DNA of 64,000 bases, taken from the NCBI RefSeq assembly GCF_020382885.2, contig NC_058502.1, positions 5,186,001 to 5,250,000 on the forward strand. The letters are read 5' to 3'. The notes under the pieces were generated by a model. That model made no database searches, was not told the origin of the DNA, and saw only the letters and a list, made by a program, of their open reading frames with translations. A program made the translations under genes and the position numbers. Positions 1 through 64,000 of this stretch are shown piece by piece. Each line of letters starts with the position of its first letter. The first letter of the stretch is position 1. The stretch comes from Scatophagus argus (taxonomy: Eukaryota > Chordata > Actinopteri > Scatophagidae).

Positions 1-201
1 ATTTCACAGCTCGTCAGTAAATCGTTTGCTCTTTTAACATCAGAAAACAGTGAAAGATTACAATATCATAGAGAATAAGGTAACGGGATCTTGTTTTATC
101 TGTCGAACAATCTGCAACCCCAAAACTTAAAAATATTAGACCATGAAAGACAGTGAATTCTCACATGGAACTTTTGTGTATGTGTGTGTGTGTTTTCACA
201 G

Positions 202-3200
202 TGACGGCCGATCAGTTGTGGAAAGGTGTGTTGGCAGAGACGGGCCCTGGAGTCAGGAAGGGCAGAGGAAAGAGAATGAAACGCAAACTTAGGAGGGATC
301 TGAACCGAGGACAGAAGATCGGAGAAGGTGAGACATCATCTGTCACTGCCCCTCTGGGGAGAGAAATTACCCGTCATTCGCTCAACCCGTCGTCATGTTT
401 TCACTTTTGTTTTTAGAGGATCTGTCAGTCTTCATTCAGTCTCAGTGTCTGTGGCACAGTCTCATCAGCTTGTATCTTCTCTCCCTTGTTTTCACTTTAA
501 CGAAATAACAATACATTATCGCCTGTAGACTCTTCAAATTCAATCTGTGGTAGATTATCCTTCCATCCATGTACTATCTCTGTTTATACATTGTTTGTTA
601 CTTTCTGAGATCTCCATACACAAAGAGACAAAGATTGGAAAAATTAGTCATGCTATATATTTTCTTCTCTTGCAAGTCCTTTTCTCTTGTCTTCCCCATT
701 TCCTTGATTGTTTGCTTTTTTTCTCTCTCTGTTGTGTGTTATTAACCCACAGGTCGCGGTGGTTTTCTGTGGCCTGGTCTTAACTCTCCTTTGAGGAAAG
801 ATGGAGCTCTGCTGAACATTGGTCAAAGAAGTGAGACTGAGCAGCAGGAGGTGCAGGCTGAACTAGGTACAGAGGCACACACTTCATGCAGTCATAGAAA
901 ATGAACATAAGTGATAAATAACATACCAGTGCACTTACTGTTACCCTGTTTTTGCAAATCTCTATCAATGTAGGAACACAGCCAGTCATTTTGTTTTTGC
1001 TGCTATCATAAGTGGAATTTGGAGAACAAAGCTGCTCAGTTGCCTTTTAAAACAGGAAGAGACCTTTTGTTTTTTGAGTGTGTCTAGTACTTGTAGATGA
1101 CTAAAAGACAGATTGGTCAGTGGAAACATTTTTTGCTCTCTGAGCAGTTATTGTACTGAAAAAGAGTCTTTTCAAGAGCCATCAGGAAGCAGTGGGAGAG
1201 AGAGATCGTGTTGAGGGCAGTTCCTTTCTCAAAAAGCAATTGCAAAACTGATTTATTTTATTTTTTTTAAATCCAGCATTTTTTATTTTCATGTATACTG
1301 GCCTTAAGCCTTCTTCCTTCCTGCCATTACTGGCACATTGCTGCACATCTTGGCCGGTAATGAGCACCGACAAAACTGTGTCTCACTCATGGAAAAACGA
1401 CTCCAGAGCACGAGGAGAAGTCAAAAACTCCACTGGGAACGTTTAATTTTCAGAAAGAGAAGCCCCATCAGCAGAAGCTGGCAGCTGGCCTCTACTCATT
1501 TGTTAACAGTAATGACACAGTTAATTCGACAGTGGCAAATAGCACTTCTTGTTAACCTGAATCAAGCTGTGCTCTTTGAAGGTCGCTGTGGTCTCCGTAT
1601 GTTCTCCAGGCTGCAGCGCTGAGTTTGTTGGTTGTGTCTTTCTGCAGTGCGTCAGAGGGACGAGTGGGAGAGGAGGAGGAAGATAAAGACGAAGAGGGAA
1701 AGAGGATGGACGGGGAGCTCGTGGGGAGGTGTGAGACTCGGCCCCCCTGACCCTGGACCCAACGGAGGTGAACACTCGCACAGTGTAAAAACGTGATCTG
1801 TGTGTGTGTGGCTGTATTGATGGAAAACAAAGATATGGATGAAGGAATAAAAGATTAAATCAGGGAATGGGCTGCTCTGAGTGTGTTTGTGGGAGAGAAA
1901 GAGAGGCCAGTATGGTGGCCCATGAGGACTGATGAAGATGAGAATGTGACCAATGCGTCAAGTGGGACAGTTTCCTAATTTAGAAAAACATCTCACTTTC
2001 TCTCTTTTCTTGATGCATGGCTTTCTTTTTCTTTTCTCTCTCTGTTTCCATCTTGTTCGGCAGTCCCCTGTGTCAAATCTGCCCTCGTCTGTTTTCTCTC
2101 TCTGGTCGTTCTTTTCTTTTCCATTCCTTTTTCCATTCTCTCCTACCATCTGTCAACCTCTTTTTCCTCACCTCCACGCCTACTCCATCTCTTTCCATCT
2201 CATCTATTTCTCTTACCTCCCAAACGTTCTTGTCTTTTTGTTAGTCTGTACTTAGGAACCTTAATCACTTTACTTTTCCTCTGCCGTATTGTTCAATGCG
2301 CCTCTTTGTCTTGTCTTCACTGTAGAACAATAAGTGAGTCTGAAGATATAGTTTTGTGTACTAAGATGGTGTGTGTTGTCAGGAACCAGTCACAGTGACA
2401 TTCATGGCAATTTTTATTTTCCTTTGTTATCCTGCATTCATCACCTTGCAACCGAGTTAAACTAAGTATTCAGATTAACTTCAGACTGAAGACAGAGACA
2501 ACAAATCTTTTATTTTGAAGGCCAGAGGTCTGCCCTGACTTTATTATATTTCCCCTGAACAGTTTGTCAGTATATCTGCTTTGTGTTTGTGCTTTGATCT
2601 TTGTTTTTAGTTGACTCTCAGATGTATAACAAATTGCACTTTGGGGACAATACAGACATACAGCAATTTAATTCTTTTAGGCTTCAGTGAAGACATACAA
2701 ATGATCGCCATCTCCTCAGTCTCCTGCAGCAGCAGGCTTTATATCAGAACTTTAGTTTGAAGGTTGAATGTAAGGTTTTCATTACAATCCTTGAGGAGTA
2801 CAGGTGGGATAAAATCCACCTGACTGGCTGACAGAGCTGCTTTCCTCCTGCTCCCAGCCTTGTTACATGTTAGTGTTGCTTTGGTCTTTGCTGTTGTCTT
2901 TGCTGAGTTAAAGACTGACAGTGGACGAGACTCTGTTGTCTCAGAGCACTTTTTTTGTTTGTTTCTTTCGCGTCCTCCTTTCTTATGTTGTGTTCATATT
3001 CCCTTTCGTGTCACCAATCTAACAAGCTCCCACCCTGGAAACGCGATCGCGCTTTCTCTCTCCTTCATGTTCAGACACTTTGTTTTACACACAGTCTGTC
3101 GCTGTCACACACATACACACTGGGCCCGGTGAATGTGATGTTTAGAGAGCTGTAACTAGGTTGCTTCTCTCTGATCAGGTTTAGTTTCTTGCAGATGGTG

Positions 3201-4879
3201 AGCTAATGTCCCAGCTGAGAGGTGGTTGTGTGTGTGTGTGTGTGTGTGTTTTGTTTCTCTTCTGAGCCTTTGAGTCAGCGCTCCTTTGTTTGCTGTTAAT
3301 TGGTTAGAAGTGAACAGGCTGCTGTTGGGAGAGTAACATCCTTCAGAGGTCACTGACAATGAAAAGTGTCAACTCGTTACACGGCTGCAAGGCCTTCTGG
3401 GTATTTGTTACGCTAGCAGGAGCCTGGTTTAATCTGTTTACAGTGTCCGGGTGTGTGTGCGCGCATGCCTGTGTTTGTGCGTGAAATCTTTTTTTTTTTT
3501 TTTTTTTTAATCTTTCCTTCTTTCCCCGTCTTTCCACAGAAACCTATGAGGACTTTGATTCTCGTGTCATTGAGGTGAGTGTGTCTCTCTCTCTCTGCTG
3601 GCTAAATGAACCACACACTGGCACAAACACAGCATCAGGGCCTCGACGGCGGACGGCTAACCATGCTAACAAGAACAATGACTGTTTTAAATATGGAAAA
3701 ATGGATATGAACAATCAAGACGACATTCAGTGTTGGATTTATGGGTTTATTTTAGAAAAAGACGCTGCGTTCAGGGCTGGATTACAGAAATTCTAAAGCT
3801 GAAGCTTGCTTATTAGCGAAAGGCGTTTCATTTGGACCTTGTAGAAACTGACCCACCGTGTTTATTTTAACTTTGATTTCTTGTTATGTGTTCATTCATT
3901 CTGTTATACGTTTCCTAATCACTCAAGTTTATTACTTTTCACTGAATGACCTTGAAGACAACACGTAGAACTGGAAGCTACATTGAAAGCAGCTTAAAAA
4001 TATTAAGAAAAGTTTATTTTTAATTCTGAAATCAAATTCGTTTAGATAAAATTGATTAGTTTTCTTTTGAAAGGCAAAATGAGAATTTTTTTTTTTTCGG
4101 GAGGGGGTCATCATCTAATGAAGTCTGTGCAGCCTGGTAGCCAGCACTGTGCAGACCGTTGCCGGGTCGCAGCTGGCCATTCAGAATAACCACTCTGACT
4201 AAATCTGACTGTGGAGAATAATGATGCAGAAAGCCTCAAAGGGGGAAACAGTTTTCAGGAAACTCCAAGTGGTGGAAAATGCAGTGTGGCGTGTACACAT
4301 GGATGGTGTTGGAGGCAAATTTGCTGAGCAAGGGTGGCTAGCGTTTGAGCATTACATTTTGTGTCATTTTACGGCTGCACTGTGGGGAGATAAGATACTT
4401 ATTAAAATGTTAAGTTGACCTGCATTTTTAGTGCTTCCTGAGGCCAGAGAGAGTAAGTCCCATTGGCATCTGTGTTTGATACATAGCGAGTAAAAATCTT
4501 TCATCAGCCATGAAGCAGTGGTGGCAAAAATGAAGTGCCTTCATTTTGGCTAAAATTTAGCTGTGAAATCACATAAATCACATTATTATGTTTACTAAAA
4601 TATAGACGTTCAACTTATAATGATGTTGCTACAAACTAAAACTCTGTGGCCGAGCAGTTGAACCAGCAACCATCCAGCAAGTTGAGCCCACAGCCACAAC
4701 ACGCTAAAAAAGATTTCTTACAAATCTGCTTTGTGTGTGTGTGTGTGTGTGTTTGAGATAAGATAAGCTGTATGGACAGACTCAGTTCATTTAGATTCTC
4801 TTTCTGTCGTACTGCGTTTTACCTTAATGCAATTAGCACTAATGGACCCTACTAAACTAATGGGGGCATTGCAACAAGG

Positions 4880-4921
<42 letters not shown>

Positions 4922-7890
4922 ATACACATACACATATACTTACATATACATACACACACGTGCACACACAGGAGTTCAATGCAGGAAGACCCAAATACCC
5001 CCTCCTCCCCTCCTCTCCGGAATGTATTCATACACACACATCATCAGATTGTGTGTGTCACATTAATAGTCTTCCCCAGCCCTTCTGCCTGCATAATTAA
5101 GAGTGGTGTCACAGACATTAGGCTTCCCCCTGGAAACTGACGGACGCTTTTATGGTGCCATCTCCCTCTATAAATACATTCTGTGTGTTTGTGTGTGTGT
5201 GTGTGCCACTATAAATTCAAGCCTAATGAAATGAAAAAGGCTTACTGGAATAAAAGGCTTGTCTCCCAAGGACGATGACGCTGGCATGCCATTAGTGAGC
5301 ACATCCACCACAGGGAGGGAGGAAGGGAGGGTGACAGACAGACCAGGAAGAGAAAGTGAGAGGAGGAGGGTGAGAAAAAGTTGTTAGAGTGAGTTATGAA
5401 GTCAGGAGCTGAAAAAAAAAAATTGGATAAAGGTGAAGAGTTTGAGGAAAAACTGATGCAGTTTGTTACGTCTCATCACCAATAATGACCTTTTAACTGC
5501 TTTAATGATATTTATTAAATCATCAAAATATAAGCATATTCAAAATATAAACTATACTAATGAACCCACAGAGAAGCAGCTCCCCTCAGCTCTATAGAGT
5601 TTTTTAGCCTCTTGGAGGAAACGGTTTTGGTTGTACAGCCTGATATTTGACAGCTGTGGTTCGGTGTCTCCTCTCTTATCAGAAGTGTTTACAGCAGCAG
5701 GCAGCTGTTGTGATAAAGCTCTAACAAACCCAAATGTACAAAGTGTACTTATCCCGATCAGCAGCACACAGCAGGAAAGAAAAAGCTTTTGAACAGAGTG
5801 GAGCATTTAGCAACTAAAGAGTTTGATATTTCCCTCAGGAGTTGGTGGAGACCAAAATGGAAAAACAAGCCTTTCCTACAATGTTAGACTTCATAAGGTA
5901 AAAATATGCTTTTGTCCCGTTGTGCTGCCCCCAAACAGTAGAAACGATTTGTGCAGATTTAAGGCGAGCTGTGCGAGGACACAAAAGAGTAGAATGCAAC
6001 CTAAAAAATGTACATCAGGTCGAAATAGGCACATTCTCAGTAATAGCTGCATTTAACTGTACCTTTTAAAGAGATGAAAGAGAGAGCGAGGGATGAACCG
6101 AGAGCAGAAGTAACGGAGAAGAAAGAGAATGAGACGGGGAGAATAGTGATGTTCATGGCCTCTCTCCAGGTACAGCAGCCACTTGGACAGGACTCAGTGG
6201 TTTCATTAACGGAGATGGGGCGTTGTCAGTGTCAGTTTGCGTGGGTTTTAGCTTCTCTTTTTCTTTTTTTCTTTTTTTTTCCCTCTCGCTGAAGACAACA
6301 ACCTTGAAAGTTTTGTTGAAGGTAAACAGACAGCAGGCTGGATGAGAGCAGCTTTGCGAGAACTTTCAATTGGATTAAATTTTGTGATTCAACAACAAAG
6401 TGCAGCTCACAGAAGCGCATGCAAAAGTTAATTTCTAAAGTGAAGCTTACATTAAAAAACTAAATGACACGCAGATGATACGCACTTTAGTTTACAGTTG
6501 AGATGTTTCTAATTAAAGGAGTTGGTTTTAAATGGCTGACAAACGCAGCAGTTTCAAATGAATGTGAGAAATCTAATCTGATTTTGTGTGTGATTAAGAC
6601 ACTTGTAATTCATTTAACTTTTTCCATGTAGATCGTATACCATATGGGAAAAGTTAAATCATAAAGCCCAGCTGAATTTTCTCTTATTTACACACACACA
6701 CACTTAGCATGATTGGTTTGTGCTTTCCTGAGCCAACTTGATGATTGTTTTTCTGCTCAGTGGTCATAATGGTGCATTGGTACAGAAATGTGTTCTCACT
6801 CTCACTCTGATTTAAATACAGTGACAGCAGGTCAGTGAGCAAACTCTGTCTGTAAGGTCCAAAATCCGGATTCTGACTGTTTGACAGCGAACTCAATCTT
6901 ATAATGAATTTTTAGCCAAAGTCTTGAAATGAGCTAATAAAACGTGATCCAACTCCCATTGCAGGTTTGCAGAAGTTCAATTCTCACTGTTTGCTAACAA
7001 ATTATTTTCTTCTGCAAATGGGTCTATAGAGTGAACAGCAGTTGCATTTCCATTCCTCGGTTTCTCTGTGCATTTCATTTATTTTGTGGATAAGTTAGTG
7101 TGTCAATGAAAGGGTCTGTCTGGGTCTGTAGAAACCTGAGACAAGATTAAATTGATGTAATTTATGTCATCAGATATTAATAGATAATAATTCTACAACA
7201 AGGATTTGTCCTCTGTTTGTCCACCATATGGAAAAATGTTTTCCATGAGTAAATATACACTATTAAGCATTAAGAATACTGTAAGGAGACAAGATGTCAA
7301 TTTAGCATCCAAGTTACAGTCAGAGAAGAGTGTAGCGTCGGCGGAGGTTTGTGTTCTCACAGCGCCTTCTGCTTCCATGTGGTGAAAACTCCTCCCCTGC
7401 AATGCAGCGTGGAGACAGATACAGAAAGGGAGACATGCAGCGACAGATTGAGAAACTAAGAGATGAAAAACAGAAGTGAGAGTGAGCTAGAAGCATCCTC
7501 CCACCGCCGTGCTGTCGCTCATCCGGCGGAGGAGCAACTCGGCTCGTGTGCTCCGCCTTGCACACCCTGCCAAAAAGTGCTGCATCTTCACCAAAACTGA
7601 ATGAACATGAAGCAGAAAAGCCAAACGTCACTGGACGGTTTTACACACACGTAGATATTGGCTGGAAGCCGCGCCACGTCGCATTAAAACATGAGAATTA
7701 TGTTGAGTTTTGATTTACAAAAACAGTGTTTGATATCCCATCTGGTCCAGATCTTTGCAGAGTTTCTTCGTCTCCAACTGCACGAGTGCAAATGTTCACA
7801 TGTTTTGTTTTTAAAGCTACAAAAGCAGTAATTACTGTATGACTGTATGCAAGGTGAGAAAGGTGAGAAAATGTGTCAAGTATGTGGAAG

Positions 7891-7928
<38 letters not shown>

Positions 7929-10900
7929 GCAGGCTCATATTTTCAACATTTTGGTGTTTGCTGATGCCCTGACCCCAATCCTTGTGCTGCGGCCCTGCAG
8001 TCAAATTATAAATCGTTTACTGAAATGTGTGTTACATAACCAGCAGAGCTGAAGGCAGAACTTGACTTTGAAGTTGCCTCAGCCGAGACTCCACACTCTT
8101 CTGTCACTTACGCTCTCTGACGGGCACGAAAGCATCGAGGTGAAGGGTTTTTTTAAGTGCCAGAAAAGGAGGCCGCTGGTGGTCCACACAAAAGCTGCCC
8201 AAAGCAAAGCGTGACGCACAGGAAACGCACACACAGCTCACCTGGATTTCAAGGATGTTGGAGGCTCTTGCAGCTCCAGTGTGTTTTATTTACTTACTGA
8301 CTCACACACTGCTCAGCTTGTTGTCAGTCAGTTCCAGCACTTTGGTTCAGTAAACCGAGAATTCACAAACCATTACAGCCTCAGCTGCTTCATGTCTGCT
8401 GGATGTGTGAAGAAACAGTCATTGGTATTGATGTTAGCCATAACATAATAATAATGTGTACATTTTTGGCTTATTCTGCCCCCAAGTGGCCAAAAAGTCG
8501 CAACTGTAAATATAAAATGATACAGTAGTTACAATAGTCTTGAATGCTTAAAATAATGATAAAATTAGTTTTACATTATGTATGGCATAAAAATATCTTC
8601 TAATCAGTGCTCTAATTATCATAATTAACTCGGCTTAATTAGCTCATTGGTAGAACTGGACGGTTTTATTTATCATAGTGATGTTCAGCAGAACTGCTCG
8701 CTCTCGCCGCGTGCGTGTGTGTGTGTGCGTGCACGTGCGCACGCACTTTACTGTTTTTTTTGAGGATCAGCCGTTTGTCCATATGTTATCAACACACTGC
8801 ATACACACATTTTATTCACACGCTATGTGTTTTTAGAATTTTTTTTCCTGTCTTTGATTATCCCTCCGTTTCTGTTTTCTCTTTGTGTATTCTGCTGCAC
8901 ACCTTCATCATCCTCTTCATCATTTTCTGATCAAAACAATTTAAAGTCTGAAGAGGCAATGAATCCTTTTTTCTTTTCCTTTTCTCTCATTTCTCTTTCC
9001 CTCTACCCTTCTTCTCTTGTGCTTTTCCCTCTCCTCCTCCATCTCCACTCCAGTTGTCCACCTTTCTTCTGCCTTCTTTCCTCTCTGCGTCTGTGTTCTC
9101 AGCTGCTCTTACATTTGACCTTTTCCCAGTCTGTCTGTCTGTCTGTCTCTCCTCTCCACTCTCACTCTCCTCCTCTTTCCTCCTGTTTTTTCATCTCTTA
9201 CCTTCTCTCCACTCTGGTCCTCCTTTTCTTTCTCCTGGTTTTGGTGCATCAACGCTGCCCCCTGCTGTCTCTAAAGTCATATTGCAGAGAGTTAGTCAGC
9301 TTATATGGTTCCACGAAGAACGATGGCGCAGTGACTAAAGTTTAGTAGAATAAATGACTGTTATGCTCTCTACATTTTGAGCCAACAAATAAGCATTTTT
9401 CTGTGTTTACTTCTGTTTTTAGCGAGTTTTTCCTTTGTCAGGTGAAACATTCAAATTGCATCAAATGACAGATGGTCCCTCTGATTGGCTGATAAATTGG
9501 TCTGATGAGTTGACCCCTCTGTACAATTGCAAAGGCTCTTAAAGACTATATATTAGTTATAATACCTGACTGTGATTACATTCAGAGCATATGAATTAAA
9601 ACAGACCCACAGCAGCATATCTCACTCACACGATGGCCTAGCTGAGCCTCCTAACAGTCCTGTTGGGTGATTAGCATCGTTTGGTGTTTGTTTTGCAGGT
9701 GAAGAGTGTGTCCCACATGACAGCCAAGGAAGGCAGGTCGAGGACCATCAGCTGCCTTGTCGCCGTGGGAAACGGCAAAGGAACCGCAGGTTCGGCAAAA
9801 GTTAAAACAGCTTTAAATTTATACACATTATTCGTATATAAAAATGACTTTTGACAGTTTGGGAATTTTTGCAAAAGCTGAAAAATACCTTCCCAGCTTC
9901 TGTAGAGTTTCAGAAATTGCATAAGATGGTTTTGACAGTTTTCAGTGTCTTTAAAAATGAGTCGAAAAAGTGCTGTGGGAAGCTCTTAACAGACTTCTGA
10001 GACTCACCTGCCTTCAACCTTTTATTACAGATGCTGCTTTACTTCAGATGCCACCAGTGTTCATGTAGTTTTAAAATCAGAAATATTAATTGAAAATATT
10101 TTTAACAATCAAACCTTGGCAGCATCGCCAATAAATAACAGCCTGAAGTTTTCCTAAGCTGTTTTTTTAACTGACACACGGAGCTCAGTGTTCTGCACTG
10201 TACACTGTGAGATGTTTCAAAACTGACTCCCCTTCCCTCCACCAGGCTTTGCACTGGGAAAAGCAGCTGACAGAAACATAGCTCTGAGGAAGGTAAGACC
10301 TTTCAATCCAAGTAAAATCATCATTAAGTCATTCTGTGTTGATATGTGGAATCTACACCGAAAATATTCACCTGTCTGTGATTTACTTTTCTGTGATTAC
10401 TTACATAGATCTTCATCGCACAATTAATAAAACTCACTTGATGTAATTGACAGCCAGAGCAAACTTCCCAAACTGAAATGCTTATTGTAATAACAAAATG
10501 CCAGCGTTCTGTATGTGTGATTGTGTGTGTTTACATAACTGTGATCTGCAGGCCAAGAACAGAGCCATCCAGTACTTGTTCTACGTAGAACGATACAACG
10601 ACCACACCAGTAAGTGAGAGAGTGTTGCATCACCTCATCTCCTCATTTCACTCCTACAAAGCAGGAAGGGACACGAGTGTTTTCTGTTAACAATATCCCC
10701 AATGTCTCTGGACATGGAATCATGGGACTAATGTTGATAATGTAACAGTCCTATAAGTTTATTTAATAGCAACCAAATTTAATCGCTTCATCTTTGTTTC
10801 TGATAAATCACATTTTGTCAGACAGGAAGACATTATGATCCATTTTCTACTCTGTAATCTACCCGTCACAGTTTTGGGCTCAGTGATTGGATGATTTTTG

Positions 10901-12109
10901 ATTGGAACTCATAGTCGACTTCTCTTCTTTCATTTTTATGTACACTCTTTCACCTTTGTTGCAAATTCTCAGATATTTCCTTTTTTTACCTGAAAGAGCT
11001 TCTCCCACTTCGCAGCTCTATTACATCCACTCCTCTGGTTTCCCTCTCCTCTTCCTCTCCTTCATCTCTTCAGCTCCTCGTGGCCGTCCTCCACCAATCC
11101 CTCAGTCTGCTGTCCTCTCGTATCACCTGCTTGTTCTTTTGCAGGAATCATAATTTTGAGAATGGATTTGTGAAGGAAGATATCAGGGTTAAAATGCACC
11201 CTTCCTACTTTCTTATTGTAAAATGCCATTTGGCTGCCTCTGCTGCTGCTGGAGAGCAAAGCCAGGAAGATTAATATGTGTGAGTCATCAGCCGCCAGAG
11301 GAGAAAGTTAGCTTCCTGCTTTGGCCCGAGACCAGATGAAAAATGTTTCTCTGTGTGTGTGAGAGGGAGAGAGTTTGAACTCAAAGCTATGGTTTATTTA
11401 TTTGGTATAAAAATAAATAAATAAATAGTCAAATCCTTCCACTTGCCATCTCTTACCATGCGACCATCTGCAACCTGTCTGGACCGTCATGTGATTGGTT
11501 GTTTGTCTGCCTCCAGATCATTTTTGTCATCATGACTCCTCTGTGAACGTTGCTGCTCGCTCACTCACCGACGGCTGCGAACTTGTACGATTTTGAACCC
11601 ATCTGTTTGTTTGACACTCAATCAGATATCTTGAGTTAAGTTGAAATCCAGAGGCCAGTTTGCCTGCAGGACCGTCATCAGTCAGGCTTTGGTGGCTGCC
11701 GAATTCTGGGATTTCCTCCAGGAAGATGCTCATCAGTTTTTCTGTATCATTAGTGAGGCTGCGGGTTTGTAAGATTATTCACAACTGGCAGATGTTTTAA
11801 CTCCACTGGCCTTCACCAGTATTCCTTCTCTCCCGGGACCAGGATTACTTAGTGAATATTCATGTGGCTCCGGTGTTCATTAGAAATAAATGAACAATAC
11901 AAAGCCAGAATGAATCTGAATAAATCTGAATGTTCCATTGAGCTCAGTTGGTTCTGTTTCCACCGTTGCTGGAAGTGTTAGAGTTGATTGTGATTTTCTG
12001 TGTCAGGGAGGATCTGCTTTGACTTTTTCGCTGTTTGGATCTGTGAGTCACACAAAAGACTCTTCCAAATGAACCTGGACCTCCTGCAGCCACAGCAAAT
12101 GTTCAGTTC

Positions 12110-12157
<48 letters not shown>

Positions 12158-13874
12158 GGACATTTAGTTTTACATTTCAGATAACTCTTCGCAACACGAT
12201 CTGTTCTTTGAGCACCAAATGTTCTTTTACTGCTTCAGATCCATAACTCTTTTGCTGTGTTGTTGGTGCAGCATCCAAGTACAGAACCCAATTCATTAAG
12301 TATATTAAATTCTAACTGGATGTCTCGAGGACGCAGGGACTGCAGCCAGAGGTGTTGTGATACAAGAACGACATTTTAGCCTCAAGCTCTGGACTTGTAC
12401 AGTTTCCTCAGGCGTCAGTCAGCGGCACACAGCTCCCACTCAGGGACTGAGTGTCTGCATAACTTATTAGCCACAGCTGCTGCGGTGAGCAGGAGACGCT
12501 GGCATGTGAAGGGACATCTGGTGGGCAGGCAGAGGGAGGACAGGGGAAAACATGCAAAACAAAACATAAGCACCTTCGCTCGGAAATGGCACAAAATGTG
12601 ACGATAATGATACTTGTTGGAATAATTTTGTCTGATTAGTTTGCACCAGTCCGGCTGTTCTGTTTGTTCTCTCTTGGTTTACATCCTGTGAGTGTAATTT
12701 GGTCCTTTCTTTTTTTCCCGTCCAACAGTTTTTCATGACATTGAGTCCAAGTTCAAGAGAACAACGCTCCACATGAAGAAACAAACCGAAGGTGTGTCTC
12801 AGTTTTTTGTAAGCTTTAGTCGGTTAAAAGTTAAGCTTAGTGTTGAGGGAAAACGATTTTTTTCCACATAATTTCCAGAAGCTTCCTGGAAAGAAATTTG
12901 GTACAAATTCCGTAGAAAAAGAGGAAGACACAAGGAAAAAACCCTCAGTTAAATACTCTTTCATGATTTTTGTCTCAGTGTATTCTTATTCATTTATATT
13001 ATGTCTAATATTGAGTTGCATGGTTTCACATTTTGCATGTTGACCTGCAGAGCCTCAACTACCGTAATAAAATCTTCAGGTTACATGTGCTGTTGATAAT
13101 AATTAATTGGAAAGGAGCTCTCCTTAGGAAACTTTGAAAATTATTTCAAAATTACAGTCAGCTGCAGCTGTTGATAATCTCTGCTTTTGTGTGCAAAGTT
13201 TCTAGATAATTTACTAAATCATACTATCTGTGAATAAAAGACTCAGTATCGTCCATCCGCAGTGCTCCATCATGGTGCTTGTATTTGTACTTGATTGTCT
13301 CTGTCTGTCTGCAGGTTATGGTCTGCGCTGCCATCGCGCTGTCATCACTCTGTGCAGGCTCATCGGCATAAAGGACATGTACTGCAAAGTGGAAGGATCC
13401 ATCAATATGCTCAACATCACCAGGGCCTTCTTCAAAGGATTAGCCAATCAGGTGAGGTCATTTCAGCACAGTGGGAGGCGAGAGAACCTGCTTCTGGAAA
13501 TACACTTCTCTCTCTCTCTCTTTCGCTCTCTCTTCAACACTTTGGAAAAACTCAAAAGTGTTAGAAGAATCCAAAAGTTGTCCTGCTGAGTCTGGAGCCT
13601 CAGTAACATCTCTCTTCCTCCTCACCAATTTTCTTCTCCCACCCTGCAGGAAACTCACCAGATGCTGGCCGACAAAAAGCAGCTCCACGTTGTCGAGTTT
13701 CGGTCGCAGCAAGGTCCTCTGCCTACAGTGGTGGCGAGTCCTAAAGATGGGGCGCGAACTGACCCGGAGCCCGAAGACGAGATCCCCAACACCCGTCTAA
13801 ACTGGCGTGAAGTACGTTCTGCCCAGGGACTGAAACGCTCAGCCTGGGCAGACGTCAAACGCACCGTCTGGTAG
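202..13874 (+). CDS. mrps5: Mitochondrial ribosomal protein S5 (uS5m), 3' ten exons, partial
   Basis: Encodes uS5m, a protein of the mitochondrial small ribosomal subunit that contacts rRNA near the decoding and mRNA-entry region. Ten exons join in phase with GT/AG junctions: 202-327, 753-866, 1648-1767, 3540-3574, 9699-9789, 10246-10292, 10552-10609, 12729-12791, 13315-13451, 13650-13874 (TAG). They give 337 residues matching remembered vertebrate MRPS5 from its LTADxLWKG segment (about residue 93 of 430) to the C terminus, so the mitochondrial targeting segment lies left of the window. Visible landmarks are the basic patch [42 protein letters not shown], the S5 N-terminal RNA-binding fold from the exon at 9699 ([20 protein letters not shown]) and the C-terminal S5 domain in the exon at 13315 ([20 protein letters not shown]). 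No frameshift or premature stop is seen. Identity is secure; exon edges are judged by eye. Confidence 0.96.
3575..9698 (+). other. Large mrps5 intron (after the 3540-3574 exon)
   Basis: A 6.1 kb intron with no convincing exon on either strand. It holds a (CA)18-led compound repeat with TACA units (4881-4970), (TG)n at 5189-5206 and 7895-7925, an alternating purine-pyrimidine tract (8708-8746), and a pyrimidine-rich block (about 8960-9240) that produces long but low-complexity open frames. CTCF-like 14-mers occur at 8476-8489 and around 9255. The preceding intron (1768-3539) has a similar T/C-rich block at about 1990-2250 and a T-run just before its 3' splice site. The intron at 10610-12728 carries (GT)22 at 12112-12156. 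Confidence 0.7.
4881..4970. repeat. Compound CA / TACA microsatellite
   Basis: About 18 CA units run into CATA/TACA variants and end in ACACACGTGCACACACA. It sits in the large mrps5 intron. Confidence 0.95.
12112..12156. repeat. (GT)22 microsatellite
   Basis: An uninterrupted dinucleotide tract in the mrps5 intron before the 12729 exon. Being pure and long, it is probably polymorphic. Confidence 0.97.
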
Positions 13875-14194
13875 TGTGGGAACTGTTAGATGACTGGACT
13901 GAAAGAGGCCGGGAGTGCTCAGACTTCTGGCTTTGATAAGAGAAGCTGATAATATATGCGAACAATATCATTTGTTTCTCAAACAGAATATTACTTTTTG
14001 TTAATAAGGTCCACATCAGTGCATTGTGATTGTTTTTTTTCTTTTTCAGCTGAGGACATTTGAAAAGAAACCTCCAGATATACCCACTAAAGGACGCAAA
14101 ATTGAAATGTTTAAGTCATAACTTTAGAAAAACAAAAACTATTGTTTGTCCATCCACATGGAAAAGTTTCAAAACTCACAGTATGTAGTCGTGA

Positions 14195-14200
14195 AATAAA
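14195..14200 (+). promoter_or_regulatory. Poly(A) signal of mrps5
   Basis: AATAAA lies 321 nt past the mrps5 stop codon, at the end of an ordinary A/T-rich 3' UTR (13875 to about 14220). A second AATAAA near 14253 could serve as an alternative. Confidence 0.65.
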
Positions 14201-14489
14201 GTACAGATCTGTAAAAACATTCCGTCACTGAACGTGTGTTGCATCTAGAAACTAATAAACTTTATTTCAGTTACACCAAAGTGATCTTCCCCGATCAGAT
14301 GTCCTTCACGCTGTCCACAGTTTGTCCTCATTTTAGCCCATTAACTAGTTAACAAAATAAATGAATATAAACACGCTTTACATGCAAAGACTTTTGTGTT
14401 ACCACTTGATTTCTTGGTTTTCACAATTTCTTACTAATCTGTTAACTATGTGTCTGCAGATGGGCTGAAAAGATCAAAATACCCCATAT

Positions 14490-14985
14490 GGACTGTGCTG
14501 GGACACCTGACCGTTACACCAACAGGGACTTTAATGACATTGTATTCTAAATACACAGACAGCTTTGCAGTTATAACAGCTGAAAACTGTTCTGTGAAGG
14601 CTTTCCACAACGTGTTTCTGTGGGAATTTGTGCCCATTCATGCAGTAGAGCATTTGTGAGGTCACACACTGATGTTGGACCTAAAGGCCTGGCTCACAAT
14701 CTCCATTCCAGTTCATCCCAAAGGTGTTGGATGGGGTTGAGGTCAGGGCTCTGTGTGGGTCAGTCAAGTTCTTCCACACCAAACTCATCCAACCATGTCT
14801 TTATGGAGCTTTGCTTTGTGCACTGGGGCACAGTCATGCTGGAATAGAAAAGGGCCTTCAACAAACTGTTGCCACAAAGTTGGAAGCATAGCATTGTCCA
14901 ACATGTGTTGGTATGCTCAAGCTTTAAGATTTCCCTTCACTGGAAATAGGGGGCTGAGCCCAACTACTAACATCTCCAATCACAC
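14490..14985 (-). mobile_element. Relic of a Tc1/mariner DNA transposon
   Basis: Read on the minus strand, the block contains decayed Tc1-type transposase: QHDCAPVHKAK, then in another frame WLDEFGVEEL, stop, PTQSPDLNPIQHLWDELEW. The PDLNPI-E/Q-HLWDEL block is the hallmark segment before the last catalytic acidic residue of fish Tc1 elements. At least one frameshift and several stops break it, and the N-terminal half is missing, so it is a dead fragment. It lies just downstream of mrps5. Edges are approximate. Confidence 0.87.
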
Positions 14986-15127
14986 CTGAATTCAGTAATG
15001 AAGAGGTGTTCCCAATGCTTCTGTCTGTGAACACGCATGTCTTGCCGTGGTTGTTCGCATGCCACAGTGGTAGCGCTTTGCTTTACCTGCAGAGGTGATA
15101 TTAATAATGTCCAAGAAGGTACACAAA

Positions 15128-15221
15128 TGCTCCAGGTGAGGCTCGAACTCACAACCTCGGCATTGCTCCACGGTGTACTGCCGTATAAGTACCGCGCGCT
15201 AACCGATTGCGCCACTGGAGC
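15128..15221 (-). tRNA. tRNA-Ile (anticodon UAU) with a 20-nt intron
   Basis: Read on the minus strand from 15221: acceptor strand GCTCCAG, D-arm GCGC-AATCGGTTA-GCGC, anticodon stem CGGTA/TGCCG with loop CTTATA+A (anticodon TAT at 15187-15185), T-arm GTGAG-TTCGAGC-CTCAC, 3' acceptor CTGGAGC with discriminator A. The anticodon loop is interrupted one base after the anticodon by an intron (15164-15183), as is typical for vertebrate tRNA-Ile-UAU genes. Mature length is 74 nt before CCA addition. A-box (TGGCGCAATCGG) and B-box (AGTTCGAGCCT) internal promoters are intact. It reads AUA codons. There is no run of four or more T immediately downstream. It was named from the cloverleaf and remembered vertebrate sequence. 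Confidence 0.93.
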
Positions 15222-15799
15222 TCGTTTAAAGCGTACCTACGTCACTCTTATGAGTACCTGTCGTGGGTGAGTTGACGATTTTGTTATGTTTTCTGTGTAT
15301 GAGGGGGGAAAAAACAAGCGGGAGGACAAGTGAAGGTAAGAATGTTTCCTACATTATGTTTTCATTAGCAGCTGCAGTCACTTAGTGTTTCCCTTTTCAC
15401 AAAATAAGTCTCAACCTTCTGCTGTAAACTGTCTCCAACTGCTCTTCCATCACTGATGCCTTACTTAGTCTTCTTGTTTCCCAAAATGTAGCTCTGCTTC
15501 TGAACACAGCTTTTGTAATAGTTCCAGGTCTCTGATCCTACTTGTTTACCTGTTACATGTGTGACTAACAGAGACAGTGTATGTAGCAGGTGTTCTTGCA
15601 GCAGTACCTCAAGCAATTTTTACAAGTGAACAAAAACTCCATATTTGAATGGCTAGGAAATCTACAAATAAATCAGAGTGAATTTGATCAAGCAAATGAA
15701 ACAAGGACTCGGTCACGTTTACGTCTAAATCTTGTTTTATTTTTGAGAATACAAAAATGGCAAAACTATACAAATGTAAGCCAGAGGTCTTTTGACTAA

Positions 15800-15995
15800 A
15801 AAATACACTTCATCACCTTTTATGTTCTTAAGAGTTAAGTCTTTTACCGCTTGCAAAAGACGTCTGTCAGTCAGACTGTTGGCAGAACAAAGCTGTTTCC
15901 CCTTGTTTCCAGTCTTTGTGCTGAAATAAACTAAACGGGTGGTAGTTTCATATGTAAGGGACAGACATGAGAGAGGTGACAATCTTCTCATCTAC
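15800..15995 (-). mobile_element. Decayed copy of a teleost MITE-like repeat
   Basis: The segment around 15890-15990 (GTTTCCAGTCTTTGTGCT, CATGAGAG, CTTCTCATCT) is the reverse complement of the common fish repeat whose most complete copy here is at 47859-48215. Edges are uncertain. Confidence 0.6.
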
Positions 15996-16356
15996 TGCAT
16001 GTAAGAAAATAAACTACAGTAAACTTAGCCCTAAACTCAGAATGTTGAACTAATCCTTTTAATTCATAACGGTGCAAACAACTTATTTTATTTCATGTTC
16101 TCCATCCACATGAACCTCCATTCCTCTTTCTGCTTTAATATCATTGTTTCTCTATCAGTGCTTTTCCCTTTGTCTTGTTAAAGATGAATTATACTGATAT
16201 TATGTGATATTATGTATTTTTAATGGCATCTTGGCCTAAAAGTATGAAACTTTTTCTTATATAATACATGACCAGTGACTAAAAATGATGTGATTAAAAA
16301 AAAAACCAAAATGGCAGTTTTCATAAGAACATGATAATTCTAGTGTACGACTCTCT

Positions 16357-16362
16357 TTTATT
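16357..16362 (-). promoter_or_regulatory. Candidate poly(A) signal of the first MAL-family gene
   Basis: AATAAA on the minus strand, about 220 nt past the stop codon at 16584. Other downstream candidates exist. Confidence 0.4.
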
Positions 16363-16583
16363 TGTCATGCTTTAATTTTATGCTGCCTCTTCATAAATCC
16401 TCACCCACCCAACCTTCATTTGACATTGTTAAAAGTCTCAGAAATATGGCTTAAAAACTTGATTGTGAATCTAACCAGACTGATGTCTCTTGTGAATGAT
16501 TCCTCTGTACAGAAACACACACGCACGGCGGCCATCTGAAAGTTGTAGTACAGGATGCACAGTACTTCACATGGCGTCGCTCT

Positions 16584-19500
16584 TCAGAAGTTTTTCCACC
16601 GGATGGACGAGAGGATGGTGTGGATGAAGTAGAGGAGTGTGGCCAGGTAGGCAAACACCTGAGAAACACACACACACACCTCCCAGGAGTTATTTTTACG
16701 ATATATTTGATGATTCATTCTTATTTTTGCCTAATCCAGTTTTAATTGAATTTCACACAAAGCCTAATTGCTTTTTTTTTTGCTAATAAACACCACTCAG
16801 ATGTCTGTATGGGAGGGGATATGAAGCAAGTGGCCAGTTAGCTTAGCTTAGCATGAAGGCTAAAGCCAAAGCTGTTGGTAGGTTTGTTTTCTGATTTTGC
16901 TAGCTAGCTAGCTTAAATCTTTTCATGTTGTTTAAACAAACAAAATGACATGTTGAGTGATGAGCTCAAGAGGTGCTGGCTGAGTGGATTTTGTTACCTT
17001 TCAACAAAAGCCATGCTAACTGTTTACCTCTGTTTGCAGGGTTTGAGCTAAGTTAAACCAAAGAGCTGCTAGAAATGCATTAGCTTCATATTCAGGCCTC
17101 CACACAGCCATCAGTGTGGTATCGATCTTCTCAGCTCACATATTTACCAAAATGTTGAACTCTTAACCCGCAGCAGCTGCTGAGGGCTGCTGGGTAAACT
17201 TGTTTTTGCCACATCAGCAGTTGTTCAAAGGAAAAAAAGGCTCTAGAATTGTAAAGCGCATCATCCTGTGGGTCCTATTGTTTGTTATGTTGGTGCTTTT
17301 TCAGTAAATACTGTACAACCAGCAGTTTATTCTCACCACAGCAGCGATGTCAATCTGGTAGATTTTGAACGCGGTCGTATCTGTTTTCTTCAAGAAGGTG
17401 ATGTAAGCCAAATCCACCCCTGCACTGAGGTAGAAGAAGGCAGCCAGGCCGTGGTAAGCAAAGTCCTGGATACAAAGATAGAATAAATAACATTAGAACA
17501 TGGCCGCAGCTCTCTTCTTCTCAGTTTTATCTCATGTTTCATTCATTCCTTCAATTCGTTCTCTCATTCTGAGCTGTTTCTCTCTTTCTTCTCGAGTCTT
17601 ACAGCAGCAGCCCAGCCAGAGCTGTTCTTATGGCCTCCCGCAGCAAAGATGATCATCCAGAGAAAGGTCATGACGAAGCAGAAGATCGAGACAAACATCA
17701 CCCAGCCCAGAGGGTTCGGCGGGTTCACGTGAGTCGACGCCACTAGGATCCACACCAAACCACCAAACACCTGCAAGGAATGGGTGAACATTATACTGAC
17801 AATAATGGGACATTCAAGTGTTTTAGCACTGTAATACTGAAGTGCATGAATGTCTGAGCCAAAATTTAATGTAATCCATCCGATAGTTGGCGAGACATTT
17901 TATTCAACATCACAAATATCACCATTATTATGGTGCTTGATGAAAAGTCAGGGAAACCAAAATCAATAGGATTCATCCGCTTTGAACCATGAACCACACT
18001 GCAAGACAAAATCTCACACTCACAAAGATATTTTTCTCTGTCGACTCCCACCCGTCTGGCACAACAAATATACTAACAACAACCACAGTTTGGAAGTATT
18101 GGCTCACACATATCTGACTCGTCAGAAATTATTTACTAGTTAATGCTTTTTTCTTTGTAACCTCCATTTGAGTCTGTTTCCTCCCATATTTCTCCATCTT
18201 TACAGTAATCTCTCCTTTTTGTTGTGTTTGTTATTTGTTATGGAGTAACTCCCTGAAGATATGAAATCATACCACCAGCAGAAATGTGTTTGTATACTCT
18301 TGATTTCTGCTCTTTAGGTGGGCTGCCCCCCCCAAATGACCTATGACTTACATGCATATTTTCTCTCAGTCTAATTGGGCTTAGCTTTGATCCGCTTTAT
18401 GATTTGTCTGTTACCACCACAGCGCTATGACAGTGTAGAAGTAGGTGGAGGAAATAATGAAAGTTTCCTGTCATGATAACAGGTGGAAAGACTGATCTAA
18501 GTGTCGTCTCTTTTCGCTGTTTAGGCATCTTTAACTGCCATTATTTTGACTTGGACAGTGTCTGGAAGGTCAGCTGTGTTATTGATTAAACATCACCTGG
18601 ATTCACAGACATTTATACAGCTACACATGGACCAAATGCTTTTGGGGGCAAGAAAATCCCCGTATGTCTTAACATTCAGTTTTTTGGTGTAGTTCTGTTT
18701 AATTCAAGAGCTCAAATTTATCAACAACGGCAAACTAGAGTTACAAAGAAAAGGCAGTGGTGCATTAAAGAAAAAATCTAAATTAGATGAAAACCACAAA
18801 ATAAAATACAAGTTACATAAAAACGTTGTCAAAATAACAAATCAGCAGAATCAGCGGCGACATCTCTCTTAGTGTTGACTAAACAAACGGTTCTCTTCAC
18901 TTTCTATAGGTCTCTGAGCACAGGGTGGGTGATGTTTAATTTGCCAGGTTACTTTAGATAGAGTGTTAACCACATCCATTGTGTCATACCCAACCCAGCT
19001 GACGCTATGAGCGTCTAAAAGTGAACACACACAATAATTTGCAACCTATGAAAAGGCTTTGTGTCAATTCAACCGCACAGAATCAACTGCTGTGAACATA
19101 ATTATTACTGATCCTTACTGGACCCCACTCAGTTTGCCTGATGCTTATTAAAAAGATTTACTGTATGCATTTTGTCTCTAGAAAAACATGGTTAAACTCT
19201 TTTCTTTTTTCCAAGTGCAATACACAGCAATATTAAGGACCCACAAGTGTAATATTAAAATGACCAGAATACACAGTAAACACCGACTCACTGATAACTG
19301 GTCCTCTTTTCAATGCACAGTTTTAAATGATTGGAAATTCAAGACACTGACTAATGTTCTGGTACACTGAGGTGCTGAGGGGAGTTCCAGAAAGCATGTC
19401 TTTTTGATCCACCTCACTACATCAGTTCTGTTAGCTGTGGAAAAACTCTTCATTTAATTGTGATGGGCTGGCATGATAAAGAAAGAGGCATTTGAACATT

Positions 19501-20829
19501 GAATATTTATTTTAAATAAAGAAGGGCGTGACATTTCAGTCTTGCAGCCTTAATATGTTGTACATCACTAAATAGATCACAAGCAGCAGCGTACACAGCG
19601 CAGCACCCATGTCTAGACATGTCAGCCTGTCTAGTCAAAAAAATAATGCTTATTGGAATCTAAAACTGTTATAGATATATAAGCTGGTATTTCCCTTTCA
19701 TCCTCATGTAAGATAAGAGTACAGGAAGATACTGCAAACCCGACATATTCGACATCAAATCAATAAAGTCTCTGCGTTACGAGGTATTCACTGTCTTAAT
19801 TTTCTTAAAACAAAATTCTGTCATTAAATTTAAGTTTTAAATCTGGGAAATTTTCACAGAACACAATTGTGAGCCAATGCTTCCAATACTTCTGTCAACT
19901 CCAGACGGGTGGGAGTTGACAGAGAAAAATATTTTCAAAGAACTAACTTTAATTATTTTATTTATTTATTTATTTAGTTATTTATTTATTTATTTATTTA
20001 TTCATTGCATCCCTGTAGTATTTAGATTGCATGCAGACTTGTCACTTGTTTTTACACAACTCAAATTTGAAACATTTGCTACGGTGCTACAGATGAAGCA
20101 GAGCATTAGTGCATCCAACTGTTCTCTTGACAAACAACAGCTAAAATAAACCACCTAAAATACATTTGCTTCTCAGACATATAAACTGAAACACCTTCCT
20201 CTGGGCAGTTATTGTCCAGTCCATTTTTCCAGCAGTTATACGAGCTGTTTCTGTCTTTTGTCGTCATTCGGGGACAGGAAGAATTGGCCGCATTCTTCCT
20301 TAGATTAGTAGCACAGGTACAATATGGGTGAAATGTGAGATGTGAAGGGACACAGATGCTCCTCCCTAAAGGGGAATATATTTCATCCTCTTCCCGTTTC
20401 ACAAAAATGCACATTTTTGTTCCAAAAAATTTTCAAACTCAAGCTTCAGACGTATGATGTGTTTATAATGTAAAAAGTGTTAATGTTTTGTCTACTAGCT
20501 GCCCTTTATCTCTTAAAATGACTACAATTAATGTTATCTTCCGTATGTATTGTTTTCTAAGAGAGTGGCTCACACTGTTAACATTTGTTATTTAAATGAA
20601 TTTAAAATCAAGTCAGATTAATCAAAATCAGGAAAACCAACTGCTCCCTTTCAAAGATTGACCCAAAATGGAAAGAATCTCTTCATGACTGACTTCAAGG
20701 TCAGCTCTGCTCTGTCCTCTGTTACTGTCCACTCACCAGTTCAGGCAGGTAAAATATATCCGGGGCCGTGGTGCATATCCCCAGTCCGCTGGGCAGGCTC
20801 CCCATAGCCTGAGCAGTAGTTGCAGCCAT
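16584..20829 (-). CDS. MAL-family four-helix MARVEL proteolipid, tandem copy 1
   Basis: Four exons on the minus strand: 20737-20829, 17603-17770, 17337-17465, 16584-16658, all phase 0, giving 154 residues (human MAL has 153). MAL proteins are raft-resident tetraspan proteolipids acting in apical and myelin membrane trafficking. Visible parts are an N-terminal LPSGLGICTTAPDIFYLPEL, first helix VFGGLVWILVAS, second helix LGWVMFVSIFCFVMTFLWMI, third helix from AYHGLAAFFYLSAGVDLAYI, fourth helix VVFAYLATLLYFIHTIL, and an RWKNF C terminus like the RWKSS of MAL. The start is the ATG that gives a family-length N terminus. By position next to mrps5 it should be mal, but LPEL and YHG resemble MALL, so no symbol is given. 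It is tandem with the MAL gene starting at 30953 and shares its intron positions. Confidence 0.95.
16797..17095. mobile_element. Rearranged copy of the teleost MITE-like repeat
   Basis: Within intron 3 of the first MAL gene. A sense piece (GATATGAAGC, then TTAGCTTAGCTTAGCAT near 16835) is followed by an antisense piece (GAGCTCAAGAGGTGCTGGC near 16962, then TGAGCTAAG near 17045). It looks like two fragments of one family joined in inverted orientation. Confidence 0.55.
18024..18107 (+). repeat. Left arm of a dispersed inverted repeat in MAL copy 1 intron 1
   Basis: A segment of about 84 bp whose reverse complement recurs at 19868-19940. The core CTGTCGACTCCCACCCGTCT differs from the other arm by one base, and both arms also share GGCTCACA at the far end. 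Confidence 0.8.
19868..19940 (-). repeat. Right arm of the dispersed inverted repeat
   Basis: Reverse complement of 18024-18107, separated by 1.76 kb. Its inner part has an extra short palindromic segment (CTGTCAACTCC / GGAGTTGACAG) around the CAGACGGGT core. A (TTTA)n run follows at about 19961-20001. Confidence 0.8.
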
Positions 20830-23189
20830 CTCTGCCTGTTCCTTCACCCTTTACCAAGTCCACAGCGAGCGACCTGCCCTCTCCTCTGAAATAACAGGGC
20901 GGCAGCAGGTGTTTCTGACTCTTAAAGGCAAGCCAAGTTCGCGGACAAACCCGTTCTGCTATTGTGGGTGAGAGATCCCGTCCCACAACAGCTCCTTGCA
21001 CCACCCTTTGTCTTACAACACCCAAGGCTGTGCCTGGCGTTTAATGTGTGCTAGTGACCTGTGAAGGGATTTTGAAACAACCACAGGAGGAATTTCATGC
21101 CCTGTGGCTGTGGTTAAACCCATGCAGGTGAAATGTCTGCATTGTTGCTGCTGAGTAAAGAAAGAGCTCACAGAGTTTTAGATTGTTCCGACTTTATGAT
21201 CCTTAGCTGAGTGCCTGCGGTGTGTGTTCCTACTGAAAACAGGAGTTTAATTTTGAAATATAGCTGACTGTGATTAACTTTATTGACACAAACAACATTT
21301 CTGCCACTTCAACCTCACAGACAGTATTGCAGATCCACACAGCTTGACTTTGAAGCTGCACTAATTAGTATTTTCATGTTAACGACAGATCAAATGACGG
21401 GGGTCACTAATGGTCTCAAACTCTCCCCCATCAGCTTTTGGAGTGTTTTAACATTTTTCAGCTGGTTGTTTTATGTTTTACAGCACAACTACACCACTCT
21501 CATCAACACATTTTCAACCACAAAATGTCTAAAGAAACTTTGATGGACCCACCAAGCAGGATACATGCAAAGTTACTGACCAGCTGGTCAACATAGTGGA
21601 GAAGAAAGAGCCAGATAAGTCTCTTTGGTAGGGAGCAAACCGGAACTAAAAAACAAGGAGGAGCAGGATGGATAGATTTCAAATTAATGCTAATGTTTTG
21701 TAAATGAGCAACTGTAAACAAGTAACTGTTTGCTAATGTGTTAAAACATATCAAAATCATTAAGTGATGATAGATCAATGTTGCACTTACAGTTCGCTCT
21801 GCTGCAGGTGGACAAAAAAATAATAAAGATCAATAGATGCTGCTTTAAATTCCAGTTGGAGATGATTTTCCAAACATGACTAATCAGGCTAATTTTCACA
21901 TTTTGTATTGTGATGCACTGACATCACGCAAGTTAAAATTATAGAATTATAAGAAAAAGGAAAAAAAGAAATGAAAAAGATGTTTTCAAACACAACAAAC
22001 ATGCACACTAACATTTGGATTCAGGGATATTTAAAGTACTTTTATTGGGTAATTGTGAAGCCACAATATCACTTTAATTTGTCTCATAAATGCTTCATTC
22101 TTGATTGGAAACCTGATAAATTAAGGCAGACTGTCCCGGTGACTCTACTTACCTGTTGCATGTTCCAGTCAGGTGTTTTCTAAACATTCCCCGTCTTTTG
22201 GTGAATCAAATATACTGTCTTTGTACTTTTTAAGCGAATATCAAAAAGTGTTAACAATTTATTAATGTGTAAGTATGTGTAGGAGAACATGGCTATAATA
22301 TATATTTTAAAAGTCAGACTTGTATGTAAGGTTTTTTTTGTCCTTGGAGATGATTTGCACTGTAATATAAATACAATATGATATAAAATCCCATCACATT
22401 TTGTGTAAAATAAAAAGCAAAGTCTGAGCAAACAGAAAACCCACAACATTTGAATGTCCAGTTTATTTATTTCATATCACAGATTCCAAAAACACCTGTA
22501 AAGTGAAATTATCTAAATATTTACATCTCATTCTCTTTTTAAAGTTTATCATAAAAATGCAAAAAGTAACTCATGTCCTACCATACATCAAGAAGCTGAG
22601 CCTGTCACAAAACAGTAAAACCACTGTGTTAAAACTGAATAAAAAGACTGTTGTTGTGTGAAGAGGAACAGTTATATTTACACATTTATCTGTTGTTCCT
22701 AGTGAACATAGTAAATGTCTCTTTTTCCCCCCTCTAGTCCAGATTTTTTATTTATTTTTTTGTTGTTGTTGTTGTTGTTGTTGTACAAGCCTTCCTGAGA
22801 TTAATTAACAATTAAATATTCTATGCTGCTCCGAGCTCCACTGCTGAACATGCTGTTTACTTTTTAGTAAAATCTTTACTAAATGTTTAGTTCTGGCTGG
22901 AACAAAACTACTGGCGCATTACTGATGCTTAATTAAGATTGTGAAACATCCTTTGAGAAATACACTGAGTTTTGGGGGGGATCACTGATCATTTTACCTG
23001 CACAGTAAAGTCTTTAAACGGTCTCGAGTGTGCTCTCTAGTTTAACAGCAAAGAGGTAATTTTATCATTTTATTTTGCTCCCCGTCAGATGCTAAAGTTG
23101 GGAACAAGCTGAAACTGGCTTTTAGATGCTGTCAAGTTGCACTGCCCTTTAATGTGCAGTTAGACAGCTGGTTCAACCAAATTTCTAAA
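20830..23189. other. Interval between the two MAL-family genes
   Basis: No exon is supported. The first 200 bases on the minus strand are the probable promoter and 5' leader of MAL copy 1. (GTT)n lies at about 22761-22783, and a TTTATT at 22463-22468 (AATAAA on the minus strand) could end the second MAL transcript. The rest is A/T-rich without recognised repeats. Confidence 0.6.
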
Positions 23190-23322
23190 AAACATCCATC
23201 CATCCATCCATTTTCTATACCGCTTATCCATCAGGGTCGCAGGCGAGCTGGAGCCTATCCCAGCTGACTATGGGCGAGAGGCGGGGTTCACCCTGGACTG
23301 GTCGCCAGTCAGTCGCAGTTAT
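23190..23322 (-). mobile_element. 3' fragment of a teleost LINE (CATCCATCCATTTTCT type)
   Basis: Begins with (CATC)n then CATTTTCTATACCGCTTATCC and continues with GGAGCCTATCCCAGCTGACT and CACCCTGGACTGGTCGCCAG. This is the reverse complement of a very common fish retrotransposon 3' end that finishes GGATAAGCGG...AAAATGGATGGATG. It lies in the presumed 3' UTR of the second MAL gene. The family name was not resolved. Confidence 0.75.
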
Positions 23323-23856
23323 TTCTTACTTTTCCACTGTGGTTTAGAGAGATAGCTGCCCCCCCAGACAAATACTACAGAAGTGAATTCAATTTTTTGG
23401 TGCTCTTTGATTGATACTACTTTCTATGTCATAATTTGTCCCAGTGAAAACAACTTCAGCATCTTCTATTGGTAAGCGAGAAAATGAGTGCTCCTAATAT
23501 TTAATTAGATCCATGGTTTAATTAGTTATCTACACCCATCTATTTCTGACAAACACATTTTAACCTCATTCATGTTCTTTGCATCTATTCTGTCCAAACT
23601 GTTGCCTTTCTGATTAAGAAGGAGTAAACTGGGGGGTAAAAATGTACAGGCCTTCCTGTTTTCCACTCATTCGTGTTGTTGAAGTTTGGCACTTTGGTTA
23701 AAAGAAAGTTACTCTTCCTGACGTGAAAATAAAAAGAACAAAAAGAAAAACAAAAGGTCGTCCTGCATTCAGTTCAGTGACAGGTCATCTGGTTTTTTTG
23801 GTTTCCTCTCTTTTTGGTGTTCTTGTTCTTGGTTTGTGGTTTGATTTGATGTTTTA

Positions 23857-24872
23857 TTAGGACCTCTTCCATCGGATGGCAGAGAAAATGGTGTGCAGGA
23901 AGTAGAGAAGAGTGGCCACATAGGACATCACCTGAAAACACACACACACACACACACAGACGGATGAATCATTGTCACCTTGAGGCCCAAAGACGAATGT
24001 GTCACAAAAGTGATTTAAGACAAATAGCGATTGAGTTTGATTTGAATATCCACCTAAAACTAGAGGTGCAGGATGAGATTTTGAATGTATCACTTGCCTT
24101 CAGCCATCTTAGTCATTACAAATTGATGCTGTTCACACCCTTTATTTTACATTATAACTGAGATCTTACATTTTTCAAAGTTGCCAACTATGTCAGACTG
24201 AAAGGTTTAGAAGTATGTATAATATTTGGTACTATGATATACACGATACTGAGAACTACTTAATTAACTTCTGAACTCACCTTGTACAGAAAATATTACT
24301 TTAAATGGCTTCAGTTTAAGTTTAAATTAACATTCTGTTTACATGTTATTTAATTGTCTTGAACCACACTGTATCTGAATGTTATAAGTGCAAAAGTATT
24401 GGCATCATAATATACTTAAAGTACCAAAAGTAAAAGTTCTCATCATGCAGAATGTCATATTTCAAAATAATGTATACGACATTATTTCATTAGAATTATT
24501 GATGCCTTCATGTGTTAATAACTTAACTTAATGCTGATAAAGGTGGCTTAAATACTTCATCTTCATGTGTAGCTTGTGAATTTCCCCTCAGGGATCAGTA
24601 AAATTTTATATTGATCGACAATAGTACATCATAATTTATTTGTTGATTTGTATAATCAAAATAAACCTGCAGCGTAACTGTGAAGTTGTCCTGTAAAAAG
24701 TACAATATTTGCCTCTGGATTGTAGTGGAGTGAAAGAACAAATTAGCAGAAAATGGAAATTCTCAAGTAAAGTACAAGCACTTCTAAATTGTACTGAAGT
24801 ACAGTACTCGGGTAATTTCACTTAGTTGCTTTCTGCCACTCGTAGTACTCGTAGTATGTAGATGTAGTGATC

Positions 24873-24920
<48 letters not shown>

Positions 24921-26121
24921 ACGTACCACTGCAGCGATGTCCAGTCGGTAAATTTTGAGACTTTCATCGCTGAGAAGTGTGGTAAGGAAGTTATTGGTCA
25001 CAAGCGTCACACCCCACCCTTTCAGAATGGTGATGTACGCCAGATCCACCGATGCACTGAGGTAGAAAACCACTGACACAAAATGATAAGCCACGTCCTG
25101 CAGGGGGATGGAGGAAGGAAAGAGGAAAAGGAATGAGAGGAAGGTGGAGGACAAGTTGAGAGGTCAGAGAAATAGAGTGAGGAAGAAAGATAGTGATTAT
25201 AAAAAAGGAAGGAAAGAAAGCGGTGACAGCGATAGAGGAAGGAGGAAATTGGTAAAAGACACGTAAGAGACAAGCAAGAGATGGATGAAAACAGAAGGTA
25301 GCAGAGGAAGAAAGGGTTAGGTAAGAAAAACAGGGAACGGACAGGAAGGTGGAGGTCAAAAGTAGAAAAAGATTTAATTAAAAACAAAATGGAGGCAGAA
25401 AATACAAGCATGTGGAAGAGGTGAAAGAAGAGAAAAGGGGAGAGCAGGAGGGATAAAATATGAAACAGGAAGTGGGGAACAGACAGAAAACAGAACTGTC
25501 AATCAACTGTTTGCTAAGCCCCGCCCACCTTACTGTTACAACACCTGTCGAGCTTTCCATTTTAGCTCTGTGCTGTTTAAAATTATAACACTGGCAGATT
25601 TACCAGGCGAAATTCTTAACCCACACACTCTCATACCTGTGCATTAAACACGAGACTACAGTCAGCTGACAGTTAACTTGGTTTAGCACAAGGACTAAGA
25701 ACAGCAAGAATCCAGCCGCTATAACATCTGCCTTCCTGCACCTTTAAAGCATCACATTTATTGCTCTTGCACAGTCTGTTCCCAGTCTTTGTGCTAAGCT
25801 AAACTATGGACAGATATGAGGGTGTGATCATCCCACCTAAGTCTCCTCTCTTGGGGTTGGGATATATCTATACAAGATTAACCATTTATCATTATTATTG
25901 TTTGGAAGCGATTGGCGCGTCTCACCAAGGTTGGCCAGATGCTGCTCTGATTGGCTCCACAGAGGAAGATGAAGAACCAGAGTGTCGTCAGTACGAAGCA
26001 GAAGACGGACACGAACATCACCCAGCCCAGAGGGTTGTCCGGATAGACACGAGTCGACGCCACCAGGATCCACACCAAACCTCCAAAGACCTGTGGGGTC
26101 ACGTGGGGGAGGGACAGGAGG

Positions 26122-26154
<33 letters not shown>

Positions 26155-29100
26155 GAGATAAAGCAAATAAGTTGTTGGCGTTTGTCGTGTAGTCGTATGG
26201 ACTCAGTTCCTGCGGTGGCCTACTCTGATGAGTCTCCCCAGCATTTTCTAAATATTTAGACAAAAAAGATCTGATTAAAGCTATATTTGTTACTCTCAGT
26301 GTACAACAAGCCAATGACAAAACTATGACAGCAGTGGAAAGTTGTGATTTTACAGCATGAGAGTGAACCAGAACAGGGAAACTTTGGCCAGACAGAAGAA
26401 CAGCATTCATTATAAAGCTCTGTAAAGCTGAGGGGAGCTGCACATATCACAAGACCCCCCCCCCCGCCATGTTCTTTTTGTTTTCACATTGTCATTTGAT
26501 ATATTGTTACTACAAAAATATTGACTTAAGTCACTCAAGTCATAGATACTGCTGTTTCCACAATGCAACTTGACTTTCCATGATAAATATGCAGCCTCCG
26601 AGCCCCCTTAGAAAACTCCTTCGTGCTTTGTGTGTAAAATTGGCGGAGTGCCCCTTAAAAGGCTGAAACCTGCGAACACACACGCACACACAATACTGAC
26701 TCTCTTAGGTGTATTTTCATAGTGTTTCTCTCTCCTCCTTTGGCAAACACTCTGCTTGAAAGAGTCGTTGGCATTCAGAAAGAACATCCAGCATTTCCTT
26801 GATAAGACGCACTTTGAAATACTTGACTGTAGATAACCGTGGATCCTGCGAGGAGGAAAACTGTCTTTGCGCAACAAGACATCACCTCTGTGTTGTAGCC
26901 TTTTCTCATGTCGTGTCACAGTACAGAAAGCACAGGTATAAAGACCTAATGAGGGCTGAATTCCATTTAGCTGCCGCAGTCTCCTCGTTCAGCTTACTGT
27001 GACACTTGAACAGAACAGAGCCATTGTAATTTTTGTTAGTTCCATCTGTGCTTTTCATACTATAATGAGTGGAAACGTTTGCTGCAAAAAAAGGCACACT
27101 GTGACCTGGCTTTGGTTTTCTTCTGTTGGGCAGTTAAGAGCTACACACGGGCCACAACAGCTCAATCAATCAGCATTAAGCCCTCACGTTTCAGGTGTGC
27201 ACGAGCAGAGCTGGAGCAAACACCTGCAGGGGGCCCATTTGGATTCAAACAAGAAGCTGCTCTTTCTTGAGAGGAAAGTTGACACAGATGCAGCAACAAA
27301 GAATAACAAAATGATTCTCAGAAGAGGGATCAACACGTGAGGAAATTAAATTCTTGAGATACATGGAAACTCTGAATGATCTTGCTACTTTTACTCTTTG
27401 AAAATCTAAAGTTAACAGGGGGTTGCATTTTCCAACAGATGATTTAATGTTGTATGTGTCAGTAAAAATCATTCAGCCTACTTTGCTGAGGTAAAACTAT
27501 GATTAGTTTGAGAAACTGACCATCTGTACAACTTTAAAAGTCACTCAGTCACTTTAACTCTCTCTCAACGATATCCAACAATCACTTTTGAAATTCTTTT
27601 TTTGTAAATTGTCACAGAGTTGCTGTTAAACAAGGTTTCTATCAGCTGTGTAAACACAGTGAGTTCAATGCCAGGACGGTCTATTCATTAAGCTCAGCCA
27701 TCAACATTTGGTACATGTTAAGAATGTGCCACACCCTTAATTACACAGTACTCCTGCAGGTACTTCAAATATTTCCCTACGGAGATTAATAAGTTTAACC
27801 CCATGTGATTTTAACCTCAAACGTTCCCTCTAAGTAGCTTTGAAATTAGAAAGAAATTTGTTCCTCGCTGTGTGATAATACCACGTCATCGCTTGTTTCA
27901 GCACTTCACTGAAGATGAATGATACTGACACTCACACACATCATGATCTCCATGCATCATTTAGACTAAATTTAAACATGGTATGTGTTTTATTTTGGAA
28001 CCTTTGCAGCTGAGATCAGACTTTTAAATGAAGAATGCGGGTTTAAACAAAGTTTGTCCACAGTCGTCTTACATGTGAATTTTTATTTATATTTTATTCT
28101 AATTATTTTATGTCAAAAATAATACAGTTGCAGTTGGGTGAGACTTGGAAATATGTTTTAGCATAACAAAGGTATGACTGTCGAGCTATTTTTGCCAATG
28201 CTTGGATATTAAGCTTTTCATAATGTTACGGGAAAATGACTGCTGAAAGCCACATTAGTCAAATATTTAAAGTGTTCAAGTGTAACATGTTAAGAAAGTG
28301 AGATGCAGCGGTGAGAAAAACCCTAAAGCAACAGCCCGTTACTGTGAAAAGACTGCATTGCCTCGTGCAAACATTACATTGAGCTTATATAGAGATATCA
28401 GCAAATATTGCATAAACCTTTACTGTTACATATCAGACTTATCTATCTCCATACCAGAGGAACATTAACCATTCAGTCTTGGGTCAAAGGGAAGTGACCC
28501 GCAGTCCATTAAATTTCCTCTGAAAACCTGTCATTGTATCAAATACTTCCTGCCATGTGCTTCTGACATACTAGCAGAGACAGACAACTTTATTCTGTTT
28601 GGATTCTGAGTTCCAGTTGTAATCCAGCAGAAATCTTCTGAAACCACTGTTCAAAGTCCATAAGTTCAAAGCAATCCTTGTATCACCAATATACAGCTAC
28701 AGTGTTTTGTCCAAACTGTGTTGCCGTACCTCAGCAGAAGCCATTGCTACTATCAATGTCAATCACTGTATTGTCTCTGCGTTGTATTAAAAACTGTAAT
28801 AAGAGTGTCACATGACCACTGACTGAGCCCTGCTGCTCTACTAAAAATTCATCCCAAGTATTGGTGAATTTTTGAATATTTTAGAATGGCTAAAATGAGT
28901 TTTCATTTTTTTATTGATTGCATCAGTTGAACACAACCTACAGTAACATATATGACCTTAGCTTAATTTTAAATGTTTGTTTGAAATGATTGCCAATGTC
29001 TATATACACACTGTCTCATTGTTTTCAGTCCAGTTCATTTCATTCATTTGTGTAACATTTTTTTCTGTGTGCAGGGTCACATCAGTAGTAAGTATTGTCT

Positions 29101-30953
29101 CTAAGTATCGTTTCAGTTGTCTTTGTGTCATCAGAAACCACAAAAAAAAAACATCAAACATTTGAAAACAGTTTTCCATTTTTGGTCTCATCTTAACTGT
29201 TGAAGTAGTTTTAACAAAAACGGCAGAGGGTTGGAATATTTCTCTCAATCTCTTCTTGCTGGTTTCACTTTCTGACTTTCTTTAGTTTGAATTTCCTCCA
29301 TCATTCAGGTTCATTCTGGGAAAACAACCCGATTCATAGTGGTTTACATACATTACCAGTACATTTCCGTACCTAACAGCAGGTATTTTGTTTGAAGGCA
29401 TAGTGGCCAGCAGCCGGAAAAAAAACACAGAGGCCAGCAAGTAAACCATGTGAGTTGATGGTTGGTTTAGAATTACAGTTCTACCTTCAACTAAGCAGTT
29501 TTTCCACCTGTGTCACACAGATTTAATCTTCAGTTCCCTGTACAGGTACAGTCTACAGTTGTTTGTGAATTTAAAAAGGAGCTGCATGTGTTACATTCAT
29601 TCTATTAAATGTCCAAAGCTCCACAGTGAGGACAAACACACCTCAGGACAAATGTAAGAGATAAGCACGACATGGGAAGTTTCAGTAGTTTCCTCCCTAA
29701 AGAAGAAAGTCTGTACCTTCAATTCTCACACCAGAAAATCTGATGAACCAACGTGAAGTCTGGAATATCAGATTCAGGTCAGCCTTCATTTCTCTTTACT
29801 GTCCAAATGAAGGCTTGCAATGCTCTCCCCAACAAGTTCAGATTTACGGTGACAAACCGAACTTCTGCTAAGACTGTGAAAATGGTGAAAAGGTCAGTCT
29901 TCAACCTTTTCACCATCTCACGGTCTTAGCAGAAGGTCGGTTTGTGCAAATTTATTAACACTTTACAACTGAAACAGAAACTAAAGAATAGTTACCCCTG
30001 TGGAAGGCCTTCAGATAGCTACCTGAGGTACACATCTCTTCTAGTGTTGCTCTTTCTCTAACAAACCTTTGTGTGGGTAGAGAAAACATTTAAAATAGTC
30101 AGATTTCTTTTTTGGAAAACTTTTTAAATGCTCATTTCTAGTTACTCTTTAGTGTGTATTTGCTGGAATAATTCTGTGCCTTCAATATGACACATGATTA
30201 CAGTTTTATCGTCCTTTTAACTTGAAGAGAAAAAACCTGTACTGTCTAAATATTGCGTGGATCATGTGATGTTTTGCTTTTTGTTGCTAAAACATGTTGA
30301 AGGTGCTGTTTTTTTTCTTGATGTCATGGCAACCTCTGAGACAATTTGCCCTATGGGACAACTGTCAGCAACTGCTAAGCTGAGCGGCAGAACTTAAGAC
30401 TAACTTTGCCAATAATGATTAGCTGAAAAGCAAATATGAGCTGTTTTAATTGGCTGCGCTTAACCTCCTCATTAACCACTTTCATTGTCTTATCCTTGTT
30501 TCCTTGTTGGAGCAAACCAAACATTTGATCTACTGTGCTCTTCATTGTTTTTTTGCTCGTCATCCTGTGTGGGCTCCACTGATCAACTACTGATCCCTGC
30601 TGACCAACATAACAATAAAAGAAAGATTCCTATCTGAAACGGAGACTCGCCTCAGTGGATCACTGATCAGGAAGCAGATAGAGAGCTAAACAAGAAAGAT
30701 TAGAATCTAAATTATGCTGACCCAAGTGAATTAAGGATGAGAATGTGCAAGAAGGAAGAAGATCATAGTCTGTGAAAGAGTAAAAAGCACAGCGTTTCAA
30801 ACAGGAAAATAGAAGGAGAAAGAGGAACCCCCAGAAATAGAAAAACAAAAAAGATGAGAAACTCACAAACTCAGGGATGAAGAACACATCAGGAATGGAG
30901 GTGAAGATCCTGCCGCCTGTGGGCAGAATGTCACCTGAGGTGGTGGAAGCCAT
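23857..30953 (-). CDS. MAL-family four-helix MARVEL proteolipid, tandem copy 2
   Basis: Four phase-0 exons on the minus strand: 30867-30953, 25926-26090, 24927-25097, 23857-23931, giving 165 residues. The parts mirror copy 1: N-terminal LPTGGRIFTSIPDVFFIPEF, helix VFGGLVWILVAS, LGWVMFVSVFCFVLTTLWFF, third helix AYHFVSVVFYLSASVDLAYI, fourth helix VVMSYVATLLYFLHTIF, and C-terminal IRWKRS. Exon 3 is 57 codons instead of 43, adding 14 residues (around GVTLVTNNFLTTLLSDES) to the loop between helices 3 and 4. By neighbourhood (nphp1 side) it is the expected mall, yet FYLSAS, IPEF and IRWKRS look more like MAL, so no symbol is assigned. The ATG at 30953 was preferred over an in-frame upstream ATG at 31406, because the upstream part is low-complexity and unlike the family. 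Confidence 0.95.
24877..24917. repeat. (TG)20 tract beside the exon 3 donor of MAL copy 2
   Basis: Read as (CA)20 in the transcript, beginning about 10 nt after the exon 3 splice donor. The other end of the same intron carries a UG tract (23938-23958). Confidence 0.95.
25100..25470. repeat. Polypurine/polypyrimidine tract in MAL copy 2 intron 2
   Basis: About 370 bp that is nearly all A and G on the plus strand (blocks such as GGAGGAAGGAAAGAGGAAAA), hence C/U in the transcript, running straight into the exon 3 acceptor at 25098. A second such run, (GA)n at 26124-26152, precedes the exon 2 acceptor. Confidence 0.85.
25640..25850 (-). mobile_element. Decayed antisense copy of the teleost MITE-like repeat
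   Basis: TTCCCAGTCTTTGTGCTAAG near 25780 is the reverse complement of the TTAGC...AAGACTGGAAAC centre of the copy at 47859-48215. It lies in intron 2 of MAL copy 2. Confidence 0.55.
26091..30866 (-). other. Intron 1 of MAL copy 2
   Basis: A 4.8 kb intron, A/T-rich, with no supported exon. Features seen are a C-run at 26455-26465, a small inverted repeat (GCCTTCATTT / AAATGAAGGC, 29783-29818) and the large hairpin at 29851-29947. Confidence 0.6.
29851..29947. repeat. Near-perfect hairpin with 44-bp arms
   Basis: The left arm 29851-29894 (from ACAAACCGAACTTCTGCTAA) pairs with the right arm 29904-29947 with about three mismatches and a one-base offset; the loop is about 9 nt. It could fold in RNA from either strand. 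No transposon or known microRNA was recognised. Confidence 0.9.
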
Positions 30954-31048
30954 AGTCCAAAACACTGCGTTTGAGGGTGTGATTTCCACTAGAATGAGAT
31001 ATGTTTCCTTTTTTAATCTGCTTTTTAAAGCCTGTCTTGTGCTCCTCT

Positions 31049-31089
<41 letters not shown>

Positions 31090-31210
31090 CTCTCCTCCTG
31101 CACCTCCCTCTCTAAGTCTTCTCCACCTACCCACCTATTCTCCTGGTCGAAACTACCAGTTTGACAGGTGCTTTTTGAATTTGTTTGTGTAGCCGGAGGA
31201 TGCCTCTGGT

Positions 31211-31241
<31 letters not shown>

Positions 31242-32777
31242 GCGCGCCCTCATAAGTTCATAGTGTTTGCGTGTGTCTCCTAACATAGTAATGGCGCGTT
31301 TACATACACACAAAAAAGTGATTGTGAGGCAACTAATGCAGCATTCATGTGGGATATAAAAGGAGCTGCGGGTAACCGTCATACGCTGGTTAACAAATAA
31401 AAGCACAGGTCCTGTAACTTAATCTCTACTCAAATAAAAGTATTTTCTATGTTCACATGTTAGAATTCTATTTAACTTTTATTCTAGTTTCACAATAGTT
31501 TCAATCTTCTTCTTTAACAGCAACCTCATTCATTGCCACTGAGCTCCAAATAATCCCGGCGAAAGCTCAGCTGTTTTCTCTCCACACAAGGGTTTTGGAG
31601 TCGTGCAAAAGCAGCAATGGCGTTTTGGAGCTCAGAAAATGAATACGTAACTTTGCTGGTTTCATAAAGGTGTCAAACTGGCTTTTTGCCTTTCAGATGT
31701 GAATGGTTCTTATGGCTTTATTCAGGCATGACAGGTCCAGCAAATGGATTGTGTGCATGAGAGGGATTTGTGAATTAAAAAGTAATGATGTGAAGCCATG
31801 ATAAGATACATTCATCATGTACTAGATGGAGATTGTGCTGAAACATACACTGAGATGTCAAGCTTGGACTATCAGTTAATTCCTCTTTGCTCATCTGCTT
31901 TATGTAAAGTGTAATTCATTTATTCTTCCATGCTGGCATGAATGAACGCTGCACAAGGCTTCCCTCACAACATAAGCTCATTCGCAGTCTTTAACAGTTT
32001 CATAACACAGTGGTCTAACTTTTTTTTTTTTTTTTTAATTCTTCTGCTGTGTTGAAAATGTTGGAAAGGGGAGGCCCAAACTAGTAAGAATGCTTTCAGG
32101 ACATTTTTACATAAAATGACAAACAACATGTAAAACTGCCATCACATTTCCATAAGCAGGCACATGACTGAATGAAGGCTTTTACTCCTGTACTGTAGTT
32201 TATGTAATACATCCATGATCTACAGGAAGTTATTATCAAGCAGCCCAGATCTATTTTATTTATTCCCGTCTTGTTTCTGTTTATTTAACCCTTGCGTGAA
32301 CTTGAAAAAAAACCTTTTCTTCAGCATAGTTTAGATTCATTTTCTGTATTTTATGGTATTTAACACACCAAGCTGTATAACAGACCTTTTAACTCCTTAT
32401 CAGCTAAATAGGAGCCCGAGTTTATGTTCATTTTTGACGCAAGTGTTTACAAGGGAGCCCACTCAGCTGCATTCCTGCCATGCTAACTTCAAGGCTAAAA
32501 TAAATGGATGGACAGAGGGAGGATCAGTTAACGTAGAGTCCACATGTGGAGAAACAGTGAGCGATCAACAACAGCCAGAGGAGGATGGGGGGGAATAGCA
32601 AACATGGACAGGCATGCAGATGAAGTGGTTTGAGGTGAAAAGCAAAAAAGCAAGCAAACAGAGAGAAAGAGAGACTGGGAGTGGCTGGGATTTAAGTTAT
32701 CACCTGCTATACTAGTTTTCCACCTGACACCAGTTAACAAATAATATTCACATAAGCACATAAACCTTCTACAAATG

Positions 32778-32937
32778 TTTATACTTTAAAGGCATTAAAC
32801 TAACAGGAGTTGGTGAGCTTCAATGGTGCTAATTGTATAGTGCTGGCTGTGCTAAACTAAGCTAAGCAGTTGGCTTCATATTAACTAAATGAGGGAATAA
32901 AAGCAAATACGTGTGGGTAAATTGATTCCTTTAAGAT
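32778..32937 (-). mobile_element. Decayed antisense copy of the teleost MITE-like repeat
   Basis: GTGCTGGCTGTGCTAAACTA, then GCTAAGCAGTTGGCTTCATA, is the reverse complement of the family centre, and the segment ends in TTGATTCCTTTAAG, close to the family terminus ATTCCTTTAA. Confidence 0.6.
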
Positions 32938-34299
32938 GAAACTAATATTACATTTTGTTTATTGAATATCTGAGAGGATGTCAAATGTCAATCAGTTGTG
33001 AGTCAGACTGTGCTTTTGTCTCAGAGTTTGTCACCCAATCTAACTGTCAAACACAGCGTGATGGTTTCCAGGCTCAGGGATTAAAACTCGGCACAATATA
33101 CAAAACCTATTTTGTAGGACGACTCCAAGTCTCAATTCAACACCAACCAGTCTGTTGTGTTGTCACAAAATAACAACATGCATGACAACATTTGAATTTT
33201 CATCTCTGATGCTAAAGGCTCATCAAAAAGCGTTTCTGCTTGGCAATACACAGAGATCACCTGTCACTGTGTAGGCGGTGCTGTGAAATCTTTTTCTGTT
33301 TAAGAGATTTGAGCTTCTGTGGTGCTTATTTATCATGCTAATTACATAACTCGTGCCAGTAGTCTACCAGGGCTGCCATAAACTGAGTGATTCCAACTGG
33401 AAATAAAGGTTGTCATGCTCTATACTGAAGCACTGAAGCTTAGCAACAAGAAGAGTTGTGGACATTCTTGCATGAGTGAGAAGTTAAAAGTTCGGGGTTG
33501 TTCAACCACACATGGACCATCGTGTTTCATTTAACATTACGTCAGTTTTGTACAATGTGCCCACACAACAATGTCCTTTCAACTTCAAATGTGTGAGTCA
33601 CAAATTAGAGATGTAGCTTCAGGCTCAAATTTCCCATTATTGTAAAGGTAAAGAATGTCCCATTCATTTCAATATCGGTTCATTTACCAGCTAACTGCAC
33701 AATGAAAGATGTTTCATAAGAAAACAGCCTTCAAATAAGGGCAGATTCCTAATGAAATGTATCTTGTGATATGTGCTAATGATGTATGGAGCTAACTAGC
33801 CGTTTAAAAGGCACCACGTAATTGAAAAATTGTGCAGTGAGTCATTCTGTAAGAGTCGCTTTCATGTTGTCCACATTGGGGTTTGTCTCTTTCACAGAGA
33901 GAAACCTGCTTTGTTCTGGAGACGCTGATACACCCTGAGTCAACTTGTTGATTTGTTAGCCCACTGCTATGGTCAGTGAAGTGTGTTTGGAGACCCTCCT
34001 CTGCTTCTAGAAAGGTTAGTGACACCGAGAAGTCCAAATGGAAAAGATTTGGAGTTTAAAGGCACAAGAACAGGACAGTGACGTCTTTCTTATTTTTGAC
34101 TACCAATAACCAGTTAGTTCAAGGTTGAAATTAATTTATTCTAGTTTATTTCAAATGATAATCCAGGAGTCACCATCACGTTCACCATAAACCCCTTGAT
34201 TTTTCGATAAAGTGTTCATGTGTCTGAGCTGAGTTCTGAAGAAAATAAATACCAAGTAAGTGTCAGCATGCAACCAAATGTGAAGAGATTCAGCGCAGC

Positions 34300-34616
34300 C
34301 AAGCCAAAAATTGCTGGATCGCTCCCTCCGGGTTGGGGGTGCAATGCTGCCCCAAGTGAAGGAGTTTAAGCATCTTGAGGTCTTGTTCAGTATTGATGGG
34401 TTTGAGATGGACAGATGATTTGGTGCAGTATCAGCAGCATCAGCATTAGTGCCACGGCAGCAATTGTAGGGAAGATGGAGCTGAGCTACCAGTCAGTCTC
34501 ATCTCAGATCACATCTGGCTCTGGAACATCTTTGGATCCTCCAGGAGGAGCTGGAAACCACTGCAACAGCGTCGACATCTGGACTACCCTGCTTAGTCTC
34601 CTGGCTCTATAGTGTT
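34300..34616 (+). mobile_element. Internally deleted LINE (reverse transcriptase 3' region) relic
   Basis: CGGGTTGGGGGTGCAATGCT, GTGAAGGAGTTTAAGCATCT, GATGGACAGATGATTTGGTG and GATGGAGCTGAGC, followed directly by GGATCCTCCAGGAGGAGCTG and CTGGACTACCCTGCTTAG, follow the order of a common fish non-LTR retrotransposon, with several hundred bases of the middle missing. No open frame survives. Confidence 0.65.
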
Positions 34617-35069
34617 ATAAGAATCACAAAGAAAAAATATGCAGATATGTACTCTGTACATACTCTATATGTGTGATGTTGCTCTAGCTGGTCGTCATAG
34701 TAGCAAACCAGCAGACTGATTTAACAACGTGAAGTCAGCAGCTCTTAGTTCAGTTGATGTTTTACAGTTCATGTCATGCCTTCATTTCAGACGAATTCCC
34801 CAGCTCACTCCCTGCTCAATTTTCAGGTCACATTCAGTTTACTTTTTTTAAAAGCTTGAAACTTAATCCATGGGATGCTTCGTGGTTTAGTTTATGTTCT
34901 CATATAATGAAATGTGAAACTCGTTTAGGCTTGTCTTAACCATCACACACACAGAAAGTTGCACTCAGCAGGCAGTCAACAAATTGTGTTTGGCCAGTGT
35001 TAAGAGAGACACACCTTGGACTAGCTCCTTCGTTAAGGATCTGGTTACAGGCTATAACCCTTCACGCAT

Positions 35070-35110
<41 letters not shown>

Positions 35111-36322
35111 ATTCCATGGGAACCCCTGCCAGCTCTGTCACAATACAATGGCTATTTGTCAGGTGTAGTTACACACTAACACAGACGCACAATGATAAAG
35201 AATGCATTGTGTTTTATATCCTCGCTGATAAAATCACACATTTTTTTTTAATCCATGAAGATATTGTTAAAAAATTAAAATATCTCAGGAATTGATTCCA
35301 ACACACTGTGACCCAGAGGTGAGCAGGGCGGCCTGATGTTCAGGCAAACTGCACTTCAACTTGAACCAGGGGTCAGACCCTTTTGTCTGTCTGCTCCGCT
35401 GCTGCAGGGGATCTGCTCTGTAGCTGAACGTGACCTCTGACCTCCCAGGGAGGTTGGCAAACACAGATGCTTGGCCAATATTAAGCATCCTACATGTCTG
35501 AATCAGTCCTCCCTGTTGTTAGCTTGTAATCTTGGAAAGTAGTCTTGTAGTCTTGAGCTACGACGAGTACGGACTGTGCGTTCTGAACAGATAAAGACTC
35601 GTACTAAAAATATTATATTATCAGTGATTTAATGGATATATGAAGTAAGATGTTTTTGCTTGTAGTGATGCACCCACAGTGAATTACCTCCAACCCTACA
35701 GTTTTACCCTCACCGCCTTCTACAGCCACAAAAATGGAGTAATACAGCATCAAAGATGGAGGTTGGTGTTCTGGAGATTTTTGTCTATAACTGAGGCGAA
35801 CACGAGTACCGTACTTCATCACAGGAGGAGAAATTCAGTTTATATTTACCTCCTTTTTATTTATTTTTTCTTCCCTAAAGTATCTTGTCAAGGGTGGTTG
35901 TTTACTTATTCAAAGAAGAAAGAAAGAAGGAGGAAACCATCCTGGATCATCTTTCCTGCTCCAGCCTGTAACTATTCCCTGGAAACTCCCACTTTTCTTG
36001 CTCAACTGGTCCTGATCTGCTCTTGCTGCCCTCCTCCTCTCCTTCCTCCCCAGACACAATGGTCCTCCTGGGGCATAAAGAGAAGTGGGTGAGGAGGTCT
36101 CAACGTTTCCAGGTGACAATAGCAGTCATGTTTACAATGAGGCTTTCTGTCTGTGGCTGAGTATCATTCCACTACCCACACCAGTGTTCAGCGCTCAGTC
36201 ATTTGCAGATGGTTTGCCTTTCAGTTAGCCTTTAAGTTATTGATTGCAACTGGCTTTATGAACTGATGTAACTTATTTAGGACTAACAAGTGCTGGTTGC
36301 AAATTCCTTTAGATGGAATTAG

Positions 36323-36354
36323 ATGGATGGATGGATGGATGGATGGATGGATGG
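36323..36354. repeat. (GGAT)n microsatellite
   Basis: Eight GGAT units. This motif often marks LINE 3' tails in fish, but no LINE body is attached here. Confidence 0.9.
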
Positions 36355-36394
36355 TAACTTTGCAAATGAGAGCAAAGGACCAGTGAATCACTGG

Positions 36395-36442
<48 letters not shown>

Positions 36443-37734
36443 AATGTTCTCTGCTTGTATTTTTATTGCACACTGTGGGATGTTGGGTTTTTTTTGTTTG
36501 TTTTGTTTTTCTTTTTTTACTGCTTATGTGTTCCCACAGTGCAAATAAGTCCTGATTTATTATTGGCATACTTAGTCATTTTAAGTCAAGTACATTAAAG
36601 ATATTCAATTATTCATTTAGAAAAATACCCAACATCTACTGTTGTTACAGTTTCTTAAACTGAAATCGCCTTTCCTTTGCTTTTTACATGGTTTTAAACA
36701 GAGCAGCTTTGGCTTTTTGACTACCGATAAGACAAAATAATCAGTTTTAAAATACTTAAAACTTATTTCTCTGATAACCTGTAACTTATGTTTTAGAGAT
36801 GTAATGATAAATCAACTAACAAGGCTTGATGATTAATGTGTTAGCTGCAAAAGTAAGTTTAGTAAACTTCAGTAAATTTAAAGGAAGAGTAATTGTCCTC
36901 GGTATGAGACCCCGCCAGCATGAGCTGGTCACAGGTCAGACACTCTGTAGTCAATCGATCAATCAGCCGACGCTCTGTACTTGATCTTAGAAGCCAGCAT
37001 CAGTAGCTGCATCAGTTTTTCTTACGTTTAGTGTCAGGCGCTTTAATTTGCTTCCTTCACAACTTGATGATTTGTGTTGTATTTAATTCCATCCACAAAG
37101 TCATTTAAGATCATATTAAAATGTTCGTTAGGGAATCAAGACTTAGCTAAAAGAACCGCAGTGAAATTACTCTTGGCAGTTTCATGAGCAATGCACAGCA
37201 GGAGGACAAAGCTTCAGTCGACAGGCAACAAACAAAATCTGTTCAGTGGCTCTGCATCAGCGTCGTGTTTCCATGTGATTAAAGCAACAACAGGAAAGTG
37301 ATTCACTACATTCAACTTCTCTGAGAGTTTTTCTCTCCATCTGTTTACTGCATGTAGATTTTCCATGATTGTTCCCTGTTTTCTTTTATTCCTCCAACAC
37401 TAAACCACCCTGCGGTCACCACGGGCAACACACCATGGCAACAGTGCTGGAATGTGGACATACAGGATATTCATTATTCACCGGCTAACACGGCACCAAA
37501 GACTGTACACACTTGGGCAAACAACTTAAAATCTGAACATGAGTCCATGAGGTCTATTATTAGTCAGTCCCCTGTTGAGCCACAGGCTATTTCATGGGGA
37601 GAATTTGTTAAATTAATTTTAGGGTTTAAAATTTAACTGAAAATGAACACATTTTAAGGGGGGGAAGCTTTGGGTGAGTGTGAGGGGCTGTTGGAGAATC
37701 AAAGCAACTCCTGCACAGTTAAAGCTATCTATTG

Positions 37735-37950
37735 GCATTTTGGGGGATAAACTTTCTTTCCAAGAGTTGGAAGAGAAGATTGAGATGCTTTGTTGGGAAT
37801 ATGAAGCTATGAAGCAGCTAGTTAGCTTAGCTTAACAAACAGACTGCAAACTGCCAGCCAGCACCTCTACTCACTAATTAAAATATTATAACTCTTTTGT
37901 TTAAGCAGTATGAATATGATTGAAGTATTAGTCGAATTATTCCTGAACAT
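37735..37950 (+). mobile_element. Decayed copy of the teleost MITE-like repeat
   Basis: GGCATTTTGGGGGATAAACT, CCAAGAGTTGGAAGAGAAGA, TATGAAGC, GTTAGCTTAGCTTAAC and CAGCACCTCTAC...CACTAATTAA follow the family order. The 3' end is eroded. Confidence 0.65.
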
Positions 37951-38994
37951 GACCAAAGATTTGTGAGGGATTAAATGACCTGCATGCCTTTCAAAAGAGT
38001 TTGCCTGTTTGATTGTAATTCCCATGAATGTAATATTAAGTTACGATGTGCATGACAAATGCTGTATCATTATGATTCATCCTAATAAGTGCTACTTAAA
38101 ACGTGAAACCACAGCTGACAGATAACCTGAGCCTGCCTGCGTCCAGACTGATCCAGCCTCTCACTGCTCTTGTTCTTTTATACCAGGCTATAAAAAGACG
38201 GCAGCAGCCTAATTATTAACTGTTATGCCCTGTAACTCTACACTACACACCACCAGGACACACACATGGCTAATGTTGAACTAATGGGTGGAGATGAATG
38301 GAGTGGCTCAGTGGCCAGTCAGATGACGCGGTTGGTACATGAATGCAAGTCATGATTATAACAGAATGTTTATTAACAAAGAAAAACAGAACATTTTGCA
38401 ATAAATAACAGGAGCAAAACATGCTAACAATGTCACTACTGGTTCTATTCAGATAAAAAAATATGTTCTGTTATCAGTACAAAGTGTTCATCCATTATTA
38501 CTGTAACCCGTTTTAGTGTTCACTTTAAGAGGAGCAGGGCAAATGTTTGCTCAGCCTTTTATTTCACAGATATTAACTGCCATTAGTCCGAACCACTGTC
38601 TCATGTAATCACAATGCACACAACCCTGTCTTTGTGTGCTCCGATTTTGTATCGTGTTAGCGTTGCGTTGCATTTCTCAGAAATGAGACCTCTTTATTTC
38701 CTGTCACAATGCAGAGCAGTCTGTCAGTGTTACAGTTTCCCACATTTTACCAGGAGAAGTCTACATTTATGTTTATTGTCAACAAATCCCAAGACCAAAA
38801 CCAACAATGAGTTAGTCCCACTAACAAGTGTTGTTCACGCCTGTTTGAATCATGTTCAAATTCCACGGCCAATTTCCCGGGTGTCAGAAGAAAGTCAAGC
38901 ATTTCTTCAGGGTATTTTTTAAGATTTAGTTCAGTGTGGAATAAAAGCCAGAAACAGGCTGGGAAGATGGAAAGTATTGAGAAATGGAATGAAA

Positions 38995-39000
38995 TTTATT
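38995..39000 (-). promoter_or_regulatory. Poly(A) signal of nphp1
   Basis: AATAAA on the minus strand, 145 nt past the nphp1 stop codon. Confidence 0.65.
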
Positions 39001-39144
39001 GACAGTAACAAAAATCTAAAATATCACCAAGCTTATCCTTTACGTTTACACATTTAAAAACTGTTCCAAGATAAATCTATGGCATGTTTACAGAAAAGAT
39101 AATCCCCTTCAATCCCTTGTTCCTTCCCTCTGAGTGATGTGTTG

Positions 39145-42100
39145 TTAGCGCGACACACAGAGGAGGTCAAAGGTCAACTCCGAGATATCAAAGGCGAGAT
39201 GCTGATGCATGGCGTCGACAAAGACCTCTGGGCCTCCGGGTTGGCCCGTGGTGTGCTGTGTGTGTTTCAGAGCGTCCAGGGCGGCGTAGATGACTCTGGC
39301 TCGCTGCTCTTCTGAGGGCGGGTCAGCCCAGCGATGACTGGGCAGCGAGGGCGTGCGGAGGAGAAAATAGACGGACGACATGTAGACTTTAATGAACTCC
39401 TGTTTTAAGTAGGAAAAGTCTCTCTGCAAACACACAGGGGAGGAAAGAACAGTTTATATACACACCTGACAGTAAGAACAGGATGCTTCCTGTTCAGGGA
39501 CGTGTACACACATTTTAACTTCATGCTAGACAAAAAGCCAGGTTGCTTGTACCGTTAGCATCCTCTACAGGTCTGTACTGGTATTACACACTCAAACTGA
39601 CCTTCTGCGCTCTGCTCATGTTGACCTCTGCATCCAGCCAGGCACACTGAAACAAAACACCAGTTACACTCATCTAAATTCTGCACAACAACTGAGTCTT
39701 AGATGTACAAGAATTTCATCAGGACAAAAAAACTTTCAGCAGGTTGAATTAAAACCAATACTGGTGAAAACGCACTGAATATTATGAGCTGACACAGTCA
39801 TAAATTATAGAATTATAAAAGCTTCCATTATCTTGCTATTCATCCCATTTAAAAGGCAACTGGGGGTAAGTTTGATATTGATGCTCTCGCTACTGACCCT
39901 GAGCGCATCCAGCAAGTCTGGTTGGTCCAAGAGCACAGGGAAGGTAGAAAGTATAGGACTACATATCAAATCTGAAACAGAGAGACATCTTGTTTTAGGT
40001 TATTTAAAAGAGACACTTGGATTGGAGGCAGCGACGGCGTGCGTTACCTGCATTCTGCATGGTAGGTCTGTCCATCAGCAGTGCGTCAGCCAGCAGCTGC
40101 CTGTGTAGAGCCAGCAGGTGGACGCAGCTCAGACAGTGCAGCAGAGTGTCTGGAAGGAGGCTGAGGAGGGAAACAGACTGGTCACTAACGTGTACACTAT
40201 AGCATACAAACATGCATGTACCTGAGCTGAACCATGAATGTCTCGAAACACATCGAGTGGTAAGTTATTGTGAATTCGCACAAGCTCTTCAAGCTCTGTG
40301 GCAGTTTTTTCCTCGCCGATGCTCCCACCTGAGCTGCGTTCTGGAACGGCTGTTGGCTGATTTCAACTTGATGATCAGTTTGGGCTGCCGCCTGGCATGA
40401 AGCATCTGCTGGAAAACACCTGCCGGGGCTGAAAGCACGAGAGAGGCTCTAATTGCTCTTGTTTTATTGAATCCGATTTTAAAATTTAAAAACAACCTGA
40501 AAAGGTTTTCATGTATTGAGCAACTTTCAAGTGTGAAGATTATCGCAGTCCAACAAATCCTGAAAAACTAGTTTTTAATTCTTTTTCCATGTCATTTGTC
40601 ATTTCAAATTAGCCTGTGAAGAAACTTTAAGACTGGACTTGAAGACTGTTAAGCTCTGCTGTGTCTTCTTACATCCTCTAGTGATTGACGCCTCGACAGC
40701 AACATCCTTCTCATAGGGAGTTCCACCATTCACCAGCAGCTCGTAGGTCCTACACACACGTCAGATTAGTGTAGATTAGCTTACTCCATCCCTCTGTTAA
40801 ATACATCAGTGTAACAGTGTGTGCACCATATGAATCCACTTATTTCCATGTGTGTGTGTTATGGTGTGCGTACTTGTTGGGGAGTGGATTGCCAGCCTCA
40901 TCGGTCAGTTTGAGGAAAGCCCAGCCGCAGCTCAGGTCTCCTCTCTCACCTGTAGACTGAACATAAACAAACACAGAAGATCTGAAACAGCTGCTCCCCG
41001 CCTTGGTTCTTGTATGTCCTGTGTGATTCAGTGTGTCTTTTCTACAACGACTTCATCTCATCTTCATCACTATCACGTGTGTTTGTCCTTACATTTCGTA
41101 TAAAGGTGACTCCCAGTTCAAACAGGATCCCGAGGTCAGGTGACGCAGAGTTGCAGCGTAGGAAACAGTCTCCATCTAGCAGGGTGGGGAGGATACCCGA
41201 CATCTGAAGAAAACACACACACACACACACAACAACAACTTACAAGATTAAGTTCAATGCTGAGGTTCTGTTTTGAATGTTCCAGTTGCCAGTACTGTCA
41301 AATCTTAACATCGTATCTCAAAGTTCACATCGCCTGACCAAACATCAGCAAGCATACCCTTGGAGAGAAGCTCCAGGTTTTGGGGCTCTTGGAGTTATAG
41401 GTTGCCCTCACTGTGTGGATGTTACTCAGCACCTGAAACACAAGTACAGCTCGTTTAGAAAAAAAAAAAGTGGAGTGACATACATTTATGCTGTGGCATA
41501 AATGAATAGAAAACGTCTGAGATATAGCATGTGACTGCTGAAAGAGCTGCCCATCCGAAAGGGAAATGTTCCCTAACAATGGGGAAAAACTATGCATACG
41601 AGAGAAACACTCTCACCTGTGTTCCATCAAAGGCACAGAGGCGAATGTGCCTGCTGAGGACCTGAACTCCGACGCCAGGAGTAGGTATCATCCTGCAGCT
41701 CCACAAAGTGAAACAAACACAAGTCCTGACCTGCCGAGCTCGAACCTACGAGGCAGAATGTGCTCATTGGTGACTGGACGCTCTGCAGTGTGTCAAAACT
41801 GAAAAACACATCATCATGCCATCGTGATCACCACACAGAGCGGCTGTCTCACCCTGCCAGTGTCTGCGTCCAGGAACAGGTCACTAAAGGAGAGCTGTGA
41901 TTGGCTGAGCTCAGGCTGAATATGGTGACTCCCTCTGTAAGTTACACCTAGAAAGACACAAACAGTTACTGCATTGCCTGGATTTATAAGTTTAAGATGT
42001 ACTAACAGAGACTGTGGTATAAATACTGAAGGAATCACCCAAATGGTTTCTGTTTCTGCTGCTCCCCACAGGACTGCTGCTCTTTGACTGATGTTTCATA

Positions 42101-45100
42101 CAAATATACAGTAATATTAAATGCAACACGTGGTGGAGAAAATACCAGAAAAACCTGATAGAATTCAGTCCACAAAGAATTCAATCGACAAAAGCCCTGT
42201 TTATTACAAAAGCTGGGATTTTTTGAGTGTGTGTTTGTGCGTGTATGTAATGACCTTCCTCCACCAGCAGTTTACTGAGAGTTGATGGTCTGAATCCTGA
42301 AGGTATAGCCCCCATGGCAGAGAGCACATCTGTTGCATCAATCTGTCCCAAACACACGGTGGAAACCCATAAATACAACATATGTACAATTCACACCTGT
42401 GGATTAATATCTGTTCATAGTAAAATCATGAGTGGCAGCAGTTTGAGAGTTCCGAGATGTTTACCTCAGTCAAGGCCTTTCTGACAGTGCTCCAGTTGGA
42501 ATTAGAGGTCCTGCGGATGAAGAAAAGAGGAAATTAATTTGAACTGACTGATAATTAACGTGCGTCAGTCATGCAGATGAAGAGCTGTCTGTCAGTCCAC
42601 TGACGATGGACCTTTTGACCAAAGCACTCAAACTAGAAGAAGTACAATAAGCAGGTTATGTTGTGGAACCTCTGTTTCTCCCCGCCATCAGTCACTTCTT
42701 CACCATCATGCTCTTCCTCCTCGTCTGACTCCTCCTCCTCATTTTCATCATCATCGTCGTCATTTTCATCATCATCATCATCTTCATCACCGGAGCCAAT
42801 CTGACAGTGAGCAGTTTTACACTGTAGTAAGTTGTTTTTTCATGTCGTCAATCATGTTTTATAATGTAGATGTTTAGTAGGTTTGTGTACCTTCAGGTAG
42901 GTTTTTGGAACCACTCCTCTGTTGCCTTTACTGTCCTGAGCCAACCACCATCCATCTGCAGTCATCCTGATAATCCTCAATACATCCCCCCTCTGAAGAC
43001 AGCACGGAAACAAACAAGTCATGTAGCCTCAAATTATCCATGCATCACTAACAATCACATTTTCCTTAATTAAAATACTATTATACTAATACTGAGTGGG
43101 TAATTCACAAGCTTGTTGGCAATATTCGATTTCATACTGTTTCCCTGTGAGCCTGTAACTTTCTTTGTACCTGCAAAGTGCTGTGGACATTTGATTTGGA
43201 GGGCAATAGCACCCCCCTCTGGTATCAGATAAAATAAAATGCAGCTTTTGAAATGCAAGAAAAAAGGAAAAACTAAAGGAGTCTTCAGTCCGTTTTTCTA
43301 TTTAAGTCAAGTTACTTGGCAACACACTTATTCTTTTTCTCCCTGATTATTTCCCTCAGTTTTCAGTAGAGAAGCTTTGAAAATGTGTGGTAGATAACAT
43401 GAAAAGAGCCCATCTGGGTAGTAGCAGGAAAACAAGGGGAAAGGTCACTCTCAGCTCTGAAAGGTTTAAATTTCCTCCTCATTTAAAGCTCAAAAAACTA
43501 GACCTTTTGTCATTCATATTTCACTCTAACTACTGTGAAAAATGAAGAAAGTGACAGTCTGTCTGCATTTAACACCCGTCTCTGAAACAGGAAGCACTTC
43601 ACCTTCACAGACAGATCTCCCTCCTGCTCTCCTTTGAAATCACTGAGGACTGTGTAGATGCGAGGGCTTGACTGAGAGGGCAGTTTCAAAGCCCGCTTCT
43701 CATCTTCATCATCATCAGCATCGTCACTACTGTCTTCATCGTCATCTTCTTCATCATCATCCTCACTCTCTTCCTTTGAAACATTGCTGTGAATCAAAAC
43801 ATGGTGATGTGAAAACCTAATTTAAAATTTTGGGTTAAATGTCAATCTAATGTATAGGTTCAAATGCACTGGATGTGATGACTAAACGTACATTCAGTTG
43901 TCTTTAGGGAAACTGAGCCAGTGCAGCCAGAAATGTTATACATGTACAACAAAGACAGAGTGTGTACACAATGAAACAACCATAAATGACCCTTTTCGTG
44001 TCTTTGTATCTCTGTGTCTTCAGAGTGAACACACAGGTCACTGACCCTGCAGCAGTACTGGGTCCTGGTGGTGAAAGCTCCAAAGAGAGTGAGTTTAGAC
44101 ACTCTAAGATGTTCTGCAGTCGTCTCTCCTCCTCCTGCTTCCTCTCATCATAGTTCCCCACTGGAGCCAACTCATCAGCCTCAAAAATGAAGCAACAAAT
44201 TATGATCTCATTTAACTAGTTTAAGAGTTTACAGAACAATCAGAAGGCAGTAAATTCAGCCCCATGTACTGGATATTATTGAGCAATCCAGTATTGATCT
44301 ATTAGCAATATCTGACTGTCTGTGAACAGGTTACTTTATCTGTGAGTCAATCAATAATGTGCAACACTGCATCAATTAACGGCTCACTTAGCTGCCAGTG
44401 ATAAAATAATCATTCACAAGTTTAGGGAATGTACAGCACCAACCTTGGTTAGTTTCTTCAGTGTCTTTAGTGACTTTTCTGCCGACGTCTGCAGTGCTTG
44501 ACATCTGTTTGGAATTGGACATTTAGCTTAAAATCAAAGCTCAAAGAATCTCTTGAAGAAGACAACTAAAATCAACTAGATTAAAAAAAGGGATAGGAAT
44601 AAAAGCAGGGTAAAGCCATAACCCTTTCAATACTTCAACCGCTAATATGGATAAGGTTCCTAATCTTAACTGGAGTTACAGTAAGAATAGTTTAGGTGTG
44701 GCTCCGTCAGAGCTGTTTCACCTCTGAAATGCCTCTTCAGTGGGTCCATCCTGTCTCTGCACATCCTTCACCAGACTGTCAACCTGGATTAGTGAGATAA
44801 GTTGACATTGAATACACCGGTGTTGACACCCACCTGCAAGCAAATCTGATTTGCACCTGTACATTTTACAGTGTACACACTTGATGTTTAGTGATATGCT
44901 TCTGTTGAACACGCAGCTCAGACTTGTTCTATATTCTGGATGGCAACTAAACTACAACTCTGAATGTGTTGTGTGAAAAAATGTTCAAGCTCGCCGACGC
45001 TGCAGGACAACATTCACTGAAATCACACATTAAAATCTGGCCTTTGAATGCGTCTCTCCTTCTTCTTGACTGGGCCTTTCATTAAACAAGTCACAAGACC

Positions 45101-45531
45101 TTTCACTCGGTGTATTCGGGGAAAGTCTGCATTCACGTAATTGGCTGTTAAACAAAATGCGCTTATTTTTAGGCAATTCTCAACTTTTACTTTTGTTTGC
45201 GTTACTTGAGTGAAATACACGTATAAGAGGCTAACCCATCTGTAATTAGCTTTTATATTAAAACTGGACATTGACTCTACATACCAAGTAACTATAGCTC
45301 AAGACTTGGATGACTTTACTTGAGAAGTTGTTGGTTAGTGGCACCAGTACAACACCGCTATTCAGTATGTTACTGCATGTCTGACCTCAAAGAGTTTGCT
45401 AAACCGCGGTGGAGTTCAAACATCACCGTGAGAAATACAGAAGCACATGTCAATCTGAGACAAACCCGCTTTCCGATTTCATCCACTTCCTTCTGGACAA
45501 GTTGTAGAGGCCCCTTTCTTTTTGGTGGCAT
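39145..45531 (-). CDS. nphp1: Nephrocystin-1
   Basis: Adaptor protein of the ciliary transition zone and cell junctions. Twenty minus-strand exons join in phase: 45466-45531, 44722-44783, 44444-44504, 44046-44179, 43603-43786, 42891-42992, 42670-42800, 42465-42510, 42255-42342, 41853-41947, 41617-41745, 41358-41432, 41093-41203, 40874-40956, 40673-40749, 40329-40428, 40048-40160, 39898-39971, 39602-39646, 39145-39423, giving 684 residues (human about 730). Domains: N-terminal coiled coil (exons 1-4), acidic stretch, SH3 domain ([19 protein letters not shown], then ADGWWLAQD and GVVPKTYLK), second acidic stretch, then the nephrocystin homology region ([87 protein letters not shown]). Start at [10 protein letters not shown], where homology begins. 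The whole protein is intact; several donors are weak. Head-to-head with the dehydrogenase gene starting at 46352. Confidence 0.97.
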
Positions 45532-46351
45532 TTATACGCTGTTTTCTGGAGCATAATCCATGTGTTAGCAGATCTCCTAGCCACTTAGCTGACGCTACAC
45601 GTCCGCTGGTCACTAGGCAACCGACTCCCTCCTCAGATGTCGACTTGACTGGATTTAATTAATTATCCATAAGAATCTTTTTACTATATATTTGTTATTT
45701 GAAAAAAATATATATATATACAAAATATGTGTTAAGTATATGGTTTTATACGTTTATAATTTTGATTATTTTTACATTAATCCATGGACACCCCGCATTC
45801 TTTCCAGATTTGTTGGCGGTTGGTAATAAGTTACCGCCACCTACTGGACTGGAGGATTGAGGTGTAAAAGTTGAAGGCTTGGACAAATCTAGTAAAGTGT
45901 TTCAACTAAAACTATATTATTTTCTCCTGTCCGCTGGCAGTTTAGCAGCTCTACAGCTCGACATCTGGTCACTGAGCTCTACAAGGTATTGTATAATATT
46001 ATACACAATCAATTATACTACCAGATGTCCAGGGTTGTGTAAGTGCCGTCGCGATGACCTACAGAGGGCGTACTGTTTGTTGTGAAACATGCTACCTTCA
46101 CGGTCACCTCGTTAATTTCATATTTTTATTTTATTAAATCGAAATTCTAATTTTATAAGAAGATTTTCACAACTAGTATAGACCAAAGCGATAAACACTG
46201 CTCAGATGTCTTCTAAAAGTCACTTGTCCACAAAGTCTATCTCTATATGTCACCAAGCAAGAATGAATTTACGACGATTCGCGTGTGCTTTAAGGCAGCA
46301 AACGTCACCTTTCACTCTTCACCTCCAGTGTTATGCCATATGTTAACTGTC
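45532..46351. promoter_or_regulatory. Head-to-head promoter interval of nphp1 and the SDR gene
   Basis: 820 bp separate the two divergent start codons, so both leaders and promoters must lie here. The centre (45680-45780) is extremely A/T-rich with a short TATATATA run; the nphp1 side is moderately G/C-rich. A CTCF-like motif lies at 45834-45847. No canonical TATA box at a convincing distance was found. Confidence 0.6.
45834..45847 (-). promoter_or_regulatory. CTCF-like core motif
   Basis: Minus strand CCAGTAGGTGGCGG fits the 14-base CTCF core CCASYAGRKGGCRS at every position. A weaker version (CCTACAGAGGGCGT, two core mismatches) lies near 46056. Occupancy cannot be judged from sequence. 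Confidence 0.5.
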
Positions 46352-47583
46352 ATGGCTGCTTCCATCGCATTGATTCAGGGGGCCAGCAGAGGACTGGGAC
46401 TTGAATTCTGCAAACACATTTTGAAAAACAAAACCCCCGCAGCCGTTATAGCGACATGCCGAAACCCGGACGGAGCGGCCGAGCTGCGAGACCTGGCCGG
46501 CCAAAACCCGGGCAGACTGACGGTGCTCAGACTGGACGTGAACCAAGAGGAGGACATTCGTGCAGCTGCGGATCGAGTCAAGGAGAGCTTCGGTCGGCTG
46601 GATCTGATCGTCAACTCCTCAGCGATGCTTCACCCCTCCGGAAAAGGAGAGACTAGCCTGAGAGATGTTTCTGCTCAGGTAAAGCATTAGGCCAATATCA
46701 GCTACTCTCTCAATAATAAACTGCTGCCATCTAAAGTTTATTACTTTATTTCCGCCTATTATTCCATTTTTGTTCACACTCATGCACCCATTCATTTGTC
46801 TCCTGGAACTCCATCAGACACCCTTGTTTGACTTGCTTTGCTTTTCAGGGCATCATCTCCACCTTGATGACCAACACAGTAGGTCCTCTGGTGATGGCCA
46901 AGTACTTTGCTCCCCTGCTTCAGAAGGGCGGAGGAGGTTTCGGTCAGCAGCCTGCAGAGAAAGCCAAGCAGCACAGCGGCATCATCGTCAACATCACAGC
47001 CAAAGTGGGATCTATTGGAGACAATGGTAGGTGTTGTGTTTTTTGAGAACTGTGCACATGTCATGTGGACTACACCACCGGGGGGGCAAAGCAAGTTGAG
47101 GGAATTCATAATGTATGCTAATGCAGATGATTTGTGTGTGTTCCTCCATGCTTTCCTCCCTCCCCTACGCCCCCAACCTCTAAGGTCTTGGTGGTTGGTA
47201 CAGCTACAGAATGTCAAAAGCAGCTCTCAACATGGCTACAAGGAACCTGTCTATAGAGCTGGGTCGCAGTCGACCGAAGGTAGGCTTGAGTGTCAACATA
47301 AAATGCCATAAATATAAATCTTCCACATGCTTACAAAGCCATGGCCGCAGTCTCTACAGAAATTTGATGGACTTGTTGCCGATTTTCCCAGGTGGTGTGT
47401 GTGTCCTTACATCCAGGAACAGTCAACACAGACCTCTCTCGACCATATCACAGAAATGTGCCGAAAGACAAGCTGTTCGATACCGAACGCTCTGTGAACT
47501 ATCTGATGAGCATCGTAGACACACTGAGTATGGAAAAGACTGGCAAGGCGTACAGCTGGGACGGGACTGAACTCCCTTGGTAG
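46352..47583 (+). CDS. C-factor-like short-chain dehydrogenase/reductase
   Basis: A classical SDR of 263 residues; family members use NAD(P)H to reduce or oxidise carbonyl or alcohol substrates, but this protein's substrate is unknown. Exons 46352-46678, 46849-47026, 47185-47279, 47392-47583 join in phase. Motifs: cofactor loop GASRGLG at residues 10-16, an Arg after the second strand (ATCRNP) hinting at NADP(H), IVNSSAM in place of the usual NNAG, catalytic Ser within NITAKVGS, and the YRMSK active site (YxxxK) followed by AALNMATRNLS; then HPGTVNTDLS, which closes the pocket. It resembles fish proteins annotated as C-factor or C-signal (CsgA-like). The ATG at 46352 gives MAASIALIQGASRG; an in-frame ATG four codons upstream (46340) is possible. 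It shares its promoter interval with nphp1. Confidence 0.9.
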
Positions 47584-47858
47584 AATCGACTAAGAGAGCC
47601 ATGATTTTGCTGTATGCTGAAATGTCATCAGATAGGAAATGCAGGATGTTCCCGTTGGAGTCACAGGAAAAACTAACCCACTACCTCACAACCAGCCAAA
47701 GTGCTTAAATCACACTTACCACTTGATCAGTAATCTAACGGTCAATTGGAGCATACCAAGGGCTCATTTTGGTGGTAGAAATAACGCATTACCATAATGT
47801 AGTTACCATACTAATGGGGAGGGTGTTTTGCTATGTCAGTCAACCAAATGGTTTATGA

Positions 47859-48215
47859 AGAAATAGTTTGACATTTTGGGAAAAAAATTAAATGATTATG
47901 CTATGAATGCTACACTCATATTTGTACATTCAATATGAAGCTATAAACAGGAAACAGTAAGCTTCATTTAGGAATAAAGACTGGAAACAGGGGAAAATGC
48001 TGGCCTGGTACTAAAATCAAAGGCAAATAAATCTGCCTGCTAGCACCACTTAAGCTCACAAATAAAGCTCATTAACTTAATGTGTACAAAAATCCAAATG
48101 TAAAAATGTCAAGTTATAGGGTTTTATGTGCAGGAAGCTGATTCCCCTCATTTCATTTCTCTCAACAAGAAAACAAATAAAAGAATATATCCCAAAATAT
48201 TGAACTATTCCTTTA
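47859..48215 (+). mobile_element. Teleost MITE-like element with terminal inverted repeats
   Basis: The best copy of the family here, about 357 bp. The left end GAAATAGTTTGACATTTTGG and right end CCCAAAATATTGAACTATTC (plus CTTTAA) are imperfect inverted repeats. The body contains ATATGAAGCT, AAAGACTGGAAACAGGGGAA, TGCTAGCACCACTTAAGCTC and TGTACAAAAATCC in the order seen in a very common fish repeat. It has no coding capacity and lies in the presumed 3' UTR of the SDR gene. Confidence 0.8.
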
Positions 48216-48253
48216 AGTGTGATGCCTGAAAACAGAAACTCCTTGATGTTTTT

Positions 48254-48259
48254 AATAAA
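48254..48259 (+). promoter_or_regulatory. Candidate poly(A) signal of the SDR gene
   Basis: AATAAA about 670 nt past the stop codon, just downstream of the MITE. Closer AATAAA-like strings exist inside the MITE, so the true end is uncertain. Confidence 0.4.
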
Positions 48260-49739
48260 CTATTGTTGAATGAAAACCAGTTTTTGTCATGACATTCGGC
48301 AGATGTATTACATATCACCATATTAAAACATTATGATGTGACTTCACTGAAAGATTATAGACAATCATTAAATCATTTCCCAAGACTAAAACTGACCATA
48401 TGGGCAACGTATATTCCTGTTTATGCACTTAAAGCATAGTGGACTATGACTAATTGTCTGTTGGGGAATGACTGAGCTCAATCCTGTTAAGGGATTTTTA
48501 TACAGCATTGACCTAATTCTTACAAAATCTGGGCTACCAGGTTTATTTATTAGACTGTTCTTGCAGCCATAAGATGCAAAAAATTTAAATGATGTTCCTA
48601 ATTTCATAAATTTGTCCGACTTTAACTCTACTTCAAGAAACCAGAAAATCCTCACATTTTCCTTCAATCGTTCAGTGACCAGAAGTGGCTCTTTGTGCAA
48701 TACAGTTATTTACTTTTTTAACCAGAAGATGGCAGCATTGTAAGAGTGCAGAATCCTCCAAAGTGTCCACAGTCGCTGTGTTTATGGCTTTAGTGACAAC
48801 ATGGTGTCTGGTTATCTGTTGAGGTATAAGGGTCTTCATTACAGTATGTTTCCAGTAATTAATGGTGTTCAATCCACCAATGATCGTAATACCTTAAAAT
48901 AGAATAATATTTCCTTACTGGTGGAGATAACATCTATGGTGAGGATGTTCCATAAATAGTTATGGTGAATTAAACACTGTGGTACTTCCTGTAGTGGTAT
49001 TTCTCAGGGTGTTACTTCACTGTCATATCAAGTACAATTATGTCTGTGGTACTCAGTTATGACCGTTTAACAATCATATGATTATGTTTGATTTTTAAAG
49101 GGACACATTACATAACTGCATTACAGTTTGCACATTGACAAGAGTCTTTAAAAGTCCTTCCTTATCTCATTTTTATGAATCAGTTGATAGTAATATGAGT
49201 TTAGCTTTTATGCATATAAAGCATCTGGGGCATTAGATACCTATACAGCATTTCAAAACTGTGACTTATATCAGCATTTAATTGCCAAGAAAGACAAAAA
49301 GAAATGTCTTGAAGTCTTTTTGGTTCTAGCGATTGCTTTCCTTTATCAATCTCACATTGTTGCTTGGCCTTTGTACCATGACTGAACTGTGCTCACTATC
49401 TAATGTTCTGTTTGCTATCAGGTTTTCCTTGAATATCTTGGATCTCTTTTAAAATAAATCTTAATCTTAATGTTACCACACTTGCACAAATAAAGGATTG
49501 TTTCTTTACTTTCACCTCATTTCATTTTAATTTCTTTTCACGTTTTTTTGTGGTAAAGACCTCTAAAGGGAGACCTGGTCCCTCTTATACACAAACCAGT
49601 TAAAACAATTTAAAATGCTCTGCAGGATAACAAAACCCTTATCACGCAACTCTTACATAGCAGGCTGTGTTTTCGCACGCAACTACTGTGTTAACTACAG
49701 TTCATTTGTTTAACTGGCATATTGACTGGCAGCAGCATC
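48260..49739. other. Interval upstream of pank1
   Basis: A/T-rich sequence with no supported exon, RNA gene or clear repeat on either strand. Confidence 0.55.
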
Positions 49740-50039
49740 ACGAGTGGACAGGACTGCGGGGCGTTTGACAGCGACTTTTATAAATAAAGCGCCCACAGCT
49801 GTGCGGACTGGTAGGCCTTGTGAGTGTGCGTCTGTTCAGACTTTGTTTAATATTCCACTGAGGAGCAGCCGGCGGTTCATTGTTGTGAGCCACAAAGGGA
49901 CGCGTCCTTTCTTCAATCTCTCACGTTTAAGTGTTACATTACAGTGTAATTTTACTGCAGAGAGGAGAGAAAACCGGTCGGAGGAGGTGAACGGGTTCGG
50001 GCCTCGCCTGGAAGAGCTGGTGTGACGTAGCCGCCCACC

Positions 50040-50075
<36 letters not shown>

Positions 50076-50403
50076 GGCCACCGCTGCTGCTGCGCCTGCC
50101 AGAATCTCAATGGGGGGAAATGACCGCGAGTGACCTTAAAGGAAACACTGTGTTTTACAGACTGCTCGTATTTTCATTTTATACGACATTAAAGATTTTT
50201 TAACATCAACACTGAGCTTGACATTTTTGGGTAAAATACCTTTAATTACAGAAAAGGATAAAGTCTAACGTTAGCTTTTCGGGCGACTGTCTCACTAGCT
50301 AACATTAGCTAGCTGAGCTAAAGTAAGTTAGCCGGGCTTTCTCATTTTTTCTCTCTCCCGTAGATGCTAAGCTAAGCTAGGCTAGGCTAAGCTAGCTGCT
50401 GCC
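49740..50403 (+). promoter_or_regulatory. CpG-rich promoter and 5' leader of the pank1 alpha form
   Basis: CpG density rises sharply relative to flanks (GGCGTTTGACAGCG, CCGGCGGTTCATTG, GGTTCGGGCCTCGCC), with TGACGTAG, a CRE-like site, near 50023. A (CA)17 repeat at 50041-50074 splits the island. The leader just before the ATG is a GCTAA/GCTAGG-type simple repeat and contains a four-codon upstream ORF. Confidence 0.6.
50364..50375 (+). promoter_or_regulatory. Minimal upstream ORF (Met-Leu-Ser-stop)
   Basis: ATG CTA AGC TAA lies 40 nt before the pank1 alpha start codon. It is preceded by a pyrimidine tract ending CCGTAG, which would also serve as a splice acceptor for a 5' UTR intron. If transcribed, it could lower translation of the alpha form. 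Confidence 0.45.
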
Positions 50404-53400
50404 ATGGATAAAGCCAAGTCGATGATGGACAAGAAGGGAGCGTCGGGACCCTTTCATGTCAACGGGCAGAGCCAGAGGGGATTTCACGGACACGTCCCTG
50501 TGGCCGCTAACGGCAGCTGTTGCAGCACCAATGCATTCGGGTCGAGCGCCGGACCAAACAGTAGCACGTTTGAAAACATGCATCATCTGCACCGCGGGGA
50601 CGATGCAGAGTGCAACGGCTCCCCGGCCAAGAGGTGCAGGCTACGGAGGAGGACGGAGTCGGTGCGGCGGAGCAGACCCCGTAAGTGTCACCCAATTTGG
50701 AGGAAACCAAGTTTGATGGGTACTGTCGTTTAACTGTGCATGTGGTTTAAAATAATTTTATTTCGATCGTGGAACTGGTGGGATATTTGTTGTTATTTGA
50801 GTGCTACACTCTGTTGTGCTGTGCTGATCAGCCGGGGTTTTGCACAACCACGCCGCGTTGCAGTGAGACAGCAACAACCCCCTGACAACCCGCGTGTATT
50901 TCCCTTTCACAGCTTTTTTTTTTTTATTAATTCATCGCCATTTGAGTGTCGTGGTTCATGTGTGTTTCAGATCACAATCTTGTCCCTTCGGTCTCCTGTT
51001 GTTGATTAGATTAGGTGGTTGGTGTGTCGAGCAGATCTGTGCGAACTACAAGCCTGCCGTCGTCACGGAGACCCTTCTTGTTTGTATGAACCCTCAGGTT
51101 GCATCTGGTGCGCTGTGATTGGTTGGTTGCCGGTGGTGAAAAAGCTCCTGATAAGTGGGCTTGGCTTGCCTCGACCAATCAACGCCCGACTCTTGTCTTC
51201 AGGAGGCAGGTTGAATGGGCCGGGACCCTGTCCCCTTATTTACGGAGTATTTCGGATGATGTGAGTAAAGATCATCCAGGAAAACTTGCAGTTTTTAGTG
51301 CAGGATGTAGAAGAGTTTCTCTTTCTTCGCCGAAGTGTCTTCAGATATCCAAGACGTACTGCGACCTTCTTAGCTTTCCTCACACGCGCTTCTTGTTGTT
51401 TTTTTTATATGCACCTTTGAGCTGATACCCTCGCAATGAAGCTTATCAGTGAAAAGAAACCTGGTAAGTGTGAGTCGGTTTGTGCCTCGTTGTACTGACA
51501 TGGCCTAAGTATTAACAGAAGAAGAAGTAGACAGAAGTAATTTGAGTGTCCTCACTGTCTCGCTTTATAACTCGGTGTCAGGCTATGACAACACATCATT
51601 AAAGGCTCTTATTTTCCAAAGTTTATTACCTTTATGGATTAATGTTTCAGTCAGTTGATCTAGTGAGAATGGTGCACATTTGAAGCATTATTTTAAAAAA
51701 TAGTGCTAAAAATGTTGTTTAAAGTGAAGCTTTTGCAGGCAGCTCTTTGGCTGTCCATGGCAGTGAATTTCACACCTCATGGCTCCTTTTCAGGGCTGTT
51801 TTAGTCAAAGCCGCAGGATTTGTTGTGGCTGAGTGTGGCTAAAGCGTGGTGAAAATTTGTTATCATTCTTGTACATGTTTGCAGAAAGACCAGCTGCAAG
51901 TTTCAAGACCTCCAAACTTAGTCATCTAGGTAGCCTTCCTTACATCTATCAGTGCTTGCCATAGCGATAGACAGAGCGAGAGGGGAGGGACATCACCAGA
52001 GACAGAAGAGAGAGAGACAGGTAGAGAAAGGGCGGGGACTTCACCTTTGGTTTCTACATTAAGAACATTTACTTTCCTGTGACGTGTGAAAAGGTTACAT
52101 ATTGCAGCATTAATTGCCAGTAGTTCATTCATACATGTTACTGACCTGCCATATGATCTTGTACTCAGTATAATTTCTGCTCCTGTTGCCTTAAATAATC
52201 AATCTATACAACTCCGTTTGTATCACTAGGGCTGAGTGTCAATTAAAAAATTGCAATGTATTCATGCACGCTGAACTGCCATCTTTGTGAAATCCTCTGC
52301 ATATCACATACGTTGTAGGGATTTAGCTGCTGCACTCAAGGGACAATCACACATTGCATTAAAACAAAGAATGCCTGCAATGACAGGCTGTGAACTAAAC
52401 CATACAAATAGTTAATTTTTAGTTGTTGTTTTTTTTAGATTTGGGTACAAAAAGAATTGAATGCAGATATCATTTCAGAGAAGTTTCGATACAGCTGGTC
52501 ACTGGGTTGTTTCAGCTGATACCTTAAAGGTGTTGAGTACCGATACTCAACCCTAAGTATCACAGAACAACATTAAAATTTGTTGTTTTTTGCTTTCAGT
52601 GATTTGTTCTTTGAAAAAAAAGTCCCACACAAGAAGATAAAAAAACAGAATCATCTTTTGGTAATATGTGAAAAAACATCTTTTGATAGTAAAGATATTG
52701 ACACTTGATTATAGACATACCCTTATAGATGTACACTATGTACTCCAGTTTCTGTGAGATTCATTTCATTTCATTTGTAAGTTGCACTGAAGTGATGAAA
52801 AGCCAAATAAAGTCAGAAAAACAGGACACTCCACCTGTGTGAGTTTTGATGGCCAAATTGATGGAGAAGTGTCACGCTGCTACAAACGGCAGATAATAAT
52901 GCAGATAATAATGTAATACTTAGTACCCTGTGAAAGCCTACACTAGAACTGGACCACATTACATAATTAAGAGGACATCTCATCGGTAAACTTTGTAAAA
53001 GTCTGATCCTTTGCTTTATGGGTGAATTATCCTTGGATGGAGGTCAGCCATCCTGATAAACTCGGATAACCCTCTAAGCTTTTCCCAACCGAGGGCCGAC
53101 CCTGGAATGTATTCCCTGCGGTGTTGTGATTTTTCACTTTTGTCCTCTTTTTTTTTTCTACTCTGCAGTGGTGTAGGATTGGGGTTACTTTTTGGTAACA
53201 CTGCCTGCAGTACCCCTTTTTTACACCACAGGAAACTTGGCAGAAAGTTACATTTCCATTGACTGTCTCCTGGATCAGAACCGGCTTTATTTTAACCCAC
53301 AGGCTTCAGCTGTGTCAGAAGATTCTTTTATACTTTACAATTTTTAAAACTTTTTAAAACCTTTTTTAAACTTGTACAACTAAACTCTCCGTCTAAAAGC

Positions 53401-56400
53401 CCCTCATGGGATTTTGCCACCTGTAAATACAAATGTTTTAACCAGACAGTAAATGCTTTTCCTTCATCTTTCATGAGAAACCTCAAACTATGTGACTTAA
53501 AAATTGAATGAGGTGATTGGAGAAATTATTAGTTTCAGCACAGAGGAGAAAACCATGAAAATAGGAAGAATGAAGACAGGAAGTGTGCCACAGAGGTCAT
53601 GTACAAGTTAAGTTCTCGGCTTAAAAGCACACCTATAAATAGCAGCAGAAAATTAAAATTGCACACTTAAGAAAAAAATATATAAAACAAATATAAAGTA
53701 CAAAATACACGTGAGGTAAATAAAGTGCACTTAGTGTCAGTCTATGGTATAATGCATAAACATTCCCTTTTACTCCACCAGCTGCATATACCGTGTGCCT
53801 GGTTTTTGTGTCTGAACAGGTGTCACAGCCCGCTGCTTGTGTGTCCATGTGTCAGCGAGACACGTGGCTTTGAAGGAGGACGTGTGTTGCTTCATCACAT
53901 CTGCTGTGTGGGGTCACCTTAAAATAAAGACAGAAATCCTGGTATTATTTAGACAAAACAAATTTGATGAATATGCGAGCAAAAACACCACAGGAAGACG
54001 TACTGTTCAGATTGGATCATAGTGCCACTGCACTGTTTTGCATGCGGTATTAGCAGCAGTATTACCAGTGCTACAAGACCAGTTTGCCAGTTTTTCGAGG
54101 AACCCGAATGTGCAGAATAGTCAAATTGATACACAGCCTGCAGTGTTTGGGCTTGTTTGGGCTGAGTTGGGCTTAAACAACTCAGTGTTTTGACTGAACT
54201 TCACATTTTATTACAGATAAGTGGGTGTTGTGACATGAAGTAAAACAGGATTTACCTGGAATCTCTGGAGCTTCTTCCAGACATTTCTTGTGTTGAGACT
54301 AGGCGTTGGCTGCCGATACAAAGTGGTTTTTGTGGGGTGGGGCTCAAAGGGTGAGTTTGATTGGTGGTGCTCCTAGAAAATGAAAATAATGGTCTAGTGT
54401 CTAGCTTAGCTGGTGGAAACCCTGGATGTTGTGTTGAGTTTGTCTGTGTGTAAATGTAGTTCATTCAGAAGAGACCAGTGACTGACGTAAAGATAATTGT
54501 TTATTACCGCAGACGACGTGAAAATTAAGTCTCGTCAGAAATTCTCTGACACTTAGATTGTACAGGTAGATTTTGTGATGGCACCTGCCCAAAGCAGCAG
54601 GCTCTGCTGCTGAGATGAAGATGGTGAATCTGAGTGGTGATGGGGAGGTGGAGGGGTGCACATAACAGCAGCATGAATGTACTGAGGAGAAAAGTACAAT
54701 ACTTAAAAAGACAGCAGCAAAATGATGGGCTAATAGCTTGTTGTGCTGTAGGATAGATGTGACCAGCTGATGAGACCCCAAACAATGTCAGCAGGAAGTT
54801 ATGAGTGAACATGACAAGACAAGAAGGGTGACTGACAGAATAGTATGAGACTCAAACTACCGCCCTAGCATGCTAATGAATAGTCTTCTGTGCTGAACTT
54901 TGCTAGAGCTTCATTTAAAGAATAACTCTCATAAAAAGATAGAGGTTTGTGAAAAACGTCTGCCACAGGTCAATGTTCTACCACACTCTGCTCCAGATGA
55001 ACTGCGAACAGGGTGTGCTGTCAAGTATGGGTTCAGTAAGCGTATACACGATTGCTGTAGCAGTGGAGGTAGTGACAGATAATAATACCATGAGTACTAG
55101 TTGTATTCACACTCGTAACATTTGTAAATTAAAAGGGGTGCATGGAGAAGTTGACGGACAGTAACACAATTAAACACCAAATCAGTGATAGGAATAACAG
55201 AGGACAACGCTTCCTGTGATTTTCTTCTTAGTACTGAGCGTATATTATTGTATTCACTGTATACACACAGCTGCTTGCTTGTGTGTTTTCTTGTCTTATC
55301 ACACAAGCATGCTGCGCTAGTGTTGTTCTTGTCCTGTGCTCTCTGGCAATGTAGTAACGGCGAAACCTGAGATTAAAGGTTAAGCAATAGGAAATTTAAT
55401 AGAAACGGTCGCTGCCGATAATCCCCAAGGCCGTGTTAGAAATCTGAACAATAAGTATGGTGGAGGAAAAAAGTACATTAATGAGGCCCTCTGGACTTTG
55501 TAATTCAAGTCAGACTGCACACACACATGCACATATATATTGTACTTACCATGTGTGGAGAGCAAGGTAGAGGTGTGTTAGGCCAAAGACCTTTCACCCA
55601 CATTGACACAAATCATTCCTCACCCCCTCGACCCTCCTCCTTGTCACACTGACCTTTGGCTGGACACCGTGTGTGTGCATGATCTGTGTGTGCCTTTCTG
55701 CAATTAAACCCTGGATAAATGGACACTTGTGAGGACTGTAGGACACACACAGGACAAAAAAGAAAACCTTTGATTTTTGTAAAAATCTTCACTTAATTTG
55801 TGAGGTTGAAACCTTTTTTCTGCATTGCCCAGTGGTGCTTTAATGGTCTTTAGGCAGCAGCATTTTATGATTGCGAAGTATTTAAATGCCTTGGATGAAG
55901 GAAGCATTGACAGGCATTGTTGAAGGAGCACTTCGTTGTGGTTTCCTGGTTTTCGTAGAAGATATATGTTTAAATTTAGCCACAGGCTATTCCTGTGATG
56001 TCTTTTCAGTCAGTGCGACCATATTTCTTGACATGACTGACAGCCAGGGTCAGCTGGCATCAATTTTACTGTCAGTATTTATTGTTCTTTCCTCTGAACA
56101 AGGTAATAATCATGGAAGGAAAGCAGTCAACAAATGTCAAGTAGGCTAATGACGAAGGCTGACAAGTTACTCCATAGATTCAGAAGATGCCTGTGGCTCA
56201 AATGCAAAGCTCAGACATGAGAGAGATTGTTCTTCAACAACACTCAGCTACACAGATTACGCTAAGAAGGCTGCTGTCATTCTTTATAATTCTGTGAAAC
56301 TTGTTTTCAGAGTTTTACCATTAAGAAAAAACTCATGCTTTAGCCATGATACAGCATATTCCTCAAAGAAAAATACATAATAATTTGAATTTTTGTGCAC

Positions 56401-59400
56401 AGTTTTTCCTTATTTTTAAAAGAATGTGCAGAGAGGAACATCATTCATTCAACTTCATCGTTCATGAAGTGGAAACACAGCACCACAAATGTTGACCTGT
56501 CCTGACTCAGGAAGGTTTTAAGCATATTTTTACAGTGGACACTGTTTTTATTTATTTATTTATTTTGGGTCACATCATAAAGAGCCAAAGTAACAGTAAG
56601 GTCTGAGTGACAGGAAGAGTTTTTGTCTTCAGGTTCAGTTGAATTTGTATCTGTTGTTGTTCAATGTCCTCACTCTGCATGCTTCATTTACTTCAAACAT
56701 TTAACACTGTCATGATGTAGCGTGATAAAGTATATTCACACCCACCTTCACACCCCACTGAACAGATTTCTTCCTTATTACCATTACTTTCAGTCTTTAG
56801 TGTTTTAGTGTCACATGGCCTATCATCAGTACGGTTTGAGCAATTTCTACTATGACAACAGGAAGGGAAACAGAAAACATGCAGTTTCTTGGCACATACA
56901 CGTATAAAAAGTTCAGTTTGAGGTCACAGTATTAGCTTTTGTTTTAACAAAATACCGCCTGCCAGCAACTCAAAATATCAGAAATTTAGTTAATTTACGT
57001 GGATTGTGTCATGTGCTGTTTGTGACTTTGTTTTTGGCTCAGGCTGTGGAGAAAAGTGTGATTGTCACTTGAGACAGCTACTGTCATGTACCTTCACTGG
57101 CCTCTAACGGTATTTCTTTTGCGTGCACTGATACCTTTCCTTGTGTCACAGAAGATGATCATATTTCTGTTTACAGTATTTCACAGCTCTGCCCGAGCTT
57201 TAATGTATGCTGTACAAACATAGAGTTTTTCTGGTTTCATGGCTTTCCCTCATTTACGGACATTTTAAAAAGACTGTCAAGCTCTTAGCATGTACAGTTG
57301 AGATTAATGAAGTATTTCAGCTGAAATTATTCATAGTATAAAACATGCAGCAAGATTGCGTTGTCATTAAAAGCGACTATTTCCAAAGGTACATTAGCAA
57401 CAAAAACAATTCAGAGCAGTTTATTTGACCTATTTTGACCTAAGTAAGTTTTTCACAGGGTGCAAAATCTGTACTTCTCAGTTAATGTTTGCAGATATCA
57501 GAATAGGTCAGTAGGTAAGAGGGGACAGTGGCAAAAAGTCAACCAAACAATAAAGGAGGTGATAGGTGACTCCTTCTGAAAGTAACCTAACACCAACCAC
57601 CATATGGGCTGTATCATCAGCAGGTAAGACTAGCAGCAGCAGGGGTGGTGCTAGTGGTCAGATGGTGGGTTTCAGTTACTGAATACTAGAGGTTTCAACA
57701 AACAAGTACACAAAGTGTGATGAACACCTGAACTCAGAATACACAGTTTTCGACAACAAATCAGGTGCTTGCAGGGACAAAGTTTTAGGAAATATCATCT
57801 TCTCAGGTGTTCTGGAAATTACAGTGTGATCAAAAGAACGGCGAAACCGGTGTCATGGGATTTCTAACTTCAGGACGAGTAGTTTAATAGACAAGATGCT
57901 GTCGCGCATTGACTCTTCTTAATCACCACAAGCAGTATTAAATCCCACATTGTTCACAATATATAAAGATTGAGGGTTCAAGTTCAGTCAACCACCTGAA
58001 GGTTGTAACTTGCTGCTCATACATGCCACAGCAAAATTGACAGATTTGTAATGCTGCCATATCCTGTTTGGAGAGCAGAGGTGGTTAACTGCACATATTG
58101 CTGATATTGCATTCAACCTCACGACATGTTTGAACATTTTCATGTTCAATCTATAATGGAATGGCTTCATTTTGATTAACAGGAAGAAAGAAATGCATCT
58201 CAGTGTCTTATTGTCTCATTTAATCAAACTTAGCTGTCTAAGTGAGTTTGACTTCTGACTCTAACTGGCGTCTGACCAGACAACCAGTGAACCAAAGTCC
58301 AGTCCAAAGGTCCTGAATTTCGAAGTGTTTCGTCCGTAATAATTACAGACAAACGTATAAAAGGAGACACGGTTTCCAGTCTCTTGGTGGCTCAGTCGGC
58401 TGGATTGTAACCATGCACTAAATATTTGGATTCAACATGTTCTTTTGTTGGACTTTGCTGCTTCCCACAACAACAACATGTGTTTTAGTGAACATGTGCT
58501 GTCTTGAAAGGTTTCACAGGGTTTTCATTGTTCCAGACAATCGACCGACTGTCAGTTTGTGTCATTCTTTTCTCACCTCTGTGTTGTGCAACAAGCATAA
58601 AACACCTAACTTGAAAGACTGGAGGAAAACTTGCTGCTCTCTCTGATTTGACACGCAGTAAACTCTTTCACTGTGACCTTCATAAATAAAGAGCACTTCT
58701 TCTTCAAACATTTGTTTCACTTAATGTTCAACCTGATCCTTGGTTTTTGTTGAACTGCCAGTGCAAAGAGAAGGGGATCAATGCAGGTAGCTTCTAAAAA
58801 TAGCAACATGTGCACAGGCAGAATAGAAGACATCCCTCTGCCAAGATAAAATACATTTGACATTGTTTGGGTTAGAAAAATGAGGATAAAAGTGATTTGA
58901 TTTGAACAACAGTTCGATTCCATTCATTTTAAAGTAAACTAAACTAACGATTAATTTCTGTAGCGATTATTGTGCCTCATATTCTTGGTTGAGAATTGAT
59001 AAAAAACCAAGATGACTTTGATGACGTCTGACTTCTTGATCACTTCTTCAAATGACTTTGTTTGTTTTGTCCAACTGTCCAAAACTGAAAGATATTGCAT
59101 AAATAATGTGATCACATATTACTTAAACACCACAGTGATTTAATTACCTGCCAGTTGATTAATCAGCTAATTGTTTCATTCTTAATTATCACACGCTTAA
59201 GCCTCCTGAATTAAATTGGAAAACTAAATGAGACTGATGTACCTCTTTGTCAAATATAGTAATGCGGTGCCTTTAAACTGTCTTGCAGTATCAATTCTCC
59301 TCCATCCATGCCAGTAAATCTTACTTGAATTGACTTAAATTGATTAAGAGAGAAGAAGCAAGCAAAAGAGTGGAAGGGGAGCTGCAGGCAAGTGCAGGAG

Positions 59401-62400
59401 AAAGTGATGCAGGAGGTGGAGATGAAGAGATAAGGAGAAAGAAAGATGTGTGTGTGTTGATGTGAGAGAAAGAGAGAGAACGTGAAAGAGGCTGATGGAT
59501 GGAGAGAAACAGCTAAGTGAAAGCGAGAAGGAGAAGAAGGTGTGAGAGTTGGAGCGAAGAAGAGATGATGGGGAAGGGTGGGTTTCTCCAGACCAACTTT
59601 TCTGTTAATTCTGCTTTCATACAGCCGAAGCACGTAGGACTTCAGGTTGGGCCACTTCATAGGTTGACAGGTTATTTTCCTGGTGATCACAGTTTTCTCA
59701 TTCTCCTCTGCAGCCTTCCCCTGGTTTGGTATGGACATTGGTGGCACCTTGGTCAAGTTGGTGTACTTTGAGCCAGTCGACATAACTGCAGAGGAAGAAC
59801 AGGAGGAAGTGGAAAACCTGAAGTCCATCCGCCGCTACCTCACCTCAAACGTGGCCTATGGTATGTCTACCCACACACACACACGTGTCGTCACACCCAC
59901 ATGCTTGCATGTTTATGCATGTGTTTATCTAAGGCAGGGACAGTCAGGTTAAGCACACTTCACAAGAAGATTAGGATACCAGGATGTGTTTTATATTGTG
60001 TGCCGCCAATGTATTGCGTTAGATTATCAAAGTGTTTTTAGGGATTTGTTCTTGACTTGAGTTGTTATGGAGAGCACATCACCCACCTCACCACAACACC
60101 AAGAAACAACATTTTGGTTTTTTTTTTTAGTCCTCAGAAAAACTTTAGCGTGTTTGCAAGTCCTAAACAGAGTACACGGGGCCAGAATCGTCTGTTGTAA
60201 AAAGCCTTCCGTCCTCATTCAGGTAAAACGGGCGTCCGTGACGTCCACCTGGAGCTGAGGAACCTGACCATGTGTGGCAGGACAGGGAACCTGCACTTCA
60301 TCCGCTTCCCCACACAGGCCATGCCCCGTTTCATCCAGATGGGTCACGACAAGAACTTCTCCAGCCTGCACACGACACTCTGCGCCACCGGCGGCGGCGC
60401 ATACAAGTTCGAGAATGACTTCAGAACGGTGAGTGTATTAGCTGCCGAAAATGCCTGATCACCGTTAAAATGTCAGATTTACAGTCGTTCTTATGGCAAA
60501 CATTTGGGCACCGATACGTGATTAGTTAATCTATTTGTATTTATTTGACTATTTGGATTTTTAAAGCAAACTTGTCAAACATTTGGCTGTTCCAGCTTCT
60601 TGGACTGTTGGTCCGACAAAATGAGACATTTGATGACTTCGCAAGAGTTGAGCTGAGATATTTTTCACAGCTTTCTATATATCATCAATCATTCATGAAA
60701 ATTATCTTTAGGTGCTGCTCCAGTTAAAGATCAAACTGTGCCATGTAAACAGCTCTGTGGCATTTGTACAGAATGCTCACTAGTTATTATCTGATTTGAG
60801 CAGAGAATTTCTGTTGGTTTTCATGTCTTGGCAGTTGGTTGAGGCTACCTCCTGGTGATTCTTGAACATGACTTGAAGTTGGCGCATTTGATATCTCGGT
60901 GCCTGTTTACCTGAGTTCATTGACCCTCTCTGCAGTGCAGTAGGATCAGTGAACTATCCCTAGGCAATGCAGCATGAACCGGGTTGAACCAAGACCTCAT
61001 GCACATCTGAGTTCTTAAGTGCTTTGAAATCTTTGTAGCTTCACAAATGTGAAAATCAGTGATCCAAAGAGTATGATCATCTTTTAATTTTAATGATCTT
61101 GATCAGTTAACATCCCTTTGATGTTGTTTCAAGGATTAAAGGAGGTTTATTTGTCATTATAGCTGTGTATGTGCAGTACATAGGGTGATGAAACAGCGTT
61201 CCTCCAGGATGCTACATGGTGCTACACAAAACACTGCACATAAGTAAAATAAAATTAAAAAACAAAAAGTATAAAACTAAAGAATAAAACTAGAAATATA
61301 GAATAAAAAATATAAGAAATTAAAAAAATACATGCACAGGTTTCCACAGTATATACACAGTTATGCACGAGACAGATAAGACATTGGGGTAGTGCAGGTA
61401 GTGCAGAGGTGTGCCAATTTTGGGTGTGCATGTGTGTTTGTGTGGAGTGTATGTATATGTTTGTGTATGTGTGTGACTGTGTCCTGTCTCTGGGAGTCTG
61501 ATGGCTTGGGAAGAAAAACCTACTCTCGAGTCTGGTGTCTGGTGGTGGACCAAATGCTCCGGTACCTCCTACCAGACAGCAAGAGTTTGAAGAAGCTTGG
61601 TGCCCTTGACAATCTCCACGGCGGATCCGTCAATGGTCAGCGGAGCGTGGTCACCCTGATCCTCCCTGAAGTCAGCAGCCATCTCTTTTATCAGCTGAAA
61701 TGGTGTGATCTCAGTATTTTCACCCTCTTCTGTTTGTGTTGCAGATGGCCGACCTGGAGCTGCTGAAGCTTGACGAGCTGGACTGCCTGATCCGCGGCCT
61801 GCTGTATGTCGACCGGGTGGGCTTCAACGGACACCCAGAGTGCTACTATTTCCAGAACCCGTCAGACACCCAGAGCTGCGTGAAGAAGCCCTGCACCCTG
61901 GACAACCCCTTCCCCATGCTGCTGGTCAACATCGGCTCCGGGGTCTCCATCCTGGCCGTGTACTCAGAGAACAACTACAAACGGGTGACTGGGACCAGGT
62001 GAGGAGGATCACAAAGCATTTCCATATTCTTATCCTAAACTCTCTAAAACCTCATGAAATACACACAAGGAGTGGAGTTGTTTGTTGCAGTCATGTTGGA
62101 GTTTACGAGATCAGTGACTTTTGCAGTGCTACACATGGCAGAGCAAGCAAAATTCATTCAGATGAAGGCATCATGAAGTTGCACAACTGATGTGACTTCA
62201 GCTTCAAGTTTTCTCAATCACTGATAAGGCAGCTGATCTACACAAGCCGAACAAAAACATATGTCAGGGTTGACTCCCTTTTAACAGCTCATTTCCTCGT
62301 GGAACACCAATACCAATACACTGATCACAAAGGCTTATATTTTGTAATTTATCTTAATTTGATAACCTGATAAATTAAGTCAGATTACTGGAAACATTAG

Positions 62401-62860
62401 AGTGAAATTACTATTATGGAGAAACATTAATGTTGGAAAACAGGGCGGAGTGAAAAGGGAGAGAAGCTGGTTTTTCAGATATATTGTGCCCAATGTTATC
62501 AACAGAAAGACTAAACTCATTTGTTACACTAAATCAGTGACTTGTGAACTTGAACTTGTTTTGCATGGATGAATATGTGCAAAAGGTGAAGGCTGAATAC
62601 TTTTTATAGTTTCAGTAGATCCACCTGATAGGCCAGAATCAGTTGTTTTAATTCCAGCCATGCTTTATCTATGAGCACCTTGTTTTATTACAGTGCTTGT
62701 GTAACAGTCAGGTTAGATTGTGATTGGACAGTGAACTTGTGAAAACAATAAGAAAATTAAAGCAGCTTCTTTCCTTTACATTTACATGCTATATATAATA
62801 ACTAAACAAGCCTCCTCATGAAAAACTCCCAACTGAAATAGTCAAGCTAACCAGTCAGAG

Positions 62861-62900
<40 letters not shown>

Positions 62901-63412
62901 CTCACTTAACTACAGTTAATGTGCCTTTCATTCATTCAGTGGTATCCTCTTAGTTAAGTTATATAATCATTTACTTCCAAACTCTTTGTATTTATCACAG
63001 GCTAAACTTATGTTATATAAATACTGGGCGAAGTAAGATAACCTTTACAATTTAGAAACAACCGTCCTCTACTTTTGTGTAAGATTCCATCTGTTTTTTT
63101 GTATATTTTACAGTCGAAGCCATCGCAGGAAACGTTGATGTGCTGAGCACGTGAAGGAGGAATAAAAACTTGTTCAGAGGTGCTGTCTGCATGTACCTCA
63201 TATTCTGATGTATCTCTGGCTTTTTCCTCTTCCAGTTTGGGAGGTGGTACATTCCTGGGCCTTTGCTGTCTGCTGACGGGCTGCGAGACGTTTGAGGAGG
63301 CGTTGGAAATGGCCAGCAAAGGTGACTCTACCAATGTGGACAAACTGGTGAAAGATATCTATGGAGGAGACTACGAACGCTTTGGCCTACAGGGCTCCGC
63401 TGTGGCGTCCAG
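50404..63412 (+). CDS. pank1: Pantothenate kinase 1, alpha form, exons 1-5, partial
   Basis: Phosphorylates pantothenate, the committed and acyl-CoA-regulated step of coenzyme A synthesis. Exons 50404-50680, 59714-59860, 60223-60428, 61745-61998, 63236-63412 join in phase, giving 353 residues; the last exons lie beyond the window. Exon 1 supplies a 92-residue tail ending in a basic patch ([20 protein letters not shown]) like the nuclear-targeting end of PANK1 alpha. The core starts [20 protein letters not shown] (phosphate-binding DIGGT), then [32 protein letters not shown], the catalytic Glu in [29 protein letters not shown] and [43 protein letters not shown] and [10 protein letters not shown] match PANK1 rather than PANK2 or PANK3. 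Whether this is the a or b fish duplicate is unresolved. The tail is shorter than human PANK1 alpha. Confidence 0.95.
51436..51463 (+). CDS. pank1: Alternative first exon of pank1, beta form
   Basis: ATG followed by nine codons, MKLISEKKP, plus one base, then a consensus donor GTAAGT. The phase (one base left over) equals that of the alpha exon, so splicing to 59714 yields [20 protein letters not shown], closely matching the N terminus of mammalian PANK1 beta (MKLINGKKQ) and PANK3. It sits 755 bp after the alpha exon. The predicted product is a short, tail-free enzyme. The promoter is presumably in the preceding few hundred bases, where no TATA box is obvious. Confidence 0.88.
51464..59713 (+). 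other. pank1 intron between the beta exon and exon 2
   Basis: 8.2 kb with no supported exon on either strand. It is mostly A/T-rich unique sequence. A purine-rich block on the transcribed strand (about 59347-59578) lies about 130 nt before exon 2 and creates a spurious 192-codon antisense frame. Confidence 0.6.
61135..61700 (-). mobile_element. LINE 3' relic, antisense, in pank1 intron 3
   Basis: On the minus strand the right part reads [20 protein letters not shown] then [11 protein letters not shown], the region after the catalytic core of fish non-LTR reverse transcriptases; the next part reads [12 protein letters not shown] and LPKPSDS, their C-terminal end. Between them about 170 codons are deleted. 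The left part is the A/T-rich 3' tail (ending ATGACAAATAAACCTCC). It stops about 45 bp before pank1 exon 4. Confidence 0.75.
62862..62892. repeat. (GT)n microsatellite
   Basis: About 15 GT units in pank1 intron 4. The rest of that 1.2 kb intron (61999-63235) shows no other feature. Confidence 0.95.
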
Positions 63413-64000
63413 GTGAGCGTGATGATGACATTGTTGCCCGAAGGTCCACAATGTTGCCATATTTCACTTCAGCTACATCATACATCATACAAAACATGTT
63501 TTCTACATTTATTCCTAGTGTGCACGTTGCTGTATTGGTTCTGAATCTCTAAAGCCAATAATTTTGAGAACTCTGCTGACCCGTTTTAGTTTGAAAACGC
63601 TAGAGTTCGCTTCCTGATAGGGTCTTCGCAGTCACGGCATGTCCTGTCTTGTGAGTCTTTTCCAGGAAAAAAAACAAACAACACGAGCCTTGCATACCAA
63701 TAGTAAATACAACATTGATGATAAAGTATAGGCGTCCTTCACCTTCTTTTCCTTGCTGGCTGTTTTGTACTATTTATTTATTTATTTCAATTTTTTGCAT
63801 TTTATTTCCTTTCTTGGCACCAAATTGCTCACAGAATGTAATGCAGAGAACATTAATTATCCAGAATGACTTAACAGGGTTTAATTTGCGTGTGGACGCA
63901 GAGCCATGCCATGCTCTGTATGAATTTATGGCTTTACAAACACACACACAGTCTGCAACAGAAATAAAAAAATGACACCAGCAAATGGTGTGTGAAATTA
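63413..64000 (+). other. Start of pank1 intron 5 (window edge)
   Basis: Opens with the donor GTGAGC. The 588 bases visible contain a short TATTTATTTATTTA run (about 63771-63787) and nothing else recognised. Confidence 0.6.

Follow-up and report, generated by a model that had tools for sequence, protein, structure and literature searches.

Complementary AC and UG repeats at the two ends of a MAL-family intron in Scatophagus argus: a candidate (AC)m-(GU)n intron

When the two ends of an intron carry dinucleotide repeats complementary to each other, do the repeats pair and help to join the splice sites, or are they microsatellites that the intron tolerates? Intron 3 of a MAL-family gene of Scatophagus argus raises this question. 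The gene lies in a stretch of 64,000 nucleotides, hereafter the window, and is the second of a tandem pair of MAL-family genes whose exon structures match (16590..31000, minus strand; MAL1 and MAL2 below); the pair shares the window with NPHP1. Pfam matched both copies to the MARVEL family (E 9.5e-16 for the joined protein of MAL2 and 1.2e-16 for MAL1); one PANK exon fell below the Pfam cut-off (26.8 versus 28.5) while the other passed, and an NPHP1 exon matched no family. The tandem MAL pair together with NPHP1 resembles the human MAL/MALL-NPHP1 neighbourhoods, and we take the gene content of the window (the MAL pair, NPHP1, MRPS5 and PANK) to be vertebrate-like, judging by human proteins.

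In MAL2, the junction of exons 3 and 4 keeps the reading frame and leads to the MAL C-terminus. The intron between them has the following parts:

24926..23932, minus strand: intron 3 of MAL copy 2 (MARVEL family), 995 nt, GT-AG, at the in-frame exon 3/exon 4 junction
25097..24927, minus strand: exon 3 of MAL copy 2
23931..23860, minus strand: exon 4 of MAL copy 2
24921..24926, minus strand: donor GTACGT of MAL2 intron 3, compared with the U2-type consensus
24877..24917, minus strand: (AC)20.5 tract, 41 nt, uninterrupted, intron positions 10-50
23938..23958, minus strand: (UG)10.5 tract, 21 nt, uninterrupted, intron positions 969-989
23965..23975, minus strand: candidate branch-point stretch, between the nearest upstream AG and the UG tract

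Exon 3 ends in GCAGTG and the intron opens with GTACGTCAA, after which the AC tract follows; at the other end, the UG tract stops 6 nt short of the intron end and is succeeded by TTTCAG. The initial annotation had the coordinates, lengths and orientation of these repeats right. Candidate branch adenosines at -44, -38 and -34 lie upstream of the UG tract, with predicted unpaired probabilities of 0.09, 0.91 and 0.17, and only the one at -38 is thus predicted to be open. Clear similarity between this intron and intron 3 of MAL1 is confined to the repeat and the acceptor end. Within the window, blastn with the intron body returned the self match only, and we rejected an origin from a repeat element because a second copy of the body is absent from the window. 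Searches with the exon 3 peptide yielded no confirmed relatives in prokaryote contigs (187 pattern matches) or viral contigs (25). Rfam found nothing within the intron and one tRNA across the window, a tRNA-Ile gene (anticodon TAT; 15128..15221, minus strand) that ARAGORN also reported; at 94 nt, it likely contains an intron itself.

Lin et al. (2016, Genome Research) reportedly described zebrafish introns of this layout, named (AC)m-(GU)n. According to PMC9024468, such introns carry AC repeats close to the donor and GU repeats close to the acceptor, fold across the intron with free energies below those of ordinary introns, and are spliced without U2AF; PMC9198270 gives a brief account of the same mechanism, and a figure of about 10% of zebrafish introns is cited in PMC6093180. 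At most a citation of the class came from PMC7404189, PMC5766209, PMC6883713, PMC9977717, PMC9456152 and PMC10809524. MAL2 intron 3 resembles these introns in having AC by the donor (41 nt), GU by the acceptor (21 nt) and a helix that, by prediction, joins the tracts and draws the splice sites together. It is much longer, at 995 nt, than the cep97 example of the class (171 nt by the coordinates in PMC9024468), and whereas U2AF-free splicing has been reported for the zebrafish class, MAL2 intron 3 is known here from its sequence and predicted fold. The MAL genes were not named in our literature searches, which concerned introns of this class and proteins that bind the repeats.

We computed the partition function of MAL2 intron 3 flanked by 60 nt of each neighbouring exon; the folding figures given here and below are equilibrium predictions for RNA free of proteins and of the process of transcription. 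The UG tract is predicted to pair with the CA tract with a probability (P) of 0.94 over the UG tract, and in the minimum free energy (MFE) structure the donor and acceptor lie 12 graph steps apart. Two proposals of the initial annotation, that the tracts are able to pair and that pairing brings the splice sites together, are therefore borne out at the level of prediction. When UG was replaced by UC, the helix was lost (P 0.0, 91 steps). Shuffling was less uniform in its effect: three UG shuffles gave P between 0.00 and 0.06, a further 12 ranged from 0.0 to 0.61 and from 7 to 102 steps (two of the 12 at 12 steps or fewer), and pairing remained in three CA shuffles (P 0.27 to 0.72). Since some shuffled tracts still pair, sequences other than perfect repeats can also give the predicted helix and bring the ends near each other. 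Swapped tracts, with UG at the donor and CA at the acceptor, are predicted to pair as well (0.998), so the orientation of the repeats is not explained by folding alone. The whole-intron MFE structure contains the CA:UG helix and the centroid structure does not, probably because sliding registers hold each single pair below 0.5. The donor itself lies outside the repeat helix, where for the most part it is predicted to pair with other sequence (unpaired 0.28); the corresponding value for the terminal CAG is 0.78.

The strength of the pairing was compared among 35 of the 39 introns then annotated in the window, namely those of at least 120 nt. The end-to-end duplex of MAL2 intron 3 (-44.8 kcal/mol) was the strongest of the 35, and none of 1190 mismatched end pairs equalled it. 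Averaged over the 35 introns, end pairing was slightly better than with permuted ends (p 0.048), and with MAL2 intron 3 removed it was no better than with permuted ends (p 0.21); we therefore rejected general end-to-end pairing across the introns of the window, as the effect disappears without this one intron. An unusual overall fold was likewise rejected, because the MFE per nucleotide of MAL2 intron 3 (-0.228) is mid-rank, 14th among the 35 of 40 introns that are no longer than 1400 nt, a comparison in which its GC content is low (0.334) and few introns are of similar length. The earlier assignment to the teleost AC/GT intron class stands in part: the class is in print, and the sequence and predicted helix fit it. 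On the lower folding energy reported for the class, this comparison with introns mostly of other lengths points neither way, and a dependence of splicing on the pairing is hypothetical.

The UG repeat had also been described as occupying the place of the polypyrimidine tract, which is true of its position. Between -25 and -5 of the acceptor, the pyrimidine fraction is 0.57 against a mean of 0.69 over 40 introns (six of the 40 are lower and three others equal), and the U fraction is 0.57 against a mean of 0.43. The acceptor is thus weak in pyrimidines but still U-rich, and U2AF2 binding is compatible with its sequence.

These 40 introns come from six genes within the window (MRPS5, MAL1, MAL2, NPHP1, an SDR gene and PANK). 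Their boundaries, placed independently of transcripts, were derived from tblastn anchors (human proteins, where these matched) and from in-frame GT-AG junctions found by eye. NPHP1 exons 1, 2, 3, 5, 17 and 19 gave no tblastn match, and reading frame and likeness to the NPHP1 protein decided their positions; the SDR probe was mostly derived from the window itself. The counts omit the MRPS5 acceptor at 201, the donor of which falls beyond the window, as well as a PANK intron upstream of 59716 whose donor was not placed. Further introns with one tract or a weaker pair are the following:

17336..16659, minus strand: intron 3 of MAL copy 1, 678 nt; UG tract only, at 16666..16679
41204..41357, minus strand: NPHP1 intron 12; UG-only acceptor (41213..41231, 19 nt) without CA at the donor
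40750..40873, minus strand: NPHP1 intron 14, 124 nt; CA run (11 nt) at its 5' end, UG run (7 nt) at its 3' end
59861..60222, plus strand: PANK intron; CA only, at the 5' end (59872..59884)
181..201, plus strand: MRPS5 acceptor directly preceded by 13 nt of UG repeat; donor outside the window

MAL1 intron 3, about 7 kb from MAL2 intron 3, carries a 14-nt GU run followed by TTTCTCAG, and its scored 5' end is free of any CA run longer than 3 nt, which agrees with the earlier description of the paralogous intron as having the UG side only. In the PANK intron, the 13-nt CA run begins 11 nt past the first base, and the acceptor has no UG run. NPHP1 intron 14 represents a weaker second CA/UG pair, with a predicted P(CA:UG) of 0.66. 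The initial annotation had held that normal splicing of relatives with only one repeat, or neither, would count against a role for pairing; at sequence level, introns with a single repeat do exist (MAL1 intron 3, NPHP1 intron 12 and the PANK intron).

How often would such an arrangement arise from repeats scattered by chance? The 64-kb window contains 20 CA/TG arrays of at least six units, so single repeats are common. We slid all repeats circularly along the window (2197 shifts) and counted runs within about 50 nt of splice sites. At a run length of at least 12 nt, CA occurred at the 5' end in 2 of the 40 introns and UG at the 3' end in three, with UG at the 5' end in one and CA at the 3' end in none; the corresponding shift means were 0.34, 0.29, 0.30 and 0.34. 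The sole reversed-orientation case at this length is an MRPS5 intron (1768..1810, plus strand) in which 12 nt of UG repeat lie about 30 nt past the donor. One of the 40 introns had the two tracts together, CA 5' and UG 3', against a shift mean of 0.0014, and 0.14% of shifts reached one such intron, a figure to be read with the run-length thresholds having been chosen after looking and MAL2 intron 3 having been selected for being striking. At other thresholds, a both-ended intron was reached in 3.2% (8 nt), 0.27% (10 nt), 0.05% (16 nt) and none (20 nt) of the shifts. An earlier version of the test with 39 introns agrees with the 40-intron run.

Orientation was compared over the same 40 introns. 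For runs of at least 6 nt, 16 end tracts were correctly oriented and 5 reversed (binomial p 0.013), and for at least 8 nt the numbers were 9 and 1 (p 0.011); the excess was non-significant by this test for 10 nt (6 and 1, p 0.062) and 12 nt (5 and 1, p 0.109). The count of nine correctly oriented ends of at least 8 nt was reached in none of the 2197 shifts, and at least five at 12 nt in 0.09% of them. Co-occurrence of CA and UG in the same intron was non-significant over the 40 introns (Fisher p 0.146, 0.214, 0.427 and 0.504 at 12, 10, 8 and 6 nt), and the rank correlation between the two was near zero (Spearman 0.06). UG thus favours acceptors and CA, more weakly, favours donors; these counts do not show their joint occurrence to exceed what these preferences give.

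These counts bear directly on the possibility that the repeats are tolerated microsatellites, each kept or expanded independently: the UG tract, being half uridine, would serve U2AF2 or other U/UG-binding factors, CA would be allowed after donors, and pairing would be incidental. The abundance of CA/TG arrays in the window, the UG-only acceptors of MAL1 intron 3 and NPHP1 intron 12, the CA-only PANK intron, the non-significant co-occurrence and the above-average U content of the MAL2 acceptor are all consistent with this account, which we consider a serious, if less probable, explanation. Set against it are the exceptional strength of the end-to-end duplex in MAL2 intron 3 and the enrichment of ends and orientation beyond the shifts, which this account allows yet pure neutrality does not predict. 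Alternatively, the tracts may be sites of protein regulation, with hnRNP L on the CA tract and TDP-43 or CELF on the UG tract tuning last-exon use or intron retention, and pairing competing with them. CELF proteins bind UG tracts, and the acceptor of CFTR intron 8 has the layout (TG)m(T)n, which MAL2 intron 3 shares in that (UG)10.5 is followed by TTTCAG, a UG repeat and then a U run right before the AG. The CFTR acceptor is controlled by TDP-43, whose binding lowers use of the site. Its repeat is linked to mis-splicing, with reference to TDP-43, in PMC12276007; PMC13174678 associates HNRNP-L with AC and TARDBP with GT repeats. Regulation of this kind would also suit the position of intron 3 as the last coding intron, retention of which would extend the frame through a His-Thr repeat to a stop.

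The likeness to CFTR intron 8 is one of sequence layout, and unlike that intron MAL2 intron 3 has a long complementary CA tract after its donor. The CA tract similarly recalls intronic CA repeats bound by hnRNP L in lying near the donor, here as a feature read from the sequence, but differs from them in having a complementary partner. Protein binding would explain each tract, but not the presence of both in one intron, and we regard it as an unlikely main explanation; protein regulation and pairing can coexist in this intron. A pUG quadruplex formed by the UG tract at the acceptor appears highly improbable. Such repeats are enriched near human splice sites (PMC12276007), but the fold takes 12 repeats according to the same source, and the tract in MAL2 intron 3 has 10.5 units; the other UG acceptors of at least 12 nt measure 14, 19 and 13 nt. 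The quadruplex is therefore disfavoured on length.

On balance, we lean towards the interpretation that MAL2 intron 3 belongs to the (AC)m-(GU)n introns and that pairing of its tracts joins the ends, so that less help from U2AF2 is needed. As the transcript emerges, the AC tract just inside the donor would pair with the UG tract just ahead of the acceptor. The resulting helix, about 20 base pairs long, could form in many registers, since the AC tract has twice the length of its partner. The helix would loop out roughly 920 nt and bring the donor and acceptor close, and intron ends matched in this way may require less U2AF2 help at the acceptor. From the tracts, their orientation and position, and the predicted helix, we infer that pairing could occur in the cell, promote splicing and lower the need for U2AF2. 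The mechanism is plausible for this intron and is known as a class. We think that the helix is a helper and not an absolute requirement: the strong form of the proposal, in which splicing is lost without pairing, is weakened because neighbouring introns carry unpaired tracts.

How the two MAL introns came to differ invites a further suggestion, which we offer as speculative and improbable as it stands, that the paired arrangement was built stepwise, from an ancestral UG acceptor that is unpaired in MAL1 to a CA partner and a longer UG tract gained only in MAL2. If this were true, the tandem MAL pair would be a natural before-and-after experiment, in which a pairing-dependent intron was assembled from a tolerated microsatellite acceptor. 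For the present, MAL2 intron 3 looks like one more example of an already described intron type, within a class reported as common in zebrafish. If pairing does work here, its uninterrupted tracts, its length of 995 nt and the nearby paralogous intron with a single tract would make it a tidy test case, and it could help to show whether splicing requires repeats of this kind, benefits from them or simply tolerates them.
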